Positions 1 to 64,000 of a DNA stretch of 64,000 nucleotides are shown piece after piece. Below the pieces are notes generated by a model. It made no database searches and had not been told where the DNA came from. It worked only from the letters and a program-made list of their open reading frames with translations. Source of the stretch: Halobacteria archaeon HArc-gm2 (GTDB lineage: Archaea > Halobacteriota > Halobacteria > Halobacteriales > Haloarculaceae); assembly GCA_025517465.1 (NCBI GenBank), contig JAOPKE010000006.1, positions 62,001 to 126,000 on the forward strand, read 5' to 3'. How positions within the stretch are numbered: the first letter of the stretch is position 1; each line of letters starts with the position of its first letter. Position numbers and translations under genes: made by a program.

Positions 1-80
1 GGCCTGCGGCAGACGGCGTCGCTCGCACCCATTTCGCGAGCCAGGCGACTAGACCCACCTTACCGGCCCTCCCGAGATGG

Positions 81-88
81 ATAACAAA
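81..88 (+). promoter_or_regulatory. ATAACAA promoter element
   Basis: ATAACAAA lies 35 nt before the ATG at 116. The same octamer recurs upstream of other genes of the glycan locus, often at this spacing, near the BRE/TATA position of a leaderless promoter. What binds it is unknown. Confidence 0.5.
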
Positions 89-115
89 GGGTACAGCCCG
101 CGCGCTGTCGACAAT

Positions 116-610
116 ATGCCCATCGAACGGACGAAGTTCCAGGAGACGGCGGGGATGGTGCCGACGGGGGTGGCGGTCGTCACGTTGCCGCCGGCCGCCT
201 GCCCGCACGGGGTGACGGTCAACTCCTTCGACATGGTGTCGCTGTCGCCGCCGCTGGTCTCCATTGCACTGCCCGACGGGACGAAGGCCCACGAACTGCT
301 CCGGGAGACCTCCATCGACGGGTTCTGCCTGAACGTCCTCACCGCAGATCAGCGCCGTCTCGGCCGGTACTTCGCTGACGTCGCCGACCTCTCGGAGAAC
401 CCCTTCGTCGCCGAGCCGGTCCGGACGGCGGCCTCGGACGCGCCCGTGTTCGAGGACTCGCTGGCCTACATCGACTGTTCTGTCCACGACAGTTACGAGA
501 CCGGCGACCACACCATCTACGTCGGCGCGGTCGAGAGCGCGGACGTGCTGAACCGGACCGCGACGCCGCTGACGCACTTCCGCAGCGACTGGCACGCCGC
601 ACCGGAATGA
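116..610 (+). CDS. flavin reductase family protein (FMN-binding)
   Basis: This is a 164-residue protein of the flavin reductase-like (split-barrel FMN-binding) family, which reduces or carries FMN for partner oxygenases or oxidoreductases in the cytoplasm. The family pattern is visible: GVAVVT near residue 16, then VNSFDMVSLSPPLVSIAL, a FCLNVL segment near residue 76, and GDHTIYVGAVES near residue 141. The start at 116 is preferred over the upstream in-frame ATG at 77 because the protein core begins there and an ATAACAAA element sits 35 nt upstream. It precedes the glycan genes but has no obvious link to them. The partner enzyme is unknown. Confidence 0.82.
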   Translation: MPIERTKFQETAGMVPTGVAVVTLPPAACPHGVTVNSFDMVSLSPPLVSIALPDGTKAHELLRETSIDGFCLNVLTADQRRLGRYFADVADLSENPFVAEPVRTAASDAPVFEDSLAYIDCSVHDSYETGDHTIYVGAVESADVLNRTATPLTHFRSDWHAAPE

Positions 611-645
611 CCGGGGAACGACCGCATCAGGGCCACAGGCGCTCC

Positions 646-653
646 ATAACAAA
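646..653 (+). promoter_or_regulatory. ATAACAA promoter element
   Basis: ATAACAAA lies exactly 35 nt before the ATG of the short leader ORF at 681, which precedes the glycosyltransferase. Confidence 0.5.
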
Positions 654-680
654 CCACCTCTCACGGCCATACAGACACCA

Positions 681-764
681 ATGACGCGACTGAACAGACC
701 GACGTTCGACGCGCCACAGACGACAACGTTGTTCACTTCCAGGGGGTCCGATGTACAACGATAA
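681..764 (+). CDS. 27-residue leader ORF overlapping the glycosyltransferase start
   Basis: The short ORF begins MTRLNRPTFDAP, 35 nt after an ATAACAAA element. It ends with TAA at 762-764, inside the first codons of the glycosyltransferase that starts at 751. An AGGGGG purine run at 741-746 lies just before that start. The layout suggests translational coupling: ribosomes that load at the leaderless 5' end reach the internal start. No conserved peptide function is recognised. It could be a chance ORF, but similar arrangements occur before 9034 and 31259. Confidence 0.4.
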   Translation: MTRLNRPTFDAPQTTTLFTSRGSDVQR

Positions 765-1800
765 GACCGTCGCCGTCGTGATCCCGGCGTACAACGAGGA
801 AGCGTTCGTCGCCGGCGTCGTCGAGACCGTCCCCGACTTCGTCGACCGCGTCTACCCCGTCGACGACTGCTCGACGGACGGCACCTGGGCGGCGATCCAG
901 GGGGCCGCCGAACGGGTGAACGACGCCGGCCTCGACCGGGACAGTCCTTTCGAGGACCGCGTCGTGCCCCTCCAGCACGCGGAGAACCGCGGCGTCGGCG
1001 GCGCCATCAAGACCGGCTACCTCCGGGCGCGCGAGGACGCCATCGACGTCACCGCCGTGATGGGCGGCGACGGCCAGATGCGCCCCGAGGCCCTGGAGCT
1101 GATCGTCGAACCCGTCGCCACGGGCCGGGCCGACTACGCCAAGGGCAACCGCCTGCTCGACGAGCAGTTCCACGAAGACATGCCGCGCTTCCGGTACGTC
1201 GGTAACCGCATCCTCACGCTGCTGACGAAGATCGCCAGCGGCTACTGGAACGTCGGCGACCCCCAGAACGGCTACACGGCCATCTCGCTCGAAGCGCTCG
1301 AACGGGTCGAGATCGAGGAGATGTACGAGTTCTACGGCTACTGCAACGACCTGCTCGTCAAACTCAACGTCGCTGGCATGCGCGTGGTCGACGTCCCACG
1401 CCAGGCCGTCTACGACGACGAGGAGAGCCACATCGACTACCGAACGTACATCCCGAAGGTCTCGGGGATGCTCGCCCGGAACGCCCTCTGGCGAGTCTGG
1501 GCGAAGTACGTCGTCAGCGAGCGCCACCCGGTCGCGCTGCTGGCCGGCGTCGCGGCGCTGGCCGGCGTCGCCGGCGTCGGCAGCCTCCTCAAGCGCATCA
1601 CCGGCTTCGGCGACGGGACGTCGCGTCTCGGGACGCTGGCGACGCTGTTCGGGACCGCCGTGTTCGCCATCCTGGCCATCGACCGCGAGCACGACGACCA
1701 CCTCGACGGCCAGACCGAGTGGAAACCGGAACCGGACTCCGTCGAGCAGTCGATGGTCGAGGAGGCCGACCAGCGGACCCAGATTCGCCACCAGGATTGA
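751..1800 (+). CDS. family 2 glycosyltransferase with C-terminal membrane segments
   Basis: This is a 349-residue GT-A type glycosyltransferase of family 2, resembling dolichyl-phosphate hexose synthases and the archaeal AglJ group. Visible elements are VIPAYNEEAFVAGVV near residue 10, VDDCSTDGT near residue 36, HAENRGVGGAIKTGY near residue 78 and the metal/nucleotide motif MGGDGQM near residue 107. Two hydrophobic stretches near residues 252-272 and 290-310 should anchor it in the membrane, with the catalytic part cytoplasmic. It probably transfers a sugar from a nucleotide sugar to a lipid carrier to start or extend the glycan of this locus. Donor and acceptor cannot be told from sequence. 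Confidence 0.88.
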   Translation: MYNDKTVAVVIPAYNEEAFVAGVVETVPDFVDRVYPVDDCSTDGTWAAIQGAAERVNDAGLDRDSPFEDRVVPLQHAENRGVGGAIKTGYLRAREDAIDVTAVMGGDGQMRPEALELIVEPVATGRADYAKGNRLLDEQFHEDMPRFRYVGNRILTLLTKIASGYWNVGDPQNGYTAISLEALERVEIEEMYEFYGYCNDLLVKLNVAGMRVVDVPRQAVYDDEESHIDYRTYIPKVSGMLARNALWRVWAKYVVSERHPVALLAGVAALAGVAGVGSLLKRITGFGDGTSRLGTLATLFGTAVFAILAIDREHDDHLDGQTEWKPEPDSVEQSMVEEADQRTQIRHQD

Positions 1801-1835
1801 ACGGTAAGGTCGTTTCCGACACGGATTGCCCCATC

Positions 1836-1843
1836 ATAACAAT
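1836..1843 (+). promoter_or_regulatory. ATAACAA promoter element
   Basis: ATAACAAT lies 35 nt before the GTG chosen as start of the beta-helix lipoprotein at 1871. Confidence 0.5.
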
Positions 1844-1870
1844 CAGGGATCGCACCAGAGAGACGGACAA

Positions 1871-3289
1871 GTGACTGACGACAACCGAACCCGGCGTCGA
1901 TACCTGAAAACGCTCGGCGGCGTCGCGGGCCTCGCAGCGCTAGCGGGGTGTTCCTGGCTCGATCCGGGTCCGGGGCCGTCGGAGACGGAGACGCCGACGC
2001 CAGACGGGGGGACAGAGACGCCTGGGCCCGACGGGACGGAGACGTCGTCGGAGCCGCCCAGCGGCGAGAACGTGATCGACCTCGTCGAGGCGGGGGCCAG
2101 CCCCGACGGCGACGAGCCGACCGTCCCCGTCCTGGAGGACGCCGTCGGCGACGGGAAGACGCTCTATTTCCCGCCCGGCGAGTACCTCCTCACCCAGGAG
2201 TGGCGTGTCAGGGACCTCACCGACCTCAGCGTCGTCGGCCGGGACGCGACGCTCCGCGTGGAGGAAGGGTTCGACGACTCCCTGTTCGTCCTCGGGAACG
2301 CGGACAGCGCGACCGGCCTGACCATCGAGGGGCTGGCGTTCGACTTCAGCGCGCCGAACACGGGCGGTCGGCCTATCCACGGGATCGTGACGGACGGCCT
2401 CTCGGTGACGGACGTCAGCGTCACCGGCACCGTCGACGTCGACATGGACGTCATGCGCTTCGACGTCACCGACCCGCAGGGGAACGGCGTCGTGAAGCGG
2501 ATGAATCTGCCCGACGGCGCCTCCGCCGAGTACCCCATCACGGGCTGTTACGTCGGCGAGAAACACACCGGGACGTTGCGCTTCGTCGACTGCCACATCG
2601 CCGGCTTCCCGGACAACGGCCTCTACGCCTCCTCGGCGACCGGCAAGGTGGTCGTCGAAGGAGGTCTCTACGAGAACAACAACGTCTCGAGCGTCCGCGT
2701 CAGCGGCCCCGCGGAGGTCCGCGGCGTCACCGTCCGCTGTGACCGGGCCCCGAAGGGGTTCGGCAACATGCGCGGGATCCGGCTCCGCGAAGGCTCGAAC
2801 GTCCTGGTCGAGAACTGCGAGGTCGAGATGAAGAAGGTCACCGGGAGCGACGGCGCCATCACCATGTCGAGCTGGCTCGACCGGGCGACCATCCGCGACA
2901 CGAACGTCACCGTCGACGCGAACGACGTCGCGGCCATCCTCGCGAAGTCACCCAACGACCGCCCCGACGGCCCGGACGGCGACGGCGACGACTTCCGCAT
3001 CCGCGTCGAGAACGTCACCATTTCCGGGTCGGCCGAGAACACCGCCGCCGTCCGCCTGCTCGAACGTGAGGGCTGTCTCGTCGACAACGCCTGCATCGTC
3101 CAGACCGGCTCCGCCCGCGACGGCATCCAGTGCACCCGCGTCAGCGACTCGACGCTCAGCAACAGTTCGATCAGCGTGACCGGCAGGCCTGTCGTACTCA
3201 ACGACGCCACGGTGACCCGCGAGGCGCTACGGACGAGCCGACTCGGCGCGAACGCGGCCGCCAGCAGTGGGAACTGTCGACGGGAGTAG
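1871..3289 (+). CDS. Tat-exported lipoprotein with parallel beta-helix repeats
   Basis: The 472-residue protein carries a twin-arginine signal (NRTRRRYLKTLGG) and a lipobox-like LAALAGC, so it is probably exported by Tat and lipid-anchored outside the cell. A Thr/Glu/Pro/Gly-rich linker follows, typical of haloarchaeal surface proteins. The rest is a right-handed parallel beta-helix with repeated short turns (LTIEGLAFDF, VLVENCEVEM, ATIRDTNVTV), a fold common in polysaccharide lyases and pectinase-like enzymes. The GTG start at 1871 is preferred because it puts the Tat motif close to the N-terminus and lies 35 nt after an ATAACAAT element. It could cut or bind the polysaccharide made nearby, but no catalytic triad is assigned. 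Confidence 0.8.
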   Translation: MTDDNRTRRRYLKTLGGVAGLAALAGCSWLDPGPGPSETETPTPDGGTETPGPDGTETSSEPPSGENVIDLVEAGASPDGDEPTVPVLEDAVGDGKTLYFPPGEYLLTQEWRVRDLTDLSVVGRDATLRVEEGFDDSLFVLGNADSATGLTIEGLAFDFSAPNTGGRPIHGIVTDGLSVTDVSVTGTVDVDMDVMRFDVTDPQGNGVVKRMNLPDGASAEYPITGCYVGEKHTGTLRFVDCHIAGFPDNGLYASSATGKVVVEGGLYENNNVSSVRVSGPAEVRGVTVRCDRAPKGFGNMRGIRLREGSNVLVENCEVEMKKVTGSDGAITMSSWLDRATIRDTNVTVDANDVAAILAKSPNDRPDGPDGDGDDFRIRVENVTISGSAENTAAVRLLEREGCLVDNACIVQTGSARDGIQCTRVSDSTLSNSSISVTGRPVVLNDATVTREALRTSRLGANAAASSGNCRRE

Positions 3290-3345
3290 CGGGACGGCGA
3301 GACACGACGTTTTATCAGTCGTTTGTTCGACACGTCGAGTGAACC

Positions 3346-3684
3346 ATGGAGAGGGACGGCGACACTGCTGAGAATCGAGATACGGAAGCCGCCCGACTGG
3401 AACATCCGAGCGGATTCCTCGCGCTCACGAAACACGAGAGCGTTCCCATCCTCGTCGACGCGCTGCTGGACTTGCCGCCGGGTCGGGAGATGAACAAGAC
3501 CGAGTTCGCGGAACACGCGGGCGTGACGCGCCAGACGGTCAGTACCTACGTCGATCTGCTGCTTGAACTCGACGTCGTCGAAGCAGTACCGAACACGTCG
3601 CCCCAGCGGTACCGGCTCGCCGACAGCGACGTCGTGCAGGAACTCTTCGAACTCAACAGCGCGCTGAACGCCGTCGAAGACTGA
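3346..3684 (+). CDS. winged helix-turn-helix regulator
   Basis: A 112-residue cytoplasmic DNA-binding protein. Its centre reads as a winged helix: MNKTEFAEHAGVTRQTVSTYVDLLLELDVVEAV near residues 46-78, followed by a wing-like RYRLADSDVV. The N-terminus ends in LTKHESVPILVDALLDLPPG, a common lead-in in haloarchaeal HTH proteins. It sits between a beta-helix lipoprotein and a convergent phosphodiesterase. It may regulate local surface genes, but nothing proves the target. Confidence 0.75.
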   Translation: MERDGDTAENRDTEAARLEHPSGFLALTKHESVPILVDALLDLPPGREMNKTEFAEHAGVTRQTVSTYVDLLLELDVVEAVPNTSPQRYRLADSDVVQELFELNSALNAVED

Positions 3685-3706
3685 AATACTATAAGTCGGA
3701 GTTTCT

Positions 3707-5317
3707 TCACTCCCCGGAGAGGTAACCCAGGTGCGCGAGGCGCTCCTCGACGTCTTCGTCGTCGGTGTCGGTCCGTTCCGTCGCTTCGAACTCGGGATAG
3801 CGGCGCACGGGCGTCTCGTCGACGATCGGAAGGGGGTCGCCGTCCATGCGGTCGCTGCGCGGAATCCCCAGCGACGTGAGCACCGTCGGGGCGACGTCGA
3901 AGAGGTGCGCGTCCGCGAGCGACGCGGTCTCGTCGAAGGCGTCGCCGGTGGCTGCGATAATCCCGTCCCGTTTGTGATTCCAGGGTTCGAACGGCTCGTC
4001 GTCGAACACCGCGCCCAGCAGCGAGACGTTCAGCGTGTGCTCGAAGTCGGTCGGGACGGTGACGACGTCCGGCGCGCGCTCGACGAAGGGGCCCGAGAAC
4101 ACGTCCTCGCGGGGGAGGACGTCCTCGAAGGCGGGCTCACCGTCTGGTGTCTCCAGCGCGCTGAGCGCGTCGATCAGCTCGTCCCGGTGGTCGTCGTAGG
4201 CGTCGGGCGGAACGACGCCGTCTGGCTCGCGGCCCGCGACGTTGAGCCGGACGCCCAGTTCGATGCGGTCGCGGACGAACGCGCGCGAGCTGGAGAAGTC
4301 GACCTGCTCCGTTCCCGCACGCACTGCGTCGGTGGGCGCGTGGCGCGCGACGAACTCCGCGAGGCCGAGCGGTTCGAGGACGGCCTGGATGCGCTGGCTG
4401 GTCACGCCGAGCTTCGAGGCCGTCGCGGCCAGGCGCTCGGCAGCACCGGGGGAGGGTTGTCCGCCCTCTTCGCCGTCCTGGAGCTGGTTGCGCGCGATGG
4501 CGTCCCAGGACGGCATTCCCGTCCCTTCCGTCGTCGATTCGACGAACCCGGCGTCGCGGAGGTACTCGTTGAGGCGGACGTCGTACCCGTCGTACTCCCC
4601 CATCCCGTGGTCGCTGACGAGGACGACGTTGTCGGGGTCGCACTCGTCGAGGACCTGCCCGACCGCGTCGTCGACGGCGCCGTAGATCCGTCGGACGGCC
4701 TCGTCGTCGTCCGGGCGGGCGTGAAATACGCTGTCGGTCTGCTGGAACTCCAGGAAGCCGAAGTCGGGGTCGTACCGGTTCGCGAGGAAGCAGAACGCGT
4801 CCCCCCGGCTGCGCGCGTGAGCGGCGGCCTCGTCGAGGTCCGTCTCCCCCGGCCTGTCCAGCGGACTGTAGACGTCGTAGTCGCCGACGGCGTCCTCAAC
4901 CTCGCCGAGGATCCCCTCGGGGTGGCACGCCGGGTTCTCGGGCGCGATGTAGCCGGGCAGGAGCGCGCCGTCGAACTCGCGCGCTGGATGGGTGACCGGC
5001 ACGTTGACCACGACGCTCGTGAGCCCGTGCCGGTCGAGCAGTTCCCAGAGCGCGAACTCCTCGACGTCGGAGCGGTTCACCACGTCCCACTCGTAGCCGT
5101 CGAAGCGGAGGAAGCCGAACACGCCGTGCTTGCCCGGATTCACGCCGGTGTACAGCGACGGCCAGGCGCTCGGCGTCCACGGCGGGAGTTGTGACGTGAG
5201 CGGACCGCTGGTCCCGTCGCCGAACAGCGCCTCCACGTGAGGCATCACCCCGTCCTCGAACAGCGGCGCGAGGATGGACCGGCAGGTCCCATCCAGCCCC
5301 AGTAACAGCGTCTGCAT
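3707..5317 (-). CDS. alkaline phosphatase superfamily phosphodiesterase
   Basis: The 536-residue protein belongs to the type I phosphodiesterase/nucleotide pyrophosphatase branch of the alkaline phosphatase superfamily. The N-terminus shows the first metal Asp in LLLGLDGT. The nucleophile region is PPWTPSAWPSLYTGVNPGKHG near residue 45, and VVLVSDHGMGEYDG near residue 232 supplies Asp/His metal ligands. LFDVAPTVLTSLGIP near the C-terminus is the usual closing motif. Such enzymes in haloarchaeal glycan clusters may hydrolyse nucleotide sugars or modify phosphate or sulfate groups on glycans. No signal peptide is seen, so it is probably cytoplasmic. Substrate unknown. Confidence 0.85.
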   Translation of the reverse strand: MQTLLLGLDGTCRSILAPLFEDGVMPHVEALFGDGTSGPLTSQLPPWTPSAWPSLYTGVNPGKHGVFGFLRFDGYEWDVVNRSDVEEFALWELLDRHGLTSVVVNVPVTHPAREFDGALLPGYIAPENPACHPEGILGEVEDAVGDYDVYSPLDRPGETDLDEAAAHARSRGDAFCFLANRYDPDFGFLEFQQTDSVFHARPDDDEAVRRIYGAVDDAVGQVLDECDPDNVVLVSDHGMGEYDGYDVRLNEYLRDAGFVESTTEGTGMPSWDAIARNQLQDGEEGGQPSPGAAERLAATASKLGVTSQRIQAVLEPLGLAEFVARHAPTDAVRAGTEQVDFSSSRAFVRDRIELGVRLNVAGREPDGVVPPDAYDDHRDELIDALSALETPDGEPAFEDVLPREDVFSGPFVERAPDVVTVPTDFEHTLNVSLLGAVFDDEPFEPWNHKRDGIIAATGDAFDETASLADAHLFDVAPTVLTSLGIPRSDRMDGDPLPIVDETPVRRYPEFEATERTDTDDEDVEERLAHLGYLSGE

Positions 5318-5652
5318 CTACCAGAACTGACGGCGGCCAGCGGTTTGTAATGGCCGTCATTCCGACCGTTCAGACCGCGTTAATCCGCCCTTAGACCCGG
5401 CTCGGATCCGCAGTACGGCTGCCATACGGACCGCTCCGATCCGGTAATACGATCCTAGCGCGGGGAGTCCGTCTGACGATTCGTGACTGCAGTCCGCCGC
5501 GGAATTTACGCAGCGTAGGAGATAATTAACGACCGGTGCCACGCATCTAGTCTCCAAGTGGTACGTATCTGGCCGAAAGTAGGGCCCTATTACCGACTTA
5601 GTAGCCCCTTCTGGTCAGAAGCGTTAATGAGGTAAGTCCAGGCTACCCGACT
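5318..5652. other. gene-free divergent intergenic region
   Basis: This stretch separates the leftward phosphodiesterase from the rightward beta-helix protein and should hold both promoters. A GTTAATGAGG segment about 30 nt before the ATG at 5653 is a possible TATA-like element. No other structure was recognised. Confidence 0.5.
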
Positions 5653-7590
5653 ATGGCACGACGAAGTGCGGAAGAGGAGACGCCCGACACGAGCAAAACA
5701 AATCGACGCGCGTTCATGAAGACGGTCGGCCTGGCCGCGACGGCCGCGGTCGGAACCGTCGCCGTCGGCAAGCGCGGATCGGCCGCCACGACCGTCGACC
5801 TGGCCGAGAAGGGGCTCACTAACGGCGATAACATCGACTCTTACCTCGAGGACTACTTCGTGAGCGGCAACGAAGTCCACATCCCGGCCGGCGAGTACGA
5901 GTACACCGGCGACGGCATCGGCGGCGACAAGTCCAACTGCGCGCTCGTCGGCTCGCCCGAGGGCGTCACGTTCAAGCGACCGGGCACGGACACCGTCATC
6001 CGGCCCACGCTCTGGGCCAGCTCCGGAACGGTCCGCATCGAGAACATCACGGTCAAGGGCAAGACCGGGGAGGAGCAGTCCCGCTGGCGCGTCGGCGCGG
6101 CCCCCGACGCGGAAGTCCAGATAGTCAACGTCAACATGCCCGACGGCACCGTCGACGGCTCGGACTCGACCGGTATCTACGCCGGCACTGACCACGCGGG
6201 CACGCTCACCGTCCGGCACTGCTACTTCTCCGACTTCGGCAACATCGCGCTGTACGTCTCCGACCCGTACGTCGAGGGCAACGGCAAGGTCGTCGTCGAG
6301 GACTGCGACTTCGTCAACACAGGCATGTCCGCGCTGCGCCTGGCCCCCGACAACAGCGAGGTGCGGCGCTGTTACTTCGAGTCCACCGAGAAGGCCGCCT
6401 CCAGCCACGTCGGCTGGAACCAGCGCGGCATCAAGATCGACGACGCCGGCGACGACGTCCTCATCGAGGACTGCGACTTCCTCTGGCACGACCCGGGGAC
6501 GATGGCGATCAACTTCGACGACAAGGGCGAGGGCGGCTCCGGCGTCATGCGGAACCTCCGCATCGAGAACCAGAGCTCCAACCCGACCTTCATCGACGAG
6601 TGGGGCGCCGGCAGCAACTGGGAGGGCGAGAACATCCACCTCACCGGCAGCGCCAGTCACGACGCGCCGAGTAGCTTCGACACGGTGACCGGCTCGAACG
6701 CGAAGTCCCCGAACACCGACTACGCCATCTGGACGCCCCAGAACGGCGACGGCAGCTCCAGCGGCTCCGACGGGTCGACTGCCACCGCGACGGCCACCGC
6801 CACCGCCACGGCCATCGCGACGGCCGACTCCGGTTCGTCCGAGGCCATCCCGGTCGACGGCCAGACGCTCGTTCAGGCCGAGAAGGGGACGGTCGGTGGC
6901 GACTCGAGCGTCCGCACCGTCCACGACGGCTACTCTGGCGACGGCTTCGTCGACCTCGAACCGCCGTCCGGCGGCTCAGTCGAGTGGACGCTCGACGTCG
7001 CAGCCGCCGGCACCTACGACGTCTTCTTCACCCACTCGCAGGGCGACAGCGCGGCCCGGACGGCCGACCTGACCGTCAACGGCGAGACCAGCCAGATAAC
7101 CTTCGAGCCGACCGGCGGCTGGAACACCTGGGAGCGCTTCGCGGTCACCGCGACGCTCGCGGAGGGCGAGAACGTCCTGCGCGTCGAGACGACCGGCGAG
7201 GACTCCGGTCACATCGACCAGCTCGAGTTCGTCCCCGTCGACGTCGAGACGGAGACGCCCCAGCAGACCGAGACGGAAACGGAGACGAGCGACGGCGGGT
7301 CGGGCGGCTCCGGCGACGTCGACTACGACACGGTCCTCGTCATCGACGGTACCGGCGACGTCGAGGAGACGGCCCGGTACACGTTCACCGTCTCCGGGGA
7401 CGTCGTGCGCGACGAGAACCGCTCGGAAGTTCGTGACGACGGCATCGCCTGGGACCGACTGTCAGACAGCGTCAGCGGCCAGCGCGTCGTCGGCGTCGTC
7501 GGCAACGGCGTCGACGCCTTCGGCTACACTGGGAACGTCACCGACATCGACATCCGGGGCGAGGCGACGTTCACCATCGTTCACCTGTGA
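5653..7590 (+). CDS. Tat-exported beta-helix protein with a carbohydrate-binding-like domain
   Basis: The 645-residue protein starts with a twin-arginine signal (NRRAFMKTVGLAATAAVG) and should be exported by Tat. Residues about 45-365 are parallel beta-helix repeats (VRIENITVKG, GTLTVRHCYFSDF, VLIEDCDFLW). A Thr/Ala linker near residues 376-395 follows. Next comes a beta-sandwich (about 400-535) with AEKGTVGG, GYSGDGFVDLEP and FTHSQGD, resembling CBM6/35 carbohydrate-binding modules. After a second Thr/Glu linker, a C-terminal domain (FTVSGDVVRDENRSE) resembles those on other haloarchaeal surface proteins. It probably acts on or binds extracellular polysaccharide. It shares its beta-helix type with the lipoprotein ending at 3289. 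Confidence 0.82.
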   Translation: MARRSAEEETPDTSKTNRRAFMKTVGLAATAAVGTVAVGKRGSAATTVDLAEKGLTNGDNIDSYLEDYFVSGNEVHIPAGEYEYTGDGIGGDKSNCALVGSPEGVTFKRPGTDTVIRPTLWASSGTVRIENITVKGKTGEEQSRWRVGAAPDAEVQIVNVNMPDGTVDGSDSTGIYAGTDHAGTLTVRHCYFSDFGNIALYVSDPYVEGNGKVVVEDCDFVNTGMSALRLAPDNSEVRRCYFESTEKAASSHVGWNQRGIKIDDAGDDVLIEDCDFLWHDPGTMAINFDDKGEGGSGVMRNLRIENQSSNPTFIDEWGAGSNWEGENIHLTGSASHDAPSSFDTVTGSNAKSPNTDYAIWTPQNGDGSSSGSDGSTATATATATATAIATADSGSSEAIPVDGQTLVQAEKGTVGGDSSVRTVHDGYSGDGFVDLEPPSGGSVEWTLDVAAAGTYDVFFTHSQGDSAARTADLTVNGETSQITFEPTGGWNTWERFAVTATLAEGENVLRVETTGEDSGHIDQLEFVPVDVETETPQQTETETETSDGGSGGSGDVDYDTVLVIDGTGDVEETARYTFTVSGDVVRDENRSEVRDDGIAWDRLSDSVSGQRVVGVVGNGVDAFGYTGNVTDIDIRGEATFTIVHL

Positions 7591-7595
7591 TCTCG

Positions 7596-7790
7596 ATGTC
7601 GAGTAATTGGCAACGTGTTCCGGAAGACCCGGACCCGAAACAGGACCTGGGCTACGACATCGAGGACCTCACCGTCGTCGAATCGCCGACGGAGTCCCAC
7701 GTCGTGTTCCTCCCGGCGGCGGAGAGCCACCTCGACGACGAGGCGTTCATCATCGCGGACGCCGACGCGGTCTGCACGCCCGACCGGTGA
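7596..7790 (+). CDS. small acidic haloarchaeal protein, function unknown
   Basis: A 64-residue, very acidic protein beginning MSSNWQRVPEDPDPKQDLGY and containing LTVVESPTESHVVFLP and AFIIADADAV. The composition and alternating hydrophobic pattern suggest a small folded beta-rich domain. It follows the beta-helix gene by a few bases and may be co-transcribed. I recognise it only as a haloarchaeal small-protein type without known role. Confidence 0.6.
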   Translation: MSSNWQRVPEDPDPKQDLGYDIEDLTVVESPTESHVVFLPAAESHLDDEAFIIADADAVCTPDR

Positions 7791-7995
7791 GTACCGTTCG
7801 CTGAGCCGGTACTCGCTCCGTTCCGTCCTCCGCTGACGCCCGACGGCCCTCCACCGCCACGTTCTCTCTCCCGCTCTCTCTCCGTTCTCTTCGTCAGGTC
7901 CGCGAGTATCCGGCAGCTACAGCGCCGGCGAGCACCCTTGCCGGGCCGGAAGCCTCCGCATACCAATGGTCACGGATCACGGAACAACTGGACAC

Positions 7996-8724
7996 ATGCA
8001 CGCGGTCATTCTCGCGGCGGGCCAGGGGACGCGCCTCCGCCCGCTGACCGACGACAAGCCGAAGGGGATGGTCGAGGTCGACGGCAAGCCCATCCTCACC
8101 CACTGCTTCGAACAGCTGGCCGCGCTCGACGCCACCCAGTTCCACGTCGTCGTGGGCTACCGGAAAGAGGACGTCATCAGCCACTACGGCGACGAGTTCG
8201 AGGGGATACCGATCACGTACGCCCACCAGCGCGAACAGGCCGGCCTCGCTCACGCGCTACTCACCGTCGAGGACCAGATCGACGAGGAGTTCATGCTGAT
8301 GCTAGGTGACAACGTCTTCGACGCCAACCTGGAGGACGTCGTCCGGCGCCAGCGCGAACAGCGCACGGACGCCGCCTTCCTCGTCGAGGACGTCCCCTGG
8401 GAGGAAGCCTCGCGCTACGGGGTCTGTGACACCAACAAGTACGGCGAGATCACCGAGGTGCTGGAGAAACCCGACGACCCGCCGTCGAACCTCGTGATGA
8501 CCGGCTTCTACACGTTCACGCCGGCGATCTTCCACGCCTGTCACCTCGTCCAGCCCTCCGACAGGGGCGAGTACGAGATCTCCGACGCGGTCGACCTGCT
8601 GCTCAAGAGCGGGCGCACCATCGACGCCATCCGGATGGACGGCTGGCGCATCGACGTCGGCTACCCCGAGGACCGCGAACGGGCCGAAGCGCGTCTCCAG
8701 GAGCAGGCGCCGGCCGCCGACTGA
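7996..8724 (+). CDS. sugar-1-phosphate nucleotidyltransferase
   Basis: A 242-residue nucleotidyltransferase of the RmlA/AglF type. It joins a sugar-1-phosphate to an NTP to make a nucleotide sugar in the cytoplasm. The signature AVILAAGQGTRLRPLTDDKP starts at residue 3, VEVDGKPIL follows, and the metal-binding Asp lies in MLMLGDNVF near residue 95. The C-terminal part has GYPEDRERAEA. It lacks the left-handed helix domain of GlmU-type enzymes. The ATG at 7996 is chosen over one at 7966 because it leaves the canonical two-residue lead before the Rossmann strand. It supplies activated sugars to the nearby glycosyltransferases. The exact sugar and nucleotide are not determinable. Confidence 0.88.
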   Translation: MHAVILAAGQGTRLRPLTDDKPKGMVEVDGKPILTHCFEQLAALDATQFHVVVGYRKEDVISHYGDEFEGIPITYAHQREQAGLAHALLTVEDQIDEEFMLMLGDNVFDANLEDVVRRQREQRTDAAFLVEDVPWEEASRYGVCDTNKYGEITEVLEKPDDPPSNLVMTGFYTFTPAIFHACHLVQPSDRGEYEISDAVDLLLKSGRTIDAIRMDGWRIDVGYPEDRERAEARLQEQAPAAD

Positions 8725-8889
8725 CAGTGACCCACGTCGAGCCCGCGAGTCCGTTTCGTCGAAACCACGGTACAGAGCGAGCGACGCGTCCGCCGGGAGT
8801 GCGGACGGCAACGACCGGCGTGGGTCGCTATGACGTGTGCCGGGACAGATCGGGGGAGGCTAACGTGACAAAATGTCGTCAGGGGACCA

Positions 8890-8897
8890 ATAACAAA
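8890..8897 (+). promoter_or_regulatory. ATAACAA promoter element
   Basis: ATAACAAA lies 55 nt before the ATG of a leader ORF at 8945, upstream of the four-gene operon 9034-12344. Confidence 0.45.
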
Positions 8898-8944
8898 GCC
8901 CAGTCTGTGGGTGTGTTGGTACCGACGCACCCGAGGGTGCCAGC

Positions 8945-9037
8945 ATGGAGTTGACAGCAATGTACGTTGGAAATCCAGCCAGTCGGAAGCGAACGGACGC
9001 CGCGGCAGCGACGACGACCACCGGGGGGAGCCGATGA
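8945..9037 (+). CDS. 30-residue leader ORF with ATGA overlap to the acetyltransferase
   Basis: The ORF begins MELTAMYVGNPASRKR and is Ala/Thr-rich near its end. Its TGA at 9035-9037 overlaps the ATG of the acyltransferase at 9034. A GGGGGGAG purine run just before that ATG can act as an internal ribosome binding site. It fits termination-reinitiation coupling like that proposed at 681 and 31122. No peptide function is recognised. Confidence 0.4.
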   Translation: MELTAMYVGNPASRKRTDAAAATTTTGGSR

Positions 9038-9612
9038 CCGACCTGCGCCTCGGCGACGGCTGCGTCGTCGACGACACGGTCGACGTCCCCAGTTCCGGCG
9101 ACGGGGAGGCCCCGCGGATCGGCGACGACGCCACCGTCCGGTCGGGGACGATCATCTACCCCGACGTGGTCGTCGGCGACGGCCTGCAGACGGGCCACCA
9201 CGTCGTCGTGCGCGAGCAGACGGTCGTGGGCGACGACGTCGTCCTGGGGACGAAGACCGTGCTCGACGGGCGCTGCGAGATCGGCGACGGCGCCAGCCTC
9301 CAGACGGGCGTCTACGTCCCGCCCTACAGCGACGTGGGCGACCGGGTGTTCCTCGGGCCGAACGCGGTCCTGACGAACGACCCCTACCCGCTCAGGCAGG
9401 ACTGCGACCTCGTCGGCCCGACGCTGGGCGAGGACGTCAGCGTGGGCGCGAACGCGACCATCCTGCCAGACGTGACCGTCGGCGACCGGTCGTTCGTCGC
9501 CGCCGGCTCGGTCGTCACGGAGGACGTCCCGCCGGAGACGCTCGCCATCGGCGTCCCGGCGGAGCACCGCCCGCTGCCACCGGCACTCGACGCCACGAAC
9601 CTGCAGGAATGA
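9034..9612 (+). CDS. hexapeptide-repeat acetyltransferase (WbpD-like)
   Basis: A 192-residue left-handed beta-helix acyltransferase. Hexapeptide repeats run through the protein (IGDDATVRSGTIIYPDVVVG, VGDDVVLGTKTVLDG, VSVGANATILPDVTVG). The loop VFLGPNAVLTNDPYPL and the closing FVAAGSVVTEDVPPETLAIG are typical of sugar N-acetyltransferases such as WbpD. It probably acetylates a 3-amino sugar made by a Gfo/Idh oxidoreductase and DegT aminotransferase like those at 24952-27104 or 31259-33362. It is first in an operon with three downstream genes that overlap by 4-8 bases. The start follows a purine-rich site. Confidence 0.83.
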   Translation: MTDLRLGDGCVVDDTVDVPSSGDGEAPRIGDDATVRSGTIIYPDVVVGDGLQTGHHVVVREQTVVGDDVVLGTKTVLDGRCEIGDGASLQTGVYVPPYSDVGDRVFLGPNAVLTNDPYPLRQDCDLVGPTLGEDVSVGANATILPDVTVGDRSFVAAGSVVTEDVPPETLAIGVPAEHRPLPPALDATNLQE

Positions 9613-10379
9613 CGCGGGACTTCACCTATCGAACCTACGCGCGCATGCTCGACGCGGCCGTCGACGCCGGCTACGAGTTCCTGACGGTCCGGGAGTACCT
9701 CGACCGGGAGACGCTACCGCCGCGCTTCCTGATCCTGCGCCACGACGTCGACCGGAAGCCGGCCAACGCGCTCGACTTCGCCCGGATCGAGGCCGAGCGC
9801 GACGTCGCGGCCACCTACTACTTCCGGACCGTCGACCGGACGCTCGACCCCCACGTCATCGGGCGCGTCGAGACGCTGGGCCACGAAATTGGGTACCACT
9901 ACGAGGACCTCGACCGGGCCAACGGCGACCCCGCCGAGGCGCACCGGTCGTTCGCGACCAACCTCGCACAGCTACGCGAGTACGCCACCGTCGACACCGC
10001 CTGTATGCACGGCAACCCGCTAACGACCTTCGACAACCGCGAGATGTGGGGCGACGACCCCGACTTCGACCGCTACGACCTGCTCGGGGAGGCGTACCTC
10101 TCGGTCGACTTCGCGGACGTCACCTACTTCTCCGACGCGGGGCGGACCTGGCGTGACTGCCCGCTGAAGGGCGACGACCACGTCGTCGGCCAGCGGTTCA
10201 AGACGGTCCAGGCCGACCGGACCGCCGACCTGGTCGACCTCTTTCGCAAGCGGCGGGTCAGTCGCGCCTGCCTGCACGCACACCCCAACCGCTGGGCGGA
10301 CAGCTACCCCGAGTTCGTCGCAGAGCGGACGAGAGACGCCGCGGTCAACGCCGCCAAACGAGGGCTGCAGTTACTATGA
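9609..10379 (+). CDS. polysaccharide deacetylase-like protein
   Basis: The 256-residue protein has a NodB-type motif: FLILRHDVDRKPANALDFA near residue 38 supplies the Asp-His-Asp metal region, and GHEIGYHYEDLD near residue 92 supplies another histidine. The C-terminal half contains ACLHAHPNRWADSY, where a family histidine is expected. These enzymes remove N- or O-acetyl groups from sugars or polysaccharides. It overlaps the preceding acetyltransferase by ATGA and the following DUF354 gene by 4 bases, indicating one operon. No signal peptide is present, so the substrate is likely cytoplasmic or lipid-linked. Confidence 0.78.
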   Translation: MTRDFTYRTYARMLDAAVDAGYEFLTVREYLDRETLPPRFLILRHDVDRKPANALDFARIEAERDVAATYYFRTVDRTLDPHVIGRVETLGHEIGYHYEDLDRANGDPAEAHRSFATNLAQLREYATVDTACMHGNPLTTFDNREMWGDDPDFDRYDLLGEAYLSVDFADVTYFSDAGRTWRDCPLKGDDHVVGQRFKTVQADRTADLVDLFRKRRVSRACLHAHPNRWADSYPEFVAERTRDAAVNAAKRGLQLL

Positions 10380-11425
10380 TGAAGGTTCACTTCGACGTCG
10401 GTCACCCGGCGCACGTCCACCTGTTCAAACACGCTATCGACGAGGTCGAGGCACGCGGCCACGACACCCTCGTCACCTCCCGCGAGAAGGAGGTAACGAC
10501 CCAGCTACTCGACGCCTACGGCGTCGACCACGTCCCCATCTCGAAGAAGGGAACGTCGACGTTCGACCTGGCCAAGGAGTGGCTCGTCCGCGAGTTGAAG
10601 CTCGCCTGGCACGCCCGGCAGTTCGACGCCGACGTGATCGCGAGCCACTTCAACCCGGGCGCGGCCCACGCCGCGGCCGTCACCGGCACGCCGAGCGTCA
10701 TCTTCAACGACGACGAGGTGGCCGTCGAGACACTCGGGTCGGTCACGCACCCCTTCACCAGCGTCGTCGTCACGCCCGCCTGCTTCCGGAACGAGCTGAA
10801 CGGGGACCACCGGACCTACGAGGGGTTCCACGAACTGGCCTACCTCCACCCGGACCGGTTCGAACCCGACCCGGAGTGCCTGACCGAGCGCGGCGTCGTC
10901 GTCGACGAGCCGTACTACGTCCTGCGGTTCGTCGCCTGGGGCGCCCACCACGACGTCGGCGAGTCCGGCTTCTCGCGGTCAGCCAAGCGCGAACTCGTCG
11001 AGTACCTCGACGAGCGGGGCCAGGTGTACATCACCAGCGAGGACCCGCTGCCCGCGGCGTTCGAGGAGTACCGGCTCCCGGTCGACCCCGCTGCCATCCA
11101 CGACCTGCTGTACTACGCCGACGGCTACGTCGGCGACTCCCAGACGATGGCGATGGAAGCGGGGATCCTGGGAACGCCGGCCGTCCGGTCGAACTCCTTC
11201 GCCGATAGCGACGACGTCTCGAACGTCACCGCCCTGGAGGAGGAGTACGGCCTGCTGCACTCCTTCGGCGACGAACGGGCGGCCGTCGAGACGGTGAAAG
11301 AACTCGTCGCGGACCCCGATACCCAGGCCCGGTGGGAACAGCGCCGGCAGGAACTGATCGACGAGAGCGTCGACGTCACCGACACCATCGTCGACGTCGT
11401 CCTGGAGGTCGGTCGCGATGAGTGA
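10376..11425 (+). CDS. DUF354 family protein (WecB/glycosyltransferase-B-like fold)
   Basis: A 349-residue protein matching the archaeal DUF354 family. The N-terminus VHFDVGHPAHVHLFKHAIDE is characteristic. Later motifs include SHFNPGAAHAA, VIFNDDE and GYVGDSQTMAMEAGILGTPAVR, where the GDSQT-type loop corresponds to the sugar-nucleotide binding region of UDP-GlcNAc 2-epimerases and GT-B enzymes. The family is poorly characterised. A role in epimerising or transferring an amino sugar is inferred from fold and context. It overlaps its neighbours on both sides in the 9034-12344 operon. Confidence 0.8.
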   Translation: MMKVHFDVGHPAHVHLFKHAIDEVEARGHDTLVTSREKEVTTQLLDAYGVDHVPISKKGTSTFDLAKEWLVRELKLAWHARQFDADVIASHFNPGAAHAAAVTGTPSVIFNDDEVAVETLGSVTHPFTSVVVTPACFRNELNGDHRTYEGFHELAYLHPDRFEPDPECLTERGVVVDEPYYVLRFVAWGAHHDVGESGFSRSAKRELVEYLDERGQVYITSEDPLPAAFEEYRLPVDPAAIHDLLYYADGYVGDSQTMAMEAGILGTPAVRSNSFADSDDVSNVTALEEEYGLLHSFGDERAAVETVKELVADPDTQARWEQRRQELIDESVDVTDTIVDVVLEVGRDE

Positions 11426-12344
11426 GAGCGAGTGGGTCCCGGGGGACCACGAGTTCGCCCTCTGTCTCACCCACGACGTCGACCGGCCGTACAAGACCTA
11501 CCAGTCGCTGTACTACGCGCTCAAGGAGCGGGACCCCTCCCACCTCCGGGGCCTGCTGCCCGGCTCGAACCCCTACTGGACCTTCCAGGAGATGCTCGAT
11601 CTCGAGTCCGAACTGGGGGTCACGTCGGCGTTCTACTTCCTCAACGAGCAGGACCTGTTCGCCGACCGTCCGCCCCGGGACTGGCTCTCCGGGAAGGCCT
11701 GGCAGCTCTACGCCGGCCGGTACGAAATCGAGGACCCCGAGATCATCTCGCTCATCCGGGAGATAGACGACCGGGGCTGGGAAGTCGGCCTCCACGGCTC
11801 CTACGAGTCCTACGCGGACCGCGAGATGCTCGCCACCGAGAAGCGCCACCTCGAGGACGTCCTCGGTCACGAGGTGGTCGGCGGCCGCCAGCACTACCTC
11901 AACATCGAACGGCCGGAGACGTGGACCTACCAGCGCGCTGCCGGCCTCCAGTACGACGCGACCCCGGGGTCGAGCCTCGACTACGGCTTCCACGACGGCT
12001 ACGACCCCTACCGGCCGTTCGACGACGCGTTCGTCGTCTTCCCGCTGACGCTGATGGAGTGTGCCCTGCCCGACCCGGGGGCGAACTTCGAGAAGGCCTG
12101 GCAGATCTGCGAGCGGTTGCTGACCGAGGCCGCGGCCAACGACGCCGTCATGTCCGTCCTCTGGCACCCGCGCTTCTTCAGCGACGACTACCCCGGCTAC
12201 GACGTGATCTACCGGCGCATCGTCGAGAAAGCCCTGGAGATGGACGCCTGGGTCGGCGCGCCGGGGACCCTGTACGAGACCCTCGACCACCAGTCGGCGC
12301 CGCAGGCCGTCGCCGAAGAGCGCGCCAGCCAGTCGGCCGACTGA
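11418..12344 (+). CDS. polysaccharide deacetylase-like protein
   Basis: The 308-residue protein has ALCLTHDVDRPYKTYQSLYY near residue 14, the first NodB motif. WEVGLHGSYESYADREML near residue 120 supplies the HGS-type second motif, and SVLWHPRFFSDDYPG near residue 250 the last histidine. Proteins of this length occur beside DUF354 proteins in archaeal polysaccharide clusters. It overlaps the preceding gene by 8 bases and is last in the operon. It probably deacetylates a glycan intermediate. The substrate is unknown. Confidence 0.8.
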   Translation: MSESEWVPGDHEFALCLTHDVDRPYKTYQSLYYALKERDPSHLRGLLPGSNPYWTFQEMLDLESELGVTSAFYFLNEQDLFADRPPRDWLSGKAWQLYAGRYEIEDPEIISLIREIDDRGWEVGLHGSYESYADREMLATEKRHLEDVLGHEVVGGRQHYLNIERPETWTYQRAAGLQYDATPGSSLDYGFHDGYDPYRPFDDAFVVFPLTLMECALPDPGANFEKAWQICERLLTEAAANDAVMSVLWHPRFFSDDYPGYDVIYRRIVEKALEMDAWVGAPGTLYETLDHQSAPQAVAEERASQSAD

Positions 12345-12420
12345 CCGGTCGTCCCGTCGCGTCCCAGCTGCTACGTGGATTTCAGACTGATCAATCGAGC
12401 AACGAACGAGCGAACACCCA

Positions 12421-12514
12421 CACACCTCTTTTCCCGAGAGTTCCCAAACAGAAGCGTTCGCTTCTTCCAATAGATAGGCTCGTGGGGAACCGATCTCTCG
12501 GGAAAAGCGGTGTG
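12421..12514. repeat. long imperfect inverted repeat with internal hairpin
   Basis: The left arm at 12421-12440 (CACACCTCTTTTCCCGAGAG) pairs with the right arm at 12495-12514 with one mismatch. Inside, GTTCCC and GGGAAC pair again, and a perfect AGAAGCG-TT-CGCTTCT hairpin lies at 12450-12465. It stands between the operon end at 12344 and the gene at 12698. It could terminate transcription or be a small relic of a mobile element. Confidence 0.6.
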
Positions 12515-12657
12515 TACTCCATGTCAGCTGTACTGGCACGAAGTTCCCCCTCTACTATCCCCCATTGCTACTCGTAGCGGAGCGTGAACTCTCAGGAAAT
12601 AAGGTGAGGGGGAGGATGAATCGATGGCACGCGAACGAACCATCTCGTAGGGCGAAG

Positions 12658-12665
12658 ATAACAAA
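12658..12665 (+). promoter_or_regulatory. ATAACAA promoter element
   Basis: ATAACAAA lies 40 nt before the ATG at 12698. Confidence 0.45.
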
Positions 12666-12697
12666 GGACGCACCGGGCGGCGTCACTGATACGCCGA

Positions 12698-13702
12698 ATG
12701 CAAATCGAACAACTCGACCTGTCGGAGTGGCGCGAGGCGCTCCCGGACACCGGGATCGAGGTCTTCCATCGCCCGGAAGCGCTGGCGACACTCGACGACC
12801 ACGCCGCCGGGGACCTGGAGCTGTACGGGGGATTCAAGGGAGACGAACCGATCGGGCTGTTGCCCGTGTTCACGTCCTCGAAGTTCGTGGGGACCACGGT
12901 GACGTCGCCGCCGCCGTCGATGAACGTGCCGCGCCTGGGCCCCGTCGTGATGCCGACCAGCCCGAAGCAACGCAAGCGAGAGCGCGTCAACCGGGATTTC
13001 ACCGAGGAAGTGCTCGCGGAGATGGACATCGACGGGTCGCTCTCGCTGTTCCGGACGATCTGTCACAGCGACTACGCCGACCCGCGGCCCTACCGATGGG
13101 CGGAGTACGACCTCTCGACGCAGTTCACCTACGTCCTCGACCTCGCGGACAGGGACGCCGACGACGTGCTCGCCTCGTTCAGTAGCGGGCTCCGGCGCGA
13201 CGTCCGCGACGCCGAGGACCTGCCCGTCACCGTCGAAATCGAGGGCATCCACGGGGCCCGCGACGTCTACGAACAGACGAAAGCGCGCTACGAGGAACAG
13301 GGCCGCGGGTTTCCGCTGTCCTGGGAGTACGTCCGCGACCTGGTCGAGACCCTCGGCGAGCACGCCCGGGTCTACGTCGTCCGCGGCCCCGAGGGCGAGT
13401 TTCTCAGCGGGATCACGGTGCTGTACTCGACGGACGACGCCTACTTCTGGCAGGGCGGGACCCGCGCGGACTACGACGGCACGAGCGTCAACAGCCTGCT
13501 CCACTGGCGGATCATCACCGACATCCTCGAAGACCCTGCCCTCGACCACGTCACCGGCTACGACCTGATGGGGGCGAACACGAAGCGGCTGTGCAAGTAC
13601 AAGTCCAAGTTCGCTGCCGACCTGGTCCCCTACTACGTCGTCGAGTCGGACTCCATCGGGATGGACGTCGCGAAGGCGACGTACCAGACGCTGAAACGGT
13701 GA
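12698..13702 (+). CDS. FemAB-like GNAT-fold transferase
   Basis: The 334-residue protein resembles the FemAB/BioF2-like branch of GNAT-fold enzymes. It begins with a degenerate GNAT half (residues about 1-150, with YGGFKGDEPIGLLPVF). A second half contains FSSGLRRDVRDAEDLPVTVE, VYEQTKARYEEQGRGFPLSW and YFWQGGTRADYDGTSVNSLLHWRIITD, the usual closing motif of this group. Such proteins add amino-acyl or acyl groups to sugars and are common in exopolysaccharide loci. It ends 4 nt before the glycosyltransferase at 13707, so the two are likely co-transcribed. Confidence 0.75.
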   Translation: MQIEQLDLSEWREALPDTGIEVFHRPEALATLDDHAAGDLELYGGFKGDEPIGLLPVFTSSKFVGTTVTSPPPSMNVPRLGPVVMPTSPKQRKRERVNRDFTEEVLAEMDIDGSLSLFRTICHSDYADPRPYRWAEYDLSTQFTYVLDLADRDADDVLASFSSGLRRDVRDAEDLPVTVEIEGIHGARDVYEQTKARYEEQGRGFPLSWEYVRDLVETLGEHARVYVVRGPEGEFLSGITVLYSTDDAYFWQGGTRADYDGTSVNSLLHWRIITDILEDPALDHVTGYDLMGANTKRLCKYKSKFAADLVPYYVVESDSIGMDVAKATYQTLKR

Positions 13703-13706
13703 TCCG

Positions 13707-14759
13707 ATGCGCGTCCTGAACCTCGTCACGAACGCCGACTCCCAGTTCTACCGGACCCAGGTGTCGATGCTGGAAGCCCGAGGCGTCGACAGCACGACGC
13801 TCGCGGTCCCCGGCGACCACCAGTACGGCGTCGCCGACGAGGACACAGAGGGCTCGGCCTCCCGGTCGCTCGTCGACTACGTGAAGTTCTACCCGCCGGT
13901 GTTGCGGCGTTCCTTCGAGGACTACGACCTCGTTCACGCCAACTACGGGCTGACCGCGCCGGCGGCCATCGCCCAGCCGAACCTCCCCGTCGTCCTCTCG
14001 CTGTGGGGCTCGGACCTGATGGGCACCTACGGCGCCGTCTCGAAGTTCTGCGCGAACCACTGCGACGCCGTCATCGTGATGTCCGAGGAGATGGCCGACG
14101 AACTCGACCGCGAGTGCCACGTCATCCCCCACGGCGTCGACCTCGACCGGTTCGAGCCGATGTCGCGGACGGCCGCGCGCGACGAGATGGGCTGGGACCC
14201 GGACGCCCACCACGTGCTCTTTCCCTACCCGAAGGGACGCGAGGTCAAGAACTACGCGCGCGCCGAGCGCGTCGTCGATCGAGTTCGCGAGCGCGTCGAC
14301 CGGCCAGTCGAACTCCAGATCGCCAGCGGCATCCCCCACGAGTTGATGCCGACCCTCTTCAACGCCGCCGACGTCCTGTTGCTGACCTCCGAACGCGAGG
14401 GGTCGCCCAACACGGTCAAGGAGGCGATGGCCTGCAACCTCCCCGTCGTCGCCACCGACGTCGGCGACGTCCGGGCCCGCCTCGACGGCGTCGCGAACGC
14501 CCACGTCGCCACCGACGACGAGCGCCTGACCGACGCCGTCGAGGCCGTGCTCAGGCGTGGCGAGTGCTCCGACGGCCGGGACGCGATCCGGCCCCTCAGC
14601 ACCGAGCGCATGGCCGAGCGGATCCACGGCGTGTACGAGGAGGTGCTCGGACGGGCGGTCCCGGGGCCCGGACGCAACGACGGCGGCGGTGACGACGGCG
14701 GGGGCGGAGACGGTGGGGGCGGCGACGAGTCCCGTTCGGAGCGAATCGTCGAAAACTGA
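13707..14759 (+). CDS. family 4 glycosyltransferase
   Basis: A 350-residue GT-B glycosyltransferase. Residues 1-160 form the acceptor domain (LVTNADSQFYRTQVSMLEARGV, HANYGLTAP, VVLSLWGSDLMG). The C-terminal GT4 domain has HVIPHGVDLDRFEP, FPYPKGREVKNYARA and the donor-site motif LLTSEREGSPNTVKEAMAC near residue 228, with the EX7E glutamates. The last 30 residues are an unusual Gly/Asp repeat, probably a disordered tail. It transfers a sugar to the growing glycan at the cytoplasmic face. Specificity unknown. Confidence 0.9.
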   Translation: MRVLNLVTNADSQFYRTQVSMLEARGVDSTTLAVPGDHQYGVADEDTEGSASRSLVDYVKFYPPVLRRSFEDYDLVHANYGLTAPAAIAQPNLPVVLSLWGSDLMGTYGAVSKFCANHCDAVIVMSEEMADELDRECHVIPHGVDLDRFEPMSRTAARDEMGWDPDAHHVLFPYPKGREVKNYARAERVVDRVRERVDRPVELQIASGIPHELMPTLFNAADVLLLTSEREGSPNTVKEAMACNLPVVATDVGDVRARLDGVANAHVATDDERLTDAVEAVLRRGECSDGRDAIRPLSTERMAERIHGVYEEVLGRAVPGPGRNDGGGDDGGGGDGGGGDESRSERIVEN

Positions 14760-14872
14760 CCGCCCGCGCAGGGACCAAGAGCCGCACAGGGGCCAGGGGA
14801 AGTGAAACCGCTCGCTGGACACATCGCTGGACTGCGGGGGGAAACGGCCTCATACGATTCTGCAACGACAGC

Positions 14873-14880
14873 ATAACAAT
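14873..14880 (+). promoter_or_regulatory. ATAACAA promoter element
   Basis: ATAACAAT overlaps an upstream in-frame ATG at 14879 and lies 42 nt before the ATG at 14915, which argues for the later start. Confidence 0.45.
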
Positions 14881-14914
14881 GGACGTGCTGGGGATATCGC
14901 CGGCAACGAACCAG

Positions 14915-16768
14915 ATGACGAGCACTAGCCTCCCGCGGTCGAGACGGCGACGGTTCATCGGCGTCCTCGCGGTCGGATTCCTCGCACTGACGGCGGCGAT
15001 CCTGGCGGCGCGCTCGACGCCCATCGACGGCTACGAGCTGTCCATCTACGAGGCGACGCCGCTGACGTTCTGGGCCGGCGTCGTCGTCGCCGCTATCGCG
15101 GCGGCCATCGTCGCGCTCAGCGCCCCACCGAAGAGCGTCCCGCGCCGCCTCGGCCTCCTCCTGGGGCCGATGGCGGTCGTCTCTGTCGTCGCGCTCCCGG
15201 TCCTGCGCGGCTACTACTTCTTCGGGGCCGGGGACGCGCTCTCCTACCTCGGCTGGGCGCGCCTCATCGCCGACGAACAGCTCAATCCCGTCGAGTTCCT
15301 CTACCCCGGTATCGAGAGCACGGCCGTCTTCCTCGCCCAGACGACCGGCATCTCCCTCCGCCGGTCGCTGATGTTGATCCCGCCGCTGCTGTTCGCCTCG
15401 TTCGTCGTCTCGGTGACGCTCGTGGTCGGTCGGATCTCGACGAGCCGAAACGGCGTCGTCGCCGGCTGTTTCGCCGCACTCCTGCTCCTCCCGATCAACA
15501 ACGTCCACACCTACGTCGTCGCGTACCCGACGACGGCGGCCATCTTCTTCACGCCGCTGGTGCTGTACGTCCTGTTCCGGTTCGTCACGGACGACGGTTC
15601 GGTGGCCCGTCTCGGTGACACGACGCTCCTGACGCCGTTCGGCGTGTTGCTCGGAATCGCCGGTATCGCGGCGATCCTGTATCACCCGCAGGTCGGCGCC
15701 AACGTCATCGCCATCCTCGGCACCGTCCTCGGTCTCCAGGTGCTCGCCCGGGTGTCGCGCAGGTGGGTCGGGTCGACGGCGATCAGCGCCCACCGCGCCA
15801 TCGTGGTTCCGGCGGCCGTCGTCGGCGGGTTCTTCCTGCTATGGACGCCCCGCTTCGACCGCGCCCAGGACACCGCCGGGACGCTCGTCACGCTGCTGGT
15901 GTCCGGCGCCGATCCCGGCGGGACCATCGAGGCCAAGGGGACGTCGCTGGCGACCCTCGGCGGCGGCATCGAGGAACTGTTCCTCAAGATGTTCCTCGTC
16001 AGCGGCGTCCTCTCGCTACTCGCCGGCCTGGTGATGCTCGCGACGCTGACCCGGCGCCTCGACGACTCGCCGGACCGCAACGCGCTGTTGACCTACCTCA
16101 CCGTCGCGTTCGTTCCGATATTCGGACTGTTCGCGGCGTTCTTCGTCGCGAGCCTCTCCGTCCAGCAGTTCCGCTACCTGGGGTTCATCATGGTGTTCGT
16201 CACCATCTTCGTCGCCGTGGCCGTCGCCGACGGGATCCCGTTCGGGCTGCCGATACGGTCGCCGACGACGCGGACGACGCTGGCGGTTGGCGTGTTCGCC
16301 CTCCTGCTGGTCCCCCAGCTGGCGATGGTGTTCACCTCGCCGTACATCTACCAGCCCTCCAGCCAGGTGACCGAACGGACGATGGAGGGGTACGAGACGT
16401 CCTTCGAACAGCGCGATCCGGAGGTGTGGCACACGGGCGTCCGCGGCGGCCCGCGCCGCTACGTCGACGCCTATCACGGCACGACCGGGACTGAGACGGC
16501 CGCCGACGGGACGACCTTCGAGGGGAAAGACGAGATGATACCGTTCGCGGTGTGGGGGAACAACGTGACGGAGTTCTACTCCCGGTGTCGCTACGTCGCC
16601 CTCGAGCAGTCCGACTACCAGCGAGAGGTCGGCCTCTACGAGGGGTTCCGCTACAGCGAGGCGGGCTTCGAACGGATGGAGACCGACCCCCGCATCCACC
16701 GGGTCCAGTCGAACGGTGACTTCCGACTGTACGTCGTCGCCCCCGACGGGTCCACGTGCACGACATGA
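14915..16768 (+). CDS. polytopic membrane protein, possible glycan polymerase or GT-C type transferase
   Basis: A 617-residue integral membrane protein with about 12 hydrophobic helices. The first follows a basic RSRRRRFIGVLAVGFLAL segment. A large C-terminal soluble region after about residue 465 probably faces outside. The charged GAGDALSYLGWARLIAD near residue 105, in an extracytoplasmic loop, recalls the acidic residues of GT-C glycosyltransferases and polymerases. Position next to the flippase supports a polymerase or lipid-linked sugar transferase role, but no family is firmly recognised. The start at 14915 is preferred because an ATG at 14879 overlaps the ATAACAAT promoter element. Confidence 0.7.
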   Translation: MTSTSLPRSRRRRFIGVLAVGFLALTAAILAARSTPIDGYELSIYEATPLTFWAGVVVAAIAAAIVALSAPPKSVPRRLGLLLGPMAVVSVVALPVLRGYYFFGAGDALSYLGWARLIADEQLNPVEFLYPGIESTAVFLAQTTGISLRRSLMLIPPLLFASFVVSVTLVVGRISTSRNGVVAGCFAALLLLPINNVHTYVVAYPTTAAIFFTPLVLYVLFRFVTDDGSVARLGDTTLLTPFGVLLGIAGIAAILYHPQVGANVIAILGTVLGLQVLARVSRRWVGSTAISAHRAIVVPAAVVGGFFLLWTPRFDRAQDTAGTLVTLLVSGADPGGTIEAKGTSLATLGGGIEELFLKMFLVSGVLSLLAGLVMLATLTRRLDDSPDRNALLTYLTVAFVPIFGLFAAFFVASLSVQQFRYLGFIMVFVTIFVAVAVADGIPFGLPIRSPTTRTTLAVGVFALLLVPQLAMVFTSPYIYQPSSQVTERTMEGYETSFEQRDPEVWHTGVRGGPRRYVDAYHGTTGTETAADGTTFEGKDEMIPFAVWGNNVTEFYSRCRYVALEQSDYQREVGLYEGFRYSEAGFERMETDPRIHRVQSNGDFRLYVVAPDGSTCTT

Positions 16769-16784
16769 CCTGTGAGGGAGGAGC

Positions 16785-18254
16785 GTGAGCCTCGCCGAGC
16801 GCGTCGCCCGCGGCGTCAAGGCGTCGCTGATCGCCCGGGTCGTCTACATCGCGACCAACTCCGCGCTGCTGATCGTCCTCACGCGGTACCTGCTCGAACC
16901 CGGCGAGTACGGCCAGCTGTACTTCGCGCTGTCGGTGCTGGGGATCGCGCTCCTGTTCTCGGCGCTGGGCATCCCCAAGGCGACCGCCCGCTACGTCACC
17001 GAGTACGTCGAGACGGACGAGCGCCAGATACCGTACCTGATCGAGCGGTCGCTGCTGGTCCTGCTCGTCCTGAGCGGGCTCGTCGCGCTCGTCCTCGCCG
17101 GCAGCCGCGGCTTCATCGCGGGCCTGCTCGGCGAACCCGGCCTCGAACCGTTCCTCCTGATCGGCGCCGTCCACGTCGCCGCGAAGTCCCTCCAGACGTA
17201 CGTGAAGACGCTGTTCCAGGGGTTCAACCGCGTCACCTACAGCGCCCTCGTCAGCGCCACCAACGGCGTGGCCAGGCTCGTCCTCGCGACCGTCTTCGTC
17301 CTCGCGGGGTACGGCGCGCTCGGGGCGCTCGCAGGGTACGTCGCCGCCTACGTCCTGTCCAGTCTCCTCGGCCTGGGGATCCTCTATGCGAAGTTCTACC
17401 GGCGCTACGAGCGCGCGGCCGAACCCGAGGCCGGGCTCCTTCGTCGCCTGCTGGAGTACAGCATCCCGACGGCGGCGACGCGGGCCGGCGTCGTGCTGGA
17501 CAGCCGGGTCGACAGCCTCCTGCTGGGCGTCCTCGCCGGCCCCGTCTCGGTCGGGTTCTACACGGTCGCCCGCCAGATCGCCGACGTCTGCATCGTCCCG
17601 GCCCAGTCGCTCGGCTACACCATCACGCCCGCGCTGGGCGAGCAGAAGGCCGCCGACCAGAGCGCCCGCGGTGCGCGCCTCTACGAACGATCCCTGGAGA
17701 ACGTCCTGCTGCTGTACATCCCGGCGGGCGTCGGACTCGTTCTGGTCGCCGAGCCGGCGATCCGGTACGTGTTCACCGCGGACTACCTCGGCGCCGTCCC
17801 CGTCGTCCAGCTGTTCTCGCTGTTCATCCTGGTCCGGGCCATCCACAAGATCACCGGCAGCGGGCTGGACTACCTCGGCCTGGCCCGGATCCGCGCCATC
17901 GCGCGGACGACGACGGCGCTCGGCAACGTCGGCCTGAACGTGCTGTTGATCCCCGAGTACGGCGCCGTCGGCGCCGGGCTGGCCACCGTCACGACGTATA
18001 CGCTGTACACAGCTGTAAACGTCTACTACATCCACCGCGAGTTCTCGCTCCGTCTCGGCTTCCTGGCGAAGCGGGTCGCCCACATCATCGCCGTCACGTC
18101 CGTGATGGCCGGCGGCGTCGTGCTCGCGCTCCCCTACGTCACCGGCCTGGCGACGCTGGCCGGCGCGATACTGCTCGGCGGGGTCGTCTGGGCCGTCCTC
18201 GTCGTCCTGAGCGGCCTGCTCGACCCCGCAGAGATCCGGACGTTCCTGGGCTAG
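16785..18254 (+). CDS. Wzx-type flippase of the MOP superfamily
   Basis: The 489-residue protein has about 14 membrane helices and the layout of polysaccharide biosynthesis (Wzx/RfbX) flippases. It opens with SLAERVARGVKASLIARVVYIATNSALLIVLTRYL, and helix-7 motifs include YSIPTAATRAGVVLDSRVDSLLLG. It should flip lipid-linked oligosaccharides across the membrane. It starts with GTG, preceded by a GAGGGAGGA purine run, 16 nt after the membrane protein, so the two form an operon. Confidence 0.88.
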   Translation: MSLAERVARGVKASLIARVVYIATNSALLIVLTRYLLEPGEYGQLYFALSVLGIALLFSALGIPKATARYVTEYVETDERQIPYLIERSLLVLLVLSGLVALVLAGSRGFIAGLLGEPGLEPFLLIGAVHVAAKSLQTYVKTLFQGFNRVTYSALVSATNGVARLVLATVFVLAGYGALGALAGYVAAYVLSSLLGLGILYAKFYRRYERAAEPEAGLLRRLLEYSIPTAATRAGVVLDSRVDSLLLGVLAGPVSVGFYTVARQIADVCIVPAQSLGYTITPALGEQKAADQSARGARLYERSLENVLLLYIPAGVGLVLVAEPAIRYVFTADYLGAVPVVQLFSLFILVRAIHKITGSGLDYLGLARIRAIARTTTALGNVGLNVLLIPEYGAVGAGLATVTTYTLYTAVNVYYIHREFSLRLGFLAKRVAHIIAVTSVMAGGVVLALPYVTGLATLAGAILLGGVVWAVLVVLSGLLDPAEIRTFLG

Positions 18255-18378
18255 CGACGGCAGCCACGCCTGCCGCGCAGGCGGCGTCGCACGGGCCCGG
18301 GTGTACCGACCGGCTACGCGCTGGTGTCCCGGCCGCTGTGAGCGTTTTACTAAGTGGTTTCCGGGAATTGACGACCAC

Positions 18379-19311
18379 ATGCACGGCGACGGAACCGATC
18401 GGAGAGGATCGGTCGTCATCTCCATCGACGCCGAACTCGGCTGGGGCTTCCACGACCTCGAGTCACCGCCCCGGGAGCGCATCGAGCGCAGTCGCGAGGG
18501 GTGGCTGGTGCTGGCCAATCTCCTCGACGAGTACGAGATTCCAGCGACGTGGGCCATCGTCGGCCACCTGTTGCTCGAGGACTGCGACGGGACCCACGTG
18601 GACCATCCCGCTGGCGAGGAGTGGTTCGCCTGGGACGGGATGGGACGGCGCGACCTGCGGTTCGACGACGGCCTCGTCGATCGCGTCGTCGACTCGCCCA
18701 TCGACCACGAGATCGCCTGTCACACCTTCAGTCACGTCCTGTTCGGCGACGGCGACACCTCGCGCGAGGTCGCCGTGGCCGAACTGGAACAGTCCCGGAC
18801 GGCGTTCGCCGAGAGGGGGCTAGAGTTCACCTCGTTCGTCTTCCCGCGCAACCAGGTCGGCCACCGCGACGTGCTCGCCGAGTACGGCGTCACGGCCTAC
18901 CGCGGCGGGCGCGCCCCCGACGAGTCCACGCTTCGGACGGCCGCCGAGTCGCTGCTGGGGACGTACGACCCGCACCTCCCGGAGCCGACGGTCGACGAGT
19001 ACGGCCTCGTCTTCGTTCCGCCCTCGCAGTACCTCTTCGGCTTCGAGGGAATCTACCACGAGGTCGCCGAGGCGACCGTCGGCGACCCAGTCGTCGCCCA
19101 GGCCCGTCTCGGCATCGACGCCGCGGCCGAATCCGGCGGCCTCTACCACGTGTGGTTGCACCCGAACAACCTCACCAGTCCGCTCCAGCGGCGCCGCATC
19201 GAGCGAATCCTCGCTTCCCTCGACGCCAACCGGCACCGGGTCCGGATCGAGACGATGGCCGACGTTGCCAGCCGAGTACGGTCGAGCGAACCGACCGCCG
19301 TCTCCGAGTAA
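18379..19311 (+). CDS. polysaccharide deacetylase family protein
   Basis: The 310-residue protein opens with VVISIDAELGWGFHDLES, a variant NodB motif 1 with Asp then Glu. PATWAIVGHLLLEDC follows, then HEIACHTFSHVLFGDG with the His-x3-His zinc ligands. Later FVFPRNQVGH and LYHVWLHPNNL supply the remaining conserved positions. It therefore looks catalytically competent. A GCGTTTTACTAAG segment about 30 nt upstream of the ATG at 18379 may be its TATA box and supports this start over upstream codons. It should deacetylate part of the surface glycan or its precursor. Confidence 0.83.
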   Translation: MHGDGTDRRGSVVISIDAELGWGFHDLESPPRERIERSREGWLVLANLLDEYEIPATWAIVGHLLLEDCDGTHVDHPAGEEWFAWDGMGRRDLRFDDGLVDRVVDSPIDHEIACHTFSHVLFGDGDTSREVAVAELEQSRTAFAERGLEFTSFVFPRNQVGHRDVLAEYGVTAYRGGRAPDESTLRTAAESLLGTYDPHLPEPTVDEYGLVFVPPSQYLFGFEGIYHEVAEATVGDPVVAQARLGIDAAAESGGLYHVWLHPNNLTSPLQRRRIERILASLDANRHRVRIETMADVASRVRSSEPTAVSE

Positions 19312-19360
19312 CGGTGGATGAGTCGACCGCCGTCCCCGGATAACGACTGGAAACACGATT

Positions 19361-19368
19361 ATAACAAT
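19361..19368 (+). promoter_or_regulatory. ATAACAA promoter element
   Basis: ATAACAAT lies 54 nt before the ATG at 19415. Confidence 0.4.
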
Positions 19369-19414
19369 AGCCGCTGCCGGCGTCGGTGCTGGCACCCGCG
19401 GCTCTCAGTTTCCC

Positions 19415-20566
19415 ATGTCCCAGCGTCCCTCCACTCGACAGGCGACCGGTGACACCGACCAGTACGAGATCCGCCCCTTCGAACCCGGCGACCGGGCGGG
19501 GTATCTCACTCTCTTCGACCGCGTCCTCAGCGGCGGCGACGACGAGTGGTTCGCGTGGAAGTACGCGGACAACCCCTTCGCCGACCACGTCCCGATCGTC
19601 GTCGCGACTGACGGCGACAGCGTCGTCGGCGCCAAGTCCGCCGTCCCCCAGCGAGTCCGTGTCGGCGACCGGGCCGTCGACGCCCTCCAGCCCGCCGACA
19701 CCATGGTCGACCCCGACCACCGCCGACAGGGGCTGTTCTCCCGCATGACGGAGGTCATGAAGGAGCGCTACGCCGACCGGTCCCAGCAGCTGTTCTTCAA
19801 CTTCCCGAACGAGATGACGCTCGCCGGCGGCAAGAAACACGGCTGGGTCGAGGTAGGCCGGGTCCCCACCTACTACCGGATCCAGCGCGCTCGCGGCATG
19901 GCCAACGGTGACCTGCCGGCCCCGGTCGACCAGGGCCTTGACCTGCTCGACCCGGTCTTCGACGCCTACCTGACGGCCCGGGCGAAACTGTCCCCGTCGT
20001 CACCGCCGGACGTCACCGTCGAGGAGAACGAGGACGTCCCCGCCGACGTCCTCGCCGACCTCTACGAGCGAGCGGTTCCCGACGAACTCCACGCCGAGCG
20101 GTCGGCGACGTTCTACGACTGGCGGTTCGAGAACCCGAAGTGGACGTACCAGACCTACCTCGCCGGGCCGGCGGACTCGTCGGGAAGGCTCTCCGAACCC
20201 GACGTTGACGTCGGCGTCGTCGCCGGTTCGGGCACCAGGAATGGCCAGTCGATGGTGAACGTCGTCGACGTCGCCCCGCTGGCCGGCGCCGCCCGGCTCC
20301 CGGCGCTGAAAGCCGCCCTCGAACGGGTCTGCGTGCGCCACGCCGACGCGGACGTGATCGCCGTCAGCGGCCACGCGATTCCCGCGGACCTGCTGTCCTC
20401 GTTCGGCTTCCTCTCCGACACCGACGTCCCGCTGTCGCTCGTGTCCTCGCCGAGTGCGATGGCGAGTTACCCGCTGACCGAGAACGGCTCCTGGTCCATC
20501 GACGGCCGCAACATCCGCCGGATAGACGACTGGCTGGTGACCTTCGCCGAACAGGACACGCGGTGA
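19415..20566 (+). CDS. GNAT family N-acetyltransferase
   Basis: The 383-residue protein has a GNAT domain in its N-terminal third: EIRPFEPGDRAGYLTLFDRV, then IVVATDGDSVVGAKSAVP and the acetyl-CoA motif MVDPDHRRQGLFSRMTEVM near residues 91-109. The remaining 200 residues contain FYDWRFENPKWTYQ, seen in other two-domain GNAT proteins of polysaccharide loci. It probably acylates an amino sugar or surface component. The acceptor is unknown. Confidence 0.8.
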   Translation: MSQRPSTRQATGDTDQYEIRPFEPGDRAGYLTLFDRVLSGGDDEWFAWKYADNPFADHVPIVVATDGDSVVGAKSAVPQRVRVGDRAVDALQPADTMVDPDHRRQGLFSRMTEVMKERYADRSQQLFFNFPNEMTLAGGKKHGWVEVGRVPTYYRIQRARGMANGDLPAPVDQGLDLLDPVFDAYLTARAKLSPSSPPDVTVEENEDVPADVLADLYERAVPDELHAERSATFYDWRFENPKWTYQTYLAGPADSSGRLSEPDVDVGVVAGSGTRNGQSMVNVVDVAPLAGAARLPALKAALERVCVRHADADVIAVSGHAIPADLLSSFGFLSDTDVPLSLVSSPSAMASYPLTENGSWSIDGRNIRRIDDWLVTFAEQDTR

Positions 20567-20758
20567 GGAACTCGATATCGAGTCGGCTGGACTCAGTTCC
20601 TGTCAACGCTGGGTTCGCGCTTCGTAGAGCGCGTAACAGAACGGGAATCGGGAATCGCATCGTTGCTTCTCCGTGGATACTCTCGCTCGCCATGGATACC
20701 CACAGTATCCACTGCGTTAGATGCTTTGAGTGAGCCGTATCGCTAGGAGGTAGAGCAT

Positions 20759-20774
20759 TTTACTCTGGAGTAAA
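20759..20774. promoter_or_regulatory. perfect palindrome before the winged-helix gene, likely operator
   Basis: TTTACTC-TG-GAGTAAA is a perfect inverted repeat about 32 nt upstream of the ATG at 20806, where TATA and BRE lie. Self-regulation by the encoded winged-helix protein is a reasonable inference. A second inverted repeat, GGATAC-N5-GTATCC, lies at 20694-20710. Confidence 0.55.
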
Positions 20775-20805
20775 CTACTCAATAGACGCCTCCGTAGCAC
20801 GTCAC

Positions 20806-21219
20806 ATGAGCACCGACCTGGGGACCGTCGACGGCGCCGATCCGCGCGAGATGCTGCACTTCGTGACCCAGCAGACCCGCTTCGCGCTGGTCGCGAACGT
20901 CCTCCAGCACCCCGAGGGGCTGCCGTCGATGTGCGAACTCGAACAGCTGAACCCGAGCCTGAGCGACGCCACCGTCTACAAGCACGTCCAGAAGCTCGTC
21001 GACGCCGGCGTGCTAGAGGCCGTCGAACTCCCCGACGGCGAGCGCCGCCAGGGGTACCCATGGAAGTTCTACCGGCTGACCGACGAAGGCCGGCAGTTCC
21101 TCGACGACCACAACCTGCTCCAGGCCGAGGAGACCCTCCAGCGGATGTACGAGACCATCACCGACAAGCCCGAGAAGATGGTGAAATACGAGAACGCGCC
21201 GCGGCCGGAGGTGGCGTGA
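20806..21219 (+). CDS. winged helix-turn-helix regulator (PadR/MarR-like)
   Basis: A 137-residue protein with a winged helix: QTRFALVANVLQHPEGLPSM, then a recognition region SLSDATVYKHVQKLVDAGVLEAVEL near residues 46-70 and the wing GYPWKFYRLTDEGRQFLD. A helical tail follows. It probably represses itself through the palindrome at 20759-20774. It is followed 4 nt later by a 55-residue gene, and the pair look like an operon. Confidence 0.78.
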   Translation: MSTDLGTVDGADPREMLHFVTQQTRFALVANVLQHPEGLPSMCELEQLNPSLSDATVYKHVQKLVDAGVLEAVELPDGERRQGYPWKFYRLTDEGRQFLDDHNLLQAEETLQRMYETITDKPEKMVKYENAPRPEVA

Positions 21220-21223
21220 ACAC

Positions 21224-21391
21224 ATGGACTTGGACGAGAAACGCGTTCAGGAGTTCGCGGCGGCCTACTACGACGACGAAATCAGCTTTGAACAGCTCGA
21301 AGCGCACGTCGGGAGCGAGAAAGCCGCCAACTTCCGCGTACTGAAACAGCAGCTGGACGAAGACTTCGTGGACGAGGTTGCCGAACTATAA
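21224..21391 (+). CDS. 55-residue protein related to the tail of RHH antitoxin-type proteins
   Basis: The protein begins MDLDEKRVQEFAAAYYDDEI and contains FEQLEAHVGSEKAANFRVLK. It closely resembles residues about 55-90 of the RHH protein encoded at 24438-24836 (AAKYYDGELEFERVKQLVG and onwards), but lacks the DNA-binding part. It is 4 nt downstream of the winged-helix gene and so probably co-transcribed. It may be a stand-alone protein-interaction module, perhaps an antitoxin fragment. No toxin partner is adjacent. Confidence 0.7.
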   Translation: MDLDEKRVQEFAAAYYDDEISFEQLEAHVGSEKAANFRVLKQQLDEDFVDEVAEL

Positions 21392-21511
21392 GACGATCCA
21401 CGAACGCCCACGAGACAACAATTTAGAACCCGGCGGCCACGCCAACGACACGTGTCGGTAGCCGGTCGGTTACGGTCTCGCGAATTGAGGCCGCGGCACC
21501 GCAGGCCGCCT

Positions 21512-21519
21512 ATAACAAA
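21512..21519 (+). promoter_or_regulatory. ATAACAA promoter element
   Basis: ATAACAAA lies 35 nt before the ATG at 21547. Confidence 0.5.
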
Positions 21520-21546
21520 CTCTCCGGATCCACTAGCTGCTTCCAG

Positions 21547-22356
21547 ATGACGTCGATAGCGTTCATGGGCAGTCACCCGCTCGGCGAGCAGTGTCTCGAA
21601 ATCGCGACCGACCATCCCGACACCGACGTCGAACTCGTGGTCACCTACGGCCCCGACGAGGACAACTGGTGGGACGGGTCGCTGTACGACCTGGCGACCG
21701 ACATGGGCCACGACGTCGTGACCATCGACGAGGAGTCCCAGGTCCTGGAGACCGACGTCGACTACCTGCTGTCGGTATACTACCCCAACATCCTCGGCGC
21801 GGAGATGCTGAACCACCCCAACGACGCCGCGATCAACCTCCACCAGGCCGAGTTGCCGCGCTACCGCGGGTCGAACGTGATCAGCCACGCGATCATGAAC
21901 GCCCGCGACGACGACCACTGGCAGTACGGGACGACGATGCACTTCATGGCCGAGGAGGTCGACGCCGGCGACGTCATCGCCCGGAACTTCGTCGAGATCG
22001 ACGAGGACGACACCGCCCGCGAACTGTACGAGCGCATCGAGGGCGCCTCTGTCGACCTGTTCGAGGAGATGCTCCCCGCGATGGTCTCCGGCGAGATCCT
22101 GGAGATGGGCACGCCCCAGGCGGAGTACCCCGGCGAGCGCTACTTCTACACCAAGGCCAGCCTCGACGGCGAGAAGGTCATCGACCGCGAGACGCTGACC
22201 GACCCCGGGCGCCAGGACGAGGTCTACGACAAGGTCCGGGCGCTCGACTTCCCGCCGTTCGAGCCCGCCTGGGTCGAACTGGACGACGGCCGGAAGCTCT
22301 ACCTCACGGCGTCGGACTACGAGTACGTGCTGGAGGAGATAGCGGCGAGCGACTGA
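21547..22356 (+). CDS. formyltransferase family protein, likely sugar N-formyltransferase
   Basis: The 269-residue protein has the formyltransferase fold that uses 10-formyltetrahydrofolate. The catalytic Asn-x-His and loop are visible in INLHQAELPRYRGSN near residue 98, and the catalytic Asp in EEVDAGDVIA near residue 137. The N-terminus (SIAFMGSHPLGEQCLEIA) matches this family. It is shorter than methionyl-tRNA formyltransferase, and archaea do not formylate initiator tRNA. In this glycan locus N-formylation of an amino sugar is therefore more likely. An ATAACAAA element sits 35 nt upstream, as for other glycan genes. Confidence 0.8.
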   Translation: MTSIAFMGSHPLGEQCLEIATDHPDTDVELVVTYGPDEDNWWDGSLYDLATDMGHDVVTIDEESQVLETDVDYLLSVYYPNILGAEMLNHPNDAAINLHQAELPRYRGSNVISHAIMNARDDDHWQYGTTMHFMAEEVDAGDVIARNFVEIDEDDTARELYERIEGASVDLFEEMLPAMVSGEILEMGTPQAEYPGERYFYTKASLDGEKVIDRETLTDPGRQDEVYDKVRALDFPPFEPAWVELDDGRKLYLTASDYEYVLEEIAASD

Positions 22357-22656
22357 AACGGTGCTTGCGAGGGTAGTAAAGACGTCACGTAGCGTCCCTG
22401 GTCTGCTCCCACGCCCGCCTTTTCACGTCCCCCTCGATTCTACCACCTATTTGCGGGCACTTCTCTTCACCTACTTATAAACACGCGACCGGTTTTGATA
22501 TAAAGTTTATATAGCACAGCCTCAGAAATCGAGGAGCGCCCCGGAATGTGATTTTCGACGCAAGTGCCAGAGATTAATCTAGGTTCCCTACCAGCTCTGG
22601 ACACTGGTCTGTGTGGTCCACATCGTGATTCAGGCTCTAACAGATACTGGGTTAAA
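22357..22656. other. AT-rich gene-free stretch
   Basis: This region is much richer in A/T than its surroundings (for example TTTTGATATAAAGTTTATATAG near 22492-22513) and has no convincing gene. It marks the left edge of a patch with the DUF234 gene that looks inserted into the glycan locus. Confidence 0.5.
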
Positions 22657-22716
22657 ATACTCTAAAGTATCGTACTTCAGAGTATCATACTTCAGAGTAT
22701 CATACTTCAGAGTATG
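22657..22716. repeat. four tandem 15-bp palindromic repeats upstream of a DUF234 gene
   Basis: Four head-to-tail 15-mers run without gaps: ATACTCTAAAGTATC, GTACTTCAGAGTATC, ATACTTCAGAGTATC and ATACTTCAGAGTATG. Each is an inverted repeat (ATACT-N4-AGTAT), and the junctions form another palindrome (AGTAT-C-ATACT). They end 41 nt before the ATG at 22758, a natural place for an operator. Confidence 0.85.
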
Positions 22717-22757
22717 TTTTTGGGAATCATTATGTACTATGCCAGTGTTCAGATCGT

Positions 22758-24140
22758 ATGGTGGACTTCGTGAACCGGACGGAAGAGCTCTCCCGGCTGC
22801 GAGAGCTCTACGACTCGGCAGATGCCGAACTGGCAGTCATCTTCGGTCGGCGGCGACTGGGAAAGACGGCACTCGTCACCCGCTCGCTCGACGGATACGA
22901 CGACGCCGTCGTCTACCAGGCCCGCCAGAAGACGAGTTCACTGCAGCTTCAGCAGTTCATCGACGTCGCAGCGGAAACGTATCCCGGCGTAACGCGGCTG
23001 CGAGAGGACTGGGAGACGGTACTGGGCTATCTCGCAGACCAGGACGCCATCGTCGTACTCGACGAATTCCCGTATCTGGTGGAACAGGACGAGAGTCTTC
23101 CGTCGGTACTGCAGGCGATGTTCGACCACGAGTTCGACGATTCCTCGGCGACGTTCGTCCTCGTCGGGTCGTCGATCAGTATGATGGAAGAGGCGGCGCT
23201 CCTCGGAAACAGCCCGCTGTACGGTCGTTCCTCCCTGAAAATGGACATCAGGCAGTTGCCGTTTGAGGCTGCAATGCAGTTCTTCGACGACGACGTCCCC
23301 GCAGACGATCAGGTCTTCACGTGGGGCGTTTTCGGTGGCGTGCCGTACTATCTGGAAGAGATCGTACCGAACGCATCGCTCGGGGACAACGTACAGCGAA
23401 CGATACTCTCTCGCCACGGGTCACTTCACGACGAACCGGACTACGTCCTCCGAATGGAGCTCACAGAACCGACTCGATATTTTTCGATTCTGGAAGCCAT
23501 CGCGGGTGGAAACACGAGTCGAAACGAGATTGCCGGCGCGACTGGCATCGAGTACAATCAGCTCTCGAAATACCTCGACCGGCTCTCTCGATTGCGGTTA
23601 GTCGACCAGCACGTCCCGATCACGGAGCGGAAAGAACGGAGCAAGCGGAGTCGGTATCGGATCCGTGACCCGTTCTTCCGCTTCTGGTTCCGCTTCGTGT
23701 ACGGTTCGGCCGACCGCTACGACGAACTCGGCGATGATGCTTACGAGGTGCTCGTGGAACCGGAACTTGCGGACTTCGTGAGCCATTCCTTCGAGGAACT
23801 GTGCTGTTCCGCGCTCCGAACGCTCTATCCGGATCACACCATCACGGACACCGGACAGTGGTGGTACAACGACCACGAAGTCGACGTCGTCGGACTGACG
23901 ACCGGTGAAACGCTGATCGTCGGTGAATGCAAGTTCCAGCAGTCGCCGCTGGGATACGACGCGCTCTCGAAACTCGAAGGTCACGTCGACGAGTTACGAT
24001 GGACCCCCGACGGAGGACGTGACAGGGTCGAACGATATGCGCTGTTCTCCCGTAGCGGATTCACGCAGTCCGTCGAGGAAGCGGCCGACGAGCGGGACGA
24101 CCTTAGACTCTTCACCGTAGAGGACGTCGTCGACGCGTAG
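22758..24140 (+). CDS. archaeal ATPase with C-terminal DUF234 nuclease-like domain
   Basis: The 460-residue protein belongs to the archaeal ATPase/DUF234 family. The N-terminal STAND-like ATPase begins FVNRTEELSRLRELY, has Walker A in IFGRRRLGKTALV near residue 31, and Walker B in IVVLDEFPYLVEQ near residue 97. A winged helix follows (NEIAGATGIEYNQLSKYLDRL). The C-terminal DUF234 part has FFRFWFRFVYG, then a PD-(D/E)xK-like signature, EVDVVG with GECKFQ about 10 residues later. It may be a defence or mobile-element related ATPase-nuclease, but its real role is unknown. Less GC-rich codon use and tandem palindromes in its promoter set it apart from the neighbours. Confidence 0.83.
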   Translation: MVDFVNRTEELSRLRELYDSADAELAVIFGRRRLGKTALVTRSLDGYDDAVVYQARQKTSSLQLQQFIDVAAETYPGVTRLREDWETVLGYLADQDAIVVLDEFPYLVEQDESLPSVLQAMFDHEFDDSSATFVLVGSSISMMEEAALLGNSPLYGRSSLKMDIRQLPFEAAMQFFDDDVPADDQVFTWGVFGGVPYYLEEIVPNASLGDNVQRTILSRHGSLHDEPDYVLRMELTEPTRYFSILEAIAGGNTSRNEIAGATGIEYNQLSKYLDRLSRLRLVDQHVPITERKERSKRSRYRIRDPFFRFWFRFVYGSADRYDELGDDAYEVLVEPELADFVSHSFEELCCSALRTLYPDHTITDTGQWWYNDHEVDVVGLTTGETLIVGECKFQQSPLGYDALSKLEGHVDELRWTPDGGRDRVERYALFSRSGFTQSVEEAADERDDLRLFTVEDVVDA

Positions 24141-24248
24141 CGAGCGTGACGAACACGGGAAAGCGGATCAAGGATTGGAAGAATCCATGCTACGCCGTCA
24201 TCGCAATCGATGACTGAACGGTGATCAGCGACGGCGTGACGAGAAGCG

Positions 24249-24836
24249 TCACGGTCCGTCATCGGCCCGGTCCCTCGTTCGCTCTTTGCGTTTCTCCGTC
24301 GACTGCCGTCGACCGCCACGAACATGCGCGGTCTCCTCGTCCGACCACCGGCCGAACCCGTCGTAGAAATCACCAGCCTCCACTCCCGCTTCGAGGATCT
24401 GTTCGAGAGCGTCGTTGTAGCTCTCTCCATCTCGTCGTCAACGATCGAGTTCGCGCTTCACGCGCTCGCTGACGCGAATCTGTTCTTTCGGGTCGGCCAC
24501 GCGAACCTCTCCGGCGGACACGTCGACGTCGTCCGGATTGGCGATATCGAACGCTTCGCCTTCGAGATCGGCCTTGAGAAGACGGAACCGCTGAGCGCTC
24601 TCGGCACCGACGAGCTGTTTCACCCGCTCGAACTCCAGTTCACCGTCGTAGTACTTCGCCGCGACCCGCCGCTGGAACGTCGCATTCTCGACCATTTCCT
24701 CGACGTACTCGCGGATGGCCTCGACGAGGAGGTCAGTTCGGTCCGTCCCAAAGAGGTCGGCTATCGCCTCGAGTCTGTCCACCAAGTACTCGGGCGACTG
24801 AAAGTGGACCCGGCGGGAGTCGTCGCGGTCGCCCAT
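24249..24836 (-). pseudogene. RHH antitoxin-like gene interrupted by an in-frame TGA
   Basis: The ATG at 24836 opens an RHH-type domain (VHFQSPEYLVDRLEAIADLF, then LLVEAIREYVEEM). A linker module (KYYDGELEFERVKQLVG) and VSERVKRELDR follow, and TGA comes at 24438-24440. The same frame continues past the TGA with RRDGESYNDALEQILEAGVE and GFGRWSDEETAHVRG up to TGA at 24249-24251. The join VKRELDR-stop-RRDGESYNDAL matches the usual haloarchaeal VapB-like sequence, so one codon has become a stop. The intact protein would be about 195 residues; the truncated one is 132. It is convergent with the DUF234 gene. An error in the sequence is also possible. Confidence 0.75.
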
Positions 24837-24951
24837 TTCACGTGCACGTATTGCACAGAGTGGCCTAACGATTGGGGATACCTGTACAAACCTTCCCACT
24901 CACGAACGCTGGCGATGAAGGGAAGCAGTCGAGCGAAGAAAATCGACGTCG

Positions 24952-26001
24952 CTAGTCGTCGCTACTTTCGGAGTTGACGGCGGAGTTGACGGCGCTCGGT
25001 TGCCGTTCGGGACGGCCGACGTCGGTCGGGTGGACGACGCGCCCCTCGTCGGCGGACTCCTCGGCGCGTTCGAGCAGTTCGACCGTCTGGGCGCCCACGC
25101 GGCCGCTGGCGGGCGGGTCCTCGCCCTCCAGGCTGGCGTCGACGAACGCCTCGATCTCGGCTTTCAGCGGCTCGCGCTTCTCCGTGGTGTGGACGATGGA
25201 GCCGTCGTTGCGGGAGGTGAGCTGGCCGTCGCGGTCGGAGTACACCTCCGCGTCGAAGATCTCGAGTTCCGTGTTCTCCAGGTAGTCCAGCCGCGCCGAG
25301 CGGTTGGAGCCGACTACGACGAGGTCTCGGGTCTTGCCGAAGGCGGGGACCTGCCAGGAGGAGTTGATGACGCCGGTCGTGTTGCCGTAGTCCAGCGTCA
25401 TCGTCGCCGTCTCGTCGATGCCCTCGCGGACGAAGTCGTCCATCTTGCAGTGGATCGACTCCGGCAGGCCGTCGAGCAGGTAGTTGTACGTGTCGACGTC
25501 GTGGACCGCCAGCGAGTAGAGGACACCAGTGGTGGCCCGCGGGATGCGGAACGTGTACCGGCGCGTGTGGAGGTACTTGATGCGGCCAAGTTCCCCGCGG
25601 TCGATACGGCGCTTGAGTTCGCCCAGTGCGGGGTGGTAGCGGAAGATGTGGCCGACACCAAGCGAGCGGTCGTTTCGCTCGGCCGCGTCGACGATGGCCC
25701 AGGCGGCGTCGCTGTCCAGCGCGAGGGGCTTCTCGACCAGGAGGTCGGTGTCCCGGGAGAGGAGATCCGTCGCGATGCCCTCGTGGGTAGTGGAAGGCGT
25801 CGCGACCGTCGCGGCGTCGACGTCCAGGTCACCGACGTCGGTGACGTAGTCGACGCCGTAGGTCTCGGCCATCTCCGAGACGCGGTCCTCGTCGACGTCG
25901 CAGAGGACGATGTCGTCGATGCGGCCCTGGTCGCGCAGCTCCGCGGCGACCCGGACGTGGTTCTTCCCCCAGTAGCCGGTGCCGACGACGCCGTAGTTCA
26001 T
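24952..26001 (-). CDS. Gfo/Idh/MocA family NAD-dependent sugar dehydrogenase
   Basis: The 349-residue protein opens with a Rossmann fold YGVVGTGYWGKNHVRVAAEL. ATVATPSTTHEGIA and LLVEKPLALDSDAAW follow, which is the EKP lysine motif near residue 92 typical of the family. A C-terminal alpha/beta domain contains HDVDTYNYLL near residue 168. It probably oxidises a UDP-HexNAc at C3, preparing it for the aminotransferase at 25998-27104, whose end overlaps this gene's start by 4 bases. Together they resemble a WbpB/WbpE step in 2,3-diamino sugar synthesis. Confidence 0.87.
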   Translation of the reverse strand: MNYGVVGTGYWGKNHVRVAAELRDQGRIDDIVLCDVDEDRVSEMAETYGVDYVTDVGDLDVDAATVATPSTTHEGIATDLLSRDTDLLVEKPLALDSDAAWAIVDAAERNDRSLGVGHIFRYHPALGELKRRIDRGELGRIKYLHTRRYTFRIPRATTGVLYSLAVHDVDTYNYLLDGLPESIHCKMDDFVREGIDETATMTLDYGNTTGVINSSWQVPAFGKTRDLVVVGSNRSARLDYLENTELEIFDAEVYSDRDGQLTSRNDGSIVHTTEKREPLKAEIEAFVDASLEGEDPPASGRVGAQTVELLERAEESADEGRVVHPTDVGRPERQPSAVNSAVNSESSDD

Positions 26002-27104
26002 CGTTCACCGTAGAAGTTCTCGATCGCGTCACACACGCGGTCGACCTCTTCGTCGGTGATGCGCGGGTGCATCGGCAGCGAGAGGATGCGGTCGACGATG
26101 CGCTCGGTTCGGGGCAGCGTCGGTACGGACGCCATCTCGGCGCGGACGGCCTCGGTCTGGTGGACCGCCGTCTCGTAGTGGATACCCGTGTCGATGCCCT
26201 GCGATTCGAGGTGGTCCCGGAGCTCGTCGCGCTCGTCGCTCTGGATCACGAACAGGTGGTAGACGTGCTCCACGTCACCCCGTTCGTGGGGGAGGCGGAC
26301 CGCCGTCACCGATTCGAGGCGGTCGCGATAGCGCTCGGCCGCTCGCTGGCGTCCGGCGTTCCAGTCTGCCAGGTGCGAGAGCTGTTCGAGCGCGAACGCG
26401 GCGCTGACGTCGCCCATCCGGTGGTTCAGCCCCAGGCGGACGTGCTCGCCGTCGCCGTTGCGGCCGTGGTTGCGGTACTGGCGAGCGCGCCGGGCGATCT
26501 CGGCGTCGTCCGTGGTCAGGATGCCGCCGTCGCCGCCGACAGTCATGTTCTTCGACGGGTAGAAGCTGAAACAGCCCACGTCGCCCAGGCCTCCCGTCGG
26601 CTGGCCCTCGTAGGTCGCGCCGTGGGCCTGACAGGAGTCCTCGACGACCGCCAGGTCGTGCCGACGCGCCACGCGCCGGATCCCCTTCATGTCCGCCGGA
26701 TGGCCGTAGAGGTGTACGGGGACGATGGCCTCGGCGTTCTCGCTGCGCTCGGCCGCCCGGCCGAGGTGGTCGACGTCGATGGTGTAGGTCAGCGGGTCGA
26801 CGTCGACGAACACCGGTTCGGCGCCGAGTTCGAGTATCGGGCTCGCGCTCGCGAAGAAGGTGTGGGCCGGGACGATGACCTGGTCGCCCTCGCCGACGCC
26901 GACCGACTTCAGCGCCAGGTAGATGGCGTCCGTCCCGCTGTTGACCGCGACGGCGTGCTCGGCGTCGCACGCTTCCGCAAACGCCGCTTCGAACTGTTCG
27001 ACGAGCGGTCCCTTGACGAACCGCCCCGAGCGGAGAGCCTCCTCGACGCGAGCGACCATCTCGTCGTCAACTGCGATGTCTGTAAACGCAACCGATTCCG
27101 TCAT
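25998..27104 (-). CDS. DegT/DnrJ/EryC1/StrS family sugar aminotransferase
   Basis: The 368-residue PLP enzyme has the usual order of motifs: AVNSGTDAIYLALKSVGVG near residue 54, VPVHLYGHPADM near residue 128, VVEDSCQAHGA near residue 154 and the PLP-lysine region CFSFYPSKNMTVGGDGGIL near residue 178. It moves an amino group from glutamate to a keto-sugar nucleotide. It is followed by the Gfo/Idh dehydrogenase with a 4-base overlap, so both are one operon read leftward. The ATAACAAA element sits 34 nt before its start. Confidence 0.88.
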   Translation of the reverse strand: MTESVAFTDIAVDDEMVARVEEALRSGRFVKGPLVEQFEAAFAEACDAEHAVAVNSGTDAIYLALKSVGVGEGDQVIVPAHTFFASASPILELGAEPVFVDVDPLTYTIDVDHLGRAAERSENAEAIVPVHLYGHPADMKGIRRVARRHDLAVVEDSCQAHGATYEGQPTGGLGDVGCFSFYPSKNMTVGGDGGILTTDDAEIARRARQYRNHGRNGDGEHVRLGLNHRMGDVSAAFALEQLSHLADWNAGRQRAAERYRDRLESVTAVRLPHERGDVEHVYHLFVIQSDERDELRDHLESQGIDTGIHYETAVHQTEAVRAEMASVPTLPRTERIVDRILSLPMHPRITDEEVDRVCDAIENFYGER

Positions 27105-27130
27105 CGACTATACCGGCCACTCGCGGACGG

Positions 27131-27138
27131 TTTGTTAT
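27131..27138 (-). promoter_or_regulatory. ATAACAA promoter element
   Basis: On the minus strand ATAACAAA lies 34 nt before the ATG at 27104, in the same relation as for the plus-strand genes. Confidence 0.5.
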
Positions 27139-27290
27139 AGAGAAAGTACCCCAGAGCCGCCGTTTTTAGGCGTCGCTGAACGGGATCGGAGGATGTTGCC
27201 GGTAACTGACGGCGATCTGGAAGCGCGAGGGAGCGAGCGGCAGGGAGTGCCTGTTCGCGAGAATTGAGTTTGGCTTGCCGGCGAGTGGGG

Positions 27291-27812
27291 TTAGGCTTCG
27301 TCCCACTGGTCCCGATTCTGGCGAACTGTCTCCAGACGTTCGATCTGCTCGCGAATGGTCTGCCAGTCGACGAGGTCCCGCCTCACGGCCTCGACGTCGA
27401 CACGGTCAGCGTGTTCGAGCGCGTCGACGTCGGACGGTCGATCGGCGTCGAACCGTTCCCGTAACGACGCCGCCTGATTCGCTAATTCGTGCAATCGGTC
27501 CCGAAGTTCGGCCCGTGACAGTTGAGCCAGGCGGTTTCGCTTTCGCCACTCGAAGTACGAATCGTTGCGAGCGAACGTGTCCGGACTCTCGCCCGTCTGT
27601 TCGAGGACGCCGATGTCGGCGAGTTTGCGAAGGTGTCGGCGAGCGGTGTCGACGGCACAGTCGGCCCGCTCCGCGATAGTCGCGACTCGCGTCGGCTCGT
27701 GAAGCTGGAGCGCCGCGCGATAGACGCGTTCGTCGGCCGGCTGTGACGCCAACTCGTCCGCAAATTCGTTGGAGAGCGACGAGTCGACGGGCGGTGTCGG
27801 CTCCCCTGGCAT
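27291..27812 (-). CDS. DUF7342-like winged-helix protein
   Basis: The 173-residue protein starts at MPGEPTPPVDSSLSNEF and has a winged helix in its first half: RVYRAALQLHEPTRVATIAERADCAVDTARRHLRKLADIGVLEQ, residues about 36-79. The second half is helical and rich in Arg and Glu (RLAQLSRAELRDRLHELANQ), probably a coiled dimerisation region. The order matches the haloarchaeal DUF7342 group. It is divergent from the epimerase at 27993 and may control nearby genes. Confidence 0.7.
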   Translation of the reverse strand: MPGEPTPPVDSSLSNEFADELASQPADERVYRAALQLHEPTRVATIAERADCAVDTARRHLRKLADIGVLEQTGESPDTFARNDSYFEWRKRNRLAQLSRAELRDRLHELANQAASLRERFDADRPSDVDALEHADRVDVEAVRRDLVDWQTIREQIERLETVRQNRDQWDEA

Positions 27813-27992
27813 GCGCGAGTATTGCAGTGTGGGGACTATAATAGTTGACGGGCGGGTGCGCGTTACTCGTCGCTCCGTGAGTCGACAGTGAGGCGGCAAT
27901 TGTCGAATTCGCGCGAAGGCACCAACTTCCGGCCGGCGGAACATGTTGGTAGCGGTATTACTTTACGCGTTCCTCGAATCGTCGGGGACAAC

Positions 27993-28907
27993 ATGACCGA
28001 CGGCGACCTGACCGGGCAGACGGTGCTCGTAACCGGCGGCGCGGGGTTCGTCGGGAGCCACCTCGCCGAATCGCTGACCGACGCGGCCGAGGTGCGCGTC
28101 CTCGACGACCTCTCGAACGGCGACGCCGGCGACGTTCCCGCGCACGCGAGACTGATCGAAGGAGACGTCCACGACCGGGCGACGGTGCGGGAGGCGATGG
28201 ACGGTGCGGACGTCGTCTTCCACGAGGCGGCGATGGTCTCCGTCCCCGCCTCCGTCGAGGCGCCGATGGACTGCCACGGCGTGAACGGGACGGCGACGCT
28301 CCAGTTGCTCGACGTCGCCCGCCAGACCGACAGCCGAGTCGTGCTGGCGTCGAGTGCAGCGATCTACGGCCACCCCGAGTCGGTCCCGGTCCCGGAGTCG
28401 GCTCCCAAACGCCCCGCCTCGCCGTACGGCGTCGAGAAGCTGGCGAACGACGAATACGCGCGCGTGTACGCGGAGCAGTACGGACTGGAGACGGTTGCGC
28501 TCAGGTACTTCAACATCTACGGGCCGCGCCAGACCGGCCAGTACAGCGGCGTCATCAGCGTCTTCCTCGACCAGGCCCGCGCCGGTGACCCGATCACCGT
28601 CGAGGGCGAGGGCGGCCAGACGCGCGACTTCGTCCACGTCGACGACGTGGTGGCGGCGAATCGGCTGGCGGCGACGACGGCAGAACGGGGCAGCGCGTAC
28701 AACGTCGGCACCGGGTCGAGCGTCACGGTCCGCGAACTGGCGGAAATCGTCCGCGACGTCGTCGGCGCGGACGTCCCTATCGAACACGTCGACCCGCGGC
28801 CCAACGACATCCAGCGCAGCTGCGCCGACGTCTCGAAGGCCAGGGACGAACTCGGGTTCGAACCGACCGTCTCGCTCCGGGACGGACTCGCGACGACGAT
28901 CGCATAG
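27993..28907 (+). CDS. NAD-dependent epimerase/dehydratase (GalE-like SDR)
   Basis: The 304-residue extended SDR protein opens with VLVTGGAGFVGSHLAESL, the NAD-binding GxxGxxG. ASSAAIYGHPESVPVPES and the catalytic YGVEKLANDEYARVY (Tyr-x3-Lys) near residue 143 follow. LRYFNIYGPRQ and DFVHVDDVV complete the family. It probably epimerises or dehydrates a UDP- or dTDP-sugar for the glycan pathway. The ATG at 27993 is chosen because the Rossmann strand begins about 9 residues later. It has no ATAACAA element. Confidence 0.87.
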   Translation: MTDGDLTGQTVLVTGGAGFVGSHLAESLTDAAEVRVLDDLSNGDAGDVPAHARLIEGDVHDRATVREAMDGADVVFHEAAMVSVPASVEAPMDCHGVNGTATLQLLDVARQTDSRVVLASSAAIYGHPESVPVPESAPKRPASPYGVEKLANDEYARVYAEQYGLETVALRYFNIYGPRQTGQYSGVISVFLDQARAGDPITVEGEGGQTRDFVHVDDVVAANRLAATTAERGSAYNVGTGSSVTVRELAEIVRDVVGADVPIEHVDPRPNDIQRSCADVSKARDELGFEPTVSLRDGLATTIA

Positions 28908-29210
28908 TGGCTACCAGCCGCTGATCACGTTCTACGCAGGCGCGCGCCACTCCGGGCTGAAACGAGGGACCGGACCCGCCTGATCGTCGACGTCGAATCG
29001 CAGGATAGGACCGGATCGGTCGTCCTCGGTCGCGAGCGGCCATCCTCGGAGCGCGCTCCCGACCGGCCGAACCGACGAGTCGCCGATCCGTGAACGCGTT
29101 CCCTGATAAATGACCCGACCGTTCGTTCGGTAAGGAGGTCGCTACTGCCGGGAGCCGCCGGATCGAGTTCGCCGGACGCGGAGCGGGCCGATTCGAACGA
29201 CCAACAAACA
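28908..29210. other. gene-free stretch
   Basis: No gene or repeat was recognised here. It ends at the promoter of the HalOD1 gene. Confidence 0.45.
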
Positions 29211-29218
29211 CATATAGG
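29211..29218 (+). promoter_or_regulatory. TATA-like box of the HalOD1 gene at 29240
   Basis: CATATAGG lies about 25 nt before the ATG, the expected place for a leaderless archaeal promoter. Confidence 0.5.
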
Positions 29219-29239
29219 GAAACGAGTGATCGAGAGGAT

Positions 29240-29524
29240 ATGACCTATCCCAGTACCGATGGTGGGGAAGGGGTGGCAGCACCTGCGAGCGAGAGCCGTT
29301 CGAACCCACCCAGCACGCGCGTGGCGTATCGACTGGCCGAGGAGAGCGATAAAGCGATCGAGGCGCTCCGGCCGCTGGCCGAGTCCGTCGACCCGGAGGC
29401 GTTAGACGCGCTCTTCGACGGCCGAGCGGCGGAGAACGCCTACGTGACGTTCCGTCACGAGGGATTCACGATCACGGTCACCGGAAACGGGGACGTGCTC
29501 GTCGATCCCGTCGACGTCGAGTAA
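29240..29524 (+). CDS. HalOD1 output domain protein
   Basis: The 94-residue protein has the pattern of the haloarchaeal output domain HalOD1: VAYRLAEESDKAIEALRPLAESVDP, then ALDALFDGRA, and a beta hairpin TFRHEGFTITVTGNGDVLVDP. HalOD1 domains occur alone or at the end of haloarchaeal signalling proteins, and their action is not established. Three more HalOD1 proteins lie in this window (36121, 44540, 57596). Confidence 0.83.
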   Translation: MTYPSTDGGEGVAAPASESRSNPPSTRVAYRLAEESDKAIEALRPLAESVDPEALDALFDGRAAENAYVTFRHEGFTITVTGNGDVLVDPVDVE

Positions 29525-29620
29525 TCGGTACTTGACTGCAGGTCCGATTGGCTACCGGTCTGCACCCACTCGCTAAGCAGGACATTACTTTCGGCCCGAG
29601 ACCCCTGTGATCGCGTGTTC

Positions 29621-29776
29621 ATGAACGGTCGATTGACGGAAAGCGAATGGCAGCGTATCGCGGAGTTCGCGGAGACACCGAAGCACCAGCGCTGTCCCGA
29701 GCAGTTGCTCCCGGACTGCAGCGAGGCGCTCTCGGAGACCAGAGACGGTGCCGAGGGCGCGCGTCGGGACAAGTGA
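29621..29776 (+). CDS. 51-residue hypothetical protein
   Basis: The short ORF begins MNGRLTESEWQRIAEFAETP and continues to ETRDGAEGARRDK. Its composition (acidic, one Trp, helical start) is like real haloarchaeal small proteins, and the ATG has a plausible upstream region. It is unrecognised, and a chance ORF cannot be excluded. Confidence 0.45.
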   Translation: MNGRLTESEWQRIAEFAETPKHQRCPEQLLPDCSEALSETRDGAEGARRDK

Positions 29777-29828
29777 CGACCAACAGTTGTGCAGTACCGA
29801 CCGAGGGGTGCGTCGTTACGGCCGACGC

Positions 29829-30107
29829 TCAGGTCATGTTCTCTGTCTCGATCGTCTCCCACACCTGATTGCCGCGGTCGGTGATGCCGTAGACGCGGCC
29901 CTTCTTCCTGTCTTCCGAGACCAGGAGCTCAACGAGTTCGTGGTCCCGTAGTTCCTGGAGCGCACGCGAGACGTGCGCGACGCTCAGGCCGGTGTCGTCC
30001 GCGATCCGCGAGGGCGTCGCCGGTCCGTCGGACAGACGCCGAAGCGTTGCGATCCTGTACCGGGAGCTGATGACGTAGCTCACGTCGTCCCATTCGGTCG
30101 CGACCAT
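29829..30107 (-). CDS. small winged-helix DNA-binding protein
   Basis: The 92-residue protein is nearly all winged helix: SSRYRIATLRRLSDGPATPSRIADDTGLSVAHVSRALQEL (residues about 14-53), then HELVELLVSEDRKKGRVYGITDRG as strand and wing. It resembles haloarchaeal MarR/ArsR-like regulators. Target unknown. It stands alone between short genes. Confidence 0.77.
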   Translation of the reverse strand: MVATEWDDVSYVISSRYRIATLRRLSDGPATPSRIADDTGLSVAHVSRALQELRDHELVELLVSEDRKKGRVYGITDRGNQVWETIETENMT

Positions 30108-30288
30108 GTCAGTATCCAGATCCTCCCCGACAGTAGCGCCGGACGCTGGCTCGCCCGCTACGGTCGGCGCGTGCTATCGGTCGGTCTCCGTCTCGGAGTT
30201 CGAGAGTGTCGTGTTTAGTCATTTCGTCGTTTCTGGTTTCCCGTTCACAGTAGGCAGACGTTTGTCGGTACGAGCGCGGAACCACCAC

Positions 30289-30819
30289 TCACTCCGGCGG
30301 CATCTCGATGTGCTGGCGAGCGGTCGAGACGTAGTGGGCCACCGAGAGAACCAGAAAACTCGCCACCAGGAGGCCACCGACCGCCAGGAGCGGGATGGCC
30401 CCGAACAGGCCGACCTCGAGCCACGCGAGTACGAACACGAGCGCGCCCACGGCCGACAGTCCCAGGTACAGGTAGTGCCACGGAATCGACGAATCGCTAT
30501 CGGTGAGATAGTCGTCGATGACCGAGGTCCGGTCCGTGAGGTGCACGGTGCCGCTGTCCTGGTCGTACTCCACGAGCCCGACGTCGGTGAGCTTCGGGAT
30601 GTGGGTCTGATACAGTGAGACGTACACTCGCTTTCGATCCTGGTCTGTGAGTTCCGATTCGTCGGTGTCGTTCTCCCACGCAGCGATCGCCTTTGCCAGC
30701 TCGTTCAGTTCGACTGTATCGTCGATCTCACGCAGATAGTACAGGACGAACCGACGTCTCGGATTGCTCAAGACGTCGAACACGTCACTTTGTGAGATGT
30801 CTGGGTGTTTTGACGACAT
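30289..30819 (-). CDS. DUF7344 winged-helix protein with two membrane segments
   Basis: The 176-residue protein has the DUF7344 HTH region: VFDVLSNPRRRFVLYYLRE, then LAKAIAAWENDTDESELTDQDRKRVYVSLYQTHIPKL and VGLVEYDQDSGTVHLT. Two hydrophobic helices follow (about residues 114-134 and 138-160), so the DNA-binding part is held at the membrane. It is very similar in plan to the proteins at 35123 and 57942. These are likely transcription regulators. Their targets are unknown. Confidence 0.82.
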   Translation of the reverse strand: MSSKHPDISQSDVFDVLSNPRRRFVLYYLREIDDTVELNELAKAIAAWENDTDESELTDQDRKRVYVSLYQTHIPKLTDVGLVEYDQDSGTVHLTDRTSVIDDYLTDSDSSIPWHYLYLGLSAVGALVFVLAWLEVGLFGAIPLLAVGGLLVASFLVLSVAHYVSTARQHIEMPPE

Positions 30820-31087
30820 CAGGACCTACGAGTGGTTTTCACCGGGAGTACGCTGGTTGCGGGCAGTCAGTAGGCGAAGCGATGACCACACCGACGAAAC
30901 AAGTGTCCACCCCTTTGTTACAACCAGCTTATCAACAATCAATCAGTAAAGGCGCCGCATTCGATCGGCCGCAGGAGGCCCCTGCGACGGGAATGGGGCG
31001 GCTGTTCAAGACGGGATTATTTCACCAGTTCTGGCGGTAAGACCGCCGTATCCCCCGAAGCGGCGCTTTACCGCCGAAAACGCGCAC

Positions 31088-31095
31088 ATAACAAA
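31088..31095 (+). promoter_or_regulatory. ATAACAA promoter element
   Basis: ATAACAAA lies 34 nt before the GTG of a leader ORF at 31122 that overlaps the aminotransferase at 31259. Confidence 0.5.
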
Positions 31096-31121
31096 ACGTC
31101 ATTTGATCGATAGCTGTGACT

Positions 31122-31262
31122 GTGACGGAACGCACTACAGTCGCAGTGATTTCCACTGTCGCCGACGGAAGACGGCCAGTTCGGCGGCGTAATCCCGAAT
31201 TTACGGGCCGCCGCCCGGGGCCCTCCCGGACCACTTCGCCGCCCGGAGGTGGGCGGACGTGA
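31122..31262 (+). CDS. 46-residue leader ORF with GTGA overlap to the aminotransferase
   Basis: The ORF begins with GTG, 34 nt after ATAACAAA, and reads MTERTTVAVISTVADGRR onward, rich in Arg and Pro near its end. Its TGA at 31260-31262 overlaps the GTG of the aminotransferase at 31259. A strong Shine-Dalgarno-like GGAGGTG at 31245-31251 lies 7 nt before that GTG. This is the clearest of the three leader ORFs in the glycan locus and suggests coupling of translation from a leaderless mRNA. Confidence 0.5.
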   Translation: MTERTTVAVISTVADGRRPVRRRNPEFTGRRPGPSRTTSPPGGGRT

Positions 31263-32368
31263 CCGCCTCGCAGGACGTCCGACCGACGGTCGCTATCGCC
31301 GACCCGGACGTCGGTGAACGCGAGATGGCCAGCGTCCGCGACGTGCTCGCGTCGGGCCAGCTCAGCGCCGGCGAGACCGTCCAGTCGTTCGAAGCAGAGT
31401 TCGCCAGCTACTGCGGCGTCGACCACGGCGTCGCGACGAGCAACGGAACGACGGCCCTCCACACCGCGCTGGAAGCCCTCGACCTCGGCGAGGGGGACAC
31501 GGTCCTCACCACGCCCCTGTCGTTCGTCGCGACGGCGAACGCCGTCCGCCTCGTCGGGGCCGAACCGGTCTTCGCCGACGTCAACCCGTCGACGTACAAC
31601 CTCGACCCGAGCGCGGTCGAGGCGAAGATTCGTGCCCTGGACGGCGACGTCGACGCCATCCTGGCCGTCCACCTGTACGGACTCCCCGCGCCGATGGACC
31701 GCCTCCGGGACGTCGCCGACCGCTACGACGTCCCGCTGATCGAGGACGCCGCCCAGGCCCACGGGGCCGAATTCGACGGCGACAGGGTCGGCTCGCTCGG
31801 CGACGTGGCCTGTTTCTCCTTTTACCCGACGAAGAACATGACCACGGGCGAGGGCGGGATGATAACCACCGACTGCGCGGACGTGGCCGAGCGCGCGGCC
31901 GCGTTCATCAATCACGGGCGCGACGACGACAACCGCCACCAGCGCGTCGGTCACAACTTCCGCATGACCGACCTGGCGGCCGCCATCGGCCGCGTCCAGC
32001 TCCAGAAGCTCTCCGGGTACGTCCAGGCCCGCCGGGAGAACGCCGCCCGGTACACGGACGCGCTGCGCGACAGCCCGATCCGGGCGCCGGTCGAGCCGGA
32101 CGGGTATCGCCACTCGTACCACCAGTACACGATCCGGGCCGAGGACCGCGACGACCTCCAGGCGCATCTGAGCGAGTACGGCGTCGACTCGGCGGTGTAC
32201 TACCCGACTGCCATCCACGAACAGCCCGCCTACGACGACGTCGACCACGGGGCGCCCAACGCCGAGCAGGCGACCGAGGACGTCCTCTCGATCCCCGTCC
32301 ACCCGAACCTCACCGACCGCGACCGGACCGCCGTCGCGAATGCACTCGCCGAGTACTCACATGACTAA
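31259..32368 (+). CDS. DegT/DnrJ/EryC1/StrS family sugar aminotransferase (WbpE-like)
   Basis: The 369-residue PLP enzyme has GVATSNGTTALHTALEALDLG near residue 60, AVHLYGLPAPMDRL near residue 136, IEDAAQAHGAEF near residue 161 and the PLP lysine in CFSFYPTKNMTTGEGGMI near residue 184. It starts with GTG after a GGAGGTG site. The next genes are a Gfo/Idh dehydrogenase (8-base overlap) and a UDP-sugar 6-dehydrogenase. The order aminotransferase, 3-dehydrogenase, 6-dehydrogenase is what a diacetamido-uronic acid pathway (WbpE, WbpB, WbpA) would need. Confidence 0.88.
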   Translation: MTASQDVRPTVAIADPDVGEREMASVRDVLASGQLSAGETVQSFEAEFASYCGVDHGVATSNGTTALHTALEALDLGEGDTVLTTPLSFVATANAVRLVGAEPVFADVNPSTYNLDPSAVEAKIRALDGDVDAILAVHLYGLPAPMDRLRDVADRYDVPLIEDAAQAHGAEFDGDRVGSLGDVACFSFYPTKNMTTGEGGMITTDCADVAERAAAFINHGRDDDNRHQRVGHNFRMTDLAAAIGRVQLQKLSGYVQARRENAARYTDALRDSPIRAPVEPDGYRHSYHQYTIRAEDRDDLQAHLSEYGVDSAVYYPTAIHEQPAYDDVDHGAPNAEQATEDVLSIPVHPNLTDRDRTAVANALAEYSHD

Positions 32369-33362
32369 CAGAGAGATACTGCGGGCTGGCGTCGTCGGCG
32401 TCGGCTCCATGGGAAGCCACCACGCACGGGTCTACAACGAACTGCCGAACGTCGAACTCGTCGGCGTCGCCGACGCGGACGCCTCGCGTGCGGAATCGAC
32501 TGCGAACACCTACGGGACCGAGGCCGTCCCGACCGAGGAGCTCCTCGACGCCGTGGACGTGACATCCATCTCCGTCCCGACCGGCTACCACCACGACGTC
32601 GCCACGTCGGCCATGCAACGGGACGTGTCCGTCCTCGTCGAGAAGCCGTTCGTCACGGACGCCGAGAATGGCCGGGACCTGATCCGCATGGCCCGGGATC
32701 GGGACCTGACGCTCCAGGTCGGCCACATCGAGCGGTTCAACCCGGTCGTGGACGTCCTCGCCGACCTGCTGCCCGACCTGGACGTCATCGCCGTCGCCGC
32801 CCGGCGGCTGGGCCCGCCGGTCGACCGCGACGGCAACGACGACATCGTGATGGACCTGATGATCCACGACATCGACCTGGTCCTCTCGCTGGTCGAGCGC
32901 GACCTGGAGGCCGTCTCCGCCATGAGCGCGCGCGGCAAGGACCACGTCGCCGCCCAGTTGCAGTTCTCGGGCGACGTCGTCGGGTCGCTCACCGCCAGTC
33001 GGGTCACCCAGGAGAAGATCCGCGACCTGTCGATCACGGCCCGGGACTGCCTGGTCCACGTCGACTACATGGACCAGTCGGTGGAGATCCACCGCCACTC
33101 GTCGCCGGAGTACGAGACCGAGGACGGCGACGTGCGCTTCCGCCACGAGAGCGTCGTCGAGCGGCCGTCGGTCGACAGCGGCGAACCGCTCAAGCGCGAA
33201 CTGCGGTCGTTCGTCGACGCGGCCCGGAACGGTCACGAGCCAGAGGTGACCGGCGCCGACGGGCTCCGGGCGCTCTCGGTCGCCGAACAGATCAGCGACG
33301 TCGCGACGTCGCGCGTCCACGGGGAAGCGGAGGTGAACCCGAGTGAAGTCACGACAGTCTGA
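32361..33362 (+). CDS. Gfo/Idh/MocA family sugar-nucleotide dehydrogenase (WbpB-like)
   Basis: The 333-residue protein opens with LRAGVVGVGSMGSHHARVYN (Rossmann Gly motif). SISVPTGYHHDVATSAM, VLVEKPFVTDAENG (EKP motif near residue 93) and a C-terminal domain with MIHDIDLVLSLVERDLEA near residue 174 follow. It probably oxidises C3 of a UDP-HexNAcA so that the aminotransferase just upstream can act. It overlaps the upstream gene by 8 bases and the downstream one by 20, so translation is coupled. Confidence 0.86.
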   Translation: MTNREILRAGVVGVGSMGSHHARVYNELPNVELVGVADADASRAESTANTYGTEAVPTEELLDAVDVTSISVPTGYHHDVATSAMQRDVSVLVEKPFVTDAENGRDLIRMARDRDLTLQVGHIERFNPVVDVLADLLPDLDVIAVAARRLGPPVDRDGNDDIVMDLMIHDIDLVLSLVERDLEAVSAMSARGKDHVAAQLQFSGDVVGSLTASRVTQEKIRDLSITARDCLVHVDYMDQSVEIHRHSSPEYETEDGDVRFRHESVVERPSVDSGEPLKRELRSFVDAARNGHEPEVTGADGLRALSVAEQISDVATSRVHGEAEVNPSEVTTV

Positions 33363-34713
33363 GCGGGGCCTCTACGGCGCCGACCTCGACGAGGCGCGCC
33401 AGCGAGTCGCGCTCGTCAGCGGCGAGGTGCCGGTGGCCGTCTACGGCCTCGGCAAGATGGGGCTGCCGCTGGCCGGCGTCTACGCCGAGGTGACCGGCAA
33501 CGTCGTCGGCGTCGACGTCGACGAGTCGGTCGCCGAGACCGTCGATTCCGGCGGCTGTCACGTCGAGGGCGAACCCGGCCTCGCCGAACTGGTCGAAGAG
33601 CGGGTGAACGAGGGCGCATTGTCGGCGACCCACGAGCCGACAGTTGCTGCGTCGGCCGCGAGCGTCCACGTCGTCATCGTCCCGACGCTGCTCACCGACG
33701 ACAACGAACCCGACCTCGCGACACTTCGGGCCGCGGTCGAGTCGATCGGTGCGGGGCTGAGCGAGGGAGACGTCGTGGTCATCGAGTCGACGGTCCCGCC
33801 GGGCACGTGTCGGGACGTCGTCCTGCCCCTGCTGTGTGAGGTGAGCGGGCTCGACGAGGGAGCGTTCGGCCTCGCCTTCTGTCCCGAACGGACCTCCAGC
33901 GGCCGGGCGCTCGAAGATATCAGGGGGTCGTACCCGAAGGTCGTCGGCGGCGTCGACGAGGAGAGCACGCGCGTCGCCGCACTGATCTACGACCAGGTCA
34001 CCGACAACGACGTCATCGAGACGGACGACGCGACGACGGCGGAGTGCGTGAAGGTGTTCGAGGGCGTCTACCGCGACGTCAACATCGCGCTGGCCAACGA
34101 ACTCGGCCGGCTCACCGACGACCTGTCGGTCGACGTCACCGAGGCCATCGACGTCGCGAACACCCAGCCGTTCTGCGACATCCACACGCCAGGACCGGGC
34201 GTCGGCGGCCACTGCATCCCGGTGTACCCGTACTTCCTGACCGAACAGGTCGACTACGACCTCCCGCTGGTCCGGACCGCGCGCGCCGTCAACGACCGGA
34301 TGTCGGAGTTCGTCGTCCGGAAAGTCGACCAGTTGCTCGCGGACCGACGCCAGGCCCTGGAGGATTCGTCCGTGCTGTTGCTCGGCGCCACCTACCGCGC
34401 GGGCGTCGCCGAGACGCGCAAGGCACCGGCACGCGCAGTCGCGCGCCACCTCGTCGAGCTCGGCGCCGACGTCACGCTGACCGACCCGATGCTCGAGGCC
34501 GACGACGTCGCGTCGTGGCCCGGGACCTTCGTGCCCACGACGGCCGTCGAGACAGACGCCTTCGACGCCGTCGCGCTCCTGACGGCCCACGACGAGTTCG
34601 AGTCGCTGGATCCGGCGGCGTTCGGCGACGCGGCCATCCTCGATACGCGCCGCGCGCTGGCGTCCGGGACGCGCGATCGGCCCCATTACGCCCTCGGACG
34701 CGGCACGAAGTAA
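33343..34713 (+). CDS. UDP-sugar 6-dehydrogenase (WecC/WbpA type)
   Basis: The 456-residue nucleotide-sugar dehydrogenase starts with GTG and has VAVYGLGKMGLPLAGVYAE (NAD site) near residue 27. VIVPTLLTDDNEPDL follows, then VIESTVPPGTCRDVVLP and LAFCPERTSSGRALEDI near residue 180. The catalytic Cys lies in PGPGVGGHCIPVYPYFL near residue 290. The C-terminal NAD-like domain has LLLGATYRAGVAETRKAPA. It oxidises a UDP-HexNAc to its uronic acid, using NAD twice. It closes the three-gene sugar operon that starts at 31259. Confidence 0.9.
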   Translation: MKSRQSERGLYGADLDEARQRVALVSGEVPVAVYGLGKMGLPLAGVYAEVTGNVVGVDVDESVAETVDSGGCHVEGEPGLAELVEERVNEGALSATHEPTVAASAASVHVVIVPTLLTDDNEPDLATLRAAVESIGAGLSEGDVVVIESTVPPGTCRDVVLPLLCEVSGLDEGAFGLAFCPERTSSGRALEDIRGSYPKVVGGVDEESTRVAALIYDQVTDNDVIETDDATTAECVKVFEGVYRDVNIALANELGRLTDDLSVDVTEAIDVANTQPFCDIHTPGPGVGGHCIPVYPYFLTEQVDYDLPLVRTARAVNDRMSEFVVRKVDQLLADRRQALEDSSVLLLGATYRAGVAETRKAPARAVARHLVELGADVTLTDPMLEADDVASWPGTFVPTTAVETDAFDAVALLTAHDEFESLDPAAFGDAAILDTRRALASGTRDRPHYALGRGTK

Positions 34714-35122
34714 CGTATCGTTAGCCCCGGAGTCCATCGGGACCGTTCTCGGCTCGCCTCGCTGAACGAGACATCACTACCTCGATAGATAGCGTGACTC
34801 AGCGGAACCGGGGACACGGGCCGTCGTCGCCCGTTCTATCGGATAGTAATGGGGCGTTACCCCGCATTTGGACTCGATTACCACGAGTTGGGTAGAGAGT
34901 AACACATGTATACCAGTCTTAAAATTACAAACCATTAAGTGTCTGAGCTTCGGTAACTTGGACGCACTCGGGGGCTCGCCCCGGTGGGCAAATCGGAGAG
35001 AGATCATCCGGAATCGGATCGGCCCGGTGTGCGTCGCACCGATGGCGCGTACTACTCTCGGCGTGTAACGCCGGAATACGAACTGACGGTCACACATCGT
35101 GCGGCCGTGAGGGGGTCACAAA
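34714..35122. other. gene-free, partly AT-rich stretch
   Basis: No gene was recognised. A locally AT-rich part (CTTAAAATTACAAACCATTAAG near 34918-34939) may hold promoter elements for the DUF7344 gene. Confidence 0.45.
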
Positions 35123-35725
35123 ATGAGCGCACAGAACACAGCACCACAACGAAGCCAGGAATACGACGTCGACTCAGAGGACGTAGAGAACGAAAGCGAA
35201 CAGACGGAGACGACAGCATCCGCCGAACCCGAAGAGCTGTCCCTCGACCTGATATTCGAGGTCCTGAAGAACCGCCGTCGGCGTGACGTCATCCGGTATC
35301 TCGAGGAACGGGGCGAGCGAACGTCGCTCAGCGACCTCGCCGAGCACGTCGCCGCCCTGGAGAACGACACGACGACGCAGGCGCTGACGTCGAGTCAGCG
35401 CAAGCGCGTCTACGTCGGCCTCTACCAGTGCCATCTGCCGAAGATGGACGACATGGACATCGTGAACTTCAACCAGGACCGTGGCTACGTCGAGCTCGGC
35501 GCCAACGTCGACCAGCTCGACCCGTACCTCGACCCCGTGACGACGGACGAGCAGCGCTGGCACACCTACTACCTCGGGCTCTCCGGGCTCGGGATCGCCG
35601 CCATCGCCCTCTCGCTCGCCGCCGGCCTGACCGCGGCGCTCACCCAGGTGCTCCTGGGCGCCGTCGTCGCCGCCTATCTCGGCCTCGCCGCCTACCAGAC
35701 GTACGCGGCCTCGGTCGACGAGTAG
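35123..35725 (+). CDS. DUF7344 winged-helix protein with two membrane segments
   Basis: A 200-residue protein with an acidic disordered N-terminus (residues 1-40) and then the DUF7344 HTH domain: LIFEVLKNRRRRDVIRYLEE, LAEHVAALENDTTTQALTSSQRKRVYVGLYQCHLPKM and DIVNFNQDRGYVELG. Two hydrophobic helices close it (LGIAAIALSLAAGLTAAL and LLGAVVAAYLGLAAYQ). It is a paralogue of the protein at 30289. It should be a membrane-tethered DNA-binding regulator. Gene targets are unknown. Confidence 0.82.
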   Translation: MSAQNTAPQRSQEYDVDSEDVENESEQTETTASAEPEELSLDLIFEVLKNRRRRDVIRYLEERGERTSLSDLAEHVAALENDTTTQALTSSQRKRVYVGLYQCHLPKMDDMDIVNFNQDRGYVELGANVDQLDPYLDPVTTDEQRWHTYYLGLSGLGIAAIALSLAAGLTAALTQVLLGAVVAAYLGLAAYQTYAASVDE

Positions 35726-36120
35726 CGTCATCGGGCTCGCCCCGTCCTTTCCTCGAGATTCGACCGCATCCCGGCCTCGAAGGGGGCCGTTGTCGGACGC
35801 CGGCCGATCGTCCCACCCGGGGCACGTGGGACCGCGGCGTCCGCCCACGATGCGTATCCTGTCCGACCGCGCCCTGGGGACGGCCCTCAGTTTCCCAGGA
35901 CGCCCGCTGTCCGCCCGCCTCCGGATTCGTTCCCGGACGCCGTCCGACTCCAGACCACCGACGCACCGGTTCGACGGACTGTGACGGCGCCACCGTCGCG
36001 GGGGGGACAATCTCTCCATCCCACCGGTCCGGTGGGAGCGGCGCGATCCAGTCCCTCCTCTTTATTGACATCAACAGACATATTGAGTGTCGGGCGCTCG
36101 TTTCGTTCACAGTTTATTCC
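35726..36120. other. gene-free stretch between DUF7344 and HalOD1 genes
   Basis: No gene was recognised. TTTATTGACATCAACAGACATATTGAG near 36060-36086 is a possible promoter segment for the HalOD1 gene. Confidence 0.4.
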
Positions 36121-36417
36121 ATGGATGGAATTCCCATCGAATACGATGCCAGTGCAGACCAGTATTACGTCGATATGCCGCTCGACGGGTCGTCCGACGT
36201 CGGCAGAGCGGTCGTCGTCGGCATCGGAGAGATACTCGACCAGGACCCGGTTTCGCTACCGCCGCTCGGCAAGGTCATCGACACGGAGTCCCTGACAGCA
36301 GTCTTCGAGGGACGAACGGCCGAATCGGAGAGCGACGCGTCCGTCTCCTTCGACTACAGCGGCTTCGCTGTGACCGTTCACAACAGCGGCCGTATCATCT
36401 TCGACGAGAGACACTAG
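36121..36417 (+). CDS. HalOD1 output domain protein
   Basis: A 98-residue HalOD1 protein: IEYDASADQYYVDMPLDGS, VVVGIGEILDQDPVSLPPLGKVID, LTAVFEGR, then the hairpin SFDYSGFAVTVHNSGRIIF. The middle segment (Leu-Pro-Pro-Leu) is a family signature. Role unknown. It lies downstream of a DUF7344 gene on the same strand, as does the pair 57596/57942. Confidence 0.83.
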   Translation: MDGIPIEYDASADQYYVDMPLDGSSDVGRAVVVGIGEILDQDPVSLPPLGKVIDTESLTAVFEGRTAESESDASVSFDYSGFAVTVHNSGRIIFDERH

Positions 36418-36530
36418 CCCCGATCGCGTGGGAACTCGAACGGGGAGTTCGGCCCTTCCGCCGAAGTGAGTCCGGTCGTTTCGTAGGTCGGCCATCGTAC
36501 TTCGTCCAGTGGGTCGGTCGGCGCGCTGTA

Positions 36531-36556
36531 CCCACCCCCCGTGTGCGAAATGAAAT
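36531..36556 (+). repeat. origin recognition box, family 1
   Basis: CCCACCCCCCGTGTGCGAAA followed by TGAAAT: the core CCCCGTGTGCGAAATGAAA of family 1. It lies beyond the 3' end of the leftward orc1/cdc6 gene. Confidence 0.75.
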
Positions 36557-36743
36557 GTGTATAATATTGTCGATACAGAGGTTCTACTGGCCACATTCAG
36601 ATCGGTTTTTCCGATTCGGAGAATCTGAGTAGGAGCGGTTTACGCCGGGAGAAACGGCCACCTACGGGCCCACAGCGTACGTGACGACAGGTCAACAGCG
36701 CACCTGACGGCGGATTCGGAGACCGCGCACGACCGAACGGCGG

Positions 36744-38096
36744 TCACTTGCTGAGAAAGTCCGCGACCTGCGCGTTGACGACAGAGCGGACCAGGTCCTC
36801 GTCCGCCTCGAGGTCGGAGAGACGCGAGTCCTCGCGAAGCGTCTCGGCGACGACGTCCGGGTCGTCCGTGAACGTGTACTCCTTGTGGACGCCGCGGCCG
36901 AATCCGCGACTCCGCCGTTCGGACGTGACCATCCCGTACGTGTCGAGTTCGTTCATGTACCGCAGGTAGGTGTCGCGGGACTTCTCGTCGGTGTCGAGCA
37001 GGTCGGTGAGGTACTCGTACACCGCGAAGCCGACGGTCCCCGGGACGGAGTCGATGTCCTCCTCGGAGTACACCTGTACCGCGGCGGTCGCGTACAGCGA
37101 GAGCTTCTTCTGGGTCGAGAGGCCCTCGATCTGGGTGAGCGTCCGGTCCTTCTCGAACTCCTCCTGGGCGTTGCGGGCGTGGGGCTCCGTGACGACGTCG
37201 GCGTCGTTCCGGTTGGCGATCTCGCCGGCCTTCCGGAAGAGGTCGATGGCCTTCCGCGCGTCGCCGTGGCTCTGGGCCGCGAACGCGGCGATGAGCGGGA
37301 TGACGTCCTCCTTGAGCGCGTCCTCGCGGAACGCGTCGCGCCGACGGCGGAGGATCGACCGAAGCTGGTTGGCGTCGTAGTCCGGGAACGCGACGTCCTG
37401 GGGGTTGAACGAACTCTCGGCGCGCCCGTCCAGGTCCTCCATGAACCCCGGGTCGTTGGTGAGCGCCGCGACGGAGACACAGCCCTCTATCTTCCCGAGT
37501 TTCTCCGCTCGCGAGAGCTGGTAGAGGAGCCGGGAGTAGGCCGGTTCCTCGTTGGTACCGCGGCGCCGACCGTGGAGCAGGTCGATCTCGTCGAGGATGA
37601 TGATGACGGAGTCGAAGTTGTCGTTGATCAGCTCGTAGAGCCGGTCGAGTTTCTCGTCCGTGGAGATGCCCTTGCGCGGGACGCCGGGGTCGATGCCGAT
37701 GCTGTCGGCGGCCGTCTCCACGAGCTTGTACACCGCGCGGTCGTGGGACTTGATCGTCTGGCAGTTGATCTCGACGACGCCGAAGCGCTGCCCGTTCGAG
37801 TCGGAGATCTCGACGATCTGTTCGCAGACGGCATTTATGATGAGGGACTTCCCCGTCCCGGATGGGCCGTACAGGAGCATGTTCGGTGGCCGGTCCCCCT
37901 GGATCGAGGGGCGGAGATAGGTGATAATGTCGTCGAGCTGGTCGTCCCGGCCGACGATGCGGTTCTCGTCGATGATGGTGTCCGGCTCGACGAGGCTCTT
38001 GTCCCGGAACACCGACTTGTGCGTCCCGGCCTGGAGCCGTTCCTGGATGGACTGCTGGTCGTCGTCGACCGAGACCTGTTCCTCCCCCTCAGACAT
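36744..38096 (-). CDS. Orc1/Cdc6 replication initiator
   Basis: The 450-residue AAA+ initiator has IIDENRIVGRDDQLDDIITYL near residue 37, Walker A LYGPSGTGKSLIIN near residue 69, Walker B VIIILDEIDLLHG near residue 151 and arginine-rich sensor 2 HGDARKAIDLFRKAG near residue 275. The C-terminal winged helix (TYLRYMNELDTYGMVTSERR) contacts origin DNA. It binds origin recognition boxes and loads the MCM helicase. Boxes of family 1 lie on both sides, five in the region upstream of it. The ATG at 38096 is preferred over 38153 because a TTTTTTATACTTT TATA box lies 20-33 nt upstream of it. Confidence 0.92.
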   Translation of the reverse strand: MSEGEEQVSVDDDQQSIQERLQAGTHKSVFRDKSLVEPDTIIDENRIVGRDDQLDDIITYLRPSIQGDRPPNMLLYGPSGTGKSLIINAVCEQIVEISDSNGQRFGVVEINCQTIKSHDRAVYKLVETAADSIGIDPGVPRKGISTDEKLDRLYELINDNFDSVIIILDEIDLLHGRRRGTNEEPAYSRLLYQLSRAEKLGKIEGCVSVAALTNDPGFMEDLDGRAESSFNPQDVAFPDYDANQLRSILRRRRDAFREDALKEDVIPLIAAFAAQSHGDARKAIDLFRKAGEIANRNDADVVTEPHARNAQEEFEKDRTLTQIEGLSTQKKLSLYATAAVQVYSEEDIDSVPGTVGFAVYEYLTDLLDTDEKSRDTYLRYMNELDTYGMVTSERRSRGFGRGVHKEYTFTDDPDVVAETLREDSRLSDLEADEDLVRSVVNAQVADFLSK

Positions 38097-38115
38097 TGGA
38101 GAGTACTGGTAGTGG

Positions 38116-38129
38116 AAAGTATAAAAAAG
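38116..38129 (-). promoter_or_regulatory. TATA box of the leftward orc1/cdc6 gene
   Basis: On the minus strand CTTTTTTATACTTT lies 20-33 nt before the ATG at 38096, the expected distance for a leaderless archaeal promoter. Confidence 0.65.
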
Positions 38130-38135
38130 TACGCC

Positions 38136-38153
38136 AACCGTGTGCGATGGCAA
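38136..38153. promoter_or_regulatory. degenerate family 1 box in the orc1/cdc6 promoter
   Basis: AACCGTGTGCGATGGCAA keeps the CCGTGTGCGA core of family 1 just upstream of the TATA box. It may let the initiator control its own gene. Confidence 0.45.
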
Positions 38154-38272
38154 ATATTTCTGAATTCGACAGCTCCGGTCTTCTATCCCCCGTATAGGAT
38201 TTCTTACAATACACCGCGAACGAGTTCATGAATTCCCGCCAGTCTGCCGAGGGGAGTTGTTCCCGGCCGGGG

Positions 38273-38296
38273 ACACACCCCGTGTGCGAAATGAAA
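38273..38296 (+). repeat. origin recognition box, family 1
   Basis: ACACACCCCGTGTGCGAAAT then GAAA. First of three plus-oriented boxes left of the AT-rich element. Confidence 0.85.
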
Positions 38297-38342
38297 CCCC
38301 GAGGGGTTCGACCGCTGGCGAGACATCGTCGGAGAGACAGTG

Positions 38343-38369
38343 ACCCACCCCCCGTGTGCGAAATGAAAT
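38343..38369 (+). repeat. origin recognition box, family 1
   Basis: ACCCACCCCCCGTGTGCGAA then ATGAAAT. It has the same G-rich end (on the other strand) and the same orientation as the box at 38273. Confidence 0.85.
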
Positions 38370-38545
38370 GTGACGTTTACGGACATCAGAGGTGGGAAGA
38401 GACGGCCGGAACGATCCGTCGAACCCGATTTGGATCCGGCTGGAACCGGTTTCGGCTAGTTGGGATACGGCATCGCCCGAGTAGTCTCGATCGAGTGGGC
38501 TGGTTCGAGGGGACTCGAGCGAACTGGGAGGACTCTAGGGGGAGG

Positions 38546-38574
38546 GGACACACACCCCGTGTGCGAAATGAAAT
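38546..38574 (+). repeat. origin recognition box, family 1
   Basis: GGACACACACCCCGTGTGCG then AAATGAAAT. It directly precedes the AT-rich segment. Confidence 0.85.
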
Positions 38575-38639
38575 CGGCGGAGGGGTGTAGCGGTTCGAAC
38601 GAGGCAGCAGTGGGTCAGTCGGAACGACGCACCGTGAAA

Positions 38640-38800
38640 TCGAGGAGCAGCATCTCTTCCGAATGTTTTGGTGGATTTCTCGATATACCTCTAGAGAATA
38701 GACATCCAGGTGATAATTTTTGTGAAGCGATGTCCTACGGGTTTGGTTTGATGCCCTAGTAAATAAACTTTTCTCTAATTTAGAGTTTTCACTGCAGGGG
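38640..38800. other. AT-rich candidate unwinding element of origin 1
   Basis: This segment is far more AT-rich than its surroundings (for example AGTAAATAAACTTTTCTCTA near 38758-38777) and is bracketed by plus-oriented boxes on the left and minus-oriented ones on the right, the usual layout of haloarchaeal origins. Confidence 0.65.
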
Positions 38801-38895
38801 TCCCCTCAACCACGTCTTCCCTCGAAGTTCATCGGCCGAATTCGATACCCTGACGCTCGGACTCCGTCTGATCACCCACCCCTGCTGTTTTCCCG

Positions 38896-38924
38896 TTTCA
38901 TTTCGCACACGGGGTGTGGGTGTG
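38896..38924 (-). repeat. origin recognition box, family 1 (inverted)
   Basis: TTTCATTTCGCACACGGGGT then GTGGGTGTG: the reverse complement of the family 1 core. Confidence 0.85.
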
Positions 38925-39035
38925 TTTTTAAACCCTCTTCGCGGGGACTCCTGTTTCACCCTCGTATTCAAGAGACAAGTGAGGATTGCCCAGAACAGTT
39001 CCTCTCTATGGCAAACTCGAAGATCCCTCCAGAAA

Positions 39036-39060
39036 TCATTTCGCACACGGTGTCCCGTCC
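39036..39060 (-). repeat. origin recognition box, family 1 (inverted, shortened)
   Basis: TCATTTCGCACACGGTGTCC keeps the core but lacks the full G run. Confidence 0.6.
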
Positions 39061-39212
39061 CGGATCATCTCCCAGGGTCGGTCGACGTCTCTCGAACGAT
39101 CATCTCCGCTCAGGAACCGAATTACGGGTGAGCGACGCCATCCACGTCTCGGGAACTCTTTGTCCAGCAATTCGCCCGGGAAACGTCCCCGACTCGTGAG
39201 ACGTCGACGGGG

Positions 39213-39238
39213 ACACACACACCTGATTCCGAGTTAGT
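39213..39238 (-). repeat. origin repeat, family 2 (inverted)
   Basis: ACACACACACCTGATTCCGA then GTTAGT: the reverse complement of the family 2 core CTAACTCGGAATCGGGTGTG. Confidence 0.8.
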
Positions 39239-39276
39239 TGGGTATCGAGCGAGGGGGAGGAGCCGAGAGCGGTGTG

Positions 39277-39299
39277 AACTAACTCGGAATCAGGTGTGT
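39277..39299 (+). repeat. origin repeat, family 2
   Basis: AACTAACTCGGAATCAGGTG then TGT. With the inverted copy at 39213 it makes a face-to-face pair. Confidence 0.8.
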
Positions 39300-39330
39300 C
39301 GTTCCTAGTTACTAGTTTCTAGAATAGGCT

Positions 39331-39366
39331 AGAAGAAGAGAAGAAGAGAAGAAGAGAAGAAGTAGA
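39331..39366. repeat. purine tract of GAAGAAGA repeats, candidate unwinding element of origin 2
   Basis: About 36 nt of (GAAGAAGA)n-type repeats, all purine on the plus strand, with AT-rich flanks (CTAGTTACTAGTTTCTAG before it). It lies between family 2 repeats at 39277 and 39482. It is not coding. Confidence 0.6.
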
Positions 39367-39481
39367 GATAAAAGAGAAACGAGAATGGAGGACGAGACCG
39401 GACCGAGCGAGGTCGTCCAGCTTCCACTCGATCTTTGCTGCTACTCGTCCTCCTCTCTTCACCACTCCACCCTCTCGACCG

Positions 39482-39508
39482 AACTAACTCGGAATCGGGT
39501 GTGTGTGT
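39482..39508 (+). repeat. origin repeat, family 2
   Basis: AACTAACTCGGAATCGGGTG then TGTGTGT. Confidence 0.8.
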
Positions 39509-39665
39509 CCCTCTTCGAATCCTCTTCACCTCAAATCACTCCCGCGGAGATCCAAATTTCCCGGAATTACCGATTGAAACGGTTGATATCGCGCTCCCCG
39601 TCTTTCGTTCGTCCGGCTGCCTCGCCGCTCGTTCGTTCGACCGTCGCCGCCGAGCCGACCGGGCT

Positions 39666-39686
39666 ACTAACTCGGAATCGGGTGTG
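39666..39686 (+). repeat. origin repeat, family 2
   Basis: ACTAACTCGGAATCGGGTGT then G. Confidence 0.8.
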
Positions 39687-39730
39687 TTGATCGAACCAAT
39701 CCTCACTGATCGGCTTCTCGTCCGGTGAAT

Positions 39731-39750
39731 ACTAACTCGGAGTCGGGTGT
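39731..39750 (+). repeat. origin repeat, family 2
   Basis: ACTAACTCGGAGTCGGGTGT, with one change (A to G) in the core. Confidence 0.75.
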
Positions 39751-39793
39751 CTCCCTCGTCGACCTCCTCTCCAAAGCCGTTTCGTCGGCCGAT

Positions 39794-39816
39794 AACTAAC
39801 TCGGAATCGGGTGTGT
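39794..39816 (+). repeat. origin repeat, family 2
   Basis: AACTAACTCGGAATCGGGTG then TGT. This is the last copy before the TnpB element. Confidence 0.8.
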
Positions 39817-39970
39817 CGTCGATCCGCCGAACGAATGGGACGCGATCCGGCCGTCCACCAGACGTTCGATTCAGTCGATTCGTTCGATTCGCTCCTTCTG
39901 GTATTCGACCACGTTTCACCGAGGTGGCCTCTCGAGGTCCCCATCGATTCACAGAGATGCAAGGAGGATG

Positions 39971-41360
<1,390 letters not shown>

Positions 41361-41372
41361 CCGCACACAGCC

Positions 41373-41396
41373 GCTAACTCGGAATCAGGAGGGTGT
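41373..41396 (+). repeat. origin repeat, family 2
   Basis: GCTAACTCGGAATCAGGAGG then GTGT. It lies right of the TnpB element. Confidence 0.75.
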
Positions 41397-41460
41397 CCAC
41401 CGAATTCGTAGTTACCCCGAAAACCGCTGTACTGGCCCTGGATCGGCGCGAGGGAGTGGA

Positions 41461-41480
41461 TCTAACTCGGAATCTAGTGG
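41461..41480 (+). repeat. origin repeat, family 2, in the promoter of the second orc1/cdc6 gene
   Basis: TCTAACTCGGAATCTAGTGG keeps the left half of the core. It ends 35 nt before the ATG at 41516 and would allow self-control by the initiator. Confidence 0.65.
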
Positions 41481-41515
41481 TAACGTTTTTGAGTACGGTC
41501 GTGGATAGCGATGGT

Positions 41516-42763
41516 ATGGACGAGGGGAGCGACGGGGGGACCAGGGGTGACAACCTCTTCAGCGACGTCGACGCTGGCGGAGGGAACGACATCTTCGCGA
41601 ACCGTGAGCTACTGAACATCGACCACGTTCCAGACCAGAACCGGATCGTCGGTCGCGACGACCACATCCAGGAGCTGGCCAACGAGGTCGGTCCGGCCGT
41701 GACGGGCGTCCCACCGAACTCCGTCATCCTGTACGGGAAGACCGGGTCGGGGAAGTCGCTCGTCGCGAACCACGTCATGGAGCGCGCTCGCAACGAAGCC
41801 GAGCGGCGCGGGAACCGGCTCGCGACCGTCACCGTCGATTGCGCACAGGCCAAGGGAGAGGCGGACACCATCCAGACGGTCGCCGACAGCATCAACCGCC
41901 CGGGCACCGGCGTCAAGGTGCCGACGCGCGGTATCTCGACGAACGAGTACTACAACCGACTCTGGGAGATTCTGGACCGCGAGTACGACGCCGCGCTGAT
42001 CACGCTCGACGAGGTCGACCGGCTCGGCGACGACAACGTCTTGATGCTCCTCTCACGCGCCCGCGAGGCCGGGAAAGTCGACGTCCCCATCGGCATCATC
42101 TCCATCTCGAACAAGGTCAACTTCCGCGAGCAGATGACCGAACGCGTCAAGAGCAGTCTGGGACACAACGAGTTCATCTTCGACCCCTACGACGGCGAGC
42201 AGCTGCGCCAGATCCTCGAAAACCGCAAGGACGCGTTCCAGGACGGGGTCCTGAAACCGGGCGTCATCCCGAAGACGGCGGCGCTCGCGGCCCAGCGACA
42301 CGGGGACGCACGCAAAGCGATCCGCCTCCTTCGGCACGCCGGCGACTACGCCAAGAACAACGGCGTCGGCGAGGTCAGGGAGGACCACCTCGAACTCGCC
42401 CAGGAACAGGCCGAGGTCGAGCGTCTCAAAGAACTCATCGCCGGGCTCCCGCCCCACAGCAAGTACGTCCTCTACGCGCTCGCGAACCTCACGTCGAAGA
42501 CGCCCGACGACCGCGACTGGTTCCGGACCACCGTCATCTACGACGTCTACCGGAAGGTCTGCGAGTCGGAGGGAACGGACGACCTGACGACCGACACGGT
42601 CCGCGGACTCCTCAGCGAACTCGCCTTCCTCGAGGTCACCGAGTCGAACCAGGAACACGGCGGCATGGGGAAGGGGACGTACAAGGAACATCGGCTTCTC
42701 TGGGAGCCCAGCGTCGTCTTCAAGATGGACCCCGACCCCGCGCGCGTCGACGTGGACCAGTAA
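41516..42763 (+). CDS. Orc1/Cdc6 replication initiator, second type
   Basis: The 415-residue AAA+ protein has VPDQNRIVGRDDHIQELANEV near residue 39, Walker A LYGKTGSGKSLVAN near residue 73, Walker B ALITLDEVDRLG near residue 160 and sensor 2 HGDARKAIRLLRHAG near residue 260. The C-terminal winged helix follows (TVRGLLSELAFLEVTES). It differs clearly from the initiator at 36744 in sequence and in its nearby repeats, which fits a separate DNA specificity. The start is ATG 41516; an in-frame GTG at 41501 is an alternative. It probably initiates at the family 2 origin. Confidence 0.92.
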   Translation: MDEGSDGGTRGDNLFSDVDAGGGNDIFANRELLNIDHVPDQNRIVGRDDHIQELANEVGPAVTGVPPNSVILYGKTGSGKSLVANHVMERARNEAERRGNRLATVTVDCAQAKGEADTIQTVADSINRPGTGVKVPTRGISTNEYYNRLWEILDREYDAALITLDEVDRLGDDNVLMLLSRAREAGKVDVPIGIISISNKVNFREQMTERVKSSLGHNEFIFDPYDGEQLRQILENRKDAFQDGVLKPGVIPKTAALAAQRHGDARKAIRLLRHAGDYAKNNGVGEVREDHLELAQEQAEVERLKELIAGLPPHSKYVLYALANLTSKTPDDRDWFRTTVIYDVYRKVCESEGTDDLTTDTVRGLLSELAFLEVTESNQEHGGMGKGTYKEHRLLWEPSVVFKMDPDPARVDVDQ

Positions 42764-42805
42764 CGCGGCCGTCGTCACCCGTTCTGATAGATCGTCGTCG
42801 GTCCG

Positions 42806-43345
42806 CTACTCGCCGCCGTGGCCGCCCCGTTTCCATCCCGGGTGACCGACGACAGTCACGTTATCGGTCCCGGAGAGGCCGTGCTCACCGGATTCGTCCC
42901 GTTCCCACTCGAGGCGGGCCTCGGATTCGTCGCCGTCGAACCCGGCGTGCCAGGTTGGGAACAGCAAGAGGAGGTCCGCTCGGCCGTCTCCGTCGACGTC
43001 CAGAGGATAGCCGTCGTGGACCGGTCGTGCACCGCCACCGTCACTGACGACGTCTGGTGCCCCGAACCGGTAGCGAACCGGTTCACTCGTCGGGTCGAAC
43101 GCGTCCGTGTGGCGGACGGCCACCGGGACGAAGCCGTGTCCCTTCGGTGCGATCAGGTTCTCGTCACTGTGCGGTTTGACGTCGACGGAAAGCTCGTCCG
43201 GGAAGTGCGCAGCAGCCTGGCCACTGAGCGCTGGCACCGCGACTGCGGCGGCTGCCGCGCCGGCGCCCAGGCGGAGTACGTCCCGCCGGTGTTTCGTATT
43301 CGATTCGGTTCCGTTTGTCTCGTCACTGCTTGATTCAGTTGTCAT
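42806..43345 (-). CDS. Tat-exported protein with a VCBS/FG-GAP-like segment
   Basis: The 179-residue protein has a twin-arginine signal (KHRRDVLRLGAGAAAAAVAV) and should be secreted. The mature part has two strands with GHGFVPVAVRHTDAFDP and a calcium-binding-like YPLDVDGDGRADLLLLFPTW as in FG-GAP/VCBS repeats. A C-terminal Gly/His-rich segment follows. The ATG at 43345 places the Arg pair near residue 20, as usual. Function unknown; a role at the cell surface is inferred. Confidence 0.77.
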   Translation of the reverse strand: MTTESSSDETNGTESNTKHRRDVLRLGAGAAAAAVAVPALSGQAAAHFPDELSVDVKPHSDENLIAPKGHGFVPVAVRHTDAFDPTSEPVRYRFGAPDVVSDGGGARPVHDGYPLDVDGDGRADLLLLFPTWHAGFDGDESEARLEWERDESGEHGLSGTDNVTVVGHPGWKRGGHGGE

Positions 43346-43497
43346 GTATGACGAACAACTATTTTTGCCAGACGCGATTAATTTTTGTGGTACAATTGAC
43401 AAAAAGAGGGCGACATCGAACATCGACTGCGGGTCTGGTTCTACGGCACCACGTCTGGAGTTCGTCCACCCGACTGACGTGCTCGTTTGCAACAGTC

Positions 43498-43535
43498 GGT
43501 ACAAACAGTTGTTTGTAACAGCTATTTGTACCGGT
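43498..43535. promoter_or_regulatory. nested palindromes in a divergent intergenic region
   Basis: TACAAACA-GT-TGTTTGTA (43500-43517) is a perfect inverted repeat. The wider segment also pairs GGTACAAA with TTTGTACC. It lies between the leftward secreted protein and the rightward Bat-type regulator and may be an operator. Confidence 0.5.
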
Positions 43536-43689
43536 ACGTCTCGGTGCCTGAGTACGTCCCCGTCAGAATGGCCCCGAACGGACGCTCCATGATCCGGGGG
43601 CCGCCACCGCTCTCACGGGAGTCGACGCTCGCCGCCCACGCCGGCTGCTAATTCGTTCCCCCTTTCACTCCTCTTCTCACCGGCCGGTG

Positions 43690-43714
43690 TTTCATTTCGC
43701 ACACGGGGTGTGTG
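43690..43714 (-). repeat. origin recognition box, family 1 (inverted), outside the origin
   Basis: TTTCATTTCGCACACGGGGT then GTGTG is a full-length family 1 box, 5 kb from the origin-1 boxes and 94 nt before the gene at 43808. Confidence 0.75.
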
Positions 43715-43807
43715 CGTCGTTCACGTCGGTTCGCTTCGCGGCGTTCAGTGACCCGGGAACGCGACTCAGCCACGTGGACTATCGGTGTCCATGGCGTAGT
43801 CGCTCGC

Positions 43808-44449
43808 ATGGCGACTGTACTGGAGTTCACCAGCCCGGCCGACGAGTTCCCGCTGGGAACGATTTTCGAGAACCTGCCGACGGTGACGGTCGAACTGGAG
43901 CGGCTCATTCCCCACGAGACCATGATCATCCCGTACTTCTGGGTTCGTGGCGCGGACGCGGTCGACGTCGAAGCCGCCTTCGAGGCCCACGCCGGCGTCG
44001 TCGACGTCGAACGCATCGACAGCGTCGATAGCGAATATCTCATGCGTGCGGAGTGGGAGTCTGCGTACTTCGGCATCCTGAGTGCACTCGCCGAGGCGAG
44101 CGTCGTCGTTCTCACAGGCGTCGGGACCAGCGACGGCTGGGACTTCGAGGTTCGCGGGGAGGATCGGACGGCGATCAGCGAGTTCCGAACGCTCTGCCAG
44201 GAACACGACATCCCTATCGAGATTACCGCCGTCCACGCGCTGCTCCCGGTCAAGGGCGACGGCATCGAACTGACGGACGCCCAGCGGGAGGCACTGGTGC
44301 TGGCGTACGAACGCGGCTACTTCGACTCACCCCGCGAGACGACGCTCGACGAGATGGCGTCGGAACTCGGGATCAGCCAGCAATCGCTCTCCTCGCGCCT
44401 CCGTCGCGGCCACCGACGCCTCATCGGCGGCACGCTGGTCAACTCGTAA
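43808..44449 (+). CDS. HTH_10 (Bat-type) regulator
   Basis: The 213-residue protein begins MATVLEFTSPADEFPLGTIF, the N-terminal sensor-like domain common to haloarchaeal Bat regulators. It ends with HTH_10: LTDAQREALVLAYERGYFDSPRETTLDEMASELGISQQSLSSRLRRGHRRL (residues about 157-207). It should be a soluble DNA-binding regulator. A full origin box of family 1 is in its upstream region. Its targets are unknown. Confidence 0.85.
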   Translation: MATVLEFTSPADEFPLGTIFENLPTVTVELERLIPHETMIIPYFWVRGADAVDVEAAFEAHAGVVDVERIDSVDSEYLMRAEWESAYFGILSALAEASVVVLTGVGTSDGWDFEVRGEDRTAISEFRTLCQEHDIPIEITAVHALLPVKGDGIELTDAQREALVLAYERGYFDSPRETTLDEMASELGISQQSLSSRLRRGHRRLIGGTLVNS

Positions 44450-44539
44450 ACTGGTCAACTGTCGACTACATATAAAAACCTCCTGTATAATCAGGGGAAT
44501 TCATCAATTGCGTTCGGTCCCTCGTTACGGTAGATTCCT

Positions 44540-44893
44540 TTGATCGCCACTTATCCGAATACCGAACTGGAGTCGCTGACGTTCGACCGCGACTCGGGGA
44601 CGTACAGGGCGGAGTTCGACCAGCAACGTACTTCTGCGAGTGCGGCAGTCACCGCGTTGCTGTCTGCGGTACGGGACTGCGCCCCGACCGAACTCTCGCC
44701 GCTCTACGAGTCTGTCGACCCGGACGCCCTCGACTCGCTCACCCGGGTTCGGAGTGGGACCAACGGTGACGTCACGGTCGCGTTCTCCATCGGTGAAATC
44801 GAGGTCACCGTGTACAGCTACGGGACGGTCGCAGTCACGTCTCCGAACGCCGATGGACTCGAACGCTCGACCGAACAGCCCGCGCTCGACTGA
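44540..44893 (+). CDS. HalOD1 output domain protein
   Basis: A 117-residue HalOD1 protein: LTFDRDSGTYRAEFDQQRTS, AVTALLSAVRDCAPTELSPLYESVDPDALDSLTRV, then the hairpin VAFSIGEIEVTVYSYGTVAV. The only in-frame start near the 5' end is TTG at 44540, so the start is not certain. It follows the Bat-type regulator on the same strand by 90 nt. Confidence 0.75.
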   Translation: MIATYPNTELESLTFDRDSGTYRAEFDQQRTSASAAVTALLSAVRDCAPTELSPLYESVDPDALDSLTRVRSGTNGDVTVAFSIGEIEVTVYSYGTVAVTSPNADGLERSTEQPALD

Positions 44894-44905
44894 CTGCCCG
44901 ACGGA

Positions 44906-45505
44906 CTAGACGCCGAGCCACTCGTCGTTCCGGACCTCGTAGCCGTTCGAACGGCAGAAATCTGCCGCTTCGCGGCGCACCGCCCGGGATCCGGGCAGCT
45001 TCTCCTTCTCGCGGATCTGCTCGACGATCCAGTCGCCCATGACCCGGATTCCCTCGTCGTCGTCGTCCGCGTCGATTGCCGCGAGTTCTCGGAACGTCTT
45101 CTCGTAGGCGTCGCGCTGTGACCCGCCGAGGTCCGCGCCGGAGAGTCGGTCGGTGGCCTCGACGACGCGTTTCATGGCCGTCGCGACCGTCGGTCGCTGG
45201 ACCCGGACCCGGACGTCGGTGGGTGCCTCGAACGTCTCCGCGTCCGAGTCGGGGACCAGCTCCGCGACCGCGTAGCTTTCGTCGGTCGCGTCGACCTCGC
45301 GGTCGCCGATGGCCGCGACGACGTCCGCCCCCGTCGCCGGGAACGACACCGCCTCGAGGTCCGACTCGACGTCGTCGAGGACCCCCTCGTCGATCGGTGG
45401 CTCGGGTTCGTCGCCGCGTTCCAGCTCGGTTTCGATGGCACGCTCCCGCTGGCGCCGCTCTTCGTCGTCGGCCTGTTTGTCTCTACCCGATTTGTTATCT
45501 GCCAT
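44906..45505 (-). CDS. acidic haloarchaeal protein, DUF5789-like
   Basis: A 199-residue acidic protein starting MADNKSGRDKQADDEERRQR, a typical basic/acidic N-terminus of DUF5789-like haloarchaeal proteins. VSFPATGADVVAAIGDREVD follows, then a helical C-terminal half with RELAAIDADDDDEGIRVMGD. Internal ATG at 45505 is chosen. The function is unknown. Family assignment is from overall pattern and is uncertain. Confidence 0.6.
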   Translation of the reverse strand: MADNKSGRDKQADDEERRQRERAIETELERGDEPEPPIDEGVLDDVESDLEAVSFPATGADVVAAIGDREVDATDESYAVAELVPDSDAETFEAPTDVRVRVQRPTVATAMKRVVEATDRLSGADLGGSQRDAYEKTFRELAAIDADDDDEGIRVMGDWIVEQIREKEKLPGSRAVRREAADFCRSNGYEVRNDEWLGV

Positions 45506-45600
45506 TCTACATTTTTGGCGCCGGAGCCGGATAGACCTGTGGTCGCTGGCGGACGTTTGGCGTTCGGCTATCGTCGACATCCCGACCGGAATCGACTCGC

Positions 45601-46746
45601 TCAGCCCCTGAGCGCGTCGACCGGGCGGTCGTTGGCCGCCTTCCAGGCCGGGTAGAGCCCGCTCAGCAGGCTCGCGAACACCGCGAACCCGAAGCCGTAG
45701 AAGAGGTACCGGAAGCTGGACCAGCCGAACACGAGCAACGCGTCGTCGGCGATCAGGTCGAACATGAGCATGCCGACGCCGAGCGAGACGAGGGCGCCGA
45801 GGAATCCGCCGATGACGCCCAGGAAGGCGGCCTCGGTGAGGATCATCCGGAGCACCTCGCCGCGACGGATCCCGACCGCCCGGAGGACGCCGATCTCGCC
45901 GCGGCGTTCGATCGTGCTCATCAGCATGACGTTGAGGATGGCCACGCTCGCGACGACCAGCGAGATGGACCCGATCCCGAGCAGCGCCAGGTTGAGCGTG
46001 TTCAGGAACGAGTCGATGTTGTCCTGGACGCCCGCGAAGTTGGTGACGCTGATCACCTCCTCGTCACCCTCGTTGAACCGCTCCTCGAGGCCGTCCGAGA
46101 TGGCTGTGGCCTGGTCACCGTCCGACGCCTCGATCGTCACCGAGTCGTAGTACTGCTGGTCGGAGAGCGCCGAGAGCGGCAACACGAGCTCGTTGCCCCC
46201 GCCTCCGAACCCCTGACTCGAACCGATGAGCCCGCGGATCCGGTAGAGACGCCCGTCGTACTCGACGGGGTCGCCGATCTCGAGCCCGAGCTGTTCGGCC
46301 GTACTGGCGCTGATCAGCGCCCCCGACTCCAGGCGGTCCGGTGAGTCCCCCGTGGTCACGTTGTACAGCACGTTCGCCTGCTCCACCGCGGTGACGCTCA
46401 CGAACACCTCCTCGCCGCTCCGGGAGGTCAGCCGCGTCGCGTTGGACTTCTGGGGGACGACGGGCGCGTCGCCCGCGATGGCTCGCATCTCCGCCACCTG
46501 GTCGTCGGTCAGGCCGTCCTGCTCGCTGTCCTCGCCGGCCGAGACCGTCACCTCGCTCGCCAGGCCACCCAGGTCCGTCGTCGCCTGCTGCTGGATGGCG
46601 GCGCCCGCCATGCCGAGCGAGGCGATGGCGATGACGCCGATGACGATGCCGAGCGCGGCCAGTCCCGTCCGGACGCGGTTCCGGCCGAGGTTGCGCCAGG
46701 CCATCAGGGCGCTGGGGAACCGCCAGAGGACGTCCGCGACGCTCAC
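45601..46746 (-). CDS. MacB/FtsX-type ABC transporter permease
   Basis: The 381-residue permease has an N-terminal helix (RTGLAALGIVIGVIAIASLGMAG). A large extracytoplasmic MacB-like domain follows (residues about 45-250, with GALISASTAEQLGLEIGDP and GFGGGGNELVLPLSAL). Three C-terminal FtsX helices close it (ISLVVASVAILNVMLMSTIERRGEIGVLRAVG). It works with the ATPase gene overlapping at 46743 and the anchored protein at 47417. Such systems export lipoproteins, peptides or drugs or work by mechanotransmission. The cargo is unknown. Confidence 0.88.
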   Translation of the reverse strand: MSVADVLWRFPSALMAWRNLGRNRVRTGLAALGIVIGVIAIASLGMAGAAIQQQATTDLGGLASEVTVSAGEDSEQDGLTDDQVAEMRAIAGDAPVVPQKSNATRLTSRSGEEVFVSVTAVEQANVLYNVTTGDSPDRLESGALISASTAEQLGLEIGDPVEYDGRLYRIRGLIGSSQGFGGGGNELVLPLSALSDQQYYDSVTIEASDGDQATAISDGLEERFNEGDEEVISVTNFAGVQDNIDSFLNTLNLALLGIGSISLVVASVAILNVMLMSTIERRGEIGVLRAVGIRRGEVLRMILTEAAFLGVIGGFLGALVSLGVGMLMFDLIADDALLVFGWSSFRYLFYGFGFAVFASLLSGLYPAWKAANDRPVDALRG

Positions 46747-47420
46747 GCGGGGACCACCTCCTGGATCACGCCGTCGACGATCCGGACCGTGCTGTCGGTG
46801 TACTGGAGCATCTGCTCGTCGTGCGTGACCGCGACGATGGCGACGTCCTCTTCCTCTTTCAGTCGCGTCAGCTCTTCGAGGATCGTCTCGCCGGTGTCCT
46901 GGTCGAGGTTCCCCGTCGGCTCGTCGGCCAGCAGGATGTCGGGTTCGTTGATGAGCGCCCGCGCGATGGCGACGCGCTGTTTCTGGCCGCCGGAGAGCTG
47001 CTTCGGCGTGTGCTCGAGTCGGTCACCGAGGCCGACCCGCTCCAGCAGGTCGATGGCCCGGTCGTGCCGGTCGACGCTGGTGTCCCACATCGAGGGCAGT
47101 TCGACGTTCTCGGTCGCGGTGAGCATCGGCAGCAGGTGGAAGTCCTGGAAGACGAAGCCGATGCCCGACCGGCGCTCCTCGGTGAGTTCGTCCTCGCTGA
47201 AGTCGGTCACGTTCCGGCCGTCGAGCCGGACCGTCCCCTCCGTCGGCGTGTCCAGCAGGCCGATGATGTTGAGCATCGTGCTCTTGCCGGAGCCGGACGG
47301 TCCGATCACGGTGACCATCTCGCCGCGGTCGGCCTGGAAATCGACGCCCTTCAGCGCCTCGATTATCTCCTCGCCGCTCCGGTAGCGCTTGACGACGTCC
47401 TCGAGTTCGATGACGTTCAT
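46743..47420 (-). CDS. MacB/LolD-type ABC transporter ATPase
   Basis: The 225-residue ATPase has Walker A VIGPSGSGKSTMLNIIGLLD near residue 37, the Q loop GFVFQDFHLLPMLTATENV near residue 88, signature LSGGQKQRVAIARALI near residue 143 and Walker B DILLADEPTGNLDQDTGE near residue 160. It gives energy to the permease at 45601. It overlaps both neighbours by 4 bases in the operon 48631-45601. Confidence 0.9.
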   Translation of the reverse strand: MNVIELEDVVKRYRSGEEIIEALKGVDFQADRGEMVTVIGPSGSGKSTMLNIIGLLDTPTEGTVRLDGRNVTDFSEDELTEERRSGIGFVFQDFHLLPMLTATENVELPSMWDTSVDRHDRAIDLLERVGLGDRLEHTPKQLSGGQKQRVAIARALINEPDILLADEPTGNLDQDTGETILEELTRLKEEEDVAIVAVTHDEQMLQYTDSTVRIVDGVIQEVVPA

Positions 47421-48631
47421 CGTCGCCAGAGGAAGACCGCGACGCCGGCCACCGCGAGGATCACGAGGACGACGCCGATGGGAAGCAGCGGGAGGCCGCC
47501 CGACCCGGCCTGTCCGTCCGGCCCGCCGGTCCCGCTGGCGGGGTTCTGCCCGTCACCGCCGGGCTGGGCGTCCCCGCCGGTGGCGGCGCCGGCCCCACCG
47601 CCCGACCCGACGTTGACGGCCTGCGTCGTGGTCACGCGCTCGCCGTCGACGATGTAGGTGATCTCGATCGGGACCGTCGACGTCCCGGCGTCGACCTCGC
47701 CGGTCAGCTCGAAGGTCGCGAACTCGCTGGCCTCGATGGCGCCGATGAAGTACTCGCCCGACGGCGCCACGGGACGAACGCCGCTCTCGTTCGGGATGCT
47801 GACGAGCACGGACTCGGTGTCGGTGCTCCCGATGTTCGCGGCGTCGCCGTCGACGGTGACACGCGAGCCGGTGCGCGTCGTCTCGACGCCGGTCAGTCGA
47901 ATCTCGCCGTCGACCTGCTTGACGTTCTGCAGGTTGACCGTCTCTTCGGTGGTGTGGCTCTGGCCCGCCGCCGTGTAGCTGGCCGTGAACGTGACCCGGT
48001 CGGACGAGAGGTTCTCCGTGTCGAACGTGGTGGTCTGGCTCGACCCGGGCGCCACGTCGAACAGGAAGTTCCGGTCGAACTCCTCGCCGTCCGCGCTCGC
48101 CGCGATCTCGACGTCCGACAGCTCCGTGTTGCCGAAGTTCGTCAGCGAAACCTCGGTGGTCCCCGACTGGTTGCCCGCTGTCCGCGTCGAGATATCCGCC
48201 TTGACGACCGGGTCCTCGACGTCGACGTACACCGGGTACTCGTAGGAGTTGTGGTTCCCGTTCTGGTCCCGGACGACGACGTGGGCGGTCAGGCGCTTCT
48301 CGCCCGCCTTCTCGAACGTCGTCGTCAGCGGGATGGTGACCGAGCCGCCCGGCGGCACCGACCCGACGTCCTCGATCCGTTGCTGGGTGTCGGCGTCGCC
48401 CGACGTCCGGAGGTAGATGTCGGTGATGTAGACGCTCCCGTTACTGCTCTGGAGGTTCGACACCGTCGTCTCCAGGGTGACGGGCTCGCCCGTCACGGTC
48501 TCGTTCGACGTCACCGACACCGACGAGATCTGTACGTCGGTCTGGGCGGCCACGACGGCCGTCGCGGCGACCCCCGTGCTGACGAGCACGGCACAGACGA
48601 CGAGTACCCGCAGGGCCCGGGACCTGGTCAT
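47417..48631 (-). CDS. exported membrane-anchored protein with immunoglobulin-like/CARDB repeats
   Basis: The 404-residue protein has a signal peptide (RALRVLVVCAVLVSTGVAATAVVAAQ) and repeated beta-sandwich segments (VTGEPVTLETTVSNLQSS, VEVSLTNFGNTELSDVEIAA, VTVDGDAANIGSTDTESV). A Gly/Ala/Pro linker and a C-terminal helix (LPIGVVLVILAVAGVAVFLW) anchor it in the membrane. It is the first gene of the ABC exporter operon and probably acts outside as its partner or substrate-binding element. Similar trios are common in haloarchaea. Confidence 0.82.
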   Translation of the reverse strand: MTRSRALRVLVVCAVLVSTGVAATAVVAAQTDVQISSVSVTSNETVTGEPVTLETTVSNLQSSNGSVYITDIYLRTSGDADTQQRIEDVGSVPPGGSVTIPLTTTFEKAGEKRLTAHVVVRDQNGNHNSYEYPVYVDVEDPVVKADISTRTAGNQSGTTEVSLTNFGNTELSDVEIAASADGEEFDRNFLFDVAPGSSQTTTFDTENLSSDRVTFTASYTAAGQSHTTEETVNLQNVKQVDGEIRLTGVETTRTGSRVTVDGDAANIGSTDTESVLVSIPNESGVRPVAPSGEYFIGAIEASEFATFELTGEVDAGTSTVPIEITYIVDGERVTTTQAVNVGSGGGAGAATGGDAQPGGDGQNPASGTGGPDGQAGSGGLPLLPIGVVLVILAVAGVAVFLWRR

Positions 48632-48867
48632 CGGGTGACCCCGCTGGTGGTCGTGTCGCGGCCGGTCGCTGGTCGACGGCGATGCCGACGGCGTGGGAGA
48701 GGGCGCGCGGAGGAGTGCCGTTTACACGTCTCGCTATCAGGGCTCATACAGTGCCACTGGACGTGGAGCCATAAATGATATTCCAAATTCAACTGAGGGT
48801 GCGTGGGAAGAAAGCCCGAGTTGGACGACTGGTGGCGTCAGCGGCCCGTGCTCCGTTTCCGCCGTCC

Positions 48868-48893
48868 ACACACCCCCCGTCTGCGAATTGAAA
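48868..48893 (+). repeat. origin box-like repeat, family 1 (diverged)
   Basis: ACACACCCCCCGTCTGCGAA then TTGAAA matches the family 1 core with two changes. It lies 10 kb from the origin, between the ABC operon and the DoxX gene. Confidence 0.55.
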
Positions 48894-48909
48894 TCCGGGC
48901 CGGTCCGGG

Positions 48910-49305
48910 CTACTCGTCCTGCTTGCTCGCCTCGTCCAGCAGGACGACCGCGCCGCCCAGTAGCGCGACGTTCTTCAGGAAGTTGATCTTGTTGGCCTGC
49001 CGTTCCTGTCCCTCCATCGTCCAGAAGTCGTGGATGGCCGGCGTCGTCCCGAGGAAGAACACGATCAGCGCACCCGCGGAGGCTCGCGGGAACTTCCAGA
49101 ACAGGACGCCGAGGTTGGCGACCAGCAACATCCCGGTGACGAACGGGACGAAGACGTCCGCCATCGGGACGCCCTTCTCCGCGGCGATAGCGACGCGCTT
49201 CTCGTTGTTCTGGAACCCGTCGACGGCCATGTACGCCAGGATACCGGCGTACAGCGTTCGCCCGAGCGCCGACGGCGGGCTCCCGGCCGCGTCGCCGTCG
49301 GTCAC
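48910..49305 (-). CDS. DoxX-like membrane protein
   Basis: The 131-residue protein starts with GTG at 49305 and has four hydrophobic helices (for example LGRTLYAGILAYMAVDGF, VPFVTGMLLVANLGVLFW, SAGALIVFFLGTTPAIHDFW). FLKNVALLGGAVVLL near the C-terminus is the DoxX-family signature. The GTG overlaps the stop of the BNR-repeat gene (GTGA), so the two are an operon. The family includes small membrane subunits of oxidoreductase systems. Exact function unknown. Confidence 0.78.
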   Translation of the reverse strand: MTDGDAAGSPPSALGRTLYAGILAYMAVDGFQNNEKRVAIAAEKGVPMADVFVPFVTGMLLVANLGVLFWKFPRASAGALIVFFLGTTPAIHDFWTMEGQERQANKINFLKNVALLGGAVVLLDEASKQDE

Positions 49306-50354
49306 GCCTCGACCACCCCCATCCGGCTGACGTTCGCACTGACGCGCCCGACCGTCTCGTACTCCCCGCCGTCGATCCGGCGCATGATGCGGCCCTCGAC
49401 GTCGTCGCGCTGGTCGGGGACGTCGAAGAGCCCTGACCCACAGAGCACGTCGCCGTCGTGGACGGCCCACGTCTCGACGACCTCGTGGGGCTCGCCGGGG
49501 TAAGCGACGCGCTCCCAGTCCCGGCCGAAGTTCGTCGACTCGAACAGTGCGACCCCGTGCTCGTCGTTCACCCAGGCGGGTGGGGCCTCCTCCCCGCCGC
49601 CGAAGAAGACGGTGCCGTCGTGGACGAACACCTCCCTGACGTACGAGAAGTCGTTCCCGCCGTCGATCCGTTCCCAGGAGTCGCCGGCGTCCGTCGTCCG
49701 CCAGAGGCCGCCCTCACCGACCGCGTGCCCGAGGCCCAGGTTCTCCAGGTCGTGGTCGAGGTAGCCGGTCGCGGCGAGCCAGACGTCCTCCGAGATGGGA
49801 AGGACCTGGTGGACGTCGTCGACGATGGCGTCGCGTCGGTCGACCCACGTCCGGCCGCCGTCGTGACTCAGGTGGACCCCGCCCGCCTCGACGCCGGCGA
49901 TCAGCGTCTCCGGGCGACCCGGGACCGTTTCGAGCGCCCGGAGTCGGGCGTAGTGGGGGTCGATTGGCGACTCCCAGTGTCCACGGGACGGCAACTCGCG
50001 GAATCCCTTCAGCTCCGACCACGTCTCCCCGTCGTCGACGGAGCGGAAGACGTAGGGGTCGTTCGTGCCGGCGTAGAGCGCACCGTCGCCCGTCGCCAGA
50101 ATCGACCACACCTCGCTCTGGCCGGCGTGCCAGAACCGGTCGCCGAGCGGGACTTCCAGGTTCTCCCACGTCTGCCCGCCGTCCCGCGAGCGGTACGCCC
50201 CGGTCGAGGACGCGACGAACACACCCTCCGCGTGGTCCCACGACTCCACCGCCGTCACCACCTCGCAGTCGAGCACCTTCTCGGGTTCCTCGCGCTCGAA
50301 GGGCACGTCGCCGACCCGGTACAGGCCCTCGTCTGTCCCGATCAATAGTGTCAT
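49302..50354 (-). CDS. BNR/Asp-box repeat beta-propeller protein
   Basis: The 350-residue protein begins MTLLIGTDEGLYRVGDVPFE. It has repeated Asp-box motifs of sialidase-like propellers: YRSRDGGQTWENL, FRSVDDGETWSEL, HLSHDGGRTWVDR and WRTTDAGDSWERI, at spacings of about 45-75 residues. It has no signal peptide and no sialidase catalytic residues are clear, so it may be a binding or sensing protein. A TTACC-N4-GGTAA type operator precedes it. It is coupled with the DoxX gene. Confidence 0.82.
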   Translation of the reverse strand: MTLLIGTDEGLYRVGDVPFEREEPEKVLDCEVVTAVESWDHAEGVFVASSTGAYRSRDGGQTWENLEVPLGDRFWHAGQSEVWSILATGDGALYAGTNDPYVFRSVDDGETWSELKGFRELPSRGHWESPIDPHYARLRALETVPGRPETLIAGVEAGGVHLSHDGGRTWVDRRDAIVDDVHQVLPISEDVWLAATGYLDHDLENLGLGHAVGEGGLWRTTDAGDSWERIDGGNDFSYVREVFVHDGTVFFGGGEEAPPAWVNDEHGVALFESTNFGRDWERVAYPGEPHEVVETWAVHDGDVLCGSGLFDVPDQRDDVEGRIMRRIDGGEYETVGRVSANVSRMGVVEA

Positions 50355-50388
50355 ACGTGAACGTGTGCGTTGCACTCCTAATAAACGT

Positions 50389-50402
50389 TTACCGCCCTGT
50401 AA
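50389..50402. promoter_or_regulatory. TTACC-N4-GGTAA type operator, between the BNR and TatD-type genes
   Basis: TTACCGCCCTGTAA is the same palindrome as at 53944 and 56574 with one change. On the minus strand it lies just upstream of CGTTTATTAGG, a likely TATA for the BNR gene. Confidence 0.6.
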
Positions 50403-50505
50403 AATCTAAGTGAGAGGGGCGTCAACTGGGGGACGACGATTCACGCGCGGCGAGGCCGCTCCCGGCCCGGTCTCCCACTCTCCCACCAATGACCCCACCC
50501 GACCA

Positions 50506-51522
50506 ATGACACCATCTCATCCAACGAAACGGCCGACCGACGCAGCGCACCTCGACGACCGGGACGACGACCAGGCCGACGACTTGCCCCGTGAGCTCCT
50601 GAACCTCCCGTGGATAGACCCCCACAACCACGCTCACACGCTCTCGTGGGAGGACCGAGAGCGATACGCCCTCTCCGGGTGTCGGTCGATGCTCATGGTC
50701 GCGTCGGGCTACCACTGGACGCCGTACCGGCCCGTCGAGGCCGACGACGTCCGGTTCCTCTGGGACGACGCGATCAACCGGCGCGCGGCCATCGAGCGGA
50801 ACCACTTCTTCGAGGCCAAACTCGGGCTGGGGATCCACACTGGGGTCCGCATCGAGAACCCCGACGACCTGCTGGACGCGATGGCGGGCTACTGCGAACT
50901 CGACGAGGTGGTCGCCGTCGGCGAGACTGGCGTCACTCCCTCACAGCACGTCAGTCGGTGGGACCTCGACGGCCAGCGCGCCGTCGTCGGGGCGCAGATG
51001 GAACTGGCCGCCGATCACGACCTGCCGGTCATCCTGCACACGCCGAACACGACGACCGAGCGCCGCCGCGAGTACCAGCGCCCCCCGGGGACGCCGGGCT
51101 ACGAGAAGAACGCCGGCCTCGGCCAGGAGCCGGTGATCGACGCCGAGAATCCACAACTCGAAGCGGTGAAGATCGACGTCGAACTCGCCGACGAGGCCGG
51201 CCTGGACGAAGAGCGAGTGGTCGCCTCCCACGCCGACCGGAACAACACCGAGTGGCTGATGGAACGGACCGACTGCTACCTGAGCTACACCATCGGCCAC
51301 TCCTGGCTGATCGGGGTCACCGCCGCCGACGTCGCGAACGCCATCGACGAGTACGGCCCCGACCGCATCATGGTCGACACCGACTGCGCGAACGTTCTGC
51401 GGACGGACCCGTTCGCACTCAAGCGGGCGATCTTCGAGCTCTGGCGGTACGGCATCGACGTGGCGGATATTCGGCAGGTGGTCCTGGAGAATCCCCGGGA
51501 CGTGTTCGGGTTCGAGGAGTAA
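50506..51522 (+). CDS. TatD-type metal-dependent hydrolase
   Basis: A 338-residue amidohydrolase-fold protein related to the archaeal TatD-like group. It has LPWIDPHNHAHTLSWEDRE (His-x-His metal site) near residue 34, AVGETGVTPSQH (Glu ligand) near residue 142 and DLPVILHTPNTTTERR (His ligand) near residue 172. RVVASHADRNNTEWLME (His) and RIMVDTDCANVLRTDP (Asp) follow. All ligands are present, so it should be active. The substrate is unknown. It is divergent from the BNR gene, with an operator in between. Confidence 0.83.
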   Translation: MTPSHPTKRPTDAAHLDDRDDDQADDLPRELLNLPWIDPHNHAHTLSWEDRERYALSGCRSMLMVASGYHWTPYRPVEADDVRFLWDDAINRRAAIERNHFFEAKLGLGIHTGVRIENPDDLLDAMAGYCELDEVVAVGETGVTPSQHVSRWDLDGQRAVVGAQMELAADHDLPVILHTPNTTTERRREYQRPPGTPGYEKNAGLGQEPVIDAENPQLEAVKIDVELADEAGLDEERVVASHADRNNTEWLMERTDCYLSYTIGHSWLIGVTAADVANAIDEYGPDRIMVDTDCANVLRTDPFALKRAIFELWRYGIDVADIRQVVLENPRDVFGFEE

Positions 51523-51570
51523 ATCTCGGGATAGCCGCCACTGAAGGTTTCGAGGACCGTTTTCCGTGGG

Positions 51571-52458
51571 TCAGCCGAACTCACAGGGATTCGTCAGTTC
51601 GCCCAGTTCCTCGATGCCGACGGTGACCTCGTCGCCGTCGTCCAGGAGCACGGGCGGGTCGCGATACACGCCGACGCCAGGCGGCGTCCCGGTGAATATC
51701 AGGTCGCCAGGTTTCAGCGTGAAGGCCTGACTGCAGAAGGAGACGACCTCGTCGACGCCGAAGATGAACTGGTCGGTCGAGGAGTCCTGCAGGCGCTCGC
51801 CGTTCACCTCGGTCCAGATGTCGAGGTCGTGGGGGTCGTCGACCTCGTCGGTCGTCACCAGCTCCGGGCCGACCGGGGCGAACGTGTCCAGGCTCTTCCC
51901 GCGGACCCACTGGCCGTCGCCGTGCTGCAGGTCGCGGGCGGAGACGTCGTTGCCGACGAGGAAGCCGGCGACGTGGTCCATCGCGTCCTCGGTGTCGACC
52001 CGTCGGGCCTCCTCGCCGACGACGATCACCAGTTCCGCCTCGTAGTCCACCTTCTCGGTGAGTTCCGGATCCCAGGTGATCGGCTGGTCGGGGCCGTTGA
52101 CGGCCGTCGGGAACTTCGAGAAGAGGACCGGTTCGTCCGGGATGGGGTTGTCGCCCTCCTCCGCGTGGTCGCGGTAGTTGAGGCCGACGCACACCACCTT
52201 CTGCGGGTCGCTGACGGGGGCGCGGCGCTCCACCTCCGCTTCCTGGTGGACACCGACGCCGGTGTCTTCGGCGTACTCGACGGCCATCTCGGCCTTGCGG
52301 CGCCACTGCCACGTCGCCAGCAGGTCACTCGTGCGGTGTGGGACGTCGACGCCGGCGGCCGCGCCGGCCGTCGGCAGGTCGACTACTGTGTCGTCCGGCC
52401 GCAGGACGCCACACCAGGGCTGTTCACTCTCCGTCGTCGCGTATTGTCCGATTCGCAT
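51571..52458 (-). CDS. fumarylacetoacetate hydrolase family protein
   Basis: The 295-residue protein has the FAH fold: VVCVGLNYRDHAEEG near residue 91, PVLFSKFPTAVNGPDQPIT, VDYEAELVIVVGEEARRVD (metal Glu) near residue 144 and FLVGNDVSARDLQ (Asp). GDLIFTGTPPGVGVYRDPPV closes the active site. Members split C-C bonds of beta-diketo acids or hydrate ketoacids in degradation of aromatic or sugar acids. It follows the amidohydrolase gene by 94 nt on the same strand and is probably co-expressed. Confidence 0.88.
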   Translation of the reverse strand: MRIGQYATTESEQPWCGVLRPDDTVVDLPTAGAAAGVDVPHRTSDLLATWQWRRKAEMAVEYAEDTGVGVHQEAEVERRAPVSDPQKVVCVGLNYRDHAEEGDNPIPDEPVLFSKFPTAVNGPDQPITWDPELTEKVDYEAELVIVVGEEARRVDTEDAMDHVAGFLVGNDVSARDLQHGDGQWVRGKSLDTFAPVGPELVTTDEVDDPHDLDIWTEVNGERLQDSSTDQFIFGVDEVVSFCSQAFTLKPGDLIFTGTPPGVGVYRDPPVLLDDGDEVTVGIEELGELTNPCEFG

Positions 52459-52552
52459 GTATCTACTCTCGGTCGTCGGTTCTCGTTCGGTACCCTTCGC
52501 TATTGGGAAGTCGGTGTGCCCAGTTCTGCATCGCCCTGCGGCACAGTTCCGT

Positions 52553-53908
52553 CTACAGCTCGATTCCCGCCTCCTCGATCAGCCGGTGGCCCGACTCGCA
52601 GAACCGGTCGAACTCCTCGTCGACCAGCGGGTTCAGGAGTTCGCCGTCGCGCTTGACGACCTCGCCGTCGACGAGGACGGTGTCGATGTGGGACGGCTCG
52701 GACTGGAAGACGGCGGTCTGGACCGGGTCGTGGGACGGCGCCGTCAGGAAGTCGTTCTCCTGCAGGAGGATGATGTCCGCGCGCTTACCGGGCGTGAGCG
52801 TCCCGATCTCGTCCTCCAGCCCCAGCGCCTTCGCGCCTTCGATCGTGGCCATCTCGAGGGTGTCACGACAGGAGATCGAAACCTCGGTGACCTCCTCGTG
52901 GCCCTCGAGGATCTCCTGGTTGTCGAACATCCGCTGGACCTGCATGCCGACTCGCATCTGGCTGCTCACGTCGCCGGCGATATTCGAACAGACGTCGACG
53001 CCCCAGGTCGGGCGCCCCCCGGCCTCGAGGACCTTCCCGGTGACGGGGATGCCGTGGCCCATCTGCATCTCGACCTCCGGCGTCGACGAGAACGAGGCGC
53101 CGGCGTCGACCGCGTGCTGGACGTCCTCCTGCGAGAAGTGGTTCCCGTGGGCGATGTTGACGTCCGGGCCGAGCTCGTCTTCGAGACAGCCAAAGCCCTG
53201 GTAGTCCTCGCTGTAGACCGACGACGGCCACAGCGCCGCGCCCATGTGGATGGTCGCCAGCGCGTCCAGCTCCCGGGCGAGTTCCAGGTCCGCGAGGGCG
53301 GTCTCGTCGACACAGAAGTCCGGCCCCCGTAGCCCGAGTGCCAGGCTGAGCAGGTCCTCGTCGCGGATATTCTCGTCGTAGAGCGCTCTGATGTTCTCCT
53401 CGGGGAGGCCGACGTCGCTCTCGAACCACCACTTCGCCGCGTCGTCGCCCGGCGGGCCGTAGGTGTACACCGCACGCAGCCCGGCGTCGTCGAGCGCGTC
53501 GACGGCCCGCTCGCCGTGTTCGAGGGTGTTGGGATACGACCAGTCCAGGACCGTGGTCGTCCCCGTGTGGAGCTTCTCGAAGGCGCCGAAGAGCCCGCCG
53601 AGGTACATGTCCTCGGGCTGGTAGAGCCCGGTGATGTTGCCCAGCATGTGGTCGAAGTACTCCCCCATGAGCGACCAGTCCCCGGCGATACCCCTGACCT
53701 GGGTCTGTGCGAGGTGGATGTGCGAGTCGACGAACCCGGGGATCACGATGTGGTCCGTCGCGTCGATGACCTCGGCGTTCGACGCCGAGAGGCCGCGTCC
53801 GATCTCCAGGATCTCCCCGTCCTCGATCAGGACGTCCGCGTCGTCGAGCTGGCCGATCTCCGGGTCCAGCGAGACGACCGTCCCGTGTTGTATGATGGTC
53901 CGTGACAT
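52553..53908 (-). CDS. amidohydrolase/deaminase (TRZ/ATZ type)
   Basis: The 451-residue enzyme has HIVIPGFVDSHIHLAQTQ (His-x-His) near residue 58. A further His is in LATIHMGAALW near residue 227 and another in NIAHGNHFSQED near residue 266. The metal Asp is in TWGVDVCSNIAGD near residue 312. This is the pattern of the chlorohydrolase, cytosine deaminase and SAH deaminase family. The ATG at 53908 is used, not the upstream TTG. A TTACC-N4-GGTAA operator is 36-49 nt upstream, so control by the TetR gene at 54561 is inferred. The substrate (a cyclic amide or aminated ring) is unknown. Confidence 0.87.
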   Translation of the reverse strand: MSRTIIQHGTVVSLDPEIGQLDDADVLIEDGEILEIGRGLSASNAEVIDATDHIVIPGFVDSHIHLAQTQVRGIAGDWSLMGEYFDHMLGNITGLYQPEDMYLGGLFGAFEKLHTGTTTVLDWSYPNTLEHGERAVDALDDAGLRAVYTYGPPGDDAAKWWFESDVGLPEENIRALYDENIRDEDLLSLALGLRGPDFCVDETALADLELARELDALATIHMGAALWPSSVYSEDYQGFGCLEDELGPDVNIAHGNHFSQEDVQHAVDAGASFSSTPEVEMQMGHGIPVTGKVLEAGGRPTWGVDVCSNIAGDVSSQMRVGMQVQRMFDNQEILEGHEEVTEVSISCRDTLEMATIEGAKALGLEDEIGTLTPGKRADIILLQENDFLTAPSHDPVQTAVFQSEPSHIDTVLVDGEVVKRDGELLNPLVDEEFDRFCESGHRLIEEAGIEL

Positions 53909-53943
53909 GGACAACTATAATGATTGACCAGTAGGGTATAACT

Positions 53944-53957
53944 TTACCGGACGGTAA
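53944..53957. promoter_or_regulatory. TTACC-N4-GGTAA operator before the amidohydrolase
   Basis: TTACCGGACGGTAA is perfect in its arms, extended by one base each side (TTTACC...GGTAAA). It overlaps the promoter region of the leftward operon. Confidence 0.65.
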
Positions 53958-54109
53958 ATCGGGGGTGTGTCGCCGTCGACGCCACGAACTCTCGGGAAGT
54001 CGTGCGAGACTGGCCATGCGGGACGGCGGTACGCGATCTCTCCCCGAACCGAATCACAGATGATAATCAGGGAGGTAGAGTAAAGGTGAGAAATCGGCCT
54101 CGTTCACGT

Positions 54110-54511
54110 ATGGCACGAGTGCTAGTCGATGCGGAAAACTACCGGATAGAATACGACCACGAGAGCGGCGCACTCCTCCACATCTGGACGGAGTACACGT
54201 CCGGACAGGAGTTCCGCGACGGCTGTAACGAACTGCTCGACGTTATCAAAGAGGAGAACGCGACGAAACTCATCGTCGACACGAGCGAGATCAAGGCTCA
54301 CGATACGGAAGACAAGCAGTGGCTCCAGGAGGAGTGGATGCCCCGGGAGATCGAGGCGGGCATCGAGTACAGCGCGTCGGTCCCGTCGGCCGATAGCTCT
54401 ATCTCGAAGATGGAGACGGAGAAGCTCGTCGACCAGGCGACCGACCTCCCGATGACGTACGTGATGGCGGAGAGCCTGGCGGAAGCGCGCGAGTGGATCG
54501 CCGACCAGTAG
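54110..54511 (+). CDS. STAS/SpoIIAA-like protein
   Basis: A 133-residue soluble protein with the alpha/beta pattern of STAS/SEC14-like single domains: YRIEYDHESGALLHIWTEYT, EENATKLIVDTSEI, then WLQEEWMPREIEAGIEYSAS. The C-terminal LAEAREWIADQ helix is typical. Such proteins bind small ligands or act as anti-sigma-like switches in bacteria. The role in archaea is unknown. It lies 5' of the TetR gene on the same strand. Confidence 0.68.
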   Translation: MARVLVDAENYRIEYDHESGALLHIWTEYTSGQEFRDGCNELLDVIKEENATKLIVDTSEIKAHDTEDKQWLQEEWMPREIEAGIEYSASVPSADSSISKMETEKLVDQATDLPMTYVMAESLAEAREWIADQ

Positions 54512-54530
54512 GCCGACCAGGGAGCAGTCC

Positions 54531-54540
54531 TATTATATAG
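54531..54540 (+). promoter_or_regulatory. TATA box of the TetR gene
   Basis: TATTATATAG lies 21-30 nt before the ATG at 54561, the usual place for leaderless archaeal promoters. Confidence 0.65.
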
Positions 54541-54560
54541 CCCATGATCGGAGTAGTGGT

Positions 54561-55175
54561 ATGAGCGAGCCGGACGAGACGGTCTCCTCGAAGGACACCC
54601 GCGAGGTCATCATGGAGGCGACCTTCCGTGCGCTGCGACAGCGGGGGTACGGCGACCTCCGGATGCGTCACATCGGCGAGGAGATGGACCTGACCAGGCA
54701 GGTGATCCACTACCACTTCGACGGGAAGGACGACCTGATGGCCTCCTTCCTCGAGTACATCGCCGAGCAGTACGAGGGGAGCGTCGAGGTGGACGACGAC
54801 ATGGACCCCCGGGCCGAACTCGACGCCCGGATCGACCAGTGCCTCTTCGGCCCCGAGTTCGACGAGTTCACCCACTGGGACCGCATGAAGGTGTACCACG
54901 AGCTGTTCGCCCACGCCCAGAACGACGACCGCCACCAGGAGATCCTCGACGATCACTACGAGCAGATCAAGGGAAGCATCGTCGCGGTCATCGAGCGCGG
55001 CATCGACGAGGGCGTCTTTCGCGACGTCGACGCCGACCGCTTCGGCCAGCTCGTCACCGACGCCATCCACGTCGGTCGCGAACGGCGCATCTCGCTGGGC
55101 CACGAGGAGGCCCCCGAAGAGGCCCGCGAGGCCATCGACGAGTTCATCCTCGACTCGCTGTCCGTCGACGAGTAG
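54561..55175 (+). CDS. TetR/AcrR family transcription regulator
   Basis: A 204-residue protein with an N-terminal TetR helix-turn-helix: RALRQRGYGDLRMRHIGEEMDLTRQVIHYHFDGKDDLMASFLEYI (residues about 18-62). A helical ligand-binding domain follows. It lies amid the FAH, amidohydrolase and CoA-transferase genes. Three copies of the same palindrome in the promoter regions of this cluster make it a likely regulator, perhaps sensing a pathway compound or its CoA ester. This link is inferred. Confidence 0.88.
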   Translation: MSEPDETVSSKDTREVIMEATFRALRQRGYGDLRMRHIGEEMDLTRQVIHYHFDGKDDLMASFLEYIAEQYEGSVEVDDDMDPRAELDARIDQCLFGPEFDEFTHWDRMKVYHELFAHAQNDDRHQEILDDHYEQIKGSIVAVIERGIDEGVFRDVDADRFGQLVTDAIHVGRERRISLGHEEAPEEAREAIDEFILDSLSVDE

Positions 55176-55214
55176 GCCGGCCCGGGGGCTCCCGGGTCGT
55201 CATGTCCTGCTCCG

Positions 55215-56453
55215 TCACTCCTCGCTTGCTTCTTCGCTCTCTTCCTCGTCAGCCGGGCCGAACACGCCGGCTTCGGCCAGATCGTCGATCTCGTCTTCGT
55301 CGTAACCGAGTTCGCGGAATACCTCCCGGTTGTGCTCGCCGAGTAGCGGCGGCGGGAGGTCGAACCCGCTGTCGGCCTCGCCGTACCTGAGCGGGTGTTC
55401 GATCACCGGTACCTCCCCGAGTTCGGGGTGGTCGATCGACGTGATGGTCCCGCGGGCGTCGATCTGGGGGTTGTTGAGCGCCTCCTCGACGTCGTACACC
55501 GGCCCGGCCGGCACGCCGGCGTCCTCCGCGATGACCTCGATCCACTCGTCGGTCGTCTGCTCCCGCAGCGTCGACTCGATCTCCGCTTCCAGTTCGTCCA
55601 GGTGGTCGACGCGGTCGGCGTTCACTTCGAAGCGGTCGTCTTCGGGCAGGTCCGGGCGGTCGATGGCCTCGCACAGCTCCCCCCAGAGCTTCTCGTTGAG
55701 GATGCAGACGTTGATGTAGCCGTCCTTCGTCTCGAACGTCTGGTAGGGCGCCAGGACGGGATCTTTCGTCCCCATCCGCCGGGTCTCCTCGCCGGCGAAC
55801 ACCATCCCCGCCTGCTTGGTGAGCCAGGGCAGCGTCGCCTCCAGCATCCCGAGGTCGATGTATTCGCCCTCGCCGGTCTGTTCCCGCCGATACAGGGCGG
55901 TCATCGTCCCGAAGGCGGCCCACATCGCGGTGATCAGGTCCGTCATCGGCAGGCCGACCTTGACCGGCTGGCGCCCCTCCTCACCGGTGACGCTCATGAT
56001 CCCGCTCATCCCCTGGATGAGCAGGTCGTAGCCCGACCGTTCCCGCCAGGGGCCGGTCTGCCCGAACGCCGAGATGGCGAGGTAGACGAGGTCGTCGTTG
56101 TACTCCGAGAGCGTCTCGTAGTCGACGTCGAGGCGCTCGGCGGTCCCGGGCCGGAAGTTCTGAACGAACACGTCGGCTTCCGCGACGAGGTCGTAGAGGG
56201 CTTCCTTCGCCGCAGCGTTCTTCAGGTCCAGTTCGAGGCTCTGCTTCCCGTAGTTCAGCGACCAGTAGTACGGCGACTCGCCCTGGATGAACGGCGGGCC
56301 GGTGTGGCGAACGGCGTCGCCGTAGCCCGGCTGTTCGACCTTCACGACCTCGGCGCCCTGGTTCGCCAGCATCGCCGAACAGAACCCGCCGGTGACGAAC
56401 GTCGAGAGGTCGACTACCTTCACGCCGTTCAGTATCTTGCCCTGGTCAGTCAT
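55215..56453 (-). CDS. CaiB/BaiF family CoA-transferase (family III)
   Basis: The 412-residue protein has the family III layout: ILNGVKVVDLSTFVTGGFCSAMLANQGAEVVKVEQPGYGD near the N-terminus, RPGTAERLDVDYETLSEYN near residue 100 and GYDLLIQGMSGIMSVTGEEG (catalytic Asp region) near residue 140. The C-terminus is GEVPVIEHPLRYGEADS and onward. It moves CoA between carboxylic acids in the catabolism of the compound handled by this cluster. A TTACC-N4-GGTAA operator is 121 nt upstream of its ATG. Confidence 0.88.
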   Translation of the reverse strand: MTDQGKILNGVKVVDLSTFVTGGFCSAMLANQGAEVVKVEQPGYGDAVRHTGPPFIQGESPYYWSLNYGKQSLELDLKNAAAKEALYDLVAEADVFVQNFRPGTAERLDVDYETLSEYNDDLVYLAISAFGQTGPWRERSGYDLLIQGMSGIMSVTGEEGRQPVKVGLPMTDLITAMWAAFGTMTALYRREQTGEGEYIDLGMLEATLPWLTKQAGMVFAGEETRRMGTKDPVLAPYQTFETKDGYINVCILNEKLWGELCEAIDRPDLPEDDRFEVNADRVDHLDELEAEIESTLREQTTDEWIEVIAEDAGVPAGPVYDVEEALNNPQIDARGTITSIDHPELGEVPVIEHPLRYGEADSGFDLPPPLLGEHNREVFRELGYDEDEIDDLAEAGVFGPADEEESEEASEE

Positions 56454-56559
56454 CGTCGGTCCTCGATGTGACCTCGCCGTGGCGTCCGTCTGTTTTCCAA
56501 GGCAGCGACCAGCGGCCGCGTCTGTCGCCCAGTCCGCGATGCGGTCGGCAGTCTTCCAT
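56446..56559 (-). CDS. possible 37-residue leader ORF overlapping the CoA-transferase start
   Basis: An ATG at 56559 opens an ORF (MEDCRPHRGLGDRRGRWS and on) whose TGA at 56446-56448 overlaps the start region of the CoA-transferase (ATG 56453). The operator at 56574 lies 15 nt before it. It resembles the leader-ORF arrangement of the glycan locus but has no supporting motif, so chance is possible. Confidence 0.25.
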   Translation of the reverse strand: MEDCRPHRGLGDRRGRWSLPWKTDGRHGEVTSRTDDD

Positions 56560-56573
56560 GATCGTTGATGGAC

Positions 56574-56587
56574 TTACCATCTGGTAA
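56574..56587. promoter_or_regulatory. TTACC-N4-GGTAA operator upstream of the CoA-transferase
   Basis: TTACCATCTGGTAA has perfect 5-base arms, like the copy at 53944. It is in the upstream region of the leftward CoA-transferase gene. Confidence 0.6.
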
Positions 56588-57595
56588 AACTATCGCCGAT
56601 TCTCGGCGCAACGGCTGGAACCCCGACGCGACGCTGACCGTGGATAAATCATCAAATCCTGTCTATTATGGGTATACGCTAGTTTTCTTATCATTTGTAC
56701 AGCGTTCGACACTCCTCTGCTTCGTGGACGTGGAGCAGTGGAACGGCGTCGATAGATGCGGGAGGAGATATCGACGCTGATCGCTCCGTCGTCGATGTGT
56801 TTTTGTCGTCGCCGACGGCGGATTTCTTCTGTGCATTCGCCCGGTTGTGCTGGAAGGGGCCTGTAGTCCGGCACTTGCCCGCCGTGGACCGACAACGTGT
56901 GACCACAGGTCCCGCACTGTCGCCACCTGGCACCACGACCGTTCGCTGTATCGCGATCTGGTGACTTCGCTTTGCAGCGACCGGTTCGCCTCGTCCATTC
57001 GATCTCGCGCCCTGGGCCGTGGGTGACGCATTCCAAACATATAAGAAGATTTAATATTATTGTAATTTTGAATTTCGGAAAACGCCACCGGCTTTCACGA
57101 ACGGTTTGGTGTCGGTCGTCCCCCGCTCTCAGCGATCCGATTCCCGCTCCGCACTCTCGCGGACAGGTCCAGACTCCAGACAAGCCATTACAATACTAGT
57201 ACTGTAATAGCCCGTAGGCGGCTCGCTCAATTGCGCGGCACGCAGAACGCGTGCCGCGCGTTTCGCAGGCGTAACCGGCGGAGCAAGGCGAACGTGGTCG
57301 TGTACGGCGGGAACTGACGGCGTGCCCCCGAGGGGAGATGTCCCCAGGGGCGACTACGGTAAGGAGTGGCGGATCTGCTGCGGGCCCGGTACCGGCATCG
57401 GTGCGTCCGACGCACTCCAGGTGGGGCTTTCCGCGGCAGGCTCCCCGGTGGCCCCCGCCGATGGCGTCGCGTCACCGGCCTCGACTCGTAGTGTCGGTTG
57501 GAACTAATTACGGCGTTCAGAGACTATCGAGGATGAACCGGAGCTGAACCGACCGTCGGCAGAGAATCGCCGATACAGAATTACAACCGACAGTA
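56588..57595. other. gene-poor 1-kb region with AT-rich patches
   Basis: No convincing gene was found. On the minus strand one frame shows CGTCGHTLSVHG, a zinc-ribbon-like fragment, but with no clear start, context or composition for a gene. A patch at about 57037-57079 is AT-rich (AACATATAAGAAGATTTAA). A near-perfect palindrome lies at 57187-57208. It may be remains of decayed genes. Confidence 0.4.
57187..57208. repeat. 22-bp near-perfect palindrome
   Basis: ATTACA-ATACTAGTAC-TGTAAT pairs along its full length except one base pair. No gene is within 350 nt to the right. Possible operator or relic of a mobile-element end. Confidence 0.5.
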
Positions 57596-57952
57596 TCAGT
57601 TCGCGAGCCGTTCACGCTGACTCTCGTTCGGCTCGTAGATCTGAATCCAGCCGTTGCTCGTGACCATCACGAGGAACTCCCCGAACCGGAACCTGACTGA
57701 TTCGAGCGGGCCCCGGGACGACCTGTTCTGTCCGAAGCACACGCTCTCGATGGCGGACACGTCGGCGCAATCGTACAGTGTTGGTGCGGTGACCTTGGTC
57801 GGATCGATCCCTCTGATGGCAGCGACCGCGTAGACGATCTCGGTCGGGAGCTCTTTCGGACCGTCGCTGTCGTACGGACGCTGGCCGACCTGTACCCACC
57901 AGTCGCCGTCGTAGCGTGTAACTCCGCCGGGAGGCCCGTCTTCAGTCTCCAT
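57596..57952 (-). CDS. HalOD1 output domain protein
   Basis: The 118-residue protein reads GGVTRYDGDWWVQVGQRPYD, LPTEIVYAVAAIRGIDPTKVTAPTLYDCADVSAIESV and the hairpin VRFRFGEFLVMVTSNGWIQIY, a HalOD1 domain. Its ATG at 57952 lies 9 nt before the stop of the DUF7344 gene, so both are translated from one mRNA. This is the best case in the window for a DUF7344-HalOD1 pair. A GTG at 57967 is an alternative start. Confidence 0.82.
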   Translation of the reverse strand: METEDGPPGGVTRYDGDWWVQVGQRPYDSDGPKELPTEIVYAVAAIRGIDPTKVTAPTLYDCADVSAIESVCFGQNRSSRGPLESVRFRFGEFLVMVTSNGWIQIYEPNESQRERLAN

Positions 57953-58394
57953 CGTCACGATTCTCACGTCGGGCGTGGGATTCCTGTTCGGCGTCGATAC
58001 TCGTCCCGATACCTTCCAGCGCCCTGCGGACCTGGTCGAGGTTCTCGGCGGCGCGGACCAGTTCGGTCTCTTCGTCGAACGCGACGACGCCTTCGTCCAC
58101 TAACCGCGGGACGTGCGCGTGATAGAGAGAGACGTATATCGGCTTCCAGAGTTCCGTCTCTACGGCGTGTTCCGGACAGTCGTACTCCCAGGTGGCGATC
58201 TGCTTCGCCAGTTCGGCCAACGACCATTCTGTTCTGGTCAGTTGCATGTAACTGAGATATCGCCGCCGTGGGTGTCCGAGCGCAGCGAACACGTGATCGA
58301 GTTCCAGTATGTCCTCCGCGATCGCCGACTCGGAACCGGATGACGAGGGAGAGTCAGTGTCCGTTCTCCCGTCTCGAGTGTCGTCGTTCATCAT
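57942..58394 (-). CDS. DUF7344 winged-helix protein
   Basis: A 150-residue DUF7344 protein with LDHVFAALGHPRRRYLSYMQ, LAKQIATWEYDCPEHAVETELWKPIYVSLYHAHVPRL and EGVVAFDEETELVRA. Unlike the two other DUF7344 proteins in the window, it lacks membrane helices and ends in a polar tail. An ATG at 58394 is used; GTG at 58463 would add 23 residues. It overlaps the HalOD1 gene that follows, so the two probably act together. Confidence 0.8.
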   Translation of the reverse strand: MMNDDTRDGRTDTDSPSSSGSESAIAEDILELDHVFAALGHPRRRYLSYMQLTRTEWSLAELAKQIATWEYDCPEHAVETELWKPIYVSLYHAHVPRLVDEGVVAFDEETELVRAAENLDQVRRALEGIGTSIDAEQESHARRENRDDGD

Positions 58395-58577
58395 TGGCAC
58401 TGTTGATTCGCTGGCGGACGCAGACGTACCCCGGGTTGGTTCGGGTGAACGTGCATCATTCACCCTTTGGCGTCACGACGGTTAAATTCGAGCATCTGTG
58501 GGATGCGGCGCTGAAGCACGTCGTGAATAGCCGAGACGTGAGGCCCGAGACGGCTCCCCTGGAGTCCAGCCGGTGGT

Positions 58578-58991
58578 TCACCGAACGACCGTCACTGAAA
58601 CGTCTGCCCGACGGACGACGGTCTCTGCGACGCTCCCGAACAGGAGCCGGAGCAAGCCGGAGCGACCACAGCTCCCGAGGACGATGTGTTCGACGTCGGA
58701 CTTCTCGGCGAACGTCGTGATTTCGCGAACGGGGCTGCCGACCGCGGTCCGGGTGCTGATCGACCCATCGTGGTCGGTAGCGGCTCCGGTCGCCGCTGCG
58801 AACAGCTTGTCCGTCTTCTTCTGCTGGGAGTCGATCGCTGAACTGTGCGTGTACATCCCATCCATACTGTAGGTGGAATCGGGCGTTATCACGTGCAACA
58901 CCGTTATCGAGGCGTCCGGATAGACGCGAGTGGCGTGTTCGACCGTTTCCCGGGCCGACGCTTCGCCGTCGACTGGTACGAGGACCTCCAT
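58578..58991 (-). CDS. universal stress protein (UspA family)
   Basis: The 137-residue UspA protein has VLVPVDGEASARETVEHATRVY at the start, ASITVLHVITPDSTY near residue 28 and the ATP-binding-like closing VLGSCGRSGLLRLLFGSVAETVVRRADVSVTVV near residue 105. The loop residue pattern G-x2-G-x8-G-S-V is visible, so it may bind ATP. Stress response role is inferred from family. A perfect palindrome is just upstream of it. Confidence 0.85.
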   Translation of the reverse strand: MEVLVPVDGEASARETVEHATRVYPDASITVLHVITPDSTYSMDGMYTHSSAIDSQQKKTDKLFAAATGAATDHDGSISTRTAVGSPVREITTFAEKSDVEHIVLGSCGRSGLLRLLFGSVAETVVRRADVSVTVVR

Positions 58992-59021
58992 ACGAAGCAG
59001 TCGTGACTGTTACCATAAGAA

Positions 59022-59041
59022 GTGGCATGGTAACATGCCAC
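59022..59041. promoter_or_regulatory. perfect palindrome upstream of uspA, likely operator
   Basis: GTGGCATG-GTAA-CATGCCAC is a perfect 8-bp inverted repeat, starting 31 nt before the ATG at 58991. The regulator is unknown. It could also act as the terminator hairpin of the transporter gene ending at 59123. Confidence 0.55.
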
Positions 59042-59122
59042 AATTTGATATGTCGGGCTCGGGGACAGAACAGCCGCGCGGTCCGGTCGCCGCGACGTCC
59101 CGATCGCCTGGTACGGCCGTCG

Positions 59123-61105
59123 TCACAGTCCCCACAACAGGACGATTCCCGCCGTCGTGGCGACAGTCAGTAGCAACTGCAGCGGTGCACCGACGCGTGC
59201 GAAGTCCGTGAACTTGTATCCGCCTGGCCCGTACACCATGAGATTCGTCTGGTAGCCGACGGGGCTGAGCAGGGGCGTGCTGGCGGCGAACGTCACCGCG
59301 ATAGCGAACGCGAACGGGTTGGCGCCAATCTGGCCGGCGACTTTCACGGCGATGGGGAGCATCAGGACGACGCTGGCGTTGTTGCTCAGGACTTCGGTGA
59401 TCACCGCGGTTCCGAGGTAGAACGCCGCGAGTATCGCGATAGCGGGGAGGAACGCGCTGCCGGCGACGACGCCCGTGGCGATCAGGTCCGCCGTCCCGGA
59501 CGCCTCGAACGCGATGCCCAGCGGGATGACGCCGGCTATCAGGAAGATAACGTCCCAGTCGACGGCGTCGTACGCGTCCGACGGGCGAAGGATGCCCGTG
59601 AACAGCATCGCGACGACCCCGGCCAGGGCGCTGACCATGATGGGGAGGAACCCGACTGCGGCCATCCCCACGACACAGGCGACGATTCCCAGCGCGACCG
59701 GCGCCTGGGCCCAATCGTAGGCGTCCCACTGCTCTTCGCTGGAGATGACGAGGTCCCTGTCGCCCTGCAGCCGGTCCTTGACGTTGTCGGTCATCTGGAC
59801 GACCAGCAGGTCCCCCGCCCGCAAGGTGATCCGTCGGAGGCGCTGGTGGAGCACCTCGTCCTTGTGACGAATCGCCAGCACGGTCGTGTCGTACTCGCGT
59901 TCGAACTCGTCGATGCCATTTCGCCTGTTCGCCCACACGCCGGGGAGCACCACGACCTCGGTGAGTGACGACGTCTCGTCCGACGGTCCGTCCGTCGCGT
60001 CGGCCGTACTGCTCTCCCCGTCTGGTTCCGCCGTGTCGAGAGCCGGTGGCGGTCGGTTCACCCTGTCGTCCGACGGAACGGGTTCGCCGGGCTGCGATTC
60101 GTCGGTGTCGTTCCCGTCGAGCAGCGCGAGGTGGTTTTCGTCGAGGACCTGCTCGATCGCCGCCTGGCTCGCCTTGACCGAGAGGACGTCGCCAGCCTGG
60201 ATCTGCTCGTTCGCCAGGTGCCGGCTGATGGTCCGCCCGTCCCGGACGATCTGATACACGTCAAGTTCGATGTCACCGGTTCGCACGTCTCGGACCTGTG
60301 AGCCGACGAAATCGGACTCCTCGCGGACGACGACGTCCGTCAGGTAGTCGGCGACCTCGAACTGGTCGACCGGCGTCTGCCCGGCGGGGACCCGCTCCGG
60401 CACGAGGTACCGCCCGACGGTGAGCAGGTACGCGATGCCGACGACGAGCACGATCGCTCCGAGCTTGGTGAACTCGAAGAGGCTGAACGGCTCCGCCGTC
60501 GGCCCACCGACCTGCACCCAGGTGTCGCTCGCCAGCAGACTCGTCGACGTCCCGATGGTGGTGAGCATTCCGCCCATCATCGAGGCGAACGAGAGCGGCA
60601 TCAACAGGTTCGACGCTGAGGTGCCGGTCTTCCGGGCAAGATTCTTCACCGCGGGGATGAGCACGGCGACGGTCGGCGTGTTGTTGACCAGGCCCGCGAG
60701 CGGCCCCGCGAAACCGACCGTCGCGACCAGCTGTCGAAACTCGTCGTCGCCGGCGAACGCGACCATCTTCCCGGTGAGGATCTGGATGACGCCGGTCTGT
60801 CGGACCCCCTCGGTGAGGACGAACATCGCCAGCACGGTGAGCGTCGCCGGGTTCGAGAAGCCGGACACGCCGGCCTCGGCAGTCACGCCCGTCCACGGTT
60901 CGAGGACGATGAGCGTGACCATGAGCGCGATGGCAGTGGTATCGATCGACACTGGCTGCAGGACGAACAGTGCGAGGGTGATCGCGACCACCGTCAGGAC
61001 GACGAGTACGTCGAACGCAACTGGTAACTGGGGCGAGAGCTGCTGCAGTAGCTCTACGAGGGCAAGTACGAGGCCTCGCAGAGGTTCTATCACTGTGTTG
61101 TCCAT
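59123..61105 (-). CDS. SLC13/DASS-type transporter with two RCK_C domains
   Basis: The 660-residue protein is an SLC13/CitMHS-like carrier. Hydrophobic helices fill residues about 25-230 and 440-660, with SFASMMGGMLTTIGTSTSLLAS and VTFAASTPLLSPVGYQTNLMVYGPGGYKFTDF as the two inverted-repeat motifs. Two RCK_C (TrkA-C) domains sit between them (FVGSQVRDVRTGDIELDVY near residue 258; VVVLPGVWANRRNGIDEFE near residue 360). They probably gate the transport of a dicarboxylate, sulfate or similar anion. A TATATG-N6-CATATA inverted repeat is about 47-64 nt upstream. Confidence 0.87.
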   Translation of the reverse strand: MDNTVIEPLRGLVLALVELLQQLSPQLPVAFDVLVVLTVVAITLALFVLQPVSIDTTAIALMVTLIVLEPWTGVTAEAGVSGFSNPATLTVLAMFVLTEGVRQTGVIQILTGKMVAFAGDDEFRQLVATVGFAGPLAGLVNNTPTVAVLIPAVKNLARKTGTSASNLLMPLSFASMMGGMLTTIGTSTSLLASDTWVQVGGPTAEPFSLFEFTKLGAIVLVVGIAYLLTVGRYLVPERVPAGQTPVDQFEVADYLTDVVVREESDFVGSQVRDVRTGDIELDVYQIVRDGRTISRHLANEQIQAGDVLSVKASQAAIEQVLDENHLALLDGNDTDESQPGEPVPSDDRVNRPPPALDTAEPDGESSTADATDGPSDETSSLTEVVVLPGVWANRRNGIDEFEREYDTTVLAIRHKDEVLHQRLRRITLRAGDLLVVQMTDNVKDRLQGDRDLVISSEEQWDAYDWAQAPVALGIVACVVGMAAVGFLPIMVSALAGVVAMLFTGILRPSDAYDAVDWDVIFLIAGVIPLGIAFEASGTADLIATGVVAGSAFLPAIAILAAFYLGTAVITEVLSNNASVVLMLPIAVKVAGQIGANPFAFAIAVTFAASTPLLSPVGYQTNLMVYGPGGYKFTDFARVGAPLQLLLTVATTAGIVLLWGL

Positions 61106-61151
61106 TGGAGGGTGTCCGCGACGTCCGCGTAGCAGAGCCAGCGCTTCTCCA

Positions 61152-61169
61152 TATATGTCTTGGCATATA
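61152..61169. promoter_or_regulatory. TATATG-N6-CATATA inverted repeat upstream of the SLC13 gene
   Basis: The 18-bp inverted repeat starts 47 nt before the ATG at 61105 on the minus strand, near the divergent gene at 61235. It contains possible TATA elements and may be an operator. Confidence 0.4.
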
Positions 61170-61234
61170 GGGGTTGACAGGTCTGTGAGGCGGCAATATA
61201 TGTTTACGTGTAGATACCGTCTTCCCCTCAATCA

Positions 61235-61852
61235 ATGGTCTGGGAAGCACTGCAGAACCTCGGTTTTTTCGCGCTCGGTACCGCCGCGACCGGCTGGATA
61301 GTCCGCTACGGTATCGAACGATTCTCCGAAGTCGCCGAGCGAGGTATCGAGCAGTTTTTCGACAAGGAGATCGCCCGGTACGAGTCCGAACTGAAGAACG
61401 AACAGGTCGTCTTCTCGCGGCTCCACGAGGAGCGGGCGACTATCATCATCGAACTCTACGAGCGATTCATCCTGTTCGAACAGGACATGCGGGCGTTGAC
61501 GAGGGAGTGGTCGGGCGATCCGCCGACAGACGAGCTGTTCCAGAAGGCGACGACGTCCGGCAACGACTTCGCGAAGTACTACATGGAGAACAAGATCTAC
61601 TTCCCGCCCGACACCTGCGACGCCGTCGAGAACCTTCAGGACGAGATGAAAGACGTGTTCGTCGATTACCGCGACGGCAAGACCTACGCGCACCGCGCCG
61701 AGCGCCCCGCGGACGTCGAGAACTGGCTGGCGAACTGGCGAGAAGTGACCGAGGACGAGGTTCCCGAACTCAAGCGCGAACTCGAGAACCATTTCCGGGA
61801 ACTCCTCGGCGTCGACCTGGACGGCGGGCAACTGGAGGGACTCGATGGGTGA
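61235..61852 (+). CDS. 205-residue membrane-anchored helical protein, function unknown
   Basis: The protein starts MVWEALQNLGFFALGTAATG, one hydrophobic helix. A predicted coiled coil follows (ERGIEQFFDKEIARYESELKNEQVVFSRLHEERA, residues about 35-70), then a helical soluble part with FQKATTSGNDFAKYYM. It is similar in type to bacterial and archaeal proteins annotated as hypothetical. It divides the SLC13 gene from the Mre11-like gene. I do not recognise its family. Confidence 0.65.
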   Translation: MVWEALQNLGFFALGTAATGWIVRYGIERFSEVAERGIEQFFDKEIARYESELKNEQVVFSRLHEERATIIIELYERFILFEQDMRALTREWSGDPPTDELFQKATTSGNDFAKYYMENKIYFPPDTCDAVENLQDEMKDVFVDYRDGKTYAHRAERPADVENWLANWREVTEDEVPELKRELENHFRELLGVDLDGGQLEGLDG

Positions 61853-61920
61853 GGTTTCGACGGTTCATCCGGACGGAGAGTGCCGGGACTGAAGTGGGAT
61901 ATCCCGAGCTCGCCTAATCA

Positions 61921-61931
61921 GATTTATATAA
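61921..61931 (+). promoter_or_regulatory. TATA box of the Mre11-like gene
   Basis: GATTTATATAA lies 22-32 nt before the GTG at 61953, as expected for a leaderless start, and supports that start. Confidence 0.65.
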
Positions 61932-61952
61932 TGGGCTCCGTTGAGTGATAAC

Positions 61953-63923
61953 GTGACTCAAACCCGGGTCCTCCACGTCAGTGACACCCATCTCGGAAAG
62001 CGCCAGTTCGGCTCTGACCGCCGGCGTGACGACTTCGCGGACGCGTTCGAACAGGCGATCGGCGTCGCTATCGACCGCGACGTCGACGCCGTGATCCACA
62101 CCGGAGATCTCTTCGACGATTCCCGCCCGACGCTCCCGACGGTGCTCGGCTGTGCGAACACGCTCGATCCACCCGGCGAACGCGACATCCCGATCTACGG
62201 GGTCGTGGGGGCTCACGAACGGTGCAACGGCGACCAGTGGCTCGATCTCTTTCGCAGAACGAACGGCGTGACCAGGCTCGGCCGGGAGCCGAGCGTCGTC
62301 GGGACTACTGCGCTGTACGGCCTCGACGCGGTTCGCCCGGGCGACTGGCGAACGACCGACTTCACGCTCGAAGCGCCACCTCCGGGGGTCGACTGTACGA
62401 TCCTCTGCATGCACGAACTTCTCGAACCGCCCGTGGACGAACCCATCGCCGACTACGCGGTCGAGGACGTCCTCGACCGCGTGAATCTCGACCTCGACGG
62501 GCTCGCACTCGGCGGGTACCACGAGCCGACGAGTGCCCGCATCGACGGAACGGCCGTCTGGTATGCGGGTTCGACGGAACGGTCGGGAACGGACGAACCC
62601 GAGCCCGGCGTCGTTGAGCTCCTGGAGATCGACGGTGGCGACGTCGCGCGACGCCAGATCGAACTGGAGACGCGGCCCTTCGTGACCCGTACTATCACGT
62701 TCGGACGAGGTGACGGACTCGCACGCGTCCGCGACGTCCTCGACCGGCTCGATCTCACGGATGCGGCCGCGACGATCGAACTCGTTGACGACGGCGGTGT
62801 TGTCACGACGGACCGCGTGAAACAGCTGGCCCGGGACGCGGGCGCTGCCGTCGTCGACGTCGACGACCAGCGCGACGGCGTCGGCTGCGCCGGGCAAGCG
62901 CTGGACGAGCAGACCCGACGGACGGCACGGAACGCGATCGAGACCGCCGCTCTGCGTGGATTCCAGTGCCGAGCGAGCCGGGAGACTGCGTCCGAGCCAG
63001 CCACTGACGGGGCGGTGACAGACGACGAACCGACCGACACAGCCGGGACGGGGACTGACGACGGGGCGACCGACTCCGGACGGGCTGGGGACGTCCCCGA
63101 CGACCGAATGGACGAATACGAGGAGTTGACCGGAGTGCGTGAGCGCCTCGACGCCAGGATGTCGGAACGCCAGGCTGCCATCGACGAACTGCAGGCCGAG
63201 GTCGACGCGCTCGAGGCCGACCTCGCGACTGCCGTCACGGACCGCGGCGCGACGGCAGCGGCGTTCTTGCCGGCTGACCGTCCCCCGCGGTCTGTCACCA
63301 CCGACACCCGGGACGCCGTCGCGTCCCACGTCGAGACGCTCGCGGAGACGCTGGACGTCCGCTCGGCGAAACTGGCGCGGACGAACGCCGCGATCGAAGT
63401 CGAGCAGCAGAACGCGGCGAACGCGCGCGACGATATCGAGGAGACCGGGGCCGCGGTCGACCGTCTCGCGGAGCGGACCGACGAGTTCGAATCGGCGGTC
63501 GACGAGGCTCGCGAGGAACTGGCCGCCCTCCGGGAGGACTCGTCTGACGCCGGCCCGGATGCCGTGGCGGACGCGGCGGGTCGCGTCGAGGACCTGGAGG
63601 GAAACCTCGCGGACCTCCAGGCCGACCTCGCGGAGGAGCGCGCGGAACTGGCCGACGTCACGGAGGCACGCGACGAGGCCGAGGCCGCGATCGCGACGCT
63701 CGAAACCGAGCGCGCGGCGATCGAAGCCGAGATAGACGAACTGGAAGCGACCATCGACGAGGGCGAGGCCAGTATGGCGGCGTTCGGCGTCGTCGACGAG
63801 CTGCGAGGGCTGCTCGAAGCGCGAACCGGCGAACTCTCGGGGCTCCGGGAGGAGTACGCGGAGCTGCAAACCGAACGCGAGGCGCTGGACGCGGAGATCG
63901 AGGGGCTCACAGATGACGAGTGA
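61953..63923 (+). CDS. Mre11-like phosphoesterase with long C-terminal coiled coil
   Basis: The 656-residue protein has an Mre11/SbcD-type domain in residues 1-230: VLHVSDTHLGKRQF (Asp-x-His) and VIHTGDLFDDSRPTLPT are normal. The usual GNHD is GAHE (YGVVGAHERCNGD) and the usual GHIH is GGYH (LALGGYHEPTS). One Asn and one His ligand are thus replaced, and activity may be lost or changed; LCMHELLEPP retains its His. A low-complexity acidic linker (about 335-375) leads to a coiled coil (about 385-650) with Glu/Ala/Leu heptads. It could be structural, for example with an SMC-like partner. The gene after it is cut off by the window. Confidence 0.8.
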   Translation: MTQTRVLHVSDTHLGKRQFGSDRRRDDFADAFEQAIGVAIDRDVDAVIHTGDLFDDSRPTLPTVLGCANTLDPPGERDIPIYGVVGAHERCNGDQWLDLFRRTNGVTRLGREPSVVGTTALYGLDAVRPGDWRTTDFTLEAPPPGVDCTILCMHELLEPPVDEPIADYAVEDVLDRVNLDLDGLALGGYHEPTSARIDGTAVWYAGSTERSGTDEPEPGVVELLEIDGGDVARRQIELETRPFVTRTITFGRGDGLARVRDVLDRLDLTDAAATIELVDDGGVVTTDRVKQLARDAGAAVVDVDDQRDGVGCAGQALDEQTRRTARNAIETAALRGFQCRASRETASEPATDGAVTDDEPTDTAGTGTDDGATDSGRAGDVPDDRMDEYEELTGVRERLDARMSERQAAIDELQAEVDALEADLATAVTDRGATAAAFLPADRPPRSVTTDTRDAVASHVETLAETLDVRSAKLARTNAAIEVEQQNAANARDDIEETGAAVDRLAERTDEFESAVDEAREELAALREDSSDAGPDAVADAAGRVEDLEGNLADLQADLAEERAELADVTEARDEAEAAIATLETERAAIEAEIDELEATIDEGEASMAAFGVVDELRGLLEARTGELSGLREEYAELQTEREALDAEIEGLTDDE

Positions 63924-64000
63924 GCCGAATGGGGTTCCCCGCTCGGAGTCTGTCACCTCCCGTGGCAGATTTCGCGGCGCCAGTCGACGAGTGCGGTGGG
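63913..64000 (+). CDS. possible start of a further gene, cut by the window end
   Basis: An ATG at 63913 opens a frame without stop to the end (MTSEPNGVPRSESVTSRG and on), overlapping the coiled-coil gene by 11 bases. It is too short to identify. If real, it would be in one operon with the Mre11-like gene. Confidence 0.3.
   Translation, partial: MTSEPNGVPRSESVTSRGRFRGASRRVRW

Follow-up and report, generated by a model that had tools for sequence, protein, structure and literature searches.

Two genes of the Mre11-Rad50 machine appear to have become one at a haloarchaeal locus, raising the question of what a single chain of this kind is for, if it is for anything. The gene lies on contig C15 of genome G000, in the 64,000-nucleotide stretch analyzed here (the window), and it encodes a 656-aa protein that starts as an Mre11 and continues as a coiled coil (61953 to 63923, plus strand, GTG start). 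The interpretation we favor, by a modest degree of confidence and from sequence comparisons, is that deletions in an accessory operon produced the fusion a single time, and that the product is a nuclease-dead rod lacking the ATPase, kept for a structural or modulatory role.

An Mre11-like head with two altered metal positions

Residues are numbered from Leu1 at 61941, making the GTG at 61953 residue 5, unless stated otherwise. This GTG is likely the translation start, because the same codon opens the relatives and a TATA box, TTTATATAA (61923 to 61931, plus strand), lies 30 nt upstream of it, a spacing also found in the promoters of intact operons. The window copy has retained the ancestral TATA box and start. 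Since the antisense frame of the same interval is likewise open, the length of the open reading frame is by itself weak evidence, and the case for a real gene rests on homology and codon use.

Residues 5 to 312 (61953 to 62876, plus strand) form a head with a calcineurin-like phosphodiesterase fold and a capping domain, as judged by profile match, AlphaFold2, Pfam, and Foldseek. The head matched the Mre11_Halo profile with an E value of 7.9e-75 and Pfam Metallophos with 42.5 bits (cutoff, 21.5), and the best Foldseek matches to its predicted model were structures of Pyrococcus furiosus Mre11 (3dsd, E value of 3e-17; 1ii7, 4e-17). The protein shares its fold and most motif positions with canonical haloarchaeal Mre11, yet the fused protein scored 252 bits against the NCBIfam Mre11 equivalog model NF041030, under the cutoff of 550. 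The intact accessory Mre11 (Mre11L) of Natrinema hispanicum also fell below this cutoff, at 279 bits. Homology to Mre11L stops near residue 312, and the last ~80 residues of Mre11L, the Rad50-binding C terminus, are absent.

A first-pass annotation had described an Mre11-like frame at this position with GAHE and GGYH motifs, in which the DxH (SDTH), GDLFDD, and MHE (CMHE) motifs remained, and each of these points was confirmed. It had also counted two metal-site changes, using GNHD and GHIH as the expected motifs. Both changes are indeed derived in this gene, although GHIH proved to be the wrong reference, as haloarchaea have GDxH at this site. At codon 91 (62211 to 62213, plus strand), Ala replaces a metal-bridging Asn that is present in 43 of the 44 other aligned sequences; this residue corresponds to Asn84 of P. 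furiosus Mre11 in the 1ii7 structure. At codon 192 (62514 to 62516, plus strand), the equivalent of His206 in that structure, Gly has replaced the haloarchaeal Asp, turning GDYH into GGYH. Because 43 of 44 other sequences have Asp here, only the change from Asp192 to Gly is derived in the GGYH motif. The remaining metal-ligand positions are kept in the alignment with the 44 others, leaving an incomplete two-metal set. Motif changes also occur in an accessory Mre11L from an uncultured Halobacteria metagenome-assembled genome (L134:9995-11158), where GDN replaces GNH and GHIH replaces GDxH.

Close homologs with intact motifs, it had been argued earlier, would mark these changes as local or as an error. 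Such homologs exist, as the close operon relatives have GNHE and GDYH or GDLH. The changes are thus local to the window gene, but they are no isolated accident, because the fusion itself is common to three genera (see below). The head also has a long branch (0.42, compared to roughly 0.1 for sister copies) and departs from the family at 6 of 51 otherwise invariant sites. In trees it sits with the Natrinema-type group, the same placement as the coil.

These losses suggest that the window protein can probably no longer cut DNA. An alternative is a nuclease that is still active with an altered metal site, its coil reaching out to a substrate or partner. The persistence of DxH, GDLFDD, the catalytic His of GAHE, and the other His ligands would fit such an enzyme, as would the intact fold of the predicted model. 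However, two metal positions have been lost jointly, the protein has neither the Rad50-binding region nor any ATPase part, and orthologs dispense with the catalytic domain, making continued nuclease activity quite improbable.

A coil from the Rad50L partner of an accessory operon

The head leads to the origin of the gene. In 34 of 392 genomes of the order (the window genome included), a relative of the head was found that is closer to it than the housekeeping Mre11s are. At the approximately 30 loci examined, this relative opens a compact operon, mre11L-rad50L-nurA-herA, in which rad50L usually overlaps mre11L by a few bases and mostly encodes about 1,090 to 1,160 aa, followed by nurA (about 426 aa) and herA (about 620 aa). 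Several copies are plasmid borne, and the operon is present in about 9% of sampled haloarchaeal genomes (L093, L095, L052-L076, L096-L105, and L112-L133). A split herA or rad50L was seen in several operon loci, and a plasmid of Natrinema sp. DC36 (L094:12001-12824) carries mre11L alone, with a frameshift and an internal stop and none of the other operon genes, a case of independent decay.

None of the Mre11L proteins at the approximately 30 operon loci carries a coil of the window type. An alignment-query scan of genome contigs returned 39 loci, with the fusion in none, and a single-protein query scan of genome contigs gave no match; phage records held no relatives, and viral contigs held none that were close.

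The earlier description of a coiled coil of about 265 residues lacking a CxxC zinc hook held for the window copy, where the coil spans about 270 residues with no CxxC. Its source can be read from Rad50L. A linker (residues 313 to 387; 62877 to 63101, plus strand) contains ARNAIETA, matching Rad50L at about 334 to 341, and is otherwise acidic and modeled with low confidence. The first coil arm (residues 388 to 532; 63102 to 63536, plus strand) matches Rad50L residues 361 to 506, and the second (residues 533 to 660; 63537 to 63920, plus strand) matches about 636 to 767, within an alignment of window residues 524 to 660 to Rad50L 627 to 767. Both arms are collinear with Rad50L. Rad50L residues 507 to 626, including the zinc hook (CPKC, at 583), have been deleted at the joint between the arms, and both ATPase lobes are missing, so that only about 320 to 506 and 627 to 767 of Rad50L are present in the fusion.

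A generic coiled-coil match was considered and rejected. The arms scored 85 and 64 bits against Rad50L, compared to maxima of 34 and 37 bits among 2,000 heptad-preserving shuffles per arm and 55 bits among 77 real coil segments from other proteins, and collinearity argues against such a match as well. As judged from these alignments, the coil derives from the Rad50L partner of the operon and so is not of unknown origin. The fusion consists of an Mre11L head without its Rad50-binding C-terminal end, joined in frame to a Rad50L coil without ATPase lobes.

Structure prediction, a check proposed in the first-pass annotation, placed the head close to Mre11 and modeled the coil as long helices (AlphaFold2 and Foldseek). 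In the full AlphaFold2 model, helices span residues 383 to 438, 450 to 528, and 535 to 654 (counted here from the GTG at 61953), and the linker has low confidence. The AlphaFold2 prediction for the coil has a short loop between its helices at the former hook site and a mean pLDDT of 92. The best Foldseek match to the coil was an SMC coil segment (5xg2). An alignment of mixed head and coil fragments misplaced the fragments and was excluded from structure prediction.

The operon on plasmid NZ_CP082247.1 of Natrinema sp. SYSU A 869 offers a direct comparison. Its head is 66% identical to that of the window protein over residues 4 to 258, its Rad50L is 40 to 42% identical to the coil arms, and it has the same TATA box and GTG start. 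Unlike the window fusion, however, it has intact ligands, the Rad50-binding C terminus, a full Rad50L with lobes and hook, nurA, and herA. Compared to canonical haloarchaeal Mre11, the window protein has lost Asn91 and Asp192. Compared to Rad50 and SbcC, the fusion holds one piece of a Rad50-type coil and lacks the ATPase lobes and, in the window copy, the zinc hook. Lamassu LmuB and Rad50-like defense proteins are likewise Rad50-like coil proteins, and the full Rad50L partner matched the PADLOC LmuB model with an E value of 9e-43. The fused protein gave weak, coil-only matches in PADLOC; unlike Lamassu, it has no ATPase, and no LmuA or LmuC partner is present at the fusion locus. A search of mostly freely available literature turned up no account of a fusion of this type.

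One fusion shared by three genera

Could the fused gene be an assembly error or a recent local event? The fusion sits in a syntenic block together with a USP gene and a gene for a 205-aa protein before it and genes for a pentapeptide-repeat/ion-channel protein, a GerW-like protein, and one further product after it. This block is found again in two additional genera of the family, one that by contig match includes Halosimplex (genome G418) and one that by contig match includes Halorhabdus (genome G075). In total, the fusion locus was found in 3 of 146 genomes of the family. The G418 ortholog (L169:11251-12942, minus strand; 563 aa) has retained its first 28 residues along with the capping domain, the phosphodiesterase domain being deleted in frame, and its coil retains a CPTC hook. 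The G075 ortholog (L159:7685-8896, plus strand) is a 403-aa coil, also with a CPTC hook; its linker 5′ of the coil start contains one stop and a frame change, and no Mre11-like head was found. The C-terminal end of both coils is as in the window copy. The three coils form one clade with a support of 1.000, sister to the Natrinema-type Rad50L group (0.989), and the fusion therefore arose once and is no local assembly error. What the three copies have in common is nonetheless limited to the coil arms, since two of them keep the hook and the window copy alone has a complete head.

The first-pass annotation placed the gene apart from the normal mre11/rad50 pair, and this was borne out, as the housekeeping pair is separate, on contig C11. 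It also anticipated a partner gene beyond position 64000. The real joining of nuclease-like and SMC-like parts would be consistent with a scaffold whose partner, an SMC-like or rod-shape gene, lies just past the window. However, what follows the fusion is a gene for a pentapeptide-repeat protein that ends in an ion-channel domain (G000:C15:125996-128386, equal to L009:3497-5887), and no SMC, ASRP, or rod-shape gene was found up to C15:140000, the next 14 kb, making a partner of this kind exceedingly improbable. A whole-genome search with Rad50L found no partner encoded elsewhere, the only stronger places being the two halves of the housekeeping Rad50 and a weaker one being a large coiled-coil protein on contig C13.

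Function was not read from adjacency, because both neighbors of the fusion occur elsewhere without it. The 205-aa protein upstream (61235 to 61852, plus strand), which belongs to no known family, is at the locus in three genera and is also found alone; it occurs in 5 of 392 sampled genomes of the order, adjoins the fusion in G418, and is not clearly part of the fusion unit. Copies of the pentapeptide/ion-channel protein follow the fusion in G418 (75% identical) and G075 (68%), and more distant copies occur without it. Coupling of the fusion with either neighbor was rejected on these grounds.

Retention or decay of the rod

Whether the fusion is kept or decaying was judged from substitution patterns. 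Simple NG86 estimates, which saturation of synonymous sites has probably inflated in places, gave coil dN/dS values of 0.58 for G418-G075 (95% bootstrap interval, 0.45 to 0.78), 0.67 for the window copy and G418 (0.49 to 0.88), and 0.59 for the window copy and G075 (0.44 to 0.82), compared to 0.40 (0.21 to 0.75) for the retained capping domain and 0.31 to 0.41 for neighbor genes. Gaps in the coil alignment always comprise whole codons, the two large later deletions are both in frame, and all three copies preserve the coil reading frame, with no frameshift at synonymous distances of 0.5 to 0.7. These features speak for a coil protein kept by relaxed purifying selection.

The main rival explanation is slow decay, in which an operon relic with no function of its own sheds different pieces in each lineage. 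This remains a serious contender, though we consider it the less probable course. Different parts were indeed lost in the three genera, the dN/dS values are relaxed, the head has a long branch and broken invariant sites, and the operon degrades elsewhere, both on the DC36 plasmid and through split herA or rad50L genes. A retained role is also opposed by the rarity of the locus, by coil dN/dS values above those of the neighbors, and by the restriction of what is common to the three copies to the coil arms. Against decay, the dN/dS intervals all lie below 1, the coil has accumulated no frameshift over these distances while the later large deletions stayed in frame, and the window copy retains its promoter and start. 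Weighing both sides, we place a function for the fusion at somewhat better than even.

The comparisons show that deletions in the mre11L-rad50L-nurA-herA operon fused head to coil once and that losses removed two metal positions and, in frame, the hook from the window copy, the phosphodiesterase domain from the second copy, and the head from the third. On the favored reading, a retained rod, the product would be a nuclease-dead, ATP-independent protein whose coil arms would pair as an antiparallel hairpin, and the window copy may still dimerize or hold DNA through its Mre11-like head. Having no lobes, it would not undergo ATP-driven opening, and having lost ligands, it would probably not cut. 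It could be retained to bridge DNA, to tether DNA or proteins, or to compete with complete Mre11-Rad50 rather than to cut, and a tethering or competing rod seems the most likely use. The earlier proposal of a catalytically weak scaffold in one chain is compatible with this in that nuclease and Rad50/SMC parts are joined and catalysis is probably lost, and the scaffold idea fits because two orthologs lost the catalytic domain by other routes. The fuller claim, in which a single fusion and subsequent losses in three genera converted an Mre11-Rad50 machine into a single-chain rod that lacks nuclease and ATPase activity but is maintained by selection, appears to us evenly balanced.

Work on Mre11-Rad50 coils and hooks usually treats them only as components of a nuclease driven by ATP. 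A rod with a probably dead head, together with headless relatives, would provide a naturally occurring test of the roles that rod and hook have when neither ATP nor cutting is involved, including tethering, compaction, and competition with complete complexes. If the proposal is true, a Rad50-type coil can be useful even outside its complex.

The fusion also points to the accessory Mre11-Rad50-NurA-HerA operon in haloarchaea. Two recent papers describe nurA and herA as missing from Haloferax volcanii or not apparent in halophiles (PMC7776575 and PMC12977600). The four-gene operon itself may thus be underreported, although its genes are annotated singly in public records. The four consecutive genes do not occur at the fusion locus, from which nurA and herA are absent; in the window genome, NurA-like and HerA-like genes are found only on contig C1, where divergent HerA-like and NurA-like genes lie near each other (L151:128-1999 and 5669-6916).
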